A stretch of 50,291 bases of DNA, from contig MKGP02000065.1 of NCBI GenBank assembly GCA_001913845.2, positions 1 through 50,291 on the forward strand. The letters run 5' to 3'. Shown here one piece after another: positions 1 through 50,291 of the stretch. Below the pieces are notes generated by a model. That model did not search any database. It was not told where the DNA came from and saw nothing but the letters and a program-made list of their open reading frames with translations. The position numbers and the translations under genes are program-made. How positions within the stretch are numbered: position 1 is the first letter of the stretch; every line of letters starts with the position of its first letter. This DNA is from Limnothrix sp. CACIAM 69d. GTDB taxonomy: Bacteria > Cyanobacteriota > Cyanobacteriia > CACIAM-69d.

Positions 1-175
1 TATGACGCGGTGAGGATGCGTTGGCCATCGGGGCTAAACTGCGCCGCTCTGACATCGCCTTCATGCCCCGCCAGTTTGGCGATTTCCTGACCGGTTTTGG
101 CATCCCACAGCCTGGCCGTTTTGTCCCATGACGCGGTGACGATGCGTTGGCCATCGGGGCTAAACTGCGCCGCAG
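1..175 (-). repeat. Tandem WD40-encoding repeat, 126-bp period
   Basis: The DNA at 3-47 recurs almost exactly at 129-173, with one mismatch in the first 20 bases. The period is 126 bp, or 42 codons, which is one WD40 blade. The near identity of the DNA suggests recent blade duplication or gene conversion. More blades presumably lie beyond the window edge. Confidence 0.85.
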
Positions 176-1994
176 TGACACGGGAGCGGTGGGCTAGGAG
201 CGTTTGGTGTTGCCACGGTTGATTGGCACGGTTTTCTACCCGATCCAAAATGGTTTGCAGAGCATAGACAGGACTAGCAGCAAAGCCATCTTGCCCCTTG
301 GTTTTAATCAGGCTGCGTGCCTGTTCGCTGAGCTGCATTGCATCCACTAATCCCCGTACCTGCTCGAACTTGGCGCGATTGAGCGCGGCTGCCCCAGCCT
401 TTTCTAGCCCATTGGCCTGCAAGATTGTTTCACGGCTTTGTTGAGCGATCATCGCGCTCGGCACTGCCACGCCCGCAATCACGATCGCTGCCCCAGCCAA
501 AATGAAGCTCAACAGATTGCGCCGATTTGCCTGTTGTTTCACCTGCGCCGATTCAGCTCGCGTTTGCTCAACTTGCTCACGCACTACCGCTAGCTGCTGA
601 TTTGCCTCTGTCAGTTCCGTTTCCGCCTGCTGCCGAGCCACCGTCAAAATCTGATTCGCTTCCTCTTGGGCTGCCAGTTGGGTTTCCATCTCCAACGCCT
701 GACTGGCATCCAAAAAGCGGCGATCGTCATCCCCCAAGCTTTTGTCGTTCGCCCAGGCTCTGGCTCGCTCCAATTCTTGCCCCCGCAACAACTGGAGCGA
801 GTCTTGCTGGCCCGAAGCCAACCAAGCCGCGATCGCCCCGCCATAGGGCCTCAGGGTTTCCAGCGATCGCTCCAACCAATCCCGGCTGAACACCTGCTGA
901 TAAATCCGGTTGTAAACCCGCAGACTGCCATCCCGCTGAACCACCACCCCCGTCAGCCGCAGTTCCACTTGCTCTTGGCTTTCGTTCGCTGGGATTGCGC
1001 CCTGCTGCACAATTTGCTGATAGAGGCCCAGCAGTCGCCCCGTGCGTTGCTCACCCGATCGCAGCAGTCGATCGCGGATGGTACGCAAGTGCTGCGGAAT
1101 ATCCTGCGCTTCCCAGTTATCGATAATTTGCTGCTGCACCAAGTCAGCAACCCAAGCAATTTCTTGCCCCAGCTCTGGGCTGGAGTCCGCCGCCAAAATC
1201 AACTTGCACAGCCTTTGGGTCAAAAACGGCTGCCCCCCCGTCCAGTCCAAAACGGCGTGCAGCACCGCTTGCGGCTGGCCCGACTTGGCTCCTAATCCCT
1301 CAGCCAGGGGTTGCGCTTCTTCTAAGCTAAATCCGGTTAGATCGATCGCCCGGCCAATGTTGAAGGGTGTGCGCTGGCGATCGCGCATCAAATCTGCCGG
1401 AGTTGTCACCCCCAACAGCGTAAAGGTCAGCCGTTTATAAGCTGGATTCTCAGCACGACGGTTAAAGCATTCCCGAATCAGCGCAAAGAAATCATCCAAA
1501 CTAAACGACAGACTCAGGACACTATCAATCTCATCCACAAAAATGGCGATATTTTGAGGAATGAGTTCGAGCAATACCTCTTCAATAAAAACTGCAAAGC
1601 GCTGAACATAGGACAACAAATGATGCTCAGTCCACCATTGATTCAAATCAAATTGGCGATGCAATCGTAGGGGACGCACAATGCGATTGATCATCCCCAC
1701 ATACCACTGCTCAGGAGTAACATCAGCCGTCCCGATCGCCGTTAGGTCGATCGCTGCACAGACCACTCCCTCCGCCTGCAACCGTTGCATCACCTGCACC
1801 CGCAGGCTCGATTTGCCCATCTGCCGACAATTCAGCACATAGCAGAATTCCCCTTTTTTCAGGGCTTCATACAGATCAGTATCAGCTTGCCGCCGCACAT
1901 AGGTGGGCGCATCAATGGGCAAGCTTCCCCCAACCTGGTAGTCATACTCGACGTTCGGCCCTTCCGGTGGCATTGCTGCTAGCGAATCGCTCAT
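1..1994 (-). CDS. AAA-like ATPase / WD40 repeat protein, 3' end outside window
   Basis: The frame is open from the ATG at 1994 to the window edge, giving about 664 residues with the C-terminus missing. The N-terminal part is an AAA-like (STAND-type) ATPase module: a Walker A stretch reading CRQMGKSS near residue 60 and a Walker B stretch IFVDEIDS near residue 150. A coiled coil follows, then one hydrophobic segment near residues 490-515 ([11 protein letters not shown]), then WD40 repeats beginning near residue 600 ([11 protein letters not shown] repeated). The start is supported by GGAGGA 8 nt upstream, inside the end of the preceding gene. That gene ends with TAG and only CCG separates it from this ATG, in the same frame, so translation is probably coupled. 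Function is inferred: proteins of this type are signal-sensing NTPases in cyanobacteria. The true substrate or ligand is unknown. Confidence 0.9.
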
Positions 1995-1997
1995 CGG

Positions 1998-3707
1998 CTA
2001 TCCTCCCAGCATTTCCCTGAAATACTGCCGATACAACTTGCATGATGGCGTGACATCATTGCCACTGAAGCGCACTAATCCCATGCTCGCGAGTCTAAAG
2101 GCTTCAGTCATATCAATCCGCACTGGCTCATCCACTGTAATCACCCGTTTCATCGCTGCCAACAAATCCAGGTGTTCTTGCAAACTACAGAGATGACGAC
2201 GGAGATGCTCCCCATAGGCCCATTCTGCCGTGGGCGCATTTTGCATCAACTGGGCAAAGGTAATTTCTCCACGGGCTAAATAATAAAGCGCCACTCGCAA
2301 TAGATAAGGATGTCCCCCCGTCAAATCCATAATGTTCACGGATTCTCGGGGCGATAAAACCAGTCCGTGCCGTTGGATCAAGTCCGCCACCTGATCATCA
2401 TTCAGCGGCGGCAATTCAACCGGCAAACCCACATTAAACGGCGACTGATTGATATTCAGCGGAATATAAACTTCCTTGGAATGGGACAAAATCAATCGGA
2501 GGTTGCGCCAAGCCGGATTAAACTTAGATTCCTCATGCCAGGAACGCAATAACCCAAAAAAGTCGCTAGCAACAGACTCGTACTGAAAGAGTTGATCAAC
2601 CTCATCCAACCCCAAAGTCAGGGGAGCCTGCAATTCTTCTAAAAGATAAAGCTCAAAATAATCGGTGCATTTGTCATTGCAGCCTAACGCGCCTTGCCAA
2701 TATTCTTCAACCTTGTCTGGTAGCCCTAGTTTTCGGCTCACACGAGCACAAAGCCACCGGAGCAAGCTATCTGGATTTTCTAATGATTTTTCTCCGGCTG
2801 CTTGCAGATTCAGCCAGACTGATCGATATCCCTGTTGCGTTGCATGATCCAAAATTCGCAGCATTAATGAGGACTTCCCCATCTGCCGAGGCGCTTTAAT
2901 CCGAACTAAGGCCCCAGGTTTGACGATCGCCTCATAACACCGCTGTTCGATCGGTGGACGCTCAATATAGAAAGGAGAATCTAGCGGTACTTGTCCCCCC
3001 AGCTCTTCTAGATCAACGGAGATCAATTTCTGGCTCGGTTTGACTGGTGGGGGAGCAGGGGCGATCGCATCTGATTCTGGTTTCTCTGGTTGAACCTCTG
3101 AATTGATAGGTGATCCTGGGCCGGGCTGGACTGGTTGTTCTTTCCTCAGCAGCACTGGGGTCAAATCCTCGGGGATGCCCGCCATCTGAATGCTATTACG
3201 AGCAAACTTATAGGCAAATTCAATATCGCGTCCTGCCCCCAGCGCGTCATAAAAGCCAACGGCAAATTCCCGGGCGGCCGCATCGCCTACCGCCTGATTC
3301 ATCCCAATCACATAGGGAATATGCTGAGCGATCACCTTGGCTTGTACTTCTGAATAACAAGCATTCAGCAAGACACACTCAATTTGATCAGCAAACAGTT
3401 CAAAGAGTCCGGCGATCGCCTGGGTACTGACTAGTTTGGCTTGGCCCGTTTCATCCTCCATGGCCAGACCCGCTTCACCAACCCCATGCCCTGAGAAATG
3501 CACAATCTGAGGGGTTAATTCCAAGATGGCTCGTTGCACATCTCGGGGCCGAACGGCCCATTTTTGTAATAGCTCAAAGCGATCGCGCTGCTTAGCCCGG
3601 GTCAAGCCTTCATCAATCTCCCGCACCTCTTGATCTAAACGCAGAGGCGTGGAGTTTTTGGGGTTTGCCGACAGAATTAAAATCTTTTTGCGAGAAGTCT
3701 TGCGCAT
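1998..3707 (-). CDS. CHAT-domain protease fused to AAA-like ATPase
   Basis: The 569-residue protein starts at ATG 3707. Residues 1-190 form a CHAT (caspase-like) domain: the strand KKILILSANP, the probable catalytic His74 in FSGHG and the probable catalytic Cys117 in LLNACYS, the usual dyad of the family. A proline-rich linker (about 191-228) leads to an AAA-like ATPase with Walker A QMGKSS (Lys278) and Walker B LGLDEVD (about 365-371). This ATPase belongs to the same family as the one in the next gene downstream. The two genes are separated only by TAG CCG and lie in the same frame, so they are almost certainly one operon. The likely role is a protease whose activity is gated by NTPase oligomerisation, as in STAND-type conflict or cell-death proteins. 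That role is inference. Confidence 0.92.
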   Translation of the reverse strand: MRKTSRKKILILSANPKNSTPLRLDQEVREIDEGLTRAKQRDRFELLQKWAVRPRDVQRAILELTPQIVHFSGHGVGEAGLAMEDETGQAKLVSTQAIAGLFELFADQIECVLLNACYSEVQAKVIAQHIPYVIGMNQAVGDAAAREFAVGFYDALGAGRDIEFAYKFARNSIQMAGIPEDLTPVLLRKEQPVQPGPGSPINSEVQPEKPESDAIAPAPPPVKPSQKLISVDLEELGGQVPLDSPFYIERPPIEQRCYEAIVKPGALVRIKAPRQMGKSSLMLRILDHATQQGYRSVWLNLQAAGEKSLENPDSLLRWLCARVSRKLGLPDKVEEYWQGALGCNDKCTDYFELYLLEELQAPLTLGLDEVDQLFQYESVASDFFGLLRSWHEESKFNPAWRNLRLILSHSKEVYIPLNINQSPFNVGLPVELPPLNDDQVADLIQRHGLVLSPRESVNIMDLTGGHPYLLRVALYYLARGEITFAQLMQNAPTAEWAYGEHLRRHLCSLQEHLDLLAAMKRVITVDEPVRIDMTEAFRLASMGLVRFSGNDVTPSCKLYRQYFREMLGG

Positions 3708-3993
3708 TGGGGTTGGGGCTCAGAACTGAATCAATCCCAACGCTGAGGGCTGATTCACAAAAAGAATCGAAAAGCTGTTTGGCAGGGATTAATACCAAGT
3801 CTGGAGGGTTTGACCGCAAATTCAGACGCATTTTGCCAACAACTGTCGATGCCATTGTGCAAGATCCAGCAGGTGAGATGCCACTAGTCGCCACCTCCAA
3901 CCGGGCTGAATCGGCCCGGCTGTCCCGCTGCGCTGATATCCTGAAGAGCATCAAGATTGACCCAGATTTAAGAATTTTCCTTTTTCGCCTGCC

Positions 3994-6039
3994 ATGTCCG
4001 TTACTGCGCCGCTCCAAACCCGAGACCCGATCGCTTTTCCGCTGACGGCGGTGATCGGCCAAGAAGCGATCAAAATGGCCCTGCTGTTGGCGGCGATCGA
4101 TCCGGGCCTGGGGGGCGTGGCGATCGCCGGTCGGCGCGGCACGGCCAAATCGGTGATGGCGCGGGCGATCCATGCCCTGCTGCCCCCGATCGAAGTGGTG
4201 GATGGCTCCCTCAGCAATTGCGACCCGGACGCGCCCGATCGCTGGGAAGACGGCTTGCAATTTCATGGCGAAGTGCCCCGCAAAGTGATTCCCGCACCCT
4301 TTGTGCAAATTCCTTTGGGCGTGACCGAAGATCGGCTGCTGGGTTCCGTGGATGTGGGCCAGTCCGTGAAGCGCGGCGAAACGGTGTTTCAGCCCGGCTT
4401 GCTGGCGGAGGCGAACCGGGGTGTGATGTATGTCGATGAGCTGAACTTGCTCGATGACCAAATCGCCAACTTGCTGCTCGGGGCGATCGGGGAAGGACGT
4501 AACCAAATTGAGCGAGAAGGGATCAGCTTTGCTCACCCCTGCCAAGCGCTGTTGATCGCTACCTACAACCCGGAAGAGGGGCCGCTGCGAGAACATTTGC
4601 TCGATCGAATTGCGATCGCCCTCTCTGCCGATGGGGCCTTGGGCTTGGATCAGCGGGTGGAAGTGGTCGATCGCGCCGTGGGCTATGCCCGATCGCCCGA
4701 GGACTTCCTCGGTCAATACGCCGAAGAGCTGGACGGTCTGAAAACCCAAATCCTGTTGGCGCGGGAGTGGCTGCGCGATGCCACGATCACCCGCGAACAA
4801 GTGGAATATCTGGTGCAAGAGGCGGTGCGCGGCCGGGTGCAAGGCCACCGGGCGGAACTGTTTGCGGTGCGTGTGGCCAAAGCTCATGCGGCCCTCGATG
4901 GACGGACGGCGGTGAATGCCGACGATTTGCGGGTGGCGGTGGAGTTGGTGATTGTGCCCCGGGCCACGGTGATTGAAACGCCGCCGGATGAGCAACAGCC
5001 GCCGCCGCCCCCGCCGCCGCAACAACAGCCGGAAGCGGAACAGGAACAGGACGACGAAACCGACAACGAAAACGAAGATCAAGACGAAAACGAAGACGAG
5101 GATCAACCGGACGAGCCGCCCGCGATCCCCGAGGAATTCGTATTCGACCCGGAAGGGGTGGTGATGGATCCGTCGGTGCTGCTGTTTGCCCAAACCACGG
5201 CCCAGCGATCGGGCGGTAGCTCCGGCAGTCGATCGATCATCTTCTCGAACGATCGGGGGCGCTACATCAAACCCGTGTTACCGCGCGGCCCCGTGCGTCG
5301 GATTGCCGTCGATGCCACGTTGCGATCGGCCGCGCCCTACCAAAAAGCCCGCCGCGCCCGGGCCGCCGCCACTGGCGAGACCGGCCGCCGCGTGTTTGTG
5401 GAAGAAAGCGACGTGCGGGCCAAGCGCCTGGCCCGGAAGGCCGGAGCCTTGGTGGTGTTTGTGGTGGATGCGTCGGGGTCAATGGCCCTGAACCGGATGC
5501 AGTCCGCCAAGGGAGCCGTGCTGCGGTTGCTGACGGAGGCGTACCAAAACCGCGATCAGGTGTCGCTGATTCCCTTCCGGGGTGAGCAAGCGGAAGTGCT
5601 GTTGCCACCCACGCGATCGATCTCGGCGGCCCGGCGACGGCTGGAAACCATGCCCTGTGGCGGCGGTTCGCCCTTGGCCCACGGTTTGACCCAGGCGGTG
5701 CGCGTGGGGACGAATGCCCGCCAATCAGGGGATGTGGGTCAGGTGGTGATTGTGGCGATTACGGACGGTCGGGGAAATGTGCCCTTGGCGCGATCGCTCG
5801 GCCAGCCCATGGAGCCGGACGAGAAACCCGACGTGAAGCAAGAGCTGCTGGATATTTCCGGCAAAATCCGCGCCCTGAACATCAAGCTGTTGGTGATCGA
5901 CACCCAAAGCAAATTCGTTTCGACGGGTTTCGCCAAGGAACTGGCAGAAACGGCGGGCGGCAAGTATTATCACCTGCCGAAAGCCACCGATCGAGCGATC
6001 GCCGAAATGGCCCGAGGGGCGATCGCCGATCTGAAATAG
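3994..6039 (+). CDS. chlD: Magnesium chelatase subunit D
   Basis: The protein has 681 residues, the normal length for ChlD. It is the large ATPase-like subunit that, with ChlI and ChlH, inserts Mg2+ into protoporphyrin IX, the first committed step of chlorophyll synthesis. Domains in order: an AAA+ domain (about 1-325) with [11 protein letters not shown] at the P-loop, which is related to ChlI but lacks the GKS ending; a proline-rich then acidic linker (about 325-375, a run of Pro followed by Glu/Asp/Asn); and an integrin-I (von Willebrand A) domain with the MIDAS motif DASGS at about 492-496 and ITDG near 589. The ATG at 3994 gives the expected [11 protein letters not shown]-terminus. It is divergent from the CHAT gene across 286 bp, and convergent with the next gene, 14 bp away. 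Confidence 0.97.
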
Positions 6040-6053
6040 AGGCGATCGACCAG

Positions 6054-6620
6054 TTACGGTTCTCGACGCTTCAGCCAGCTAAACAACTCGTCTACGGTTA
6101 AGGCCAAGGGCAAGTCCGGCAACACCGGCAGGTGATCGCTTCCCGACAGCTCCAGCGGCAACGCATCGGGCAAAAACACCACCACCACCCGATCGCGCGG
6201 CATCACCAACCAGCCCAACTGGCCCCCATGGCGCAAGCAGTGCAGCAGGTTTCGCACCACGCGGGTTTCGCCCTGGGCTGGCGACAGTATCTCGATCGCC
6301 CAGTTGGGAGCCACCGTCATTCCAAAGTCCGAAATTTCCCCCGCCTCATCGATCGGCACATCGGTTTCGCGGACAACGATCAAGTCCGGCACGATCGAGC
6401 GATCGCCAAAGGTGCAGCGCATTTCTGTTAGGGCTTCCCAGGGGGAATCACTGGCATTAATGGCCCCACCGAGACGAATTTGCAGACGGCTATGTTTTCC
6501 ACCGGGCATGGGTTTTTGGATCGGCCCTTGATCGTGAAACTCCCAAGCCGGCGAGTCATCAATATCCGGCTGTTGCAAAAACTCGGCCAGCGATAAACCT
6601 GGAGCAATCGTGGCAACCAT
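6054..6620 (-). CDS. Uma2 family (DUF820) putative endonuclease
   Basis: The 188-residue protein is of the Uma2/DUF820 type, a PD-(D/E)XK-fold family that is greatly expanded in cyanobacteria. Visible family features are the N-terminal LSLAEFLQQP, the core RCTFGDRSIVPDLIVV, where the Pro-Asp is the usual metal-site acid, and NWAIEILSP with the second acidic residue. The start is ATG 6620. It is convergent with chlD and divergent from a second Uma2 gene at 6820. The two are clear paralogues (both have CTFGDRSIVPD and EILSP). The biological role of these proteins is not established. Nuclease activity is inferred from the fold. Confidence 0.88.
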   Translation of the reverse strand: MVATIAPGLSLAEFLQQPDIDDSPAWEFHDQGPIQKPMPGGKHSRLQIRLGGAINASDSPWEALTEMRCTFGDRSIVPDLIVVRETDVPIDEAGEISDFGMTVAPNWAIEILSPAQGETRVVRNLLHCLRHGGQLGWLVMPRDRVVVVFLPDALPLELSGSDHLPVLPDLPLALTVDELFSWLKRREP

Positions 6621-6819
6621 GATTGAATTGCTGCTGTTCGATGGTTCGGTTCGACTGGGTGACAGATCCTAGGCAATGACAACAAGCTCGAATCGCCTGG
6701 TTCTATGGTAGGCGGGGCAAGGGAAAACAGCCATTGCAGCATCAACCCCATTCCAGAATTTGCAATAGAATCCAGGCAACAGAACCAATCTCGCGGCGCT
6801 GTTCGCAGGCTGCTTGCCT

Positions 6820-7398
6820 ATGACGGTTTCGATCGCTCCGATCGCCACCTTGGCGGAATTTCTCGATCGCCCCGATCTCGACGAGTCACCCGCCTGGGAA
6901 TATCTCGATGGCGTGGCAGTCCAAAAAACCATGCCCAAGTTTCGCCATTCCTTACTGCAAAAACGACTGATTCGGGCGATCGATGCAGTGGGCGATCGCT
7001 ACACAGCCATGCCGGAGTTGCGCTGTACCTTCGGCGATCGCTCGATCGTTCCCGACGTGGCGGTGATTGCTTGGGAACGAGTGGCGCTGACGGATGAGGG
7101 CGAGCCGATCGATCAGTTCTCGGCGGCCCCAGATTGGATCATTGAGATTTTGTCCCCGGAGCAATCCACGACCAGGGTGCTAGACAAGCTGCTGCACAGT
7201 TTGCAATTCGGCAGTCAGTTGGCTTGGTTGGTTGATCCCCAGGAGCGATCAGTGATTGTCTTGTTGCCCGATCGCCAACCCTTAATCTGTCGGCGGGCAG
7301 ATCCCTTGCCTTGCTTGCCAGACTTGCCCCTGACCCTGACAGCGGAGCAGATTTTTGGTTGGCTGAAGGTGGGTTCGCAACCGGAGGAAAACGCGTGA
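6820..7398 (+). CDS. Uma2 family (DUF820) putative endonuclease, paralogue
   Basis: A second Uma2-type protein of 192 residues. It has LAEFLDRPDLDESPAWEY, then RCTFGDRSIVPDVAVI and DWIIEILSPEQ, matching the neighbour at 6054-6620 nearly motif for motif, so the pair arose by inverted duplication. The ATG at 6820 is preferred over an in-frame TTG two codons upstream. The last codons overlap the ureD start (GTGA at 7395-7398), and the ureD ribosome binding site lies inside this gene. It is therefore probably co-transcribed and translationally coupled with the urease genes. A role in urease function is not implied by the family. Confidence 0.88.
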   Translation: MTVSIAPIATLAEFLDRPDLDESPAWEYLDGVAVQKTMPKFRHSLLQKRLIRAIDAVGDRYTAMPELRCTFGDRSIVPDVAVIAWERVALTDEGEPIDQFSAAPDWIIEILSPEQSTTRVLDKLLHSLQFGSQLAWLVDPQERSVIVLLPDRQPLICRRADPLPCLPDLPLTLTAEQIFGWLKVGSQPEENA

Positions 7399-8276
7399 CC
7401 GTCGCCCCGCATCCAACGCCCGAGACCGATCGCACCTGGCATGGGTCGATCGATTTGCAGTTTGCGCGATCGGGCGATCACACTCAGGTGCAGGCCCAAA
7501 CCCGATCGCCCCTGCAATTTCAGCGGCCTTTCTATCCCGAGGGGCCGGAGGTTTGCCATGCGGCCATGTTGCATGTGGCCGGGGGCATGGTCGGGGGCGA
7601 TCGCCTGTCGATTTCGTTGGATTTGGCCCCGGAAACGTCGGCCCTGGTGACAACAGTTTCGGCGGCCAAGATCTATGGCAGTCGGGGGCGATCGCTGATT
7701 GATCCGGCCGGGCGGTTTGCTCAGCAATCGGTGCGGGTGCGGGTGGGCGAAGGGGCGCATCTGGAATGGTTGCCCCAGGAAACGATTATTTTTGATGGCG
7801 CGTTGTACGAGCAGCGATCGCGCATTGATCTGGCGGCGGGGGCCAGTTGGCTCGGGAGTGAGATTGTCCGGCTGGGGCGCACGGCCGGCGGCGAGCGTTA
7901 CGGCTGCGGTGAGTGGCGATCGCGCTTGGAGGTGTGGCAGGGCGATCGACTGGTCTGGCTGGATCCGCAGCGGATCGACGCGACCGACCCGGCCACCCGC
8001 AACGGTTCCCACGGGTTGGCGGGCTGCCCGATCGTCGGGACGCTGGCTTGGATTGGTGAGGAATTGCCCAAGGAACTGATCACGGAAGTGCGATCGACCA
8101 TGCCCGCAGGAGATCGGGTCGATTGCGGAATTACGCGGTTGCAAACGGGGCTGCTCTGTCGCTATCGGGGCCATTCAGTCAGCGAGGCCCGGCGCTGGTT
8201 TTGGCAGGTGTGGGATTTGGTACGCCGCAGCCAGCGCGATCGCCCCGCGATCGTTTCCCGGTTTTGGCCGCTATAG
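7395..8276 (+). CDS. ureD: Urease accessory protein UreD
   Basis: The 293-residue UreD (UreH) forms a scaffold with UreF and UreG for loading nickel into apo-urease. Family features seen include the segment [20 protein letters not shown] and [19 protein letters not shown] near the C-terminus. The reading frame is open further upstream, but the start is placed at GTG 7395. GGAGG lies at 7383-7387 with a suitable spacing, and the GTG overlaps the TGA of the upstream Uma2 gene by 4 nt. This gives an N-terminus of [10 protein letters not shown]. ureA follows after about 110 bp. The partner accessory genes ureE, ureF and ureG are not in the window. Confidence 0.94.
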
Positions 8277-8386
8277 CTGCGATCGCCCTGAAACCCAAAA
8301 TCTTCGCAATCAATCGGTGGCCTGCTAGACAAATCGCGGTACAACCAACAACAGAGTATTGGCAAGATGACCTGCGCGATCGCCCT

Positions 8387-8689
8387 ATGCAACTCACGCC
8401 CCAAGAAAAGGACAAGCTGCTAATTTTTACCGCCGCCCTATTGGCTGAGCGTCGCAAGAATCGGGGACTGAAGCTTAACTACCCGGAGGCCGTCGCCTAT
8501 CTGACGGCGGCCATTTTGGAAGGGGCGCGAGACGGCAAAACCGTGGCGGAACTGATGGCGGAGGGGACAACGCTGCTCACTCGGGATGAGGTGATGGAGG
8601 GGGTGGCCGAGATGATCCACGATGTGCAGGTGGAAGCGACATTTCCCGACGGCACGAAATTGGTGACCGTGCATGACCCCATTCGTTAG
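8387..8689 (+). CDS. ureA: Urease subunit gamma
   Basis: The 100-residue protein has the expected length for UreA. It begins [20 protein letters not shown] and contains the conserved [10 protein letters not shown] and ends TVHDPIR. It is the smallest structural subunit of the nickel urease that hydrolyses urea to ammonia and carbamate. The frame is open upstream to 8123, but that part overlaps ureD and has no family similarity, so the ATG at 8387 is chosen. ureB follows 56 bp downstream. Confidence 0.96.
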
Positions 8690-8745
8690 TAGAGGCGCAC
8701 GGCCGCACGCCCCTAATGTACAAACTTGTGATCAGGAACAACGCC

Positions 8746-9129
8746 ATGATTCCCGGTGAATTGATTGTTGAACCCGGCGAGATTGAATTGAATGTGGGTC
8801 GATCGCCCGTGACGATTGTGGTGGAAAACCGGGGCGATCGGCCGATTCAAGTTGGCTCCCATTTTCATTTTTTTGAAGTGAATGAAGCCCTCGTGTTCGA
8901 TCGCGCAGCGGCTCGGGGAACCCATTTGGATATTCCCTCGGGCACAGCCGTTCGCTTTGAACCGGGCGATGAGAAAACGGTGACGCTGGTTCCTTTTGCC
9001 GGAACCCGCGAAATCTACGGGTTTAATGCCTTAGTTGAAGGCAGCTTAGATGGTGAGCTGAGTAAAAAATCCAAGGGCAAAGTCAAAGAGAAAGACAAAG
9101 ACAAGGGCGATAAAAAATCACGAAAATAG
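8746..9129 (+). CDS. ureB: Urease subunit beta with lysine-rich C-terminal tail
   Basis: A UreB protein of 127 residues from ATG 8746 ([16 protein letters not shown]). The conserved core includes [11 protein letters not shown] and [10 protein letters not shown] and the family end [10 protein letters not shown]. After the core comes an extra tail of about 20 residues made mainly of Lys with Asp, Glu and Ser ([18 protein letters not shown]). Typical bacterial UreB is about 100-110 residues, so the tail is an extension. An in-frame ATG at 8716 would add ten residues. AGGA at 8732-8735 fits the 8746 start better. Confidence 0.95.
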
Positions 9130-9159
9130 CTCAATCAACGCTAACACGATCATCTCAGA

Positions 9160-9179
9160 CAAGGGGCTTAAGCCCCTTG
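9160..9179. repeat. 20-bp palindrome, copy 1
   Basis: The perfect palindrome CAAGGGGCTTAAGCCCCTTG lies between ureB and the small ORF. The same palindrome occurs at 29931-29950 inside a MITE, and with one changed end base at 32987-33006. It could fold as a hairpin in the transcript within the urease operon. It is not followed by a T run, so it is not a standard terminator. Confidence 0.8.
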
Positions 9180-9306
9180 TTCTCAGTGATTGGGTGGTCA
9201 ATCATTTTGCGATCATCAGTAACAGTGAAAACTAAATTGCAGTTTGGATAGTAACCAAGAAAATTCCAGTTTGACTGCGATTTCGTATTTTCTTGAGGAG
9301 GCTCCT

Positions 9307-9555
9307 ATGTCTACAGAACCTAGTTTGCAAGGTATTGCTGAAAAGCTTGATGCACTTGCTACAGAAGTATCCAAAACCAATGAACGAATTGATCAATTGT
9401 CACAGGATCTGACTGAGACAAATACGCGACTTGATCGCAGTGATGAGCGGTTTGAAGTTTATCAAAAAGCAACGCAATGGGTTGTGCAACTGGCCTTTGG
9501 GTTAATTGCTAGCGCCACGGTGACGATTTTGATTACTTCGATCGTGCGGCGATAG
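9307..9555 (+). CDS. Small coiled-coil protein with C-terminal membrane anchor
   Basis: This 82-residue protein is not recognised as a named family. It starts at ATG 9307 with a strong GAGGAGG at 9295-9301. Residues 1-55 are hydrophilic with heptad-like spacing (IAEKLDALATEV, TNERIDQLSQDL, ETNTRLDRSDER), suggesting a coiled coil. Residues about 60-79 form one membrane segment (LAFGLIASATVTILITSIV) followed by RR. It sits between ureB and ureC in a stretch that looks more AT-rich than the flanking urease genes, and appears to be an insertion into the urease cluster rather than a urease component. Confidence 0.75.
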   Translation: MSTEPSLQGIAEKLDALATEVSKTNERIDQLSQDLTETNTRLDRSDERFEVYQKATQWVVQLAFGLIASATVTILITSIVRR

Positions 9556-9641
9556 ATCAACAATCAAGATGCCATTGATCGGCTGGCAATGGTTATTTGA
9601 CCACTTCCTTATCAGGGAAATTCCACTCAGAGGTCTTGAAA

Positions 9642-11351
9642 ATGCCCTACAGAATCGATCGCCGCACCTACGCTGAAACCTATGGCCCCACCACGGGCGA
9701 TCGCCTGCGATTGGCGGACACGGAATTGCTGATTGAAGTCGAAAAAGACCTGACGGTTTATGGCGATGAAGTGAAATTTGGCGGCGGCAAAACAATTCGG
9801 GATGGCATGGGCCAATCGCCCATTACCAACAGCGACGGCGCGATGGATACGGTGATTACCAATGCCGTGATCCTGGATTGGTGGGGTGTAATTAAAGCCG
9901 ATATTGGCATCAAAAATGGCAAAATCGCGGCGATCGGGAAGGCCGGCAACCCCTACACCCAAGCGGGCGTAGACATCATCATCGGCCCCGGCACGGAAAT
10001 CATTGCGGGCGAAGGGGCGATCGTCACGGCCGGCGGCATTGACACCCACATCCATTTCATCTGTCCCCAACAAATCGAAACGGCCCTGGCCGCCGGAATC
10101 ACGACGATGATTGGCGGTGGCACGGGGCCCGCCGCCGGAACCAACGCCACCACCTGTACGCCCGGCCCCTGGCACATGGCGCGGATGTTGGAAGCGGCGG
10201 AAGCTTTCCCGATGAATTTGGGCTTTTTGGGTAAGGGCAACAGCGGTCAACCGGCGGGGCTGATTGAACAAGTGAAGGCCGGGGCGATCGGGCTGAAGCT
10301 GCACGAGGACTGGGGCACCACGCCCGCCGCGATCGATACCTGCCTCAGCGTCGCCGAAGACTATGACATCCAGGTGGCGATTCACACGGACACCTTGAAT
10401 GAAGCGGGCTTTGTGGAAGCGACCGTGGCCGCCTTCAAGGGCCGCACGATCCACACCTTCCACACCGAGGGCGCGGGCGGCGGCCATGCCCCAGACATCA
10501 TCAAGGTCTGTGGCTTGCCCAACGTGCTGCCCTCTTCGACCAACCCGACGCGCCCCTACACGGTGAACACGATCGAGGAGCACCTCGATATGTTGATGGT
10601 TTGCCACCACCTCGATCGCGCCATTCCCGAGGATGTCGCCTTTGCCGAGTCGCGGATTCGCCGGGAAACGATCGCCGCCGAAGACATCCTGCACGACCTG
10701 GGGGCGATCGCTATGATGTCCTCGGACTCCCAAGCCATGGGCCGCATCGGCGAAAGCATCATCCGCACCTGGCAAACGGCCCACAAAATGAAGGTGCAAC
10801 GCGGTTCCCTGCCCCAAGACCCCAGCCGCCACGACAACACCCGCGCCAAACGCTACATCGCCAAATACACGATCAACCCGGCGATCGCCCACGGAATTGC
10901 CAACCATGTGGGGTCGATCGAACCGGGCAAACTGGCGGATCTCTGCCTCTGGAAACCGGCATTCTTTGGCGTGAAACCGGAGCTGGTGATCAAGGGCGGG
11001 GCGATCGCCTGGGCCCAAATGGGCGATGCCAACGCCAGCATCCCCACGCCGCAGCCAGTGCATGGCCGCCCCATGTTTGCCAGCTTTGGCAAAGCAACCC
11101 AGAGCACCAGCCTCACTTTCGTCTCGAAAGCCGCCCTCAAGGCCGGGGTTCCCGAAAAACTGGGACTTCAGCGGCAGGTGGTGGCCGTGTCGGGGATTCG
11201 ATCGATCCGCAAATCCGATATGAAACTGAACGATGCCCAACCGGCGATCGAGGTGGATCCGCAAACCTATGAAGTGTTTGCCAATGGGCAACTGCTGACC
11301 TGCGAACCGGCGGCGGTGCTGCCCATGGCCCAGCGATATTTCCTGTTCTAG
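9642..11351 (+). CDS. ureC: Urease subunit alpha
   Basis: The 569-residue catalytic subunit has the normal length for UreC. The start is ATG 9642 ([20 protein letters not shown]), preceded by AGAGGT. Nickel-site residues are visible: His136 and His138 in DTHIHF, the carbamylated Lys219 in GLKLHEDWG, further His ligands in AIHTDTLNE and HTEGAGGGH, and the mobile-flap Cys/His in MVCHHLD. The end [11 protein letters not shown] is the typical C-terminus. All residues needed for activity appear present. Nickel loading would need UreEFG encoded elsewhere. Confidence 0.98.
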
Positions 11352-11441
11352 CCTGTTCTCGATCGCTTGAGGAGTTGCCGTTTGCTTCAGGGGCCGGTTT
11401 GGGATGCTTGGTTGTACCCGCTGGCCCCGTCGGGCGATTGT

Positions 11442-11470
11442 TTGATTTTTGTACGGATTTTTGCTAAATT
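11442..11470 (+). promoter_or_regulatory. Probable sigma70-type promoter of recA
   Basis: TTGATT (11442-11447) and TAAATT (11465-11470) are separated by 17 bp. The predicted start of transcription is near 11477, 26 nt before the ATG at 11503. No clear cyanobacterial LexA box was seen overlapping it, although a GTAC lies in the spacer. Confidence 0.5.
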
Positions 11471-11502
11471 GGAGAAGCTCTTTCGTCTTGAGGGTTTTCG
11501 GG

Positions 11503-12858
11503 ATGGCCGCTGCCTCCGTTGCGACTCCAGTTCCTTCTACAATAGAAGCCGCTTCGATCGCTCCCCTAGCAGGCACCCCGGCCGATCAGGGCTTGCCGGA
11601 GCCGGCCACGGTGCGATCGGGCAGAAAATCTTCCATCACCGTTGACCCCCAGGCGACTATGGCTTCCAACGCATCCGCAAATTCTGACCCCACGGCGAAG
11701 ACGGCCACCGCCAAGGAATCCGCCAGCAGCGCTAAAGGATCCAAGGACGCTAAGGAAGCGGCTAAGGAGTCGGCCAAAGAGAGCGCCGCCAAAGACGGGC
11801 CCACCAAGGAAATTAGCAAGGAAAAGGAAAAAGCCCTGGGGCTGGTGGTTCAGCAAATTGAACGCAGCTTTGGCAAAGGGGCGATCGTCCGGTTGGGAGA
11901 TGCGGCCCGAATGCGGGTGGAAACCATCCCCAGCGGGGCCCTGACCTTGGATTTGGCCCTGGGCGGTGGCATTCCCAAGGGCCGCGTGGTGGAAATTTAT
12001 GGCCCTGAAAGCTCCGGGAAAACGACCCTAGCACTCCATGCGATCGCGGAGGTGCAGCGATCGGGCGGCATTGCGGCCTTTGTGGATGCAGAACACGCCT
12101 TGGATCCGGTTTATGCCAAGGCCCTCGGGGTGGATATTGATAATCTGCTGGTTTCCCAACCGGACACGGGGGAAATGGGGCTGGAGGTGGTGGATCAACT
12201 GGTGCGATCGGGCGCGATCGATCTGGTGGTGGTGGACTCGGTGGCCGCCTTGGTTCCCCGATCGGAAATTGAAGGAGAAATGGGCGCGGCCCAAGTGGGC
12301 AGCCAAGCCCGCCTCATGAGCCATGCCCTGCGGCGCATCACCGGCAACATCGGCAAATCGGGCTGCACGGTGATTTTTCTCAACCAATTGCGCCAAAAAA
12401 TTGGAGTCACCTACGGCAGCCCGGAAACCACCACGGGCGGAAATGCCCTCAAGTTCTATGCATCGGTGCGCTTGGACATTCGCCGCATTCAAACCCTGAA
12501 GAAGGGAACCGAAGAGTTTGGGATTCGGGCCAAGGTCAAAGTCGCCAAAAACAAAGTCGCACCGCCGTTTCGGATCGCAGAGTTTGACATCATCTTTGGC
12601 GAAGGCATTTCCTCGATCGGCTGCTTAGTGGACTTGGCTGAATCCACCGGAATTTTGGTGCGCAAGGGAGCTTGGTATAGCTACAAGGGCGAAAACATCA
12701 GCCAAGGGCGTGACAACGCTATTCAATATTTGAAGGAAAATCCGGCGATCGCGGCAGAAATGGAGTTGGCCGTGCGCCAAAAGCTGGAGGAAGCGGGGGC
12801 AATTACTGGGGGATCCACTGACGATTTGGATGAAGCAGATCTGAGCGAAGCGTTCTAG
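11503..12858 (+). CDS. recA: Recombinase RecA with long N-terminal extension
   Basis: RecA forms filaments on single-stranded DNA and drives strand exchange and the SOS response. The canonical core begins near [20 protein letters not shown] and carries Walker [10 protein letters not shown], the [10 protein letters not shown] Walker B strand and the L2-region segment [10 protein letters not shown], ending in an acidic tail ([12 protein letters not shown]). From ATG 11503 the protein has 451 residues, against about 350 usually. The additional ~100 residues are low-complexity Ala/Lys/Ser/Glu. ATG 11503 is favoured because a promoter fits 26 nt upstream and AGGG lies at 11491-11494. ATG 11659 is the alternative (399 residues). 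Either way the extension remains substantial. A terminator follows. Confidence 0.95.
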
Positions 12859-12979
12859 GACAAATCTTGGGACACTCGAAATTTGGGGACACTCGATCGA
12901 GCGGCATCGACAAGCCGAGCTGAGTTAAACCCAACCAGACCAAACCCTAAACAGCGGCAACCCCAATCATCAGTTAAGC

Positions 12980-13018
12980 GGCCAGCTCCCTCATTCAGTT
13001 GGGGAGGTGGCTGTTTTT
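12980..13018 (+). terminator. Rho-independent terminator of recA
   Basis: GGCCAGCTCCCTC (12980-12992) can pair with GGGGAGGTGGCT (13001-13012) with one or two mismatches, and is followed by a T run at 13014-13018. It lies about 120 bp after the recA stop. Confidence 0.7.
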
Positions 13019-13108
13019 GATCAGCTTTGCATTTTGGGCTAGCGGCTGGGTTGAGGGCCTGGGGGGACAAACTCCCGGAGATTAAATCCCTAAACTGAAA
13101 CCGAGAGT

Positions 13109-13375
13109 CTAGGCGTAGGATAAATCGCGGGCGGTGCAGGCCGGGGCGATCGAGTCAGCCACCGCCGCGATCGTGAAATTTTGCTGACCCAATAACCGTT
13201 CACGGGACTCTTGGCGCAAGCTTCCTGACAGAAATGCCCGCTGAAGGGCCATAAACGCTTCAAAGTCATCGGGGCCATATTTCCCGCGCATGAGTTGGCG
13301 CAGGGCTTCTTCTGCCTCGATCGACAGGTATTGATGAGCTAACGCTTCGGACACAATCTCGCGAATGGAAGTCAT
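13109..13375 (-). CDS. Conserved small cyanobacterial protein
   Basis: This 88-residue protein starts at ATG 13375 (MTSIREIVSEALAHQYLSIE). The sequence is acidic and mostly helical in character, with LRQLMRGKYGPDDFEAFMAL in the middle and no membrane segment or known motif. From memory, short proteins with this MTSIREIV / Y(L)S(I)EAE / LR(Q)L pattern are widespread in cyanobacteria without an assigned function. The frame is open further upstream to 13489, but that part has no coding character. It is convergent with recA. Confidence 0.75.
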   Translation of the reverse strand: MTSIREIVSEALAHQYLSIEAEEALRQLMRGKYGPDDFEAFMALQRAFLSGSLRQESRERLLGQQNFTIAAVADSIAPACTARDLSYA

Positions 13376-14394
13376 GTTGCTTTGAGACCTACTCAACGAC
13401 TGCAAGGATCTGGGAAGTTGCCGGTTGCCACAGTTTTTAGTATCGGGGGAAAGCCGAATCAGCGAAGTGACCGATCGCTGACCCCGCATGGATCTTGAGC
13501 GTCATCCCCTGAGATCAAAACAGGGCTTGGGTGCGATCGCCGTCACAGGGTGAGACCCCCTCCCCCAATGGACTGACCAGCCCTTGAATTCAGCCAGGCT
13601 GGAATTCAGTCACGGCCGATCAAGACCCATCGAGACCAAAGCCCACAACCAAGACTGATGCTGGGTTGCTGGTGTGTGGAGTGATTGAGCGAGCGTGCAT
13701 CTAAGACCCATGGCTGAGTGCGCTCCTGACCGCAGCCATGGGCCTTGATTCCCATTCCGAGGGCCAGAGGGTCGATCGCGATCGCAGCCTTGTTTCAACA
13801 ACGGCTCAGGTTCCGGAGCGAAGCTTTTTCTCCGCCCAACTTGCGCAACCGGTAACAATTACGGACGAAAACAGGAAGGAAAACGACGCAGGGAGACTAA
13901 GGAGAACCTAATTGAGATGCGTAGAAGCTAAGAGTAGATCGAGCAGTGGCAAGGCAAGAGAGAGTGCTCAAGGCTGAGGAAAGTGAAAAAAACAGTAATC
14001 AACCGTTTTTCAAGTTGATTTAGGCAAATTCCTCAAATTTTTTGCCAAATTTGCTGAACCCTGACGAACTGTGTTCCCAAAAAGTTTCTTAGGAAAAAGT
14101 TCCTTGGGCAGTGCAACTTAATCGGGTCGCCATGGAAATGGTAGCAATCGAGCGCAATCGTCGGATCTCAGTTTAGCGACCCGTTTCCGGATTTGGGTGT
14201 GGTGATCATCACTTTTTGGCGGGTTTTGTCTGGCGGGGTCTGGCTGAGCCGGGTGAATGGAGACCTGGGCGGGGCGATCGCCTAAACATCGCTTTGGGCT
14301 TGGCGCATGGGGAGCAATGGCTAGTTGTTGCCATGGATTGGCAAGGACTGGCGGTTTTTGCGGCTCAAGGCCGGGGTTGGGGGTTAATCAACGG
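13376..14394. other. Gene-poor 1-kb interval
   Basis: No convincing gene is seen. Present are an inverted repeat at about 13583-13607 (TTGAATTCAGCC against CTGGAATTCAG), an AT-rich part at 13980-14110, and a small hairpin AATCAAC/GTTGATT near 14000. A 60-codon plus-strand frame ending at 14398 has only a TTG start and no family similarity, and is not called. Confidence 0.6.
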
Positions 14395-15843
14395 CTAAAG
14401 AGCGCACCGATAGGCCAATGCGGCGGCGGTGGCATTGTTGGAGCCGATCGCCAGGTCACCAATCAAGCGCCAAAGATCGGGGCGGTGGGGCAAGGCCAAG
14501 CCGTCCGCTGGGGGATGATGCAGCCGATCGAGCCAAGCGGCCATGGCTTGCGACATTCCCTGTTGTTTCCCCTGTTCTTCCAAAATGGTCAAAAGATTCG
14601 CAATGGGTTCGTGCCAGTAGGTATCCTTTTCCAGGGCTTGCAGATAGGCTACCAGGGGTTCCAAGTCGTAGCCAGTGCCGATGGGCATGGTTTTGAGGGC
14701 AAAGCCAGGGTGACTGTGGCCAAAGACCTGTACTAGCGATCGGGTCAAGGCCCCGTAGTGCACCAGGTCTTGATCACTAAACTCCGGTTGGCGCTGGGCC
14801 CAAATTTCCGCCAGGGTGAGATAGGGAGCCGCCACTTGGGGAGCCAACCCGATCGCCCGTTCGCAGAGTTGTTGAGCCGCATCCCATTGGTGCGATCGCG
14901 CCAAGGCCCAAGCCAAGGCATCCAAGAGCAGTGGATCCGTTGTGGCCTCGGCCGCCCGTTGCCAGGGAGCTGTGAGGGGTTGCCAATCGCGAACTTTGCG
15001 CAAAAAAAGCTGATAGCCGCTGAAAACCACCTCAAAACAGTCGGTAAACAGCAACATAAACAAATCCACACCGAATTGTGGGCAATCCTCCGGCAACCCC
15101 ACATAACGATAATCATCAATCACCACCAGCCCACCCACCTTCACCAGGGGCCAGGTCATGACGGCATCGCGAAAGGCCACCCAAGGCGCATGGCAACCGT
15201 CGATGTAGGCCAAATCGTAGTGATCAACCGGCAGTTGGGCCAGGGCTTCCCAAGAGAGCTGAGACAGAAGGGTGACCTGCGGGGCCCGACCGGTGCGATC
15301 GAGATTGTCCCGCAGGCTGGGACGAATTTCCGGTTCAATGCAGGTGAGCCTTGCTTCCGGATCCAGCAGGACGCGATCGAGCAACCAGCAGGCAGACATC
15401 CCTTCAAAGCTGCCAATTTCCAGAGCCTGGATCGGCCCCCGATCGGCCAAGGGCTGCACCCAGTTCACCCAGTTGGGCAATTGATTGGAAAACCAGTCTC
15501 GGGAAAACCAATAACCCCGATCGCCACTTTCGGGCCAGTCCCGCAGGCGATGGGCCTTGGCAAAGCAGGTTTGTGCCTCCGGAAGCTGATCACGACTGAC
15601 CAACAGGGTTCCCAAATCCGTCCAGGCCTCGGGCATGGTGGGGTGTTGTCGGGTGAGGCGACGCAGCAGGGTTTCCGCCCAATCCCACTGGCCCGCCTGC
15701 TGGAACAGTTCGCCCCAACGGCGATGCTCTTGGGGTTTTAGGAAGTCGGTGACCTGCAAATACAACTGACCGGCGCGATCGACCTGGCCCGCTGCGATCG
15801 CCGCTTGGGCCTGCTCAAAGCAAGAAACAACAAAATCCGCCAT
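14395..15843 (-). CDS. TPR-like repeat protein with class I methyltransferase domain
   Basis: The protein has 482 residues from ATG 15843 (MADFVVSCFEQAQAAIAAGQ). It starts with TPR-like helices (about 1-110). A SAM-dependent methyltransferase of the Methyltransf_24 type follows, with motif I ALEIGSFEGMSA, then CIEPE, and the diagnostic LAYIDGCHAPW...GGLVVIDDY stretch. TPR-like helices return at the C-terminus (LAWALARSHQWDAAQQLCERA). The substrate is unknown. Such enzymes often act on sugars or lipids of surface glycans. A start 16 codons upstream (15891) is possible, but its codon would lie inside a perfect palindrome. Downstream of the EndoU gene on the same strand, separated by about 150 bp of palindromes. 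Confidence 0.85.
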   Translation of the reverse strand: MADFVVSCFEQAQAAIAAGQVDRAGQLYLQVTDFLKPQEHRRWGELFQQAGQWDWAETLLRRLTRQHPTMPEAWTDLGTLLVSRDQLPEAQTCFAKAHRLRDWPESGDRGYWFSRDWFSNQLPNWVNWVQPLADRGPIQALEIGSFEGMSACWLLDRVLLDPEARLTCIEPEIRPSLRDNLDRTGRAPQVTLLSQLSWEALAQLPVDHYDLAYIDGCHAPWVAFRDAVMTWPLVKVGGLVVIDDYRYVGLPEDCPQFGVDLFMLLFTDCFEVVFSGYQLFLRKVRDWQPLTAPWQRAAEATTDPLLLDALAWALARSHQWDAAQQLCERAIGLAPQVAAPYLTLAEIWAQRQPEFSDQDLVHYGALTRSLVQVFGHSHPGFALKTMPIGTGYDLEPLVAYLQALEKDTYWHEPIANLLTILEEQGKQQGMSQAMAAWLDRLHHPPADGLALPHRPDLWRLIGDLAIGSNNATAAALAYRCAL

Positions 15844-15885
15844 GGAAAACCATCCGTAAAAACCGCGAGCCAGAGATAGCAAAAC

Positions 15886-15987
15886 TGGCATTGCAGCAAT
15901 GCCAGTGCTGTACTGTCAGTGCTGCAATGCGAATCATCATGCTCCCGGGAAATGATCAGGCTTCCGGAGCATCATGATGCTCCCGGG
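15886..15987. repeat. Cluster of palindromes and direct repeats
   Basis: TGGCATTGC-A-GCAATGCCA (15886-15904) is a perfect inverted repeat. GTGCTG and GCAATGC recur directly after it. CATCATGCTCCCGGG (15935-15949) returns as part of the 18-bp palindrome GGAGCATCATGATGCTCC (15966-15983) followed by CGGG. The cluster lies between two minus-strand genes and could act as a terminator or mRNA-stabilising structure, or be an expanding REP-like repeat. Confidence 0.75.
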
Positions 15988-15995
15988 CCTGTACC

Positions 15996-16733
15996 CTAGC
16001 GCAGGGGAAAAGCCGTGTTGATTTGATTGCGCCCCCGCACAAATGCCCCTGCAATCACAAACCGCTGCCCATCGTTGGCCTCGCAAAACCGGCTGGCTTG
16101 GGCGATCGGGGAATCTTCCGCCGCCGAAGGATCCTGAGGGAGTGCCAAGGCGGTTGCCCCAGGCGCAGCGGGCATCAGTTGAGCAACCGGCGCAACGGCC
16201 GCTTGGGCCGAGGTCGATCGGTTGCCAGGCCGGTTATAACCGCACCAAGCCCAATCGGGCGCACCCCCTGGGCAACTAATTTGATTGCGAGCCGCATAGC
16301 GGATCGATTCCAACACTTGGGCTTGGGAGCAGCGATCGGGAAACATCGTAGAAAACTTTTCCCGACTGGGATCGGCCCCATGGCTCCAGCGCACTCCATA
16401 GATCCCTCGCCGGTTGGGGGGCTGGGTCACTTGAAACCGGGCCACCGTGCGGGGATTGGTGCCGCCCGGTCGGGAATGGAACCCCTTGGGCCGACCGTTG
16501 CTAAATTCACCACAAAAAATATGAGGTTGGTTCACCTGGGGGCCGCTGGCAAAGTTGCTCCAATGGGGCAGGCGATCGCAGTTCACCAGCTTGGGGGCTG
16601 CGGTTTGGCCCTCGGGAACCGCCAGCACCAGGGCCACAATGCCCGCCAACACCAGACTCCAGCGCGATCGCCTGCGGTAAGCCGGGGAGGAGGCAGTTTT
16701 CCCGATCGTTGGCTGATTCAACGGCTGAGTCAT
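15996..16733 (-). CDS. Secreted or membrane-anchored EndoU-type nuclease
   Basis: The 245-residue protein starts at ATG 16733. Residues about 24-45 are hydrophobic (WSLVLAGIVALVLAVPEG), a signal peptide or anchor. The mature part resembles bacterial EndoU ribonuclease domains: QPHIFCGEF with a probable catalytic His, then RPKGFHSRPGG with the second His, GIYGVRW and KFSTMFPDRCSQAQVLESIRYA. The C-terminal 90 residues are Ala/Pro-rich and end NTAFPLR. Homologues occur as toxins and as conserved cyanobacterial proteins. No immunity-like gene is adjacent, so a housekeeping or nutritional extracellular RNase is as likely as a toxin. The start codon has no ribosome binding site and is preceded by 9-bp repeats. 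Confidence 0.78.
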   Translation of the reverse strand: MTQPLNQPTIGKTASSPAYRRRSRWSLVLAGIVALVLAVPEGQTAAPKLVNCDRLPHWSNFASGPQVNQPHIFCGEFSNGRPKGFHSRPGGTNPRTVARFQVTQPPNRRGIYGVRWSHGADPSREKFSTMFPDRCSQAQVLESIRYAARNQISCPGGAPDWAWCGYNRPGNRSTSAQAAVAPVAQLMPAAPGATALALPQDPSAAEDSPIAQASRFCEANDGQRFVIAGAFVRGRNQINTAFPLR

Positions 16734-16740
16734 GTTGGTG

Positions 16741-16767
16741 TTGTCTGTGTTGTCTGTGTTGTCTGTA
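16741..16767. repeat. 9-bp tandem repeat just upstream of the EndoU start
   Basis: Three tandem units TTGTCTGTG, TTGTCTGTG, TTGTCTGTA are followed by a degenerate fourth. On the coding strand of the EndoU gene they read ACAGACAAC units and end 8 nt before the ATG, where a ribosome binding site would be expected. Confidence 0.85.
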
Positions 16768-17282
16768 TTGATTGTTGGTGTGGTTGCTGTGCCGGTGACT
16801 GTTTTTCGCTGGACTTGTGCCGAATTTTCGGCCGGGTTTCGACGGGTTCCCGCTGCGTTTCTGTTCTGCTATTGCCGTCTTTGTGCCGCTTTCCTGACTT
16901 TTACCGTATTTCTATTTCGCCTCTCTATCTTGTCCCATGGCTGAATGTTGAGGGTGGTGTTCAAGATTTTCAAGCGATCGAGGTTTCCAGCCGCGATCTT
17001 TGGAATCTTTTGGAATCTTTGAGATGGCCGGTTACTCGGGGCCAACGCTCTGTTCGCCAATTACTCACCACCAGACTCGTCAATTATTGGAGCTATTGGA
17101 GCGTTCTCGGGGCCAGGCGTTCAGAATTTTGGGCCCGATCGGCATCACGATCAGTGTTTTCGATATTTTTCGATATTTATCGAAAAACGAGGAGCCATCG
17201 GTTCGGGGCAAGATTTCCAGCCGTTGATTAACCCCTTGCTCAACCAGCTCTTGCCACACAAGCTAAAGACCCGAACAGAGGA
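16768..17282. other. Intergenic interval without a recognised gene
   Basis: About 500 bp between the EndoU start and the tRNA. An AT-rich inverted repeat (TTTTTCGATA against TCGAAAAA) lies at about 17160-17195, and CGATATTT recurs there. No ORF in it looks coding. Confidence 0.6.
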
Positions 17283-17355
17283 CGGGTGCGGCAGGACTCG
17301 AACCTGCGACCGGCCGCTTAGAAGGCGGCTGCTCTATCCACTGAGCTACGCACCC
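17283..17355 (-). tRNA. tRNA-Arg (anticodon TCT)
   Basis: On the minus strand the sequence folds as a standard cloverleaf: acceptor GGGTGCG/CGCACCC, D arm GCTC/GAGC, anticodon arm GCCGC-CTTCTAA-GCGGC with anticodon TCT, T arm GCAGG-TTCGAGT-CCTGC. The discriminator base is G. CCA is not encoded. It would read AGA codons. Confidence 0.95.
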
Positions 17356-17962
17356 AGACTGAGATCCGTAGAGATTTCCGTGAAAATTCCCACACGTGAT
17401 CCGGGGAAAATTCATCGGCGGAAGTTCCCAAGGCCTTGAGAAAACCATTGCTTCTCCTGATTGCAGCAGTTCGCCGACGAATGCTGTCATCAGGGCGCTT
17501 CCGGCTCGATCGCGGCGGCGTGGGTTTCACCCGCGACTCAGGATGACACGCCCGGACTGGCCGCCTTTCAAGGTTTACGAATTGTATCGAGTTAACCTAA
17601 CCCCAAGCAAGGCCGTTGAGGAGGTTAATGGGAGTGATCAACCCACCCTCAGAACATCCATTCCGAGGCAATTCCGCTAAGAGCCAGTTTTTAGAAGGTC
17701 GCGGGGTACACTTGAGAGACCAAAGTTGATTTTCGACCCTAGATCCCCCAATAGCTCTACGCTAAGGGCCCTGGGCTAGAATGATGCCCAGCGCAGGCTC
17801 AGCTCACCGGTTGGGAAAGCTGTCTATGCAGCCCTCACGACCTTGCTGGGGCTAGCTTCTGGAGCAGCTCTGGTTGACCGACTGCATGAGTTCAAGCTAG
17901 ATCGGCTCTATGGCCTCTGGTTTGAATGGCGTAGCTCCAAGCATGAGTTCTTTGAATAACGC
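17356..17962. other. Intergenic interval with a possible gene remnant
   Basis: Upstream of the tRNA and before the next gene no intact gene is seen. At 17780-17959 a frame with coding character reads KAVYAALTTLLGLASGAALV and ends WRSSKHEFFE and a TAA, 3 nt before the ATG of the next gene. It has no ATG, GTG or plausible start, because a TAG precedes it at 17777-17779. Confidence 0.5.
17780..17959 (+). pseudogene. Possible remnant or mis-started small membrane protein gene
   Basis: About 60 codons between TAG (17777) and TAA (17957-17959). The middle encodes a short hydrophobic helix (ALTTLLGLASGAALV) and the end is amphipathic. No ATG, GTG or suitable TTG is in frame before the hydrophobic part, so it is either decayed, frameshifted, or not a gene. 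The short spacing to the next ATG would fit an old operon partner. Confidence 0.3.
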
Positions 17963-18631
17963 ATGTTTATTCTGAAGCGGCAAGACGTGGACATTTCCAA
18001 CGTCCGGCATCCCGAAAAAGATCAGCAAATTCCGATCCTGAGCTATCAGGGTCAAACATTCACGTTGCTGAATGTCTTTGGCGCAAATCAGGCGGAAGAG
18101 GCGCGGGCCTTGTGGCGAGATCTGACGGATAACCGAGGGAAAGCTTGCGTCCTGCTGGAAGAGCCGGATCGGTTTAGCGTGTGGGGCAAGGTGCGGCTCG
18201 ATCGCCTGGGAGTAGCGGATGCTGGCGCAGGCGACAGTGGGGCGGCGAAGTCGTCCTATGTGCTGGCGGGGATGCTGCTGCTCCAGGCGGTGTATTTCGA
18301 CATTGAAGATTTGCTGGGAGAACGCCAGGGCGCGAAGTTTCGCCAGGAAATTGGCGAGGTGTTCAAGCGGCTCCAGTTCCCAGGGCTGGACAACCAGGCG
18401 GCCGTGAGCAACATTTTGGAAGTGAACCCCTTTGAAACGGCCTTGCCGCCCTGGCAAGAATTGCAAATCGTGGGGTTGCTACAGGAACTGCACACGCTGG
18501 GTAAAGGCTATTTTGGCAATACCAATTTCACCAGCCGAGCGTTTGATGCGTTGCAGGAGATGGATGCGGGCGAGCGTTCGGAATTTATGGACTGGCTGGG
18601 GCGATCGCCCGCGGCCAAGCTCTGGCGCTAG
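17963..18631 (+). CDS. Npun_F0813-like conserved cyanobacterial protein
   Basis: The 222-residue protein starts MFILKRQDVDISNVRHPEKD. It matches my recollection of the cyanobacterial Npun_F0813 family, which has ARALWRDLTDNRGKACVLLEEPDR in the middle. It is soluble, with no signal peptide and no catalytic motif that I can identify. The C-terminal half (LLGERQGAKFRQEIGEVFKRL onward) is helical. Function is unknown. The family assignment rests on memory of the N-terminal pattern. Confidence 0.8.
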   Translation: MFILKRQDVDISNVRHPEKDQQIPILSYQGQTFTLLNVFGANQAEEARALWRDLTDNRGKACVLLEEPDRFSVWGKVRLDRLGVADAGAGDSGAAKSSYVLAGMLLLQAVYFDIEDLLGERQGAKFRQEIGEVFKRLQFPGLDNQAAVSNILEVNPFETALPPWQELQIVGLLQELHTLGKGYFGNTNFTSRAFDALQEMDAGERSEFMDWLGRSPAAKLWR

Positions 18632-18815
18632 CCTTGGGCGGCGCTAAACCGAATGGCCATGGCCGTCTGGGGCAATGGGGGCGATCGAATGCCCAACTGC
18701 AATTGACGGCTCCAGGCTCAGGGATGTTGGGCGATCCATCCCCGGTCTGCGGTGGTCTGTTTCCCTCATGAGATCGTCACCTCCTGGTTTTTAGAACCTT
18801 TTGAAGCCAACCCCT

Positions 18816-19727
18816 ATGACTAAGACTGCGAGCGAATCGCCAAAACTGTTTTCATCGCGCAACCTAATTATCGGGGCTGTTTCTTGGTCTCTGGTTGCCT
18901 TGGCGGTGTTTCTGTTTTTCAGTGTGACTCCGTCGGGGGAAACCCTCCCCCAGTGGTACAGCATTGCCACTTCAGTGTTGGAAACAACGTCCTATCTGTG
19001 GGCGGCGCTGGTGTGCTTTCGGAACTGGCGCAGCAACCAAATCCTCAGTGGCCGGACGGTTTGGTTACTGATTGGGTTGGGAATGCTTTGCTATGGTTTG
19101 GGCAACTTACTGTTCAGCTATTGGGAAATTGGTCTGGGGATTGAGCCGGATGTGAGTCCTGGTGACCTGTTCTACATCGTGACCTATGCTTCGCTGGCGA
19201 TCGGGCTGTTGTTGGCGGTGTTGCCCCGGCGTTTGAATTTGGAACTGTGGCAGTGGCTAACGATCGGGGGAATTGGCCTGGCGGGTACTGCCTTCGCCTT
19301 CTCGCCGTTGGTTTTGGGGGAAGCCGCTTGCCCGGAACGCACCGCCGAGGCCGTGGCCAATGTGCCGGCCTGGGCTGAACAGATCCAAGGGGCCCTCTCG
19401 CCGATTTCAGACTACATTTTGCCGGTTTATACCGTTGGCGATATTGTGCTGCTGGTGTTGGCTTCGGCGCTGTTGTTGGCCTTTTGGGGCGGGCGATCGG
19501 CCCAATCTTGGCGGATGATTGCGGCGGCCTCCATTTCGCTTTACATTGCGGATATGTGGTTCAAGTACGCCACGGCCAACATTTGCAACTATGAAAGCGG
19601 TAGTCTGCTGGAAGTGTTCTGGATCTTCAGCGGCGTGCTGTTTGGCATCGGTGCCGTGTTGGAGTACGATCTTTCGACGCGATCGCGCCGTAGTGCCCGT
19701 CGGCGCTCATCGGGAGCGGCTAACTAG
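18816..19727 (+). CDS. Multi-pass membrane protein, function unknown
   Basis: This 303-residue protein starts at ATG 18816, and a TTG five codons upstream is also in frame. It shows about seven or eight membrane segments, for example IIGAVSWSLVALAVFLFF, TVWLLIGLGMLCYGLGNLLF, IVTYASLAIGLLLAVL, IVLLVLASALLLAFW and LEVFWIFSGVLFGIGAVL. The C-terminus is strongly basic (STRSRRSARRRSSG) and should be cytoplasmic. The layout resembles the membrane domains that precede GGDEF or kinase modules in cyanobacteria, but no output domain is present here. I do not recognise a named family. Confidence 0.8.
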   Translation: MTKTASESPKLFSSRNLIIGAVSWSLVALAVFLFFSVTPSGETLPQWYSIATSVLETTSYLWAALVCFRNWRSNQILSGRTVWLLIGLGMLCYGLGNLLFSYWEIGLGIEPDVSPGDLFYIVTYASLAIGLLLAVLPRRLNLELWQWLTIGGIGLAGTAFAFSPLVLGEAACPERTAEAVANVPAWAEQIQGALSPISDYILPVYTVGDIVLLVLASALLLAFWGGRSAQSWRMIAAASISLYIADMWFKYATANICNYESGSLLEVFWIFSGVLFGIGAVLEYDLSTRSRRSARRRSSGAAN

Positions 19728-19821
19728 GGTTCAAGGTTGTCGCTGGCCCCGGGCGGTGGCGACCATCCTTTGGAAGCCCTGAACTGTCCGCAGGCATTTG
19801 CACAATTCCCCAGGTTTGGGC

Positions 19822-20970
19822 ATGACTCCTCCCAAGTTATCGGATTCCGAAAAATACGAACTGATTACGCTCTATCGCCAGGGCGGCCACACCATGGCCA
19901 CCCTGGGGCAGCGCTATGGAGTCAGCACTTCAACCGTGGGCCGAATTTTGAAGTTGGCGGCCGAAGAGCCAGTGCCCGCGCCGGTTTCAGCTCCGGCCCC
20001 GATCGCCCCGCCTGCGGCCGCTGCCGCCCCGGAAGTTCCGAGGCTGGAATTGGATCCTCAGCCGCCCCAGGTGGATCCCATGGTGGACTCCGGTGGGCGA
20101 TCGGGCGGGCGATCGATCCCCAACCAATCGGCGGAACCGACCGACGGCACAACGGGCACAAGACGGGTGCGCCGTCGATCGCGCAGTGGAGCCTCGGAGT
20201 TGGCGGAACCTGCGCTACCGGAGTCCATCGCGGCCCCGGAGCCAACGCCGACCAAGCCCATGGAAATTCCCGCTATAGAAACCCTGCCACTGTTTGAAAC
20301 CGCCTTTGCCACCAATGCGACAGAACCCTTAACCGAGGTTGTTGCGGAGTTGGAATCGGAGGTCAAGGAAGAGGTGCGAGCGTCGCGGGTGGGCCGGCCG
20401 GTGAAAAAGCAGGCAGAAGCGGCCACCAACACCAATGGCAAAGGGGGGCGATCAAATCGACGGCGCAAAGGTAGCGGCCCCGTTGTGGCAGAGATCAACG
20501 AAGCCAGCGCAGAAGAAACCGACGACGCGGACTTGGGAGCCGACTTAGATCTAGATGATGACGATCTGGATCTGGACGAAGATGATTTTGAGTTTGGGGA
20601 TGACGACGGTGAAGCGGGCCTGGCCGCCATGTTTGGGCGCGGAGCTAACCCAGATCAACCGATCGAGATCATGCCCCTGGAAACCTCACGGATCCCCAAC
20701 CCTTGCTATCTCGTGATCGATCGAGCAGCGGAGTTAGTGGCCCGTCCCTTAGAAGATTTTCGAGAATTGGGCCAAATTCCACCCCAGGAAGCCGCCAGCC
20801 GCACCCTCCCGGTCTTTGACAACCATCGCGTGGCGCGGCGATTTTCGGCTCGCAATCAGCGCATTATTAAAGTGCCCGATGCCAACGACCTGTTCCAAAA
20901 AACAAGACCCTATCTCCAGGCCAAGGACATTACTCATCTGTTAATCGATGGGCAGGTTTATTTACTGTAG
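19822..20970 (+). CDS. HTH-domain protein with disordered acidic linker
   Basis: The 382-residue protein starts at ATG 19822. Residues 1-45 form a transposase-like or homeodomain-like helix-turn-helix (KLSDSEKYELITLYRQGG, then GQRYGVSTSTVGRILK). A long Pro/Ala-rich and then mixed-charge region follows (about 50-250), including basic patches and a very acidic stretch DLDLDDDDLDLDEDDFEFG. The last ~110 residues look folded (PNPCYLVIDRAAELV ... HLLIDGQVYLL). It is probably a DNA-binding protein, since no transposase catalytic domain is present. The conserved C-terminal domain suggests a dedicated cyanobacterial regulator or nucleoid protein, which is inference. Confidence 0.8.
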   Translation: MTPPKLSDSEKYELITLYRQGGHTMATLGQRYGVSTSTVGRILKLAAEEPVPAPVSAPAPIAPPAAAAAPEVPRLELDPQPPQVDPMVDSGGRSGGRSIPNQSAEPTDGTTGTRRVRRRSRSGASELAEPALPESIAAPEPTPTKPMEIPAIETLPLFETAFATNATEPLTEVVAELESEVKEEVRASRVGRPVKKQAEAATNTNGKGGRSNRRRKGSGPVVAEINEASAEETDDADLGADLDLDDDDLDLDEDDFEFGDDDGEAGLAAMFGRGANPDQPIEIMPLETSRIPNPCYLVIDRAAELVARPLEDFRELGQIPPQEAASRTLPVFDNHRVARRFSARNQRIIKVPDANDLFQKTRPYLQAKDITHLLIDGQVYLL

Positions 20971-21025
20971 GCCTGGCTGCCAAATTTCCTGATTGCCCCC
21001 CTCAAGTCTGTGGAGCGCCCATCCC

Positions 21026-21964
21026 GTGAAGACGGAGCAGCAGCCCAATCAGCCTGCCGGTTGGTCTGAACCATCGGAGCAGGGGACTCCTCTGAAATCC
21101 GGGACAAACAAACCGACACCGATCGGGCAGGGGATTGATCATGGGCGCAGGCGGCAAAATTGCCGATCTCACTGGACATCCTGGGTTCAATCCCTGTTTG
21201 TGATGGTGGTGCTGTTGCTGTTGGTGGCCCATGGGCTTTGGTATGGGGCAGTGCTGCCGGTGGCCCATAGTTTTCCTTTGTTTGGGGTGCGACGGGTGCT
21301 CACAACGGAGCCGCTGGTGGCCCTGACCTTTGATGATGGGCCCCAATCGCCCTACACGGAGCAGGTCTTGCAGGTCTTGGATCGCTTTGGGGTGAAGGCC
21401 ACTTTCTTTGAAATTGGTCAGCAGATCGATCGGGAGCCGGCCTTAGCCCGATCGGTGGTGCAACGGGGCCATGAGTTGGGCAATCATTCCTACTCGCACC
21501 GGAATTTGATCCTGCGTTGGCCGGGGGAAATTGCCGCTGAAATCCTCGAAACCGATCGCCGACTACGGGCGGCGGGGGCTGAGGGGCCGATCGCCCTGCG
21601 GCCGCCCTTGGGTAAGCGGTGGTTTGGGTTGCCCTACTGGCTATGGCGATCGGGTCGCACCTTGGCCATGTGGGAAGTGGATTCCGGTGACTATGACCCG
21701 GCCAATTCAGTAACAGATTTGGTGCAAGGCGTGTTGCAGCGGGTGCGGCCTGGCTCCATTGTTCTGTTCCATGACGGCAGCTTCAAGACCCGCCAGCCCC
21801 GCGATCGCACCGTGGCCGCACTGGGTGAAATTATTCCAACCCTCCAGGCCCGGGGCTATCGCCTGGTGACCTTGGGGGAACTGTTGCGATCGGGAAACCC
21901 CAGCGGTGGCGGCCCCTGGGAAAGCCCTCCCCTGGAGCCAGGGCCAAACCCAGCAAAACCTTGA
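21026..21964 (+). CDS. Polysaccharide deacetylase family protein (NodB/CE4)
   Basis: A 312-residue protein from GTG 21026 (GGAG lies about 10 nt upstream; the frame is open to 20993). One membrane segment at about 55-80 (SLFVMVVLLLLVAHGLWYGAV) anchors a periplasmic NodB-homology domain. The CE4 motifs are present: TFDDGP (motif 1, catalytic and metal Asp), HELGNHSYSH (motif 2, metal His pair), RPPLGKRW (motif 3), VDSGDYDP (motif 4) and IVLFHDG (motif 5). All active-site residues appear intact, so it should remove N-acetyl groups from peptidoglycan or an exported glycan. It has a proline/glycine-rich tail. Confidence 0.92.
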   Translation: MKTEQQPNQPAGWSEPSEQGTPLKSGTNKPTPIGQGIDHGRRRQNCRSHWTSWVQSLFVMVVLLLLVAHGLWYGAVLPVAHSFPLFGVRRVLTTEPLVALTFDDGPQSPYTEQVLQVLDRFGVKATFFEIGQQIDREPALARSVVQRGHELGNHSYSHRNLILRWPGEIAAEILETDRRLRAAGAEGPIALRPPLGKRWFGLPYWLWRSGRTLAMWEVDSGDYDPANSVTDLVQGVLQRVRPGSIVLFHDGSFKTRQPRDRTVAALGEIIPTLQARGYRLVTLGELLRSGNPSGGGPWESPPLEPGPNPAKP

Positions 21965-22049
21965 GGTATGAACTGGGTTTGGTGACCGGTATTTGTTGAT
22001 CGCCGACCCAACGATCACCGATCGCAAAGTCCCGCCATTGCTCCCGGCC

Positions 22050-23915
22050 CTAATCCGGGAGATCCTCCACAATAATCCAAGGGCCAGAGGGGTTATAGCG
22101 CCCTCGCAGAACGATCGAGCTACCGGATTCCAGTTGGCCAAGGCGGTAATTCACCCAAGGATGGAGCGCCACCAGGGAAATTGGCTCCGGGGTCAAGGCC
22201 GTTTCTAGGGCATAGTCCTGGGGGCCGCGCCGCTGAAACTGACCGGTGAACCCCAAGGTGGCTGAAGGTTCTGGCGGTGGAATCAGATTCAGGGGATGTT
22301 CCTGGGTCAGCAGTTGCTCATAGGCTTGGGGATGGGCAATCCAGTGCTTTTGCTGCGATCGCCAATCGTCGCGATCGGGCGTGAGGCCAAAACAGGGAAT
22401 TACCGCCGCCGGAGCCTGTGGGTCATGGAGCAAGGCTGTCTGCACAGCGGCCACCGGCAGCGATCGGGGTTGGCAATGCTGCTGCACACAAAGGGCCGCC
22501 GCCGCCCCCGCCGCTTGACCCAACCCCAACACCACCGGCTGGAGGCGAGTGGCTCCGTTGGCCATGTGGGACACGGAAATATTTTTATCGCAAACCAACA
22601 GCCCATCGACCCGTTGCGGTACTAGGCAACCATAGGGCAGCGCAAAAGCCGTCCCCGTCCAGCGACCACCCCATCGCAGCGATTTGGGGGCTAGGGGAAA
22701 GACCTCACCGGGGTAGTGGTGATCATTGGGATAGTTGCCATAGGCGATCGCGCTGCTGGCTCCACTGTGGGGATCGCGGGGCAGGGCCGCTCCCCAGCCT
22801 CCGACCACCGGCAAGATGTGATTTTCCGTCACCGTTGCCAAGCCCTGAAGGCGGCGGCTTTCCCGAAAGTAGGGATACAGGGCAAAGGCTCCAGCGTCGG
22901 GAAAGAGCTGATCGGCCAAGCCATAGCGCCGTCCGAGGGTTTGTTGTAACCAATGGGCAAATCCCAAACTGCGATCGTAGGCAGCCCGTAGCGCCGCTGC
23001 CCGATCGGCCGCTGTCCCCACCAGGCGATCGAGATCATCCCCGTAGTCATTGCCGGCCTGGGGCCAGTTGATCATGAACCGATCGCCCGCAATCCGCCCA
23101 TAGTCCAACACGCGCTGGGCACTGGCATAGCCCGCAAAAGCTGCTTGGTAGCGGGTGGGGTCATAGTCAGCGGGGCAGGGAATTTCCGGGGCGATCGCTT
23201 CGGGGCCAAAATCCTGAAGATAAAAAACCCAAGTGGGAGCCTGCACCGGAAATTGTTCGGTCAAGGCCGTGGGCCCCGCCGGGGCCGTGGGTTCTTGCCA
23301 TTGGTCTTGCCACTCCCAACCCCAACGATAGGGAACCTCCCCCAAGGCCAGCAGATCTCCCAATTCCGTGCCGTCGATCGTGATCTGGGCGGTCACCTGT
23401 AACCCCGAGTCAAAGGTAACCCCGGTGATTCGATCGCCCGATCGCTGCACCGACACTGGTCGCACTCCGGAAACCCAACGCAAATTGGGCAGGGCCGCCA
23501 CCCAATCAGCAAAAATCTGCGCCCCGATCGCCGGTTCATAGGTGAAAAAGCTGACCCAACCCCAATCCAGTCCCTGGGGTTGACGCTGGGCCAATTCCTG
23601 CAAAAACGCCCCCCAGAGACCCGTTTGCAGGGCCGTCAATTCATTGCCATCCGGCGCACAGACCCCCGCCGCCGTCAACATTCCGCCCAACCAGGAAAAC
23701 TCCGTGGCCAACAGCACCCGCACCCCACAGCGGGCCGCTTGGATGGCCGCTGCTGTTCCCCCAGTGCCGCCACCCACCACCAAAACATCGGTTTCCGCGA
23801 TCGGGTTGTTCAGAATGGGGCTGTCCAGGGGCAGCGGATCAGGGGTCGGGGACACCGCCCCCAAGGGGAGAGCAAAACCCTCAATCGCTGTCTGAGGGAA
23901 GCGTTCCGTGGTCAC
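22050..23915 (-). CDS. FAD-dependent oxidoreductase
   Basis: The 621-residue protein has an N-terminal FAD-binding Rossmann motif, DVLVVGGGTGGTAAAIQAA (about 43-61), followed by LGGMLTAAGVCAPDG, features of the FAD_oxidored (PF12831) type. A second conserved block near the C-terminus, LPYGCLVPQRVDGLLVCDKNISVSH, contacts the cofactor in this family. The last ~120 residues form an additional domain. The substrate is unknown. The start is GTG 23915 with CGGAG upstream, because the nearby ATG is out of frame. Only 34 bp separate it from the ferredoxin gene upstream, so the two are probably co-transcribed and may be an electron-transfer pair. Confidence 0.88.
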   Translation of the reverse strand: MTTERFPQTAIEGFALPLGAVSPTPDPLPLDSPILNNPIAETDVLVVGGGTGGTAAAIQAARCGVRVLLATEFSWLGGMLTAAGVCAPDGNELTALQTGLWGAFLQELAQRQPQGLDWGWVSFFTYEPAIGAQIFADWVAALPNLRWVSGVRPVSVQRSGDRITGVTFDSGLQVTAQITIDGTELGDLLALGEVPYRWGWEWQDQWQEPTAPAGPTALTEQFPVQAPTWVFYLQDFGPEAIAPEIPCPADYDPTRYQAAFAGYASAQRVLDYGRIAGDRFMINWPQAGNDYGDDLDRLVGTAADRAAALRAAYDRSLGFAHWLQQTLGRRYGLADQLFPDAGAFALYPYFRESRRLQGLATVTENHILPVVGGWGAALPRDPHSGASSAIAYGNYPNDHHYPGEVFPLAPKSLRWGGRWTGTAFALPYGCLVPQRVDGLLVCDKNISVSHMANGATRLQPVVLGLGQAAGAAAALCVQQHCQPRSLPVAAVQTALLHDPQAPAAVIPCFGLTPDRDDWRSQQKHWIAHPQAYEQLLTQEHPLNLIPPPEPSATLGFTGQFQRRGPQDYALETALTPEPISLVALHPWVNYRLGQLESGSSIVLRGRYNPSGPWIIVEDLPD

Positions 23916-23949
23916 CGAGCATTACTCCGAGCAGATCAACTGCCCAACC

Positions 23950-24249
23950 TTACCATGTGGGATCAATGCCCAAATTGACCGTCAGTGCTGAGATTCCGGT
24001 CGGTACGGCACTGATGCAAGCACAAACGGTTTGGGAGTCTTCGGAACGGTCGGGGGCCGCTGCCGGATCGGGGCGATCGGGGCTGGGTAGGGGTTGCGCT
24101 GCCCAATCCACTTCGCAGGCATGGCAAGACCCCATCAGGCAACCCGTGGGAATGGCAACCCCGGCGCGATCGGCCACGGTTAACAGCATCTCGCCCGGTT
24201 GGGCTGAGACGGTGACTTGATCGGGCAAAAAGGTAACGGAGATCTCCAT
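23950..24249 (-). CDS. [2Fe-2S] ferredoxin-like protein
   Basis: A 99-residue protein with a plant-type [2Fe-2S] pattern: Cys37, Cys42 and Cys45 in GCLMGSCHACEV and the fourth ligand in TVCACIS near residue 76. The region between the third and fourth ligand holds an unusual Pro/Asp/Ala-rich insert (PSPDRPDPAAAPDRSED), longer than in photosynthetic ferredoxin. It likely passes electrons to or from the FAD oxidoreductase immediately downstream, by inference from adjacency. The sensor kinase gene ends 66 bp upstream on the same strand. Confidence 0.9.
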   Translation of the reverse strand: MEISVTFLPDQVTVSAQPGEMLLTVADRAGVAIPTGCLMGSCHACEVDWAAQPLPSPDRPDPAAAPDRSEDSQTVCACISAVPTGISALTVNLGIDPTW

Positions 24250-24315
24250 AGGGCGGATGACGGCGGTTTGAGGGTTGGGCAGTGGGGGCAGTGATTGGGC
24301 GTGGGCGGCCTCAGC

Positions 24316-27300
24316 TCATTCAGTGGCCTCGGCGGAAAGGGTGGGTCGATCGCCCCGAGAGTCCGGCTCGATCGGCAGGAACGATAATTCTGGCTTGCGG
24401 CCCGGCGGCAATTGGCGCGTGGTGATCGTATTCAAGCGGGCCTCGGACTTGTTGAGACTCAGCTCCGGCGACCAAGCGGGTTGCTGGGCAGCGGGCAGGC
24501 CGTCACCATGGGGGCCCATCTCCGAAGCCCCATTGGCCAACGGCGTTTGGGTAATGGGTAAGGTAATCGTAAATTCTGCACCCTGGTCAGGGGCCGATCG
24601 ACAAACCATGCTGCCGCGATGGCGCTGAATAATTTGATAGCTAATCGAGAGGCCCAATCCCGTCCCCTTGCCTAGGGGTTTTGTGGTGAAGAAAGGATCA
24701 AATAATTGGGATTGAATTGCTTCAGGAATCCCCGGCCCATTATCTCGAATGGTGACACCAATATGCTGAGAATCCGGTTGTGAAAGCTCAATCCAAATGC
24801 GACCAATAAAGGGCAATTGATCGCGACTCAGTTGCTCTTCTTGGGCCTCTCGCAGGGCATCGATCGCATTGGAAAGCAAGTTCATGCAAACCTGATGAAT
24901 TTGACCGGAATAACATTCAATGGGGGGAATGTTGTCATAATTCCGAATGATCTCAATTTCGGGATAGCTGCCATTGGGCTTCAGATGATATTGCAAGATC
25001 ATCAGGGTGGACTCGATCGCCTCTTGCAAGTAAAGGGCGTTGGTAATGGTGCGATCGACCCGTGAGAAACCACGCAGCGCCGAGACAATTTCTCGAATTC
25101 GATTCGTGCCCAAATGCATCGAATCCAGTAGCTTTGGAAAATCCCGCGCCAGAAAGTCCAAATCAAAGGTTTCCAGCAAGGCTTGAATCTGCTCTTTTGG
25201 CGCTTGTTGGGCTTCCAGCCGGGCCAGTTGAATCAGAAATTCAGAATATTCACGAATGGGGCCCAAGTTGCTATGAATAAACCCGATCGGGTTATTGATT
25301 TCATGGGCAACACCAGCGATTAATTGCCCCAAAATTGACATCTTTTCGCTTTGGAGCAAATGCATTTGGGTTTGCTTGAGTTCGTCCAGGGTTTGGGCCA
25401 ATTCAGTCGCTTGCGATCGAGTTTGTTGCAGCAATTCCGTATGCTGAAGTGCCACACCCAATTGCGCACAAACCTGGCGCAAAAATTCCACTTCCGAGTC
25501 TTGCCAATGGCGGGGAGCGGTGCATTGGTGAATGCCCATCAATCCCCATAGTTCTTCACTTTGAATGATCGGAATCACCAAATTGGCCTGCACTTGCCAA
25601 GTCCGCAACATTTCCAAATGGCAATCGGGCATGGTGGAATTGTGGACATTCGGAATGCTGTGAACTTTGCCCACTTGGTACTGAAGAACATGCTGATCGC
25701 TAAAGCAGGGATCCTCTAATTCCAAGTGCAGAATGGAGGTGCAACCCCGGGCCCGATCTTCCGCAATGATTTTGCCCTGGGCGGTCGGGGCGTGGGAATT
25801 AAACGCAAACACCACCACCCGATCGGCCCGCAGCAGTTGCCGCACTTCCCGCGCCGTGGTGCGAAACACGGTTTCCAGATCCAAAGATTCGCGAATTTTG
25901 GCAATCAATCGCGCCAGGGTTTGTTGCTGATGGATCACCCGTTCCAGATCCGCCGTCGATCGCTGAAGTTCCTCGTTCGATTGGCGTAACTCCGCCGTGC
26001 GGGTCTGCACTTGGGCCTCCAAACTGGCGTTCAGGCTGTTCACTTCTGTATACAGCCAATGTTGCTTGACCGCCGTGGCAAACCGTTCCCCCAAGGCCTG
26101 GGCGAGCTTCACCTCAGAGACCGTCCATTGCTGGGCCTGACCGATCCTGATTTGTCGCCACACCTCAAAGGAATGGCGGGCCATCAGTTGGCGCGTGTCC
26201 GGGTCGTGCCAGCCGGTCCAAAGCTCATCGGTGTTGACCTCATCCCGAAAAATGCTGAGACAACCCAGTAACTCACTGCCGTAATAGAGGGGAACCACAA
26301 TCAGCCCCCGGATCGGCAGCCATTGAAACGAGGGAGCCACCGATCGCAGCAGGGGTTCTCGGTAAATGTCCCCGATCGCCCAAACGCGCTGGCTAAAACT
26401 GCTGCTGTCCTGGGGTGGGGCCGCCAGGCCATAGTTGGCGCGCATCCACTCCACAGACCAATCCTGGGTGGTGGTGTTGGGCGGTGGCTCGGGCACTGCG
26501 CCCGCTTTCAAAAAGGCATAGACCAGCCGGTGTTCCTCGAAGGGGCGTTGATCCGTGGTGGCCAGGGGCTGGGGCTGGGGCCCCACGGTATACAGTTCCC
26601 GATCGGTCTGGCCCCCGGGCCAGAGACACAACCGGCCGCCGCTGCCTCCCAAAATTTGCACCGTTTCTTCCAGGGCCTTTTGCAGTTGGCCCGTGGGCGC
26701 TTCGTGCAGCAGGGCCGTGACGCGGTTAATGCTCGCTTCCTGAAGGGCTTGATCCGTGACCCGCTGCACCAAAATTGACTGGGCGATCGCGATTTCCACC
26801 TGATCGACCACCGCTTGGATGAATTGCAGTTCCTCCTCATCCACCGATCGGGGTTCCGCGTGGTGAGACACCAACAGCCCCCACAGGTTGCCCATGTGCA
26901 AGGTGCTGGAAACGGGCGGCTCAGAGGTGGCCGGAAAGTTATCCAGCACGATCGGAACCACCACCGACGACTGCACCCCCATCACCGTCAGATATTCCAC
27001 ATGGCATGGATCCACCGGACGGTAGCGCATCGTTGAAGGACTGCGTAATTCCCCATCGCCCGGGGGATCCATGGCACTCAGGCCCGTTTGGCACTCAGCC
27101 ACATCCACCACCACTCGCTGGCGGGCCCGCACGAACAACTCTCTGGCCTGGGGCGGGATATCATCCACCGGAAAATGCAACCCCTTCAAGGAAGGCAGTC
27201 GATCGGGCACGAGGGATTCGGCCACCACCGTGCCATGGCCCTCGGGCGAAAATTGGTAAATCTTGACCCGATCGGTCTCCAAAAAAGCCCGCACCTCCGC

Positions 27301-27414
27301 CACCGTCACCGCCAGGATTTCGCTCAGCTCCAGGGACTGCCGAATCCGGTTTGCAATCCCCATCAGTAGCTGTTCCTGAGTGCCTTTGCGTGGCTTCTGT
27401 AAATCTAATTCCAT
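24316..27414 (-). CDS. Multi-GAF sensor histidine kinase, possible photoreceptor
   Basis: This 1032-residue soluble kinase has three GAF domains. GAF1 (about 20-215) carries phytochrome-like signatures: RVKIYQF, FPVDDIP (Asp85-Ile-Pro) and Cys137-His138 in PCHVEYLTVMGV, the position of the bilin-attachment Cys in phytochromes and cyanobacteriochromes. GAF2 (about 230-450) has no such motif. A coiled coil follows, then GAF3 (about 500-665) with Cys598-His599 in DCHLEMLRTWQV. The kinase core has the H box GVAHEINNP (His704), N box LLSNAIDAL, G1 DNGPGIP and G2 GKGTGLGLS, all intact. The C-terminal ~90 residues are disordered. There is no PAS or PHY domain next to GAF1. Chromophore binding is inferred from motifs only. 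It may be co-transcribed with the ferredoxin and oxidoreductase genes. Confidence 0.92.
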   Translation of the reverse strand: MELDLQKPRKGTQEQLLMGIANRIRQSLELSEILAVTVAEVRAFLETDRVKIYQFSPEGHGTVVAESLVPDRLPSLKGLHFPVDDIPPQARELFVRARQRVVVDVAECQTGLSAMDPPGDGELRSPSTMRYRPVDPCHVEYLTVMGVQSSVVVPIVLDNFPATSEPPVSSTLHMGNLWGLLVSHHAEPRSVDEEELQFIQAVVDQVEIAIAQSILVQRVTDQALQEASINRVTALLHEAPTGQLQKALEETVQILGGSGGRLCLWPGGQTDRELYTVGPQPQPLATTDQRPFEEHRLVYAFLKAGAVPEPPPNTTTQDWSVEWMRANYGLAAPPQDSSSFSQRVWAIGDIYREPLLRSVAPSFQWLPIRGLIVVPLYYGSELLGCLSIFRDEVNTDELWTGWHDPDTRQLMARHSFEVWRQIRIGQAQQWTVSEVKLAQALGERFATAVKQHWLYTEVNSLNASLEAQVQTRTAELRQSNEELQRSTADLERVIHQQQTLARLIAKIRESLDLETVFRTTAREVRQLLRADRVVVFAFNSHAPTAQGKIIAEDRARGCTSILHLELEDPCFSDQHVLQYQVGKVHSIPNVHNSTMPDCHLEMLRTWQVQANLVIPIIQSEELWGLMGIHQCTAPRHWQDSEVEFLRQVCAQLGVALQHTELLQQTRSQATELAQTLDELKQTQMHLLQSEKMSILGQLIAGVAHEINNPIGFIHSNLGPIREYSEFLIQLARLEAQQAPKEQIQALLETFDLDFLARDFPKLLDSMHLGTNRIREIVSALRGFSRVDRTITNALYLQEAIESTLMILQYHLKPNGSYPEIEIIRNYDNIPPIECYSGQIHQVCMNLLSNAIDALREAQEEQLSRDQLPFIGRIWIELSQPDSQHIGVTIRDNGPGIPEAIQSQLFDPFFTTKPLGKGTGLGLSISYQIIQRHRGSMVCRSAPDQGAEFTITLPITQTPLANGASEMGPHGDGLPAAQQPAWSPELSLNKSEARLNTITTRQLPPGRKPELSFLPIEPDSRGDRPTLSAEATE

Positions 27415-27896
27415 GGCTGCTTAACCTGTGCATCAATACGATCGCCACCGTTGGCCCAAGACTAGCGATTGACGGGCTAGACGGTGCTGAACAGAGGATC
27501 GATCGTCCCCACCCGCAGACAACCCAAAAGCATCGCGCCTCGCCCCTGATCCCCAAGGGGCTGCTCCCCCCAAGGCGCTGATCCCCAAGCGACTGACCCC
27601 AAGGTGCTAAATGGTGATGCACCAGTGCCGCTTGCTTTGCAGATCCTTAGATTTCAAAATCCCAATCTTTTACAGATGTCAATTTCTATCTTCAGGGAAT
27701 GGGTCACTCAAAAGCAATGTACTGACTGCACACCGCTGAAACCGTAAGGTCAACGATTTTGGATCCCGCTGGATGAGTGGTCGATCGCTGCAATCAATTT
27801 GCGCCAAATATAAAAACGGTATGGAGATTCGTTAGAGTCGATAGGGGTCAGTCCAAAACCAAAATTCCCCATATCCAACACCCAAGGTGGCCGCCT
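27415..27896. other. Divergent intergenic region between the GAF kinase and dxs
   Basis: No gene. It holds imperfect tandem repeats of about 17 bp at 27545-27609 (GCTGATCCCCAAG-type units). Near dxs an AT-rich stretch with CAAATATAAAAACGG (27804-27818) probably holds the dxs promoter, though no confident -35/-10 pair with standard spacing is seen. Confidence 0.6.
27545..27609. repeat. Imperfect tandem repeats (GCTGATCCCCAAG type)
   Basis: The units CTGATCCCCAAGGGG, CTGCTCCCCCCAAGGCG, CTGATCCCCAAGCGA and CTGACCCCAAGGTG follow each other about every 14-17 bp. Short GC-rich degenerate repeat of unknown role upstream of the sensor kinase. Confidence 0.6.
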
Positions 27897-29801
27897 ATGC
27901 ATCTGAGCGAACTTACTCACCCCAATCAACTTCATGGGCTGTCGATCGCCCAATTAGAAGAAATTGCCCGCCAAATTCGAGAAAAACATCTGCAAACCGT
28001 TGCCACCAGCGGCGGTCACCTGGGCCCCGGTTTAGGCGTGGTGGAATTAACAGTCGCCCTCTATCAAACCCTTGACCTCGATCGCGACAAGGTGATCTGG
28101 GACGTGGGCCACCAAGCCTATCCCCACAAATTGATTACCGGTCGTTACAACGAGTTCCATACCCTGCGCCAAAAGGACGGCATTGCCGGTTATCTGAAGC
28201 GCTGTGAAAGTAAGTTCGACCACTTCGGTGCGGGCCACGCCTCCACCAGCATTTCCGCCGGTTTGGGCATGGCGATCGCCCGGGACATGGCCGGCGAAAA
28301 CTACAAAGTGGTTTCCATCATCGGCGACGGCGCAATGACCGGCGGGATGGCCCTTGAAGCCATTAACCACGCGGGTCACCTACCCGACACTAATTTGATG
28401 GTGGTGCTCAACGATAACGACATGTCCATTTCGCCCAACGTGGGGGCCCTGTCGCGCTACCTGAACAAAATGCGCCTCAGTCCACCCATGCAATTCCTGA
28501 CGGACAACATCGAAGAGCAGGTGAAGCATTTGCCCTTCTTTGGTGGTTCCCTGTCGCCGGAACTCGATCGGGTCAAAGAAGGCATGAAGCGCCTAGCCGT
28601 GTCGAAAGTGGGCGCAGTGTTTGAAGAACTGGGCTTTACCTACATGGGCCCCGTTGACGGTCACAACATTAAAGAACTGATTGACATCTTCCGCGAAGGC
28701 CACAAGCAAAAGGGCCCTGTGCTCGTCCACGTGGCCACCACCAAAGGCAAGGGCTACGCGATCGCGGAAAAAGATCAAGTGGGTTACCACGCTCAAAATC
28801 CCTTTGATTTGGCAACGGGCAAGGCCAAACCGGCTAGCAAGCCCACGCCGCCCAGCTATTCAAAAGTTTTTGCAGAAACGCTGATTACCCTCGCAGAAAA
28901 CGATCCCCGAATTGTGGCAATCACGGCGGCCATGGCCACCGGTACGGGCCTCGACAAGTTCCAAGCCAAGCTGCCGAACCAATATGTGGATGTGGGCATT
29001 GCCGAACAGCACGCCGTAACCATGGCGGCGGGCATGGCCTGCGAAGGGGCGCGCCCGGTGGTGACGATCTATTCCACCTTCTTGCAGCGGGCCTTTGACC
29101 AAGTGATCCATGATGTTTGCATCCAGGATCTGCCGGTGTTCTTCTGTCTCGATCGCGCCGGGGTGGTCGGAGCCGACGGGCCCACCCACCAGGGGATGTA
29201 TGACATTGCCTACCTGCGTTGCATTCCCAACCTGGTGGTGATGGCTCCCAAGGATGAGGCGGAGTTCCAGCGGATGTTGGTGACGGGTGTGACCCATTCG
29301 GGCCCGATCGCCGTGCGCTATCCCCGGGGCAGTGGCGTGGGTGCGCCGTTGCTGGAAGCGGGCTGGGAACCGATGCCGATCGGGAAAGGCGAAGTGCTGC
29401 GAACCGGTGATGATCTGTTGCTGGTGGGCTACGGCACGATGGTCTATCCGGCCATGCAAGCGGCGGAAATCCTCAGCGAGCACGGCATTGAAGCCACGGT
29501 GGTGAATGCCCGCTTCGTGAAGCCGCTGGATACGGAGTTGATTGTGCCCCTGGCCCAGAAGATTGGCCGGGTGGTGACGATCGAGGAAGGCTGCCTGATG
29601 GGTGGTTTCGGTTCAGCGGTGCTGGAAGCCCTGGGCGATGCGGGTGTAACCGTGCCGGTGACCCGCTTGGGTGTGCCGGACATTTTGGTGGAGCACGCCA
29701 CGCCGAGCCAGTCGATGCAAAGCCTGGGTCTGACGGGGCCGCAAATTGCTGATCGCCTGTTGACGCAGTTGGGTCGTAAGCCGGAAATGGCGGCGGTTTA
29801 G
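27897..29801 (+). CDS. dxs: 1-deoxy-D-xylulose-5-phosphate synthase
   Basis: The 634-residue protein has the normal DXS length. It condenses pyruvate and glyceraldehyde 3-phosphate, using thiamine diphosphate, as the first step of the MEP isoprenoid pathway. The start is ATG 27897 ([16 protein letters not shown]), with AAGGTGG upstream. The frame is open for 40 more codons but these are not conserved. Motifs seen: [30 protein letters not shown], the TPP motif GDGAMTGG...NDND, the transketolase central region [17 protein letters not shown], and the C-terminal domain ([14 protein letters not shown]). It should be fully active. Confidence 0.97.
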
Positions 29802-29812
29802 ATTCCAAAATG

Positions 29813-29846
29813 CCGGGTTGGGCGATCGGGCGATCGCTCAACCGGG
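29813..29846 (+). terminator. Strong hairpin after dxs
   Basis: CCGGGTTGGGCGATCG (29813-29828) pairs with CGATCGCTCAACCGGG (29831-29846) around a 2-nt gap, with one or two mismatches. It is 11 bp past the dxs stop. There is no T run, so it may be a 3' end-protecting structure or factor-dependent terminator rather than an intrinsic one. HIP1-like sites form the stem. Confidence 0.5.
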
Positions 29847-29877
29847 CCGCCCCCGATCGAAAAAAGAGCTGTAGTTA

Positions 29878-30006
29878 GAGGATGTTTAAAAAGTATTCTT
29901 TGGCACGGGCAAGCACCAATAGTCGTGGGGCAAGGGGCTTAAGCCCCTTGTCTAAGTCGATCACTGGGGCGTACAGAGTAGCAATTTTGGCTTTTCAGAC
30001 ATTTTC
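29878..30006. mobile_element. MITE type A, copy 1
   Basis: A 129-bp noncoding element. Its ends are GAGGATGTTTAAAAAG and, inverted, CTTTTCAGACATTTTC, flanked on both sides by TTA. It aligns along its whole length, in opposite orientation, with the element at 48283-48413 (shared blocks GGCACGGGCAA, CACCAATAGTCGTGG, CAATTTTGGCTTTTCAGACA). The core contains the palindrome CAAGGGGCTTAAGCCCCTTG. It encodes nothing and would need a transposase from a related full-length element. Confidence 0.85.
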
Positions 30007-30368
30007 TTAGCGCGACTACCAACCGGTGACCCAATTCGTTAAGCGATTTCGTTAAGCGATTTTGTTAAGCGATCAATTGCTTGCTTGAGCAATGGAATTG
30101 GGCAATGGAATCGGACAGAATTCTATTTTAAAAACAAGGGTAATTCAGTGTTAATTCAGTTCTGGGTTCTGAATTTTATTCTGATCGATAACTAACACTT
30201 TTAATCAGATTTAAATTAATTCTCAATTGTCAAGATTTGAGATCAAAAAATCTCCAAAATTGCTGCAAAATGTAATTGACAAATCCAAGGAGGCGATGAT
30301 AGGTTCAAAAATGTATGCCTAGCCTAATCCAATTAATCGAACCGCGTGATCGCCCCTAGCCCAATGCG
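30007..30368. other. AT-rich leader/promoter region of the ABC transporter
   Basis: No gene. The stretch 30120-30290 is distinctly AT-rich. Short repeats TTAAGCGATTTTGTTAAGCGAT and AATTCAGT occur. The transcription start of the riboswitch-controlled transcript should lie here, but no promoter could be assigned confidently. Confidence 0.55.
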
Positions 30369-30497
30369 TGGCGACCTGCGATTACAACATTGATGTTTGG
30401 AGCGGAGGACCCGTGTTTTGGGGCTTACTTTCTGCGTGAAAGGGGACACCTCTCAGTCCTAGCCCGTCAGCTAACTTCGTCGGCAACGAGGGGAGAC
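30369..30497 (+). ncRNA. Probable c-di-AMP riboswitch (ydaO-yuaA class)
   Basis: The leader directly before the permease gene matches remembered conserved blocks of the ydaO-yuaA aptamer in order: GCGGAGGACCC (30402-30412), a GGGG...GTGAAAGGGG arm, CCCGTCAGCTAACTTCGTCGGC (30463-30484) and the 3' block GAGGGGAGA (30488-30496). B. subtilis ydaO has GCGGGGGACCC, CCGUCAGCUAACCUCGUAAGC and GAGAGGAGA at the same places. A P1-like pairing is possible between TGGCGAC (30369) and GTCGGCA (30479). The 3' block is also the ribosome binding site for the ATG at 30505, so control is likely at translation start. In this class ligand binding usually turns genes off. The 5' boundary is approximate. Confidence 0.85.
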
Positions 30498-30504
30498 TCT
30501 ACCC

Positions 30505-31353
30505 ATGAAAAATCCGACCATTCCGGGCGGTGCTTCTGCGCGCCCACCTGCTCGTTTTGCTGGTCGCTGGCTCACCCGTTATGAGGCGATCGTCTTCCCG
30601 GCGATCGGCTTTGGGGGCCTGCTGTTGTTGTGGTGGTTGGTGGCGACCTTTGGCACCAAGTTGTTACCGACTCCTTGGGAAGCGCTGGTGGCCAATGCCG
30701 ATGCGATTTTGACCCCGTTTCATCGTCGTGGCCCCGGTGATTTGGGGATTGGCTGGCTGTTGTTGTCCAGCTTGCGACGGGTGTTTTTGGGATTTTTGTT
30801 GGGGTCGATCGTGGCGATTCCCGTGGGCTTTTTGATTGGCTCGTCTCGCCAGGCCATGCTGGCCATTAACCCGATCGTCCAAATCTTGCGGCCCGTTTCG
30901 CCCGTGGCTTGGTTGCCGGTGGCGTTGGCGACTTTTAATTTGGCGAATCCATCTGCCATTTTCGTGATTTTTATTACGTCTCTTTGGCCAACAATTGTGA
31001 ACACAGCCTTAGGCGTTTCTAGTGTGCCCCAAGACTATTTGGAAGTGGCCAAAATGCTGGAAATGTCCCCTTGGCGACGGATGACGGCGGTGGTTTGGCC
31101 CGCAAGTTTGCCCTACATTTTCACGGGTTTACGCATCAGTTTGGGCATTGCTTGGTTGGTGATTGTGGCGGTGGAAATGTTGACCGGTGGTGTGGGAATT
31201 GGCTTCTTTGTGTGGGATGAGTGGAGCCGCCTGAATTTGAATTCGGTCTTCCTGGCGATCGGGGCGATCGGGGGGACGGGGCTGGTGCTGGATTGGCTGT
31301 TGGGCCAGTTGCAGCAAACGATTACCCACCGGCCCGCGCCGAAGCAGCTTTAG
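30505..31353 (+). CDS. ABC transporter permease, NrtB/CmpB/CynB type
   Basis: A 282-residue inner-membrane permease of the NitT/TauT family, with about six membrane segments (AIGFGGLLLLWWLVA, FLGFLLGSIVAIPVGFLIG, IVQILRPVSPVAWLPVALA, FVIFITSLWPTIVNTALG). The cytoplasmic coupling-helix (EAA-like) stretch is YLEVAKMLEMSPWRRMTAVVWPASLP. NPIVQILRPVSPVAWLP is the typical nitrate/bicarbonate/cyanate transporter signature. The ATG at 30505 follows GGGGAG in the riboswitch. It is first in the order permease, binding protein, ATPase. The substrate (nitrate, bicarbonate or cyanate) cannot be set from sequence alone. Confidence 0.92.
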   Translation: MKNPTIPGGASARPPARFAGRWLTRYEAIVFPAIGFGGLLLLWWLVATFGTKLLPTPWEALVANADAILTPFHRRGPGDLGIGWLLLSSLRRVFLGFLLGSIVAIPVGFLIGSSRQAMLAINPIVQILRPVSPVAWLPVALATFNLANPSAIFVIFITSLWPTIVNTALGVSSVPQDYLEVAKMLEMSPWRRMTAVVWPASLPYIFTGLRISLGIAWLVIVAVEMLTGGVGIGFFVWDEWSRLNLNSVFLAIGAIGGTGLVLDWLLGQLQQTITHRPAPKQL

Positions 31354-31476
31354 CAGTGGTTGGATTGGAATTTTTAACACCTCGCCCGATCGTTACAGGG
31401 CTGACGGGTGTTGGGTTTCGTGCCTCAACCCAACCTACATGACTTGATGCAACGCAATTAATCAAGAGGTGATTTT

Positions 31477-32937
31477 GTGGGAACGCTCAATCGCCGCTCC
31501 CTCCTGTGGGGAATGGGGGGATTTGCCCTGGCAACGGGGCTGGCTGCCTACGATCCCCTGGCTCTGAAGCCCAACCGTCGGGCGATCGCCCAGGACATCA
31601 AGCCGGTGATCGATCCGGCGACGCTGGAGAAGCCGAATTTAACGATCGGGTTTGTGCCGGTGAATGACTGCGCCCCGATCGCGATCGCCTATGAAAAGGG
31701 CTTTTTCCAAAAATATGGGCTGAATGTCACCCTCAGCCGTGAGGCCAGTTGGGGCACGGCGCGGGATGGTGTGATCTTTGGCCGGTTGGATGCTTCGCCC
31801 GTGGTGTCGGGAGCCGTGACCAATGCGCGGGTGGGAGCCGAGGGCGCACGTCAGGCCCCCATGTGCGCCGCCCTGACCATTCACCGCCACGGCAATGCCC
31901 TGACCATGAATCGGGCCATGTGGGAAGCGGGGTTGCGGCCGCTGCATGAGTATGGCGGGAATTTGGATGCCTTTGGGCAGGATTTTGGCCGCTATTTTCG
32001 ATCGCTCCCGCCCGAGCAACGGGTTTGGGCGGTGGTGCTGAGTTCGTCGATTTATGAATATTTCGTGCGCTATCTGATGGCCGCCGTGGGCATTGACCCG
32101 CTGGCGGATTTGCGCCTGGTGATTATTCCGCCGCCGCAGATGGTCACGAATATGCGGATTGGGGCGATGCAGGGCTACATGGTGGCGGAACCCTGGAACA
32201 CCCGGGCGATCGCGGGCAATGTGGGGGTGGGCTTCACCTGCGCCCAGGGTCGGGAAATTTGGCAGGGCCACCCCGATCGAGTGTTGGCGGTGATGGAGTC
32301 CTTCATCGATCGCTACCCCAAGACCTATCGATCGCTGGTGAAGGCGCTGATCGAAGCCTGCCAATATTGCGGCCGGTCGGAAAACCGTGAGGAAATTGCT
32401 CGGTTGATTGTGGCGCGATCGTACACGGGAGCCGTGCCGCGCAAATGTTCCGTGCCCCAAGACATCAACCTTTCAAACCTGAAGGATTTGCCCAACTGCG
32501 CCACCCAGTTCACCGCTCCGGCCCTGGTGGGCAATTACAACTACGGTGGATTTGACGGGCGGCGGCGAGAGGTGCGATCGCCTGACACAACCATGTTTTT
32601 TGACCTCGCGCCAACCTTGGCCCAAGTGCCCGGCGACCATTCCACCTTCCTGTGGCAATCCCAGTCCCTGTGGCTGATGACCCAGGCGGCCCGTTGGGGG
32701 CAAATTCCCAAAATTCCACCCAATGCCGAAGCCCTGGCCAAACGGGCTTGGCGCACGGATCTCTATCGGGAAATTGCCGGAGAACTGGGCATTGCTTGCC
32801 CCAGCGACGATTACAAAGTCGAACCGGCCGATCGCTTTATTGATCGCCGTGCCTTTGACCCCAGCGACCTCGATCGCTACCTGAGCAGTTTTGAGATCCG
32901 TGCCAATCGCCCCCAGCGGTTTTCCTTGTGGGGTTAG
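31477..32937 (+). CDS. Substrate-binding protein, NrtA/CmpA family, Tat-exported
   Basis: The 486-residue protein starts at GTG 31477 after AAGAGGTGA. It has a twin-arginine signal (NRRSLLWG, residues 5-12, then a hydrophobic segment LATGLAAYDPLAL). The mature part has NrtA/CmpA-family hallmarks: IGFVPVNDCAPIAIAYEKGFFQKYGL, a His-Gly in TIHRHGNALT at the anion site region, and GAMQGYMVAEPWNTRAIA. No lipobox Cys is evident at the expected place, unlike lipoprotein NrtA, so it may be a soluble or Tat-anchored protein. It captures the anion in the periplasm for the permease. It is about 120 bp after the permease gene, in the same operon. Confidence 0.92.
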   Translation: MGTLNRRSLLWGMGGFALATGLAAYDPLALKPNRRAIAQDIKPVIDPATLEKPNLTIGFVPVNDCAPIAIAYEKGFFQKYGLNVTLSREASWGTARDGVIFGRLDASPVVSGAVTNARVGAEGARQAPMCAALTIHRHGNALTMNRAMWEAGLRPLHEYGGNLDAFGQDFGRYFRSLPPEQRVWAVVLSSSIYEYFVRYLMAAVGIDPLADLRLVIIPPPQMVTNMRIGAMQGYMVAEPWNTRAIAGNVGVGFTCAQGREIWQGHPDRVLAVMESFIDRYPKTYRSLVKALIEACQYCGRSENREEIARLIVARSYTGAVPRKCSVPQDINLSNLKDLPNCATQFTAPALVGNYNYGGFDGRRREVRSPDTTMFFDLAPTLAQVPGDHSTFLWQSQSLWLMTQAARWGQIPKIPPNAEALAKRAWRTDLYREIAGELGIACPSDDYKVEPADRFIDRRAFDPSDLDRYLSSFEIRANRPQRFSLWG

Positions 32938-32986
32938 AGCTGGCATGGGCCAGCCCCCAATGCCGCCGCGATGCGATCGCCAGAGA

Positions 32987-33006
32987 TAAGGGGCTTAAGC
33001 CCCTTG
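32987..33006. repeat. 20-bp palindrome, copy 3
   Basis: TAAGGGGCTTAAGCCCCTTG, matching the copies at 9160-9179 and 29931-29950 except for the first base. It lies between the binding-protein and ATPase genes and could form an intra-operon hairpin that sets relative expression. Confidence 0.75.
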
Positions 33007-33108
33007 TTACGGCAGCCTAGCCAAGCAATATCAAGACTTTCAGCTTTAAATGCCGAATCAAACGGCGAAATTCTGGTTTCTGCCCTTCTCCATTCTGGTG
33101 TTTGACCC

Positions 33109-33951
33109 ATGACGCAACCCAAGCCGCCCCAGTCCACCGCCCAGCGCGATCGCACCAGCCCCGATCAGCAGCCCTTCCTCAAAATTGAGCAGCTCTACAA
33201 GGCGTTCACCAATCCCAAGGGCGATCGCACCGTAATTTTGAACGACATCAACTTAACCGTGGGCAGCACCGAATATATTTCGATCGTCGGGCACTCGGGC
33301 TGCGGCAAGTCTACCCTGCTGCGGATTGTGGGCGGCTTGGAAACGATCACCGCTGGCACGGTGGAGATCGAGGGGCGACCGATCACCAAGCCGGGAGCCG
33401 ATCGGATGATGGTGTTTCAGCATTACGCCCTGCTGCCTTGGCTGACCGTGCGCGAAAACATCCGCCTGGCGATCGATGAGGTGCTAAAAACCGCTACCCC
33501 CGCCGAAAAAAGCGACCTGGTAAACGAACATATCGAAATGGTGAACCTGGCCGCCGCCGCCGACAAATATCCCGACCAAATTTCCGGCGGCATGAAGCAG
33601 CGCGTGGGAATTGCCCGCGCCCTGGCTGTCCGGCCCAAGGTGTTGTTGATGGATGAGCCGTTTGGGGCCCTGGATGCCTTGACCCGGGGCAAGCTCCAGC
33701 GCCAGGTGTTGGACATTTGGGAAAGCCATCGCCAGGCGGTGTTGATGGTGACCCACGATGTGGACGAGGCGCTGTACATGTCCGATCGAATCGTGTTGAT
33801 GACCAACGGCCCAGCGGCCCAAATTGGCGAAATCCTGACCGTGCCCTTTGCCCACCCGCGCAACATCCACGAAATCCGCGAATCGCCTGAGTATTACGAG
33901 CTACGCAACCACGCCCTCAACTTTTTGGATCACAACTTCGTGCGCGACTAG
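33109..33951 (+). CDS. ABC transporter ATP-binding protein, NrtD/CmpD type
   Basis: The 280-residue ATPase energises the transporter. Motifs: Walker A GHSGCGKST, Q loop FQHYALLPW, signature ISGGMKQR, Walker B VLLMDEPFGALD and H-loop His in MVTHDVDEAL. TNGPAAQIGEI near the end is typical of the nitrate/cyanate subfamily. The N-terminal 20 residues are an unconserved polar stretch. It is the last gene of the transporter set. A NrtC-type ATPase fused to a regulatory binding domain is absent, so regulation differs from nrtABCD. Confidence 0.94.
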   Translation: MTQPKPPQSTAQRDRTSPDQQPFLKIEQLYKAFTNPKGDRTVILNDINLTVGSTEYISIVGHSGCGKSTLLRIVGGLETITAGTVEIEGRPITKPGADRMMVFQHYALLPWLTVRENIRLAIDEVLKTATPAEKSDLVNEHIEMVNLAAAADKYPDQISGGMKQRVGIARALAVRPKVLLMDEPFGALDALTRGKLQRQVLDIWESHRQAVLMVTHDVDEALYMSDRIVLMTNGPAAQIGEILTVPFAHPRNIHEIRESPEYYELRNHALNFLDHNFVRD

Positions 33952-34038
33952 GGCCAATCCCCGGAACCCTTTTAGACTAAGGGGTTAGACCATGGTTTTG
34001 AGATCACGATTAATTAACGGCTGAGCCGACTACATCCC

Positions 34039-34362
<324 letters not shown>

Positions 34363-34800
34363 GAATTCGGTCTTAAAAGTCAGCCCCCTGCCCCAAACAG
34401 GGGCCTTGATTGTGATTGAGCATTGCGACCATCGTTGTTGAACCGAATCGAATACGCTGGAAGAATTAGAAAATATTGCAATTCCAATTGATCTTTTAAA
34501 ATTCAATCATTTCTTCTAAATTTCGCATCTTATTCAGCCTTTGTATAAATTAATTCCACCCAAAATAAAAAATACAAGATATTTTCAATCATCCTGATAA
34601 CGTTTCTTTAAACAAGAAACCTATGGCTTGAAATCATCATTAAAAGCCAGAATTATGAAGCATTAAGCATTCTTCACAGAATCTTCGCCTAGAGATCACT
34701 TAATCTTTAAACCGATTTTTCAAAGTGTGATCTAAGATGTAATTCAAGAACCTAAACGTTGGGTGCTAGACCTCTCCACTACTGCGGAAAAATTGCCACT
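34363..34800. other. AT-rich intergenic region upstream of the PEP-CTERM gene
   Basis: No gene. It is strongly AT-rich at 34440-34750 compared with its neighbours. The direct repeat AAGCATTAAGCATTC occurs near 34660. It presumably holds the promoter of the PEP-CTERM gene, which could not be pinpointed. Confidence 0.6.
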
Positions 34801-35490
34801 ATGAAACGCTTCCAACAAATTGCTAGCACCCTGGCTCTTGCCCTAGTTCCTGCTCTGATTGCCACCCAGCCCGCACAAGCTGCCAACCTGGTTAAAAACG
34901 GCAGCTTTGAAGTGACTCCAGGCGCTCCCCTCAACGGCGGCTGGCGGACTTTTTCAACAATTGAGGGTTGGTCTGCAACCAAGGGCGGCACAATTGAGGT
35001 GCAAGCCGGGGTGGCCGGGAAAGCCTATGACGGCAAAAACCTGGTGGAACTCGACAGCCACTTCTACGACAGCAAAGCATCCGAGCTGGGCCTGTTCCAA
35101 GACATCGTGACCAAAGCAGGAAAGACCTATGAACTTTCCTTTGCTTACTCGGCTCGTCCGGGAATTGCAAACAATTGGAAAGGCGGCAAAGACCAAAATG
35201 CCTTCTCCGTTTTGTTTGGTTCCAGCTTCAACCAAGTTTTCAATGCGGGTAACGGCGGCGGTCAAACCAACTGGCTCAGCAGCGGCCCTTTGTTGGTGAA
35301 GGCGGTGTCTGACCTGACCCGCTTGCAGTTCAACTACCTGGGCACGCGGGACACCTACGGAGCCTACATTGATAATGTCAGCTTGACGGAAGTGGCCTCG
35401 ACCCCTGAGCCGGTGAGCTTGCTGGGTCTGTTGGCTGTGGGGACGGCGGTTGGCGTGGCTGCGAAAAAGCGCCAGCGCGCGATCGACTAA
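34801..35490 (+). CDS. PEP-CTERM exosortase-sorted extracellular protein
   Basis: The 229-residue secreted protein has a signal peptide at 1-27 (MKRFQQIASTLALALVPALI, cleavage after AQAA). The mature part begins NLVKNGSFEVTPGAPLNGGW and contains DTYGAYIDNVSLTEV, the pattern of carbohydrate-binding-like (DUF642/CBM-type) beta-sandwiches. The C-terminus is a PEP-CTERM sorting signal: TPEPVSLLGLL, a membrane helix and KKRQR. It would be processed by exosortase and released or attached to extracellular polymer. The exosortase is not in this window. A hairpin terminator follows. Confidence 0.92.
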   Translation: MKRFQQIASTLALALVPALIATQPAQAANLVKNGSFEVTPGAPLNGGWRTFSTIEGWSATKGGTIEVQAGVAGKAYDGKNLVELDSHFYDSKASELGLFQDIVTKAGKTYELSFAYSARPGIANNWKGGKDQNAFSVLFGSSFNQVFNAGNGGGQTNWLSSGPLLVKAVSDLTRLQFNYLGTRDTYGAYIDNVSLTEVASTPEPVSLLGLLAVGTAVGVAAKKRQRAID

Positions 35491-35549
35491 ATCGCGACTG
35501 CTAAGGGCTGCCGTTTTGGCTAGTTTTTGACAATTGTTCATGCTCTGTT

Positions 35550-35588
35550 GAGGGCGATCGCTCGGAAATCAGGCGATCGCCCTCGTTT
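35550..35588 (+). terminator. Hairpin terminator after the PEP-CTERM gene
   Basis: GAGGGCGATCGC (35550-35561) and GCGATCGCCCTC (35573-35584) form a perfect 12-bp stem with an 11-nt loop, followed by GTTTCG. The stem is built of two HIP1 octamers. Confidence 0.65.
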
Positions 35589-35638
35589 CGTTCATGCCCC
35601 CATTGCGACTGAAGATTTGCTTTGAAGATCTCCCGCGA

Positions 35639-35884
35639 ATGGCAGAATTGCCTCATATCCCTGATTCTGGAATTGAACGTTTTGCTATGACCCCTCCCTA
35701 TTTGCGGCCGGCCCCTTGGTGGAATTGGTTGGGCCTGTTGGCTCTGCTGACGGCGGTGTTGTGGTTGTTGCGGGGGGTGGGGCTGTTGGGCTTTGTGCCG
35801 GGGATTGTGTTTGGTGTTTTGTTTTTGGCGATGGGGGTGTTGCTGCTGTTGGGGGTTTGGGGGGTGCGATCGCGCCGTTGGTAG
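35639..35884 (+). CDS. Small two-helix membrane protein
   Basis: The 81-residue product from ATG 35639 (or 65 residues from ATG 35687, MTPPYLRPAP) is mostly membrane: WWNWLGLLALLTAVLWLLRGVG and GIVFGVLFLAMGVLLLLGVW, then a basic end RSRRW. No family is recognised. Neither start has a strong ribosome binding site. It is convergent with the kinase gene at 35931. The hydrophobic pattern and stop position make it plausible, but not certain, as a gene. Confidence 0.6.
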   Translation: MAELPHIPDSGIERFAMTPPYLRPAPWWNWLGLLALLTAVLWLLRGVGLLGFVPGIVFGVLFLAMGVLLLLGVWGVRSRRW

Positions 35885-35930
35885 TGGATGGCGGGCCGTC
35901 CCGTGGCAACGTCCTATCTATTGCAGCGCC

Positions 35931-37433
35931 CTATTGCAGGGGCAAGAAAATGGTCATCACTTCGCCGCGTTGGGGCCGCTGCCGGATGGTGAGTTTGCCC
36001 CCGATCGCCTGGAACAGGTTTTTGGTGACGTGCAAATTCAAGCCAAAGCTGCCGGTTTCCGGTTGGAAGGTCAGTAACTGCCCGATCGACTTCAGCGATT
36101 CCAGGCGGGTGGCCGCGCCCATTGCGTCGTAGCGCAATTGCACCTTCAGTTGGCTGCCGGCCGTTTCCGCTTCCATGTCAATGCGGCTACCGGCGGGCAG
36201 GGTGCGGGCCAGGTTTTCAATAATTTCCGCCAACATTCGATCGAGCAAGGTGGGGTCGCTGGCAACCGTGGGCAGTTTGTGCGGTAGCTTCACCGTCAGT
36301 TCCAGGTTGTGGCGGCTGGCCTGTTGTTGCCAACGGGGAATGCTGGATTGAAACACCTGGGCCAGGGGAATGGGTGTGAGGGACAGGTGGGCGCTGTTGC
36401 TGGTTTCCAATTCAACGGCTTTGAAAATCAGATCAAAGCGGTTGATTTGTTCGGTGCATTCCCGATCGATTTTTTCGATGTAGTTCACCGCCTTGTCCTG
36501 CAAATTTTGCTGGCGCATCAGCAGGCGGGTGAAGGTGCGGATCGTGGCCAGGGGCGTGCGGACGCTGTGGGCGAGGGCCTGCAAAAGCTCCAGGTCGATC
36601 GCGGGTTTGGCCGGTTGCGGCCGGGCTGAGGCCCGCAGGGGGCGACGGCGCGGCTCCGAATGGGCGGGGCTGCTGGGAGCTGGCAGAGCTTGCAGCAGGC
36701 GTTCTGTGAAGGCGCTGACGATCCGATAGCTGGGTTCCACCAAGGGAAACTGTTGAGCTAGGGCATCAAACGACATGAGCTGTTGAGGGGCATTCAGTTG
36801 CACCCGGGCCCGCAGGGCTTGCCAGACGGCGGCGATCGCCTGGGGGTCAAAGGAAAAGCGAAAAACCAGTTGACCGGTGGAGTCCTCTTGGAGCGAGAGG
36901 GCCAAGCTAAAGTCCCGCATTCGCACCACGCAAAAGGACTCTGCGGCCAGGGGATCCACCGGAGCTAGGCCGATCGCCCGTTCCGTTACCTCCGGGCAGG
37001 GTTCTCCCCCATCAGCGGAGGGCAACAGCCACAGGGATTGCCAAAGGTGGCTGCTGAAGGTCCAGACCGAGAGGCGATCGAGCCAAGATCCCGTAAACAG
37101 GGGCAGGGGCCCCAACAGCACCACCCCTTGATCGATCGCTTCGGAGGGCAAGGCTTCCGCAAAGTCTGTGATGAAGGCCGCTTCGATCGCGTCGGCCGCC
37201 TCCATGGATTGGGCCATGATTTGGGCGATCGCCTTCGTGGCCCCCTGCCATTGGGCCTCGGCGGATAGGGTTCCTGGGCCCGCTCCGGGGGTAAGGGGGG
37301 CAAGCAGATGACCCACCGTTGGTAACACCCATCCATTCATAGTTGGTCGATCGAGCGGGCGATCGCTCAGAGCAGGGGAGGGAAGCGGCATCGCGGGTTT
37401 GGGGTTCGCCGCAATCGTCGAGAGCGTCGTCAC
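35931..37433 (-). CDS. Sensor histidine kinase with atypical catalytic domain
   Basis: The 500-residue protein lacks membrane segments. The first ~250 residues are an unrecognised sensor region (GVVLLGPLPLFTGSWLDRLSVW). The dimerisation/H box is LAHSVRTPLATIRTF, with His near 288. It has Ser-Val where most kinases have Glu-Ile. The N box is present in weak form (EIIENLARTL), the G1 box is degenerate (RYDAMGAA instead of DxGxGI) and G2 reads GSFGLNLHVTKNLFQAIGG. It may be an inactive or divergent kinase. The start is GTG 37433. ATG 37340 (MNGWVLPTVGHLL) is an alternative, and neither has a clear ribosome binding site. Confidence 0.82.
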   Translation of the reverse strand: MTTLSTIAANPKPAMPLPSPALSDRPLDRPTMNGWVLPTVGHLLAPLTPGAGPGTLSAEAQWQGATKAIAQIMAQSMEAADAIEAAFITDFAEALPSEAIDQGVVLLGPLPLFTGSWLDRLSVWTFSSHLWQSLWLLPSADGGEPCPEVTERAIGLAPVDPLAAESFCVVRMRDFSLALSLQEDSTGQLVFRFSFDPQAIAAVWQALRARVQLNAPQQLMSFDALAQQFPLVEPSYRIVSAFTERLLQALPAPSSPAHSEPRRRPLRASARPQPAKPAIDLELLQALAHSVRTPLATIRTFTRLLMRQQNLQDKAVNYIEKIDRECTEQINRFDLIFKAVELETSNSAHLSLTPIPLAQVFQSSIPRWQQQASRHNLELTVKLPHKLPTVASDPTLLDRMLAEIIENLARTLPAGSRIDMEAETAGSQLKVQLRYDAMGAATRLESLKSIGQLLTFQPETGSFGLNLHVTKNLFQAIGGKLTIRQRPQRGEVMTIFLPLQ

Positions 37434-37466
37434 ACGCGCTAGGGATTTAGACTTAGGGGATTTGCC

Positions 37467-38687
37467 TCAAGTGTATCGGCAAGGCCCCGGAGTCGCGCAC
37501 CCCAAAACCGAACGTTGCGAGTCGCGATCGCCGCCATTGAGTTGGCCAACGCCCAATCGCTCCAGCACTTGAGCCAACACCAACGCAGTCCAATCAATAT
37601 CCGCTTCTGTGGTGCTCTGGCCCAGGCTTAAGCGCAGGGCCGCCGTGGCTTCGGCGGGATCGTAGCCCATGGCTAACAGGGTGGGACTCGGGGTCAGGCT
37701 GCCGCTGCTACAGGCGGATCCAGAGCTGGCGGCAATGCCCGCCCGATCGAGCTGGCGCACCAAATCCCGACCGCTGGGCAGGGGCAACCGCCCCCGTAAA
37801 CAAAAGCTGACATGGTGGGGCAAGCGATGGAGCCGATCGCCCGTGGGATGCAAAGCGGGCAGGGGGGCCAAACGCTCAAACAAGCGATCGCGCAGTTGAC
37901 CGAGCCGTTGAGCCTCCGTTTCCCAGGTTTGGGCCATCCGTTCCGCCGCCGCCCCAAAGGCCGCGATCGCCGGCAGGGCCTGAGTGCCCGATCGCCGCTT
38001 ACTTTCCTGGCCACCCCCCAGCAACTGGGGAGCCAAATGAATGCCCGATCGCACCCACAGGGCCCCAGCCCCTTGGATGCCGTAGATCTTGTGACTGGAA
38101 AGAGACAGCAAGTCTACCGGCAGGGTTTGCAAATCCACCGCCACCCGGCCCACCGCCTGCACCGCGTCCGTGTGGAATAACACGCCCGATCGCCGGGTAA
38201 TCGTTCCCAACTCCGCGATCGGTTGCAGGGTTCCCACCTCGCTTTGGGCAAAAATAATCGACACCAGCACCGTTTCCGGGCGAATGGCCAAGGCCAAGTC
38301 TGAAGGATTCACCCGCCCGGCGCGATCGACCGGCAAGCGCGTAATCGCCCAGCCCTGGGCCTCCAGCCGCTCCAAGGTTCGCTCGATCGCCGAATGTTCC
38401 ACCTGCGAGGAAATGATATGGCGCGGTTGGGTGAACCGCTGGGCCACCCCCAGGATCGCCAAATTGTCCGCCTCCGTGCCCCCCGAGGTGAAAATCACCC
38501 CCGTGGGATCCCCATTAATCAACGCCGACACCTGCAACCGCGCCGTTTCCAGCACCATGGCCGAGCGATCGCCCCAACTATGAATGCTCGACGGATTTCC
38601 CCATAGTTCCGTCATCACCCGTTGGGCCGCTGCGATCGCCACATCACAGGGCGGCGTGGTGGCGCTGTGGTCTAGATAAATTTGCAT
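37467..38687 (-). CDS. Cysteine desulfurase (NifS/IscS family)
   Basis: The 406-residue PLP enzyme removes sulfur from cysteine for Fe-S cluster and thiocofactor synthesis. Motifs: YLDHSATTPP at the N-terminus, FTSGGTEADNLA, the PLP Lys in LSLSSHKIYGIQGAGAL, and the active-site loop with the catalytic Cys in SSGSACSSG. The mobile-loop Cys places it in group I. The ATG at 38687 is chosen over a TTG two codons earlier. A gene symbol (nifS, iscS) is not assigned, since no nif or isc neighbours are present. The next gene upstream is rsmA, 40 bp away on the same strand. Confidence 0.93.
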   Translation of the reverse strand: MQIYLDHSATTPPCDVAIAAAQRVMTELWGNPSSIHSWGDRSAMVLETARLQVSALINGDPTGVIFTSGGTEADNLAILGVAQRFTQPRHIISSQVEHSAIERTLERLEAQGWAITRLPVDRAGRVNPSDLALAIRPETVLVSIIFAQSEVGTLQPIAELGTITRRSGVLFHTDAVQAVGRVAVDLQTLPVDLLSLSSHKIYGIQGAGALWVRSGIHLAPQLLGGGQESKRRSGTQALPAIAAFGAAAERMAQTWETEAQRLGQLRDRLFERLAPLPALHPTGDRLHRLPHHVSFCLRGRLPLPSGRDLVRQLDRAGIAASSGSACSSGSLTPSPTLLAMGYDPAEATAALRLSLGQSTTEADIDWTALVLAQVLERLGVGQLNGGDRDSQRSVLGCATPGPCRYT

Positions 38688-38727
38688 GGACAATCCATTG
38701 GCATCAAGGTTCAGGAATGTTGGTGAT

Positions 38728-39618
38728 TTAGGGTTCAGCAGGCTCCATAGGTTCCATCAATGCCTCTGCCTCTCCTGCTGCGATCTCGATCGACAAAGAA
38801 CCCAAAACCAAGCGATCGCTTAACTGAATCCATTGCTCCAGGCTCAGTTCTTCTGCCCGCGCCGTTTCAGGAATTGCCAGCTCAACCAAAGTATGACGCA
38901 ACTGATCCAAATCCACGACGCTTTTTAGATTGTTGCGCAACATCTTGCGGCGACTGGCAAAGCCCAATTTCAACAACGTTTCAAAGCGCTTCACATTTTG
39001 CGGCGACTGCGGAAAAGGGCGGGGCTGAATTTTCACCACCGCTGAATCGACCTTGGGCGGCGGCGAAAAAGCCTTGGCCCCCACATCGCAAACCCAAGAA
39101 CAATCCGCTAAAAAGCGCGATCGAATGGAAAGGGCGCTGTAATGTTTACTGCCCAAATTCGCCACCAACCGCAGGGCCACTTCCTTTTGCACCAACAGCA
39201 CGATCGAGTCAAAGGGTTGCGATCTCGGTTGGGCGATCGTCCCCAATAAATGCTCCAAAATTGGCCCCGTAATGTTGTAGGGAATATTGGCCACTACCTT
39301 ATTGGGATTTTGGAACCCGGGATTCGGAAACGCCGCCAATTGTTCCGGCCAATCTAAAGTCAAAATGTCGCCCTGAAGCAACAGAAAATTATCTCGTTGC
39401 CCAAACTTTTTCACCAACTCAGGACAAAGATCACGATCTAACTCGACGGCAATTACTGCCCCCGCCTGATCCAGTAACTGCCGAGTCAAGACCCCCTGAC
39501 CGGGGCCAATTTCCAAAACCCGATCCTCTGGGGTTAATTCCGCCGCTGAAATAATTTTGGCAAGGGCTTTTTCACTTCTCAACCAATGTTGACCAAAGCG
39601 TTTCCGAGGTTTTGGCAT
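38728..39618 (-). CDS. rsmA: 16S rRNA (adenine1518/1519-N6)-dimethyltransferase
   Basis: The 296-residue RsmA (KsgA) dimethylates two adjacent adenines in helix 45 of 16S rRNA. The start is ATG 39618 (MPKPRKRFGQHWL), the typical N-terminus. The additional upstream codons to 39675 are not conserved. Motifs: SAM site VLEIGPGQGVLTRQLL, AVELDRDL, catalytic motif NIPYNITGPI and FSPPPKVDSAVVKI. The C-terminus has a Glu/Ala/Pro repeat tail. It may be co-transcribed with the downstream cysteine desulfurase. Confidence 0.96.
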   Translation of the reverse strand: MPKPRKRFGQHWLRSEKALAKIISAAELTPEDRVLEIGPGQGVLTRQLLDQAGAVIAVELDRDLCPELVKKFGQRDNFLLLQGDILTLDWPEQLAAFPNPGFQNPNKVVANIPYNITGPILEHLLGTIAQPRSQPFDSIVLLVQKEVALRLVANLGSKHYSALSIRSRFLADCSWVCDVGAKAFSPPPKVDSAVVKIQPRPFPQSPQNVKRFETLLKLGFASRRKMLRNNLKSVVDLDQLRHTLVELAIPETARAEELSLEQWIQLSDRLVLGSLSIEIAAGEAEALMEPMEPAEP

Positions 39619-39693
39619 GGCTCTGTTGCAATCTTTGCTCAGTGATCTGTACTCAGTAATTAATTCACTATTCAATCAGCATCAAAAATGAAT

Positions 39694-39840
39694 AGGACTT
39701 ACGCAAAACTTCAATTGCCCTCATCCTCCAACCCTTTCTCCCAGAGCGGGAGAAGGGGAGTCAGTATCTTCTGGGTTCCCTTCGCCCTGCTTGGGTGAGG
39801 GTTTAGGGGTGAGGGTTTCAGAAAATCCTGCGTAAGTCCT
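39694..39840. mobile_element. MITE type B
   Basis: A 147-bp noncoding element with perfect 12-bp terminal inverted repeats AGGACTTACGCA / TGCGTAAGTCCT. ATGAAT lies directly on the left (39688-39693) and 1 nt beyond the right end (39842-39847), a possible target duplication. Inside is a hairpin, TTCTCCC-agagc-GGGAGAA. This is a form common in cyanobacterial genomes. It lies about 75 bp upstream of the rsmA start. Confidence 0.85.
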
Positions 39841-39946
39841 GATGAATTCATAATCCAATCAATGACCGATCGCATTTTGAGGGAATGATCATGAAGAATA
39901 GGGCAAGGATGGATCCAATGAATCGGGAATGAGAAAATTATTGATC

Positions 39947-39989
39947 GGGGGTTAATTCATTGGGGTTAATTCACTGGGGGTGATTCATC
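39947..39989. repeat. Triple imperfect 14-15-bp direct repeat
   Basis: Three units in tandem: GGGGGTTAATTCATT, GGGGTTAATTCACT and GGGGGTGATTCATC. They lie about 290 bp upstream of the TauE-like gene. Helically phased repeats of this kind could bind a regulator. Confidence 0.6.
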
Positions 39990-40275
39990 ATTGAATTGCC
40001 AATGGATACTTCGTTAAAGGGGAGTGAATGGTTGACGAATCCCGTATCAACGCTCATCACTCGGGTCTTGCCAAGAAAAATGTGTCGCTCTTAACTTGTC
40101 TTGGTTCCAAAAACAGTGCCAGAGTCTGACGAAGCAGCACTTGGGGGAATGACTCGCTCCGGCTTAGGCTCCAGTACCAAGCCCAAGGGATTCACTCGAA
40201 ATTGCGCTCACAGGCAAGCTGAGTGTCAAAAACCAGAATTGCTCAAGAAAATTGCTCAAGAAAGGAGAAAACCGA

Positions 40276-40647
40276 ATGACGGATGTGGTTTGGCAATTGC
40301 TGCTGATTGGATTGGCAGCAGGGTTGGCGGGGGGCCTGTTTGGCATTGGCGGCGGGGCGATTATGGTGCCTGCCATGGTGCTGTGGCTGGGCCTAGACCA
40401 AAAATTAGCAACGGGAACATCCCTTGCGGCCCAGGTGTTGCCGATCGGGCTGTTGGGGGCGATCGTGTATTACCGCAACGGCAATCTCAACATCAAGTAT
40501 GGGTTGTTGATTGTGGTGGGATTGCTGGTGGGGAATTACTTTGGGGCAATATTTGCCAATCAACCCTACATCAGTTCGGCCCTGATGAAGAAACTGTATG
40601 GAGGCTTTTTGCTGTTGATTGGGTTGCGCTATTTGACGGTGCGCTGA
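40276..40647 (+). CDS. TauE/SafE family permease, half-size
   Basis: A 123-residue membrane protein from ATG 40276 (AGGAG at 40263-40267). It has about four helices (LLLIGLAAGLAGGLFGIGGGAIMVPAMVL, TSLAAQVLPIGLLGAIVYY, GLLIVVGLLVGNYFGAIFA, KLYGGFLLLIGLRYLTV). GLFGIGGGAIMVPAM is the family signature. Full TauE/SafE proteins have about 240-260 residues with two such halves, so this half-size form must dimerise to work. Homologues of this size do occur. It probably exports or imports a sulfur-containing or carboxylate anion. Confidence 0.86.
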   Translation: MTDVVWQLLLIGLAAGLAGGLFGIGGGAIMVPAMVLWLGLDQKLATGTSLAAQVLPIGLLGAIVYYRNGNLNIKYGLLIVVGLLVGNYFGAIFANQPYISSALMKKLYGGFLLLIGLRYLTVR

Positions 40648-40778
40648 GGGGTTGGGCGATGATTGTGCGGCTTGGGGTTCAAGGTGGGGATTAATCAACA
40701 GGGGATTAATCAGCAGATGATCCGGCAAGCGCCATACACAAGCGCCATACACATGAGAACGATGGGGGAAAGTTGCCC

Positions 40779-41471
40779 ATGATCGCTTGGGCTATTTTGC
40801 AGGCGGGCGGGCCGGTGGTTGTGCCCTTGCTGTTGGGATCGATCGCGACGGTGACGGTGGCGATCGAGCGAGCTTGGTTTTGGGCCCAGGTGCGGCGCGA
40901 TCGATCCCAACTGGTTCCAGCGGTTTTTGAGCTGTATGGACGCGATGCCAAGGCGGCGATCGCCCGGTTCCAGCAATATGCCGATGGCCTCCCGATCGCC
41001 CGCATTAGTTTGGCAGCCTTGGAGCTACGCCGCCCCCACCCGATCGCCTTTCGCCTGGCCCTCAGCGCCGCCACCCAAGCCGAACGGCCCCAACTGCGGC
41101 GCTTTGACCTGTGGTTGCAAACCGTGACGGCCCTGGCCCCCTTGTTGGGCCTGTTGGGCACGGTCACGGGCCTGATGGGAGCCTTTGCGGGTCTCGATTG
41201 GGCCGGGGAGGGCCCCAGCCGCGTGAATGCGGGCCTCAGTGAAGCGCTGGTGTCTACGGCGATCGGGCTGGTGGTGGCGCTGTTAGCCCTCACCCTGGGT
41301 AATCTGTTCCGGGCCCATGCTCGACGGGAACAAATGGCCATCACGCGCGATTGTCGTACCCTAGAGCGGCTGTATCTACATCATTACTGGCACTTCAACG
41401 CGCCCGATCGGCCCGGACACCGCCGCCGTCGGCGCGATCGGCGCGATCGCTCAAGCCCCGCCCAGCTCTAG
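40779..41471 (+). CDS. MotA/TolQ/ExbB proton channel family protein
   Basis: The 230-residue protein starts at ATG 40779 (MIAWAILQAGGPVVVPLLL). It shows the family pattern: an N-terminal helix, a cytoplasmic loop, then TALAPLLGLLGTVTGLMGAF and VSTAIGLVVALLALTLGNLF, the TolQ/ExbB signature. It would form the stator channel with an ExbD/TolR protein, but no partner gene follows. The last ~25 residues are remarkably arginine-rich (HRRRRRDRRDRS), arising from repeated GGCGCGATC units in the DNA. Likely role is energy transduction to the outer membrane. Confidence 0.87.
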   Translation: MIAWAILQAGGPVVVPLLLGSIATVTVAIERAWFWAQVRRDRSQLVPAVFELYGRDAKAAIARFQQYADGLPIARISLAALELRRPHPIAFRLALSAATQAERPQLRRFDLWLQTVTALAPLLGLLGTVTGLMGAFAGLDWAGEGPSRVNAGLSEALVSTAIGLVVALLALTLGNLFRAHARREQMAITRDCRTLERLYLHHYWHFNAPDRPGHRRRRRDRRDRSSPAQL

Positions 41472-41603
41472 GGTTACCCGATTTTCCAAGTTCCCGGTTT
41501 TCCACTGCTCAGAATTCCTGAGTGTCCAGATCTCTGGTGTTCAAATTTCCTCAATATGCAAATTTCCACCGAATTCAAATTTCCACGGATTCTGTACGCC
41601 AGA

Positions 41604-41633
41604 TTTACAGTGTTGCTTCATTGATGTTACATT
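41604..41633 (+). promoter_or_regulatory. Possible sigma70-type promoter of a small RNA
   Basis: TTTACA (41604-41609) and TACATT (41628-41633) with 18-bp spacing. The predicted transcription start is near 41640, giving a transcript of about 210 nt to the terminator. Confidence 0.4.
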
Positions 41634-41639
41634 TCTTCA

Positions 41640-41850
41640 CAGGAGGCTAATTAGCCAACGCTCGGAGAACTGTCAAGCACTAACCGCCGCCTCAAGTTGC
41701 CATCAACCCTATGCGTTGAAACTGCTGAAACTGCGATGGTGTGAGTCTTTGTCACTCAAAATGCAAAGTCGATGACATCCCCAGCCAGGTTTTAATTGGT
41801 ATTCTCCCAACACAGCAAGCACGGCCAGCCGCCCCAACGGCTGGCTTTTT
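41640..41850 (+). ncRNA. Candidate small RNA
   Basis: The interval is bounded by a promoter-like pair and a textbook terminator and contains no start codon with a good ribosome binding site that opens a sensible ORF. I do not recognise a known RNA family (not tmRNA, RNase P RNA or SRP RNA; 6S RNA could not be confirmed). It may also be a terminated leader of the downstream RRM gene. Confidence 0.35.
41824..41850 (+). terminator. Rho-independent terminator without an assigned gene
   Basis: GCCAGCCG-ccccaa-CGGCTGGC is a perfect 8-bp GC-rich stem with a 6-nt loop, followed by five T. It lies 350 bp downstream of the TolQ-like gene and 525 bp upstream of the RRM gene. Confidence 0.85.
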
Positions 41851-42375
41851 CACGATCGGGGTAGCAATCACCGCTGCGATCGAACCCGTTGCCCAGCCCC
41901 CGGAGATCTTGGCCCAATTTGCAAAGCGTCGTGATAGACTTTTATGCCAGCAAACCAGCCGCTCGATCGATGCTGTTTTAACTGTTTGGTGAGTTTTGCT
42001 GCCCCCATCGTGGCAAAATCTTCAGCAGCAACACACCCGATCGACAACGCACGGGTCACACGGCTCCGGATGGCTAAAGGTCAGCGCTTGACTGCTCAAG
42101 ACTGGCGACAGATCCTTTCTTTTCAATTGAGCAATAGCAAGTCTATTTGAATTGAATAGTTATCAAACAACCTTTATTCAGCAGCTTGCAGCAGAGCGTT
42201 TGATATCCCCGCGCGAGCTGTGTTTTGCTCAGAGCTGGCAAGTTCTCAAAACTTGTCTTTTCCATCGAGGTGCTCTCGATTCAATGGCAACCGAATGGTA
42301 ACTGCCAACCACCACATCCAGTCACCCGGCGCTTAGTCTCCTGGCGCTTGCTGCAAACCATCAGAGGGATCCGTC

Positions 42376-42861
42376 ATGTCCATTCGCCTGTACGTTGGCA
42401 ATCTGCCCAAAGAAGTCGATCGCAAAGAACTCGAAGCCGTCTTTGCCGGCACGGGCGACCTGACCTCCACCAAGGTCATTGTCGATCGCAAAACCGGAAA
42501 ATGTCGCGGTTTTGCATTCGTGACGGTTCCCACTGATGAACTTGCCGACCAAATCATCGAACAGTTCAACGGTTCCACCTTCAAAGACACCGTGCTGAAA
42601 ATTGAAAAAGCCATGCCCCGCAAAGGCAAGGGCGATGACGAAGCCCCCGAAAGCGCCGAAGCCAGCCCCGTCAAGGCCGCTCGTCGCAGCAGCGGTGGCG
42701 GTGGCGGTGGTGGCAAAAAAGGCGGTGGTGGTGGCCGTCGCGCCCCCGGTGGGGCTGTGGTGGCCGAAAGCAGCGCCGCTTCGGCCCAGCCAGATCCCCG
42801 CTGGGCCGGTGAGTTGGCGAAGCTGAAGCAACTGCTGAACACCCAAACGACTGGTTCCTAA
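42376..42861 (+). CDS. RRM-type RNA-binding protein with glycine-rich region
   Basis: The 161-residue protein starts MSIRLYVGNLPKEVD. One RRM spans residues 1-80, with RNP2 LYVGNL (5-10) and RNP1 KCRGFAFV (about 43-50). A basic, glycine-rich region follows (SSGGGGGGGKKGGGGGRR) and then a short C-terminal helix (WAGELAKLKQLL). This is the cyanobacterial Rbp type, which binds mRNA, is often cold-induced, and can direct photosystem mRNAs to thylakoids. The C-terminal helix after the Gly-rich part is a less usual addition. A GAGGG ribosome binding site precedes the ATG. A strong terminator follows. Confidence 0.93.
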   Translation: MSIRLYVGNLPKEVDRKELEAVFAGTGDLTSTKVIVDRKTGKCRGFAFVTVPTDELADQIIEQFNGSTFKDTVLKIEKAMPRKGKGDDEAPESAEASPVKAARRSSGGGGGGGKKGGGGGRRAPGGAVVAESSAASAQPDPRWAGELAKLKQLLNTQTTGS

Positions 42862-42930
42862 GGTTCACTAAGTTTCCTTGACCAGTTGCTCAAATCGCAC
42901 AACGTTTTCCACTCTTCAGAAATTGCAATC

Positions 42931-42981
42931 ACACCATGTTTGGCTGCGGGTTTGTCCCTTGCCAAATCTGGTGTTTTTTTT
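42931..42981 (+). terminator. Rho-independent terminator of the RRM gene
   Basis: ACACC-at-GTTTGGC (42931-42944) pairs with GCCAAAT-ct-GGTGT (42961-42974), with a 16-nt loop, followed by a T run. It lies 70 bp after the stop codon. Confidence 0.85.
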
Positions 42982-42984
42982 AAA

Positions 42985-43644
42985 CTTAATGCCAGTTAAT
43001 GTCAGTTAATGCCAGAGATGTCCAAGAATCGGCCCATGGAACTGCTGTTCTAGCACCCTTGTTCGATCGCCCTCAACGGTGATGGCAAGGGAATTGTTGC
43101 CCCTTTAAGGGTCTCTTGGAAAAAATTATGAACCAGAGATTTTAGTTAAACATCTCATCAATCTTAGGCGTAAGCTTTAATTAGGGCTGAACCCTTGGCT
43201 ATCTACTCCGATTGGCTCAGATCTACTCGGATCTGCTCGAGTTTGCGCAAATTTGCCTGCTCCGATCTCGGCTGCGCCAGTGCGTTCATCTGCCCATGTC
43301 AGGGGCAATTTCAGCAGAATTCGGCATCCTTGGTTGGCCTTGCCCTGCCTGAGATTCTGAGCCTAAAGCTCTCAGCCTGGAACTCTGAGCTAAAACCCTG
43401 AGCTAGCCCCGGCTCTGGAACTCTTCGGTTGTCGTGGGCGACTGTAGAGAACAACCTCAGTGTTCTTGATTCAGCGTTCTTGATTCAGCACTGTTGGGGG
43501 CCAATTGAGCAGTTTGCATGATCCCACTGCCCGTTTGGTCATTGCCGATCGCGTCCTTACCCATTTTGATTGAGTTACTTGACCATTGTGCTGACGGATG
43601 ATCAGGAGTCAGTGGCCCGTCTTTGAGTTGGGCGCAAGTGAGTT
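42985..43644. other. Noncoding interval upstream of the glycosyltransferase promoter
   Basis: No convincing gene. Short degenerate repeats occur: CTCAGATCTACTCGGATCTG-type units at about 43215-43240 and repeated TCTGAGC/CTGAGCTA motifs at about 43350-43405. A perfect 14-bp tandem duplication lies at 43462-43489. The interval may be decayed sequence. Confidence 0.55.
43462..43489. repeat. Perfect 14-bp tandem duplication
   Basis: GTTCTTGATTCAGC occurs twice with no gap. It is about 160 bp upstream of the predicted glycosyltransferase promoter. Confidence 0.9.
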
Positions 43645-43674
43645 TTGCACCGGTTCCTAGGCGGAGGTTATATA
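43645..43674 (+). promoter_or_regulatory. Probable promoter of the glycosyltransferase gene
   Basis: TTGCAC (43645-43650) and TATATA (43669-43674) with 18-bp spacing (or TTATAT with 17). This predicts a leader of about 270 nt before the ATG at 43949. The leader contains an upstream ATG at 43723 whose 87-codon frame overlaps the glycosyltransferase start. Confidence 0.5.
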
Positions 43675-43948
43675 GGGTGGTGGTGTGAATTCGCGATCGC
43701 CCGGTCACAGGTGCTTTGACCCATGAAAACTGCACTTCAACCAATCCTAAGGGTGTTAGGGTGTGCCCCCGATCGCAGCCTGCGGTTTTTCCTGGTTACA
43801 GACGCTGCATCAGGGAATCAACAGAATAGGAACGGCCGCATCACGATCGGCTGGATTGCGGGATGCTCAAGTGCAATTGGATGGGCGAAACCACAACATA
43901 GTCACTCCCTGTTCTACGTCACCCTTACCCTGGTACAAACCCAAGGCT

Positions 43949-45286
43949 ATGAAGATTCTGATCTATTCCTACAACTACCATCCTGAGCCGATCGGGATTG
44001 CGCCGTTGATGACTGAGCTAGCGGAGGGGTTGGCTCGGCGTGGTCACGAAGTTCGCGTTTTGACGGGAATGCCCAACTACCCGGAACGGCGGATTTATGA
44101 AGGCTATCGGGGCAAGTTGTATTGCACGGAAGTGATTAACAATGTGCGAATCGATCGCTGCTATGTCTGGATTCGACCCAAGCCCGGCCTGCTGACGCGG
44201 TTGGCCCTGGATGGCAGTTTTGCGATCACGAGTTTCCTGCGGGCCCTGAATGGCTGGCGGCCCGATGTGATGTTAATGACCTCGCCTCCGTTGGCGGCGA
44301 CGGTTCCGGCGGCCCTGCTGCGGTGGATGTATCGCTGCCCCCTGATCCTCAATTTGCAAGATATTTTGCCGGAAGCGGCGGTGCATACGGGGCTGATTAC
44401 CAGCAAGCGGGCGATTCAGGTTTTTGAGGCCCTGGAGCGGTTTGCCTATAAAACCTCAACGGCGATCAGTGCGATCGCGGAGGGTTTTGTGGACAACCTG
44501 GTGAGCAAGGGGGTGTCGCCCAACAAGATTGCCCTGATTCCTAACTGGGTGGATGTGAACTTTGTGCAGCCGATGCCGAAGAACAATGCATTTCGTGCGG
44601 CCCATGGGTTGCAGGGCAAGTTTGTGGTGCTTTATTCGGGCAACATTGCCTTAACCCAAGGGCTGGAAACGGTGATTGATGCGGCGAAGGTGCTGGATGG
44701 CCGGCCCGAGGCGGCCCAAATTCAGTTCGTGATTGTGGGCGAGGCGCGGGCGATCGAGCGATTGGGGCAATATTGCCGTGAAAATGCCGTGAGCGATCGG
44801 GTCAAGCTGTTGCCCTTTCAGCCTCGGGAAGCGCTGCCGGAGATGATGGCGGCGGCGGATGTGAGCTTGATTGTGCAGCGGCGCAACGTGGTGGGCTTCA
44901 ATATGCCCTCGAAAACCCAGGTCATTTTGGCCAGTGGCCGGCCGATCATTGGCTCTGTGCCAAGCCACGGCACAGCGGCCCAGGCCATCCGGCGCAGTGA
45001 GGCGGGGATTGTGGTGGAGCCGGAGTCGCCCCAGGCCTTGGCGGAGGCGATTTTGGCCCTGGCTCAGGATCCCGATCGGGCTGAACGGCTGGGTCGTCAG
45101 GGTCGCCAACATGCATTGGAAATGTATAGCTTTGACTCGTCGCTCGATCGCTACGAACAGTTGTTTAACCACTTGGTGAAGCAGTCTCGCCGTCATTCGG
45201 CTGCGGTGGCGGTTCCGGCGGCCTTGGCGGGCACAGCGCAACCGCTACAACTGCCCCAACCCTCTGCCAGCAATCGATCGCACTAG
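43949..45286 (+). CDS. WcaI-like family 4 glycosyltransferase
   Basis: The 445-residue protein from ATG 43949 (MKILIYSYNYHPEPIGIAPL) is a GT-B glycosyltransferase of the WcaI type, which adds sugars during colanic-acid-like exopolysaccharide assembly. Seen: the N-terminal acceptor domain (ELAEGLARRGHEVRVLTGMPNYPE), then IPNWVDVNFVQP, the donor-domain FVVLYSGNIALTQGLE, LLPFQPREALPEMMAAADV and a GT4-type loop IRRSEAGIVVEPESP. The frame is open 62 codons upstream but without similarity. A short Ala/Pro/Gln-rich tail ends the protein. No other polysaccharide genes are adjacent. Confidence 0.9.
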   Translation: MKILIYSYNYHPEPIGIAPLMTELAEGLARRGHEVRVLTGMPNYPERRIYEGYRGKLYCTEVINNVRIDRCYVWIRPKPGLLTRLALDGSFAITSFLRALNGWRPDVMLMTSPPLAATVPAALLRWMYRCPLILNLQDILPEAAVHTGLITSKRAIQVFEALERFAYKTSTAISAIAEGFVDNLVSKGVSPNKIALIPNWVDVNFVQPMPKNNAFRAAHGLQGKFVVLYSGNIALTQGLETVIDAAKVLDGRPEAAQIQFVIVGEARAIERLGQYCRENAVSDRVKLLPFQPREALPEMMAAADVSLIVQRRNVVGFNMPSKTQVILASGRPIIGSVPSHGTAAQAIRRSEAGIVVEPESPQALAEAILALAQDPDRAERLGRQGRQHALEMYSFDSSLDRYEQLFNHLVKQSRRHSAAVAVPAALAGTAQPLQLPQPSASNRSH

Positions 45287-45388
45287 GTCGATCGCAATCT
45301 CAGCAACTAGCCCTCCCGATCCAGGGCAGTTCAGCGAAATCTCGCCAAATTTCGCCAGGTTTGCCCAACGCGCCTGGATCCAAAAGTC

Positions 45389-46258
45389 CTAGGTCAGCTT
45401 CAGGGCATCGTAACTACCGAACACCTTCAAGGTTTCTACCCGATCGCGCAGTTCTGCCAATGCCGCTTGGGTGCGAGCTTCCTGTTGCCCGGCTTCCAAA
45501 TCTAAGAAAAACACATAATCCCCCAGGCCGCGCTTGGAGGGGCGAGATTCAATCCGACAAAGATTGATATCCCGTTCCGCCAAGGTGGCCAGGGGCTGCA
45601 ACAGGGAGCCGGGCCGGTTAATGGTTGAAAAGGCGATCGCCGTGTGGCTGCCGGTGCGGTGCGCCGGTTCTCGGGCAATGACCCAAAACCGGGTGCAATT
45701 GTCCGGACAGTCACTGATATCACGGGCCAAAACGGGCAAATCATACAGTTGGGCCGCTCGCTCCGAGGAAATGGCAGCGGTTTGGGGCTGTTCCTGCACG
45801 TTGGTCAAGGCTTCGGCGGTGGAATTGGTGGGCAGGGGCTTGGCGTTGGGTAAATGGGTTTCGATCCACCGCTGACATTGAGCCAGGGCCTGGGGATGGG
45901 AATAGACCGTGGTGATGGCCTTTAGGTCTGGGGCTTGGGTCACCAGCACATGGGCGATCGGGAGCAACACTGCCTGTTGCACATGTAACCCCTCCAGTTG
46001 CCAAAGGGTGTCGAGGGTGGTGGTGACGCTGCCTTGAATAGAATTTTCCACGGGCACAACAACCAGGGGCACTTCACCGCTGGCGGCCGCTTCCAGGGTT
46101 TTGGCAATGCTGGGGTAGGGGCGAAATTCCCCTAGGAAGGATTCCTGGCTCGATCGCCATTGGGCATAGCCGGTGGTGGCAGCCTCGGCATAGGTTCCCG
46201 CCGGGCCAAGGTAGCCAATCGTGATTGGGTGGGGGGAATCGGTCATCGCCATAGCCAT
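45389..46258 (-). CDS. pheA: Prephenate dehydratase
   Basis: The 289-residue monofunctional enzyme converts prephenate to phenylpyruvate in phenylalanine synthesis. Features: IGYLGPAGTYAEAA at the N-terminus, PVENSIQGSV, the catalytic Thr-Arg-Phe in NCTRFWVI, and a C-terminal ACT domain beginning TAIAFSTINRPGSLLQPL and containing CRIESRPSKRGLGDYVFF, the Phe-binding regulatory site. No chorismate mutase domain is present, as usual in cyanobacteria. Three in-frame ATGs (46258, 46252, 46246) are possible starts. Confidence 0.95.
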   Translation of the reverse strand: MAMAMTDSPHPITIGYLGPAGTYAEAATTGYAQWRSSQESFLGEFRPYPSIAKTLEAAASGEVPLVVVPVENSIQGSVTTTLDTLWQLEGLHVQQAVLLPIAHVLVTQAPDLKAITTVYSHPQALAQCQRWIETHLPNAKPLPTNSTAEALTNVQEQPQTAAISSERAAQLYDLPVLARDISDCPDNCTRFWVIAREPAHRTGSHTAIAFSTINRPGSLLQPLATLAERDINLCRIESRPSKRGLGDYVFFLDLEAGQQEARTQAALAELRDRVETLKVFGSYDALKLT

Positions 46259-46699
46259 CGCCAGAATATGGGGTGTGGAATTCGGTATGCGGAATTAGGG
46301 AATTGCAGGGTGCGGCCCCAGCAGCGGGCATCAAGAACCGTTGATTAACCCTTGCGGATAGTTCTCAGAATACGATTTCCAGATCCCGACTGTGCCGGTT
46401 GATGCGCCCAGTCCCGGGCCGAATTTGAGCCAACCGATCGCCCCGAGGCTGGAGCTTGGCAAGAGTGCGCCACCACTCCGGGCGATCGGGAGGGTTCGGC
46501 TGGCTGCCCCCCGCCGATTGCCCAAACCGGTATGATGGAATGCATTGGGTAGCGTTAAGTCATGCTTAGTCCCCAAAATTTGGGTCTAATCGGGTCTAAT
46601 CCGTGTAAACCGCTGGCTAAGGAACTGTCCTGTGGTGACAGCCCGGCGGTGACCACCGTTGCCCAAGGGTGAGTTGAACCTAACGCGGAGACTTTTTCG
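46259..46699. other. Divergent intergenic region, pheA / DUF1997 gene
   Basis: No gene. It contains TATGAT near 46532 as a possible -10 box for the plus strand, a 10-bp direct repeat GGTCTAATC(C/G) at about 46585-46603, and small inverted repeats at 46627-46660 (CTGTCCTGTGGTGACAG and CGGCGGTGACCACCG), which could fold in the leader. Confidence 0.5.
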
Positions 46700-47293
46700 G
46701 TGGCTGCTGGCTTCTTTGCCTCACAGACGATCGATATGCCGGTGCCGCCAATGCGTCGCTCGATCACTGAATATCTGCGTCAGCCGCACCGGGTTGCGTT
46801 GGCGGTGGCCCAGCCCGGGCGCGTGGTGGCCCTGGGGGGCGATCGCTATCGGCTGTCGGTGCAACCCCTCACCTTTGCCCATTTGCAGTTTCAACCCGTG
46901 GTGGATTTGCGGGTTTGGACTGACGAAGCAGGCGTGGTGCGGATGCGATCGGTCGGTTGCGAGCTGGTGGGCCTCAAGGAGCTGGGCAACGGCCTTTCCC
47001 TGGAGTTGGTGGGCCAAGTGCGAGCCATTAGCACCTCGGCGGGCGATCGCCTAAAGGGTGTAGTGGATCTAAAGGTGCGCGTGAAATTGCCCCCACCGGT
47101 TGATCGCTTACCGGCCACCACGGTTCAGTCCACCGGCCAACTGCTGTTGACCCAAGTGCTGGCAAGCATGAAGCAGCGCCTGGTAGAACAGTTGAGTGCT
47201 GACTATCGCCGTTGGGCCACGGAGTCCACCTCCGTCTCGCTGCCCCAGCGCTCTGCCCCAGGATTGAATGCCGCCCGCCGCAAAAAACCATGA
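46700..47293 (+). CDS. DUF1997 family protein
   Basis: The 197-residue protein matches the cyanobacterial and plant DUF1997 type: ITEYLRQPHRVALAVAQPGRVVALGGDRYRL followed by PVVDLRVWTDEAGVVRM and a C-terminal SADYRRWATE. It has a beta-rich SRPBCC-like fold in prediction, and its function is unknown. The start is GTG 46700, supported by GGAG at 46685-46688. ATG 46736 is an alternative. The stop overlaps the cobM start by 4 nt (ATGA at 47290-47293), so the two are translationally coupled. Confidence 0.86.
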   Translation: MAAGFFASQTIDMPVPPMRRSITEYLRQPHRVALAVAQPGRVVALGGDRYRLSVQPLTFAHLQFQPVVDLRVWTDEAGVVRMRSVGCELVGLKELGNGLSLELVGQVRAISTSAGDRLKGVVDLKVRVKLPPPVDRLPATTVQSTGQLLLTQVLASMKQRLVEQLSADYRRWATESTSVSLPQRSAPGLNAARRKKP

Positions 47294-48132
47294 CCCCTGA
47301 TTTCAGCCTTGCGATCGATCCCATGACCCCTTTACCTGAGTCGGCCCTCGATCGCCCCGCCACCGTGCGAATTGTGGGCGCGGGGCCCGGTGACCCCGAC
47401 CTGATTTCCGTGCGAGGTCAAAAGCTCCTGGCGGCGGCCGATACGGTCTTTTTTGCTGGCTCCCTCGTGCCGGAAGCGATGTTGAGTCATTGCCGGCCCG
47501 AGGTGGAAGTGATCGACACCCGATCGCTTGTCTTAGAAGATTGGTTGCCCACCTTGATCGATCGGGCCCGAGCCGGAAAACAGGTGGTGCGGTTGCAAGA
47601 CGGCGACCCCTCCCTCTATGGCGCACTCCATGAAGTGGTGGCCCAACTGTTGGAGCAAGAAATTCCCTTTGAAGTGGTGCCCGGAATCAGCGCCTTCCAA
47701 GCGGCCGCCGCCCGTTTGGCCGTGGAACTGACCGTGCCCAACCTGGTGCAAAGTATCATCCTCACGCGGGCCCGGGGCGAAACCCAAGTGCCCGATGCGG
47801 AAGATCTGGCCAGCCTGGCCGCCCACAAAGCTAGCCTTTGTCTATACCTGAGTGCCCACCATGCCCAGCGGGCCCAAGAGCAGCTCGCGGCCCATTACCC
47901 ACCGGAGATGACGATCGCGGTTTGCTACCGGATTGGGTGGGAGGATGAGCGAGTGGTGCTTTGCCGGTTGGATGAGTTGGCCAGCATCACCCACCAGGAA
48001 AAACTAACTCGCACTGTTCTTTATGTGATTAGTCCGGCCCTGGATGCCATGACCACGGCCACCACCGCCCGATCGCGCCTTTACAGCGGTGATCACCGCC
48101 ACATTTTCCGCCCCAAGGCCAGCCAAGCCTAG
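47290..48132 (+). CDS. cobM: Precorrin-4 C11-methyltransferase
   Basis: The 280-residue SAM-dependent enzyme methylates C11 of the corrin ring in cobalamin synthesis. Seen: VRIVGAGPGDPDLISVRG (SAM loop), FFAGSLVPEAML, QDGDPSLYGALHE and PGISAFQAAAARLAVELT, all typical of CobM/CbiF. The start at ATG 47290 overlaps the preceding stop; ATG 47323 is the alternative. Its TAG stop (48130-48132) coincides with the left end of a MITE, so the 3' end of the gene may have been altered by the insertion. Confidence 0.95.
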   Translation: MTPDFSLAIDPMTPLPESALDRPATVRIVGAGPGDPDLISVRGQKLLAAADTVFFAGSLVPEAMLSHCRPEVEVIDTRSLVLEDWLPTLIDRARAGKQVVRLQDGDPSLYGALHEVVAQLLEQEIPFEVVPGISAFQAAAARLAVELTVPNLVQSIILTRARGETQVPDAEDLASLAAHKASLCLYLSAHHAQRAQEQLAAHYPPEMTIAVCYRIGWEDERVVLCRLDELASITHQEKLTRTVLYVISPALDAMTTATTARSRLYSGDHRHIFRPKASQA

Positions 48133-48275
48133 GGCCTGTCGTCATTTCCTGGGATCAGGCAGAAATGATTGATTTTCCATGTCCCAGTCGTCGTAACCAG
48201 ATGCTCAAGCCCCTGACTCCCCACGATCGGCCAACGATGGAATCAGGGTTTTAGGCGATTTGACGACATGCCCTA
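48131..48275. mobile_element. MITE type C, abutting the cobM stop
   Basis: A 145-bp noncoding element with terminal inverted repeats AGGGCCTGTCGTCA and TGACGACATGCCCT (one mismatch in 14), with TA at both ends. This is a frequent cyanobacterial MITE type. Its interior contains AGATGCTCAAGCCCCTGA, which recurs in the neighbouring type A element. Confidence 0.85.
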
Positions 48276-48282
48276 GACCTTA

Positions 48283-48413
48283 GAGGATGTCTGAAAAGCC
48301 AAAATTGATACTCTGCACGCCTCATCGATCGACGAAGACAAGATGCTCAAGCCCCTTGCCCCCACGACTATTGGTGCATTGCCCGTGCCAAAAGACACTT
48401 TTCAGACATCCTC
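48283..48413. mobile_element. MITE type A, copy 2
   Basis: A 131-bp element with 16-bp perfect terminal inverted repeats GAGGATGTCTGAAAAG / CTTTTCAGACATCCTC, flanked on both sides by TTA. It is in opposite orientation to the copy at 29878-30006. It starts 7 bp after the type C element and its right part supplies the 3' end of the small gene at 48322-48561. Confidence 0.9.
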
Positions 48414-48561
48414 TTAGGGGATCAACTACCCATAGCTGAAGATATTTCTCCACCCGCCGCTCTTCTAACATGACGGCTACTTCTGCATCGGTTGGGGCGG
48501 GTTTGTCTGTTTTTAACGTCACCTCAAAGCGATGTTCTAGGGGTGTGATCGTGTGGGGCAT
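48322..48561 (-). CDS. Small hypothetical protein truncated by a MITE
   Basis: The 79-codon frame starts at ATG 48561. Only the first ~49 codons (MPHTITPLEHRFEVTLKTDK to LQLWVVDP) are native. From 48413 downwards the frame is read through the MITE (RGCLKSVFWHG onward) to a stop at 48322-48324. The native part is a small alpha/beta sequence with an acidic Glu-rich helix (EVAVMLEERRVEKY). No family is recognised. It is either a disrupted gene or a gene that has acquired a MITE-encoded tail. Confidence 0.55.
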   Translation of the reverse strand: MPHTITPLEHRFEVTLKTDKPAPTDAEVAVMLEERRVEKYLQLWVVDPLRGCLKSVFWHGQCTNSRGGKGLEHLVFVDR

Positions 48562-48665
48562 CGGCTAGGAGAATTTCAGACACACTGGTTAACAATCACC
48601 CAAAAATCGCTACCATGGCATTAGCTTTGCTGGCGATCGCGACGCTAGTGCTGTCTGGAAAACCG

Positions 48666-49577
48666 ATGCGCTTTATTAATCCTAAAACTGACTACGCCTT
48701 CAAAAAAATATTTGGCTCCGAACAAAGCCAGGATATTTTAATTAGCTTCCTGAATGCGGTTTTGTATGAGGGGAACTCCGTCATTCGTGAGCTAGAAATT
48801 CTCAATCCACATCTTGGGCCCAGAATTCGTGGTTTCAAAGATACTTATCTTGATATCAAAGCAACGATCTCCGATGGTCATGGTCAAACCGAGACGGTGA
48901 TCATTGAAATGCAGGTCTTGAATGTCGAAGGTTTTCAAAAACGCATTCTCTACAATGCTGCGAAGACCTACAGTAACCAGCTAGCGATCGGTGATGGCTA
49001 TACGGATCTGCAACCGGTGATTGCCCTCACGATCGTTGATTTTGAGATGTTTCCTGAGCTGGATCAACTCATTTCGCGCTTCGTGCTCAAGGAGAGAACC
49101 TATTTGACGGATTATTCATCCATTTATGATATTGAGCTGGTGTTCATTGAATTGCCCAAGTTCCAAAAAGAACTTGCAGATCTCGAAACCCTAATGGATA
49201 AGTGGTTGTATTTTCTGAAGGCTGCTCGAAAGCTGGAGTCTGTGCCACCCAGTATGGAAGCGGTTCCTGAGATTCAAAAGGCTTTTGCGATCGCTAACCA
49301 AGCGAACCTGAATGCTCAGGAGCTTGATGAGCTGGAGCATCAGGAGATTTTTATTCAAGATCAGCGCAATTCAATCAAAAAAGCTCTCAGCCAGGGCATT
49401 GAGCAAGGCATTGAACAAGGTATTGAGCGGGGTATCGAGCAGGGAAAACTGGCGGCGCAACGGGCGATCGCCCAACAATTGCTGGGTGTTTTAGATGATG
49501 AGGCGATTAGTCGCACTACGGGTCTTGATTTGGAGGCGATCGCCCAACTCAGGACTGATGACCCGCTAAACTCCTAA
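48666..49577 (+). CDS. Rpn family recombination-promoting nuclease / putative transposase
   Basis: A 303-residue protein starting MRFINPKTDYAFKKIFGSEQ, the signature of the Rpn (PD-(D/E)XK, transposase_31-like) family. The nuclease core is seen in DTYLDIKATISDGHGQTETVIIEMQV, with the Asp and Glu-x-Gln catalytic pattern. The C-terminal part has (Q)GIEQG repeats (four units, near residues 255-272), which in this family form a flexible, variable repeat region. Rpn proteins are DNA endonucleases, RecA-independent in horizontal recombination. The gene is AT-richer than the core genes and next to two MITEs. Confidence 0.9.
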   Translation: MRFINPKTDYAFKKIFGSEQSQDILISFLNAVLYEGNSVIRELEILNPHLGPRIRGFKDTYLDIKATISDGHGQTETVIIEMQVLNVEGFQKRILYNAAKTYSNQLAIGDGYTDLQPVIALTIVDFEMFPELDQLISRFVLKERTYLTDYSSIYDIELVFIELPKFQKELADLETLMDKWLYFLKAARKLESVPPSMEAVPEIQKAFAIANQANLNAQELDELEHQEIFIQDQRNSIKKALSQGIEQGIEQGIERGIEQGKLAAQRAIAQQLLGVLDDEAISRTTGLDLEAIAQLRTDDPLNS

Positions 49578-49619
49578 CACTCATGTCTACCAGAGCTTTA
49601 TGGTTGCAATAGTGGTGTG

Positions 49620-50150
49620 TTAGATTTCATCTGCCGCACGAAAGTACCTTCCGAAGATGTCCTCCAATTCGTCATAGAACCCCCACCCCATCTCAGACGT
49701 GCTTTTGACAATACGCAGGGCGCGTGACTCATACTCATTAATCAAATTTTCGCTCGCTGCGAGTTTTGCGGCTCGCTCGAAGAGATCCTCGAAGCACGTA
49801 TAGTACTCTTCATCAATGTCTCCATAGGCGGCAGTAAATTCCACCCCAGTTTCGACACAGTAATAGATAAAATCGATCACCTGCTTCGGGCTGATGGCCT
49901 CGGCTTCAACACGTTGCAACATCCGAAAGGCGATTGATGGGCTGCCGTTTCCAAACCCGCGCTTGGGAAAAAACTCGGCTCGGACTTCCGCCTTATAGTC
50001 ATCAAATTCAGCTATTGGTTCGCTGGGGTAAAACTTGGCAATTAGGAAATGCTCGACAGCAGGATTGCGCTTTACCAAATCAAGCAAAATTTGCACGAGT
50101 TCTTCTTTTGAGCAAGCATTGAGATGAGTTTGAATAGTTTTTGCTTTCAT
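49620..50150 (-). CDS. DUF6155-like hypothetical protein
   Basis: The 176-residue protein starts MKAKTIQTHLNACSKEELVQ and reads like the DUF6155 family, small helical soluble proteins with the N-terminal SKEELVQILLDLVKRNPAVEHFL pattern. The acidic C-terminal half is rich in aromatic residues (IDEEYYTCFEDLFERA). Function unknown. It is convergent with the Rpn gene, 42 bp apart, in the accessory AT-rich end of the window. The family assignment is from memory. Confidence 0.72.
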   Translation of the reverse strand: MKAKTIQTHLNACSKEELVQILLDLVKRNPAVEHFLIAKFYPSEPIAEFDDYKAEVRAEFFPKRGFGNGSPSIAFRMLQRVEAEAISPKQVIDFIYYCVETGVEFTAAYGDIDEEYYTCFEDLFERAAKLAASENLINEYESRALRIVKSTSEMGWGFYDELEDIFGRYFRAADEI

Positions 50151-50291
50151 GCAACATCAGCCTAGATACAGCCCTTACCTTAATCATTAAGTACAATAAC
50201 AACACTTAGTAAACCAGTTTCTCAGGCACTGTAAATCCACTAGTCGGGCTGCCAGTCTAGTTAATTGTTCCAACACCTCTATAGTTTCTGT
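50151..50291. other. Window end, no feature seen
   Basis: AT-rich intergenic sequence upstream of the DUF6155-like gene. Nothing recognisable. Confidence 0.6.

Follow-up and report, generated by a model that had tools for sequence, protein, structure and literature searches.

Bacterial NLR immunity is known mainly from single-chain cytosolic proteins. Avs proteins and the bacterial NACHT NLRs join effector, STAND NTPase, and repeat sensor in one chain whose sensor is cytosolic, and the Avs ligands are phage terminase or portal. In the APAF-1/CED-4 apoptosome, a STAND NTPase platform clusters a caspase-type protease that is recruited to it (through a CARD in APAF-1), and APAF-1 carries a WD40 sensor. 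The fungal HNWD NLRs (HET-D/HET-E) are single eukaryotic chains with a HET effector, a NACHT domain, and near-identical WD40 repeats, in which seven positions show high dN/dS (PMC12222747); for prokaryotes, hotspot variation has been reported as a general trait of WD40 proteins that are highly repetitive (PMC5587647).

The closest descriptions that we found are of two predicted conflict systems. The two-gene nSTAND2 counter-invader system (Kaur et al. 2021, PMC8195603) consists of adjacent STAND NTPase genes with a predicted hetero-multimer and a variable effector on one of them; its effectors are GT4 or HEPN domains, and one partner has eroded NTP-binding motifs. The EACC1-caspase system (Kaur et al. 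2020, PMC7159879) is membrane linked, is also built of two genes, and has a caspase-family peptidase; some of its variants combine a transmembrane segment with periplasmic-binding domains, and its constant partner is the EACC1 transmembrane domain. In the literature searched, neither the accession PF14516 nor the phrase "AAA_35 domain" appears in any paper, the NCBI protein name appears in one genome paper, and nothing was specific to the pair or the family described here.

The gene pair of Limnothrix sp. CACIAM 69d presented below is a member of a widespread family, unnamed in the literature searched, with the NLR-like build known from plants, animals, and fungi, split over two proteins. Unlike the nSTAND2 system, both partners have AAA_35 domains with Walker A and Walker B motifs, and the sensor side is a WD40 array with a transmembrane helix; unlike the EACC1-caspase system, whose core lacks a STAND pair, it is built on two STAND NTPases. 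In contrast to Avs and NACHT proteins, the effector lies on one chain (A) and the sensor on the other (B), probably outside the cytoplasm, and whereas the apoptosome recruits its protease, here the protease is part of the same chain as a second NTPase.

Organization of the gene pair

The window, the stretch of 50,291 nucleotides analyzed here, is a whole contig (C74) of a 4.57-Mb assembly, taken from its first base. The features of the pair are as follows.

1998 to 3707, minus strand: gene A, 569 amino acids, CHAT domain, disordered linker (residues 192 to 239), and AAA_35 STAND NTPase (open reading frame, Pfam, model)
3141 to 3689, minus strand: CHAT domain of A, residues 7 to 189 (Pfam, conservation, structure match 8tl0)
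3486 to 3488, minus strand: codon of His74, catalytic His of the SGHG motif (alignment of relatives)
3357 to 3359, minus strand: codon of Cys117, catalytic Cys of the NACYS motif (alignment of relatives)
2013 to 2996, minus strand: class-1 AAA_35 of A, of STAND-type fold, with Walker A and the Walker B motif LGLDEVD (Pfam, motifs, structure)
2001 to 2007, minus strand: GGGAGGA, probable ribosome-binding site of gene B, within the end of gene A (sequence reading)
1995 to 2000, minus strand: stop codon of A (TAG) and spacer CCG, in the frame of B (sequence)
3 to 1994, minus strand: gene B, AAA_35, helical/coiled-coil region, transmembrane helix, and WD40, cut by the contig end
885 to 1928, minus strand: class-2 AAA_35 of B with both Walker motifs intact (Pfam, motifs)
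459 to 515, minus strand: predicted transmembrane helix of B, residues 494 to 512, with four K/R before it versus one after
3 to 206, minus strand: first part of the WD40 array of B, two repeats in view, one or both partial

Pfam assigns CHAT (6.1e-11, residues 11 to 174) and AAA_35 (2.1e-139, residues 238 to 565) to gene A, and AAA_35 (1.3e-31, residues 23 to 370) and WD40 (7.1e-17, two stretches) to gene B. Together with the open reading frames, this confirms the order read in the first-pass annotation, a CHAT-AAA fusion followed after TAG CCG by an ATPase of the same family with WD40 repeats, and sets it on the minus strand. The junction reads GGGAGGA-TAG-CCG-ATG, and the ribosome-binding site of B likely overlaps the last codons of A. 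The shared reading frame stressed in that annotation is real at this locus, but it is not a conserved property, since the gap lengths modulo 3 of 32 tightly spaced A- and B-type pairs fall 12/8/12; a functional role of the frame, such as a read-through fusion, was rejected on this ground. Tight spacing itself, overlaps included, is conserved among relatives.

The reading frame of gene B runs from 1994 to beyond position 3, giving 664 amino acids so far, and stays open at the left end of the window because the contig starts inside the WD40 repeats. Its last 500 bases have no DNA match elsewhere in the assembly, and no other part of the assembly supplied the rest of B. Both visible repeats have a near-identical stretch of DNA in common and differ in variable surface codons; such repeat DNA would explain why the assembly stopped at this point.

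Predicted structures of the CHAT and NTPase domains

The catalytic Cys117 proposed in the first-pass annotation is kept in 16 of 17 CHAT relatives and His74 in all 17; the one protein that lacks Cys117 is truncated by an insertion. The closest solved structure to the CHAT domain of A is SAVED-CHAT (8tl0; Z 23.6, rmsd 2.4, 185 residues), where CHAT is fused to SAVED and was solved as an activated filament, whereas here it is fused to a STAND NTPase. With its His/Cys dyad, its Pfam assignment, and this caspase-like fold, A has the features of a CHAT protease, and proteolysis is predicted.

In the model of A (pLDDT 80.6), AAA_35 is predicted to form the full NBD-HD-winged-helix unit seen in CED-4, plant NLRs, Dark/Apaf-1, and archaeal STAND ATPases. 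Residues 236 to 569 superimpose on residues 120 to 470 of CED-4 (Z 18.9, rmsd 4.0, 295 residues), further matches are RPP1 (Z 18.8) and archaeal 2qen (Z 20.9) and 2fna (Z 19.8), and the Foldseek matches include Avs3 and Avs4, which have the STAND fold in common. The model of B is weak (pLDDT 59), and its NTPase half resembles archaeal STAND ATPases (2fna, Z 14.4) and ORC/Cdc6.

PF14516 (AAA_35) splits into a high-scoring class 1 (A-like) and a low-scoring class 2 (B-like). Walker A is kept as GK[ST]S in 44 of 45 class-1 proteins and as GK in 97% of class 2; the Walker B Asp/Glu is kept in 38 of 45 and in 97% or more, respectively. These motifs and the fold are those of NLR-type STAND NTPases, for which ligand-driven, NTP-dependent oligomerization is predicted. 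The profiles of the two classes match (hhalign E 2.4e-23), so the classes are homologous, and they are old and distinct, being about 26% identical.

Conservation of the pair

Relatives of A occur in 89 of 291 genomes of the phylum, and the full CHAT-AAA_35 form occurs in about ten (50 to 61% identity). By neighborhood reading with plasmid copies included, a B-type gene adjoins 21 of the 22 CHAT-AAA_35 genes found, and across 24 cyanobacterial genomes 37 of 60 class-1 genes have a class-2 gene on the same strand within 8 kb. The adjacency that the first-pass annotation had proposed to look for across cyanobacteria is thus conserved; it had also named absence from other genomes and a context unrelated to defense or signaling as outcomes that would speak against it, and the pair is present in other genomes, with a wider context of signaling or conflict.

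The two NTPases could instead be independent paralogues that a duplication placed next to each other and that have no joint function. Both belong to one Pfam family, and the remaining 23 of 60 class-1 genes lack a class-2 partner on their strand within 8 kb. We nevertheless regard this as highly improbable: the classes are old and distinct, and pairs recur over many families with varied outputs and sensors. Moreover, class 2 and class 1 are fused in a single chain in three genomes (L081, L082, and L083), and the two NTPases diverge in step over 44 pairs (Mantel r 0.79, p <= 2e-4), a correlation to which linkage and species history contribute, since linked genes that follow one species tree will correlate even if their products never make contact. 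Between two species of one genus, the NTPase of A is 94% identical, versus 66% for the NTPase and linker of B.

The distribution is patchy. Among six genomes of the family, only the species of the window has CHAT-AAA_35, and the pair is absent from the chlD locus of a same-genus species. Copies are also inactivated repeatedly, by a DDE_Tnp_1 transposase in A (L051 6334-9724), by IS66 in B (L055 9563-15617), and by a frameshift (L041).

Several further arrangements were seen. The same genome has a second pair on contig C35 (L010 7094-12125), a gene with an HTH-like N terminus and AAA_35 followed by AAA_35-WD40; the B gene of this pair is interrupted by an in-frame TAG, whereas the copy in the same-genus genome G033 (L098) is open. 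A stand-alone CHAT gene in a genome of the same family (G133:C13:377553-378113, open frame of 221 amino acids) is 61% identical to the CHAT of A. In three genomes, A and B are separated by a gene for a 208-residue HSDR_N-like protein (L047 8743-9369, L051 9791-10417, L054 9239-9865).

Modular outputs and sensors

Class-1 NTPases are joined to CHAT, TIR, trypsin-TIR, cyclase-TIR, kinase, kinase-TIR, LuxR-type HTH-TIR, or GGDEF domains, and class-2 NTPases to WD40, periplasmic-binding (Peripla_BP_6), GAF, GUN4, GUN4-PG_binding_1, TPR-MORN, or WD40-Amidase_3. These sets indicate that the output is placed on A and the input on B, and the HTH, GGDEF, and kinase outputs of sister pairs suggest a platform wider than cell death; such pairs could serve ordinary regulation.

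The same could hold for the pair in the window. B would then sense a periplasmic or envelope condition, and the protease of A would regulate a transcription factor, an anti-sigma factor, or another regulator, with no part in immunity. The Peripla_BP_6, GAF, and GUN4 sensors and the HTH, GGDEF, cyclase, or kinase outputs of other pairs speak for this, as does the second pair with its HTH-like N terminus, found in a same-genus species too. We consider ordinary signaling a serious alternative but a rather unlikely one, for the reasons given with the genomic context below.

Two other loci extend the range of architectures. On plasmid pNsp_e of Nostoc ATCC 53789 (L111 5977-10305), a class-2 gene with WD40 and Amidase_3 stands beside a trypsin-TIR-AAA_35 gene; the amidase may provide cell-wall lysis as an output or take peptidoglycan as an input. 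An IMG/VR contig (L107 2199-5927) encodes a single-chain CHAT-nSTAND1-WD40 protein, a one-chain equivalent of the pair.

Membrane topology of the sensor

A hydrophobic helix follows the NTPase in 30 of 44 class-2 proteins, with 120 K/R residues before it versus 62 after, and in relatives Peripla_BP_6, GUN4-PG_binding_1, and WD40-Amidase_3 lie on the sensor side of this helix. A helix between NTPase and sensor, together with periplasmic-binding, peptidoglycan-binding, and amidase domains in relatives, makes an extracytoplasmic sensor probable. The first-pass annotation had read the locus as NLR logic, a protease effector and a repeat sensor linked through homologous NTPases; architecture, fold, and pairing agree with this, but the location of the sensor needs correcting, since hydropathy, charge, and the domains of relatives put the WD40 sensor of B probably outside the cytoplasm, unlike that of a cytosolic NLR.

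Alternatively, the helix could be a mere membrane anchor with the WD40 repeats inside the cell, which would make the pair an Avs-like sensor of phage proteins spread over two chains. The STAND fold is common to A and Avs3/Avs4, in a small number of WD40 relatives, L048 among them, a helix is not clearly recognizable, and the helix is absent from GAF and GUN4 sensor variants (L058 and L092). The charge bias and the Amidase_3, PG_binding_1, or Peripla_BP_6 domains beyond the helix weigh against a cytosolic sensor, and we judge it improbable.

Variability of the WD40 repeats

The WD40 repeats of relatives reach up to 91% mean identity within a protein, with several proteins at 79 to 91%. In eight of eight relatives, under one common shift, the variable columns fit HNWD positions 10, 11, 12, 14, 30, 32, and 39 best (aggregate p 2e-4; individually p < 0.01 in six and borderline, 0.05 to 0.06, in two), although these are generic surface hot spots of WD40. 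Between repeats of relatives, differences per hot codon per pair are 0.63 nonsynonymous versus 0.02 synonymous. Thus, the relatives show variability of the HNWD type, and the window, with two repeats visible, is consistent with it. Near-identical repeats that vary at the het-d/het-e positions favor a role in recognition.

Genomic context

Nostoc, Calothrix, and Tolypothrix have plasmid-borne pairs. On plasmid1 of Nostoc sp. HK-01 (L099 551-17675), two CHAT-AAA_35/AAA_35-GUN4 pairs surround the restriction enzyme NspV and a Peptidase_C14-FGE gene, and a type III res gene comes next, an arrangement that is possibly a protease-cascade island. Chromosomal neighbors are mostly housekeeping genes; Uma2, HsdR_N, and kinase genes occur there in small numbers, and no defense islands were seen among them. 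No close DNA copies of the locus were found on plasmids, and no record in the phage collection has a relative; IMG/VR holds only CHAT-only relatives, the CHAT-nSTAND1-WD40 protein, and one TIR-AAA_35 pair. No gasdermin stands beside the pairs of relatives among the Pfam families listed (first 25 of 185).

The housekeeping neighbors of chromosomal pairs would suit ordinary signaling. Conflict is a better match than a fixed ligand for the CHAT, TIR, and trypsin outputs, the plasmid carriage beside restriction genes, the patchy presence, the repeated inactivation, and the amino-acid-changing variability of the sensor surface. A defense role is plausible, given the plasmid pairs with restriction genes, but unproven, given the mostly housekeeping chromosomal neighbors.

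In the window, the pair adjoins a magnesium-chelatase-D-like gene (3994 to 6039, named from sequence), the only adjacent gene that might point to a MoxR-vWA ternary conflict system. Beside it lie two divergent Uma2-type genes (6054 to 6620 and 6814 to 7398, the first confirmed by Pfam), which both match PADLOC PDC-S03 and are present in G033 too. Further along, 24316 to 27414 encodes a phytochrome-like GAF-PHY histidine kinase. Elsewhere in the genome there are four Peptidase_C14 caspase-like genes (C73, C5, C25, and C80), whose products are possible downstream zymogens of the CHAT protease.

Proposed mechanism and implications

We give a somewhat better than even chance to the reading that A and B form a two-chain, NLR-like receptor-effector switch with the sensor of B across the membrane. 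B would be a single-pass membrane protein, its STAND NTPase (AAA_35) cytoplasmic and its WD40 sensor beyond the membrane. A ligand, in all likelihood a protein that is non-self or variable in some other way, would bind the WD40 propellers and change the nucleotide state of B, which would then join A through the two homologous AAA_35 domains in a mixed STAND oligomer. Clustering would bring the N-terminal CHAT domains of A together and turn on proteolysis, which may act on a further zymogen in the cell or on housekeeping proteins, with dormancy or death as the outcome.

More tentatively, cyanobacteria may possess a large and as yet unnamed group of transmembrane NLRs divided over two chains, with an outward hypervariable sensor (WD40 or another) on one STAND chain, a hetero-STAND ring, and interchangeable cytosolic executioners (CHAT, TIR, trypsin, kinase, and cyclase) on the other chain, recognizing phage, predators, or non-kin in the manner of fungal het NLRs. 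If the two-chain switch is correct, this conserved, membrane-crossing STAND pair, in which protease, TIR, or kinase outputs can be exchanged and the sensor varies like fungal incompatibility genes, would be what paired NLRs look like in bacteria, and it would open cell death of the caspase-like kind in cyanobacteria to direct tests.
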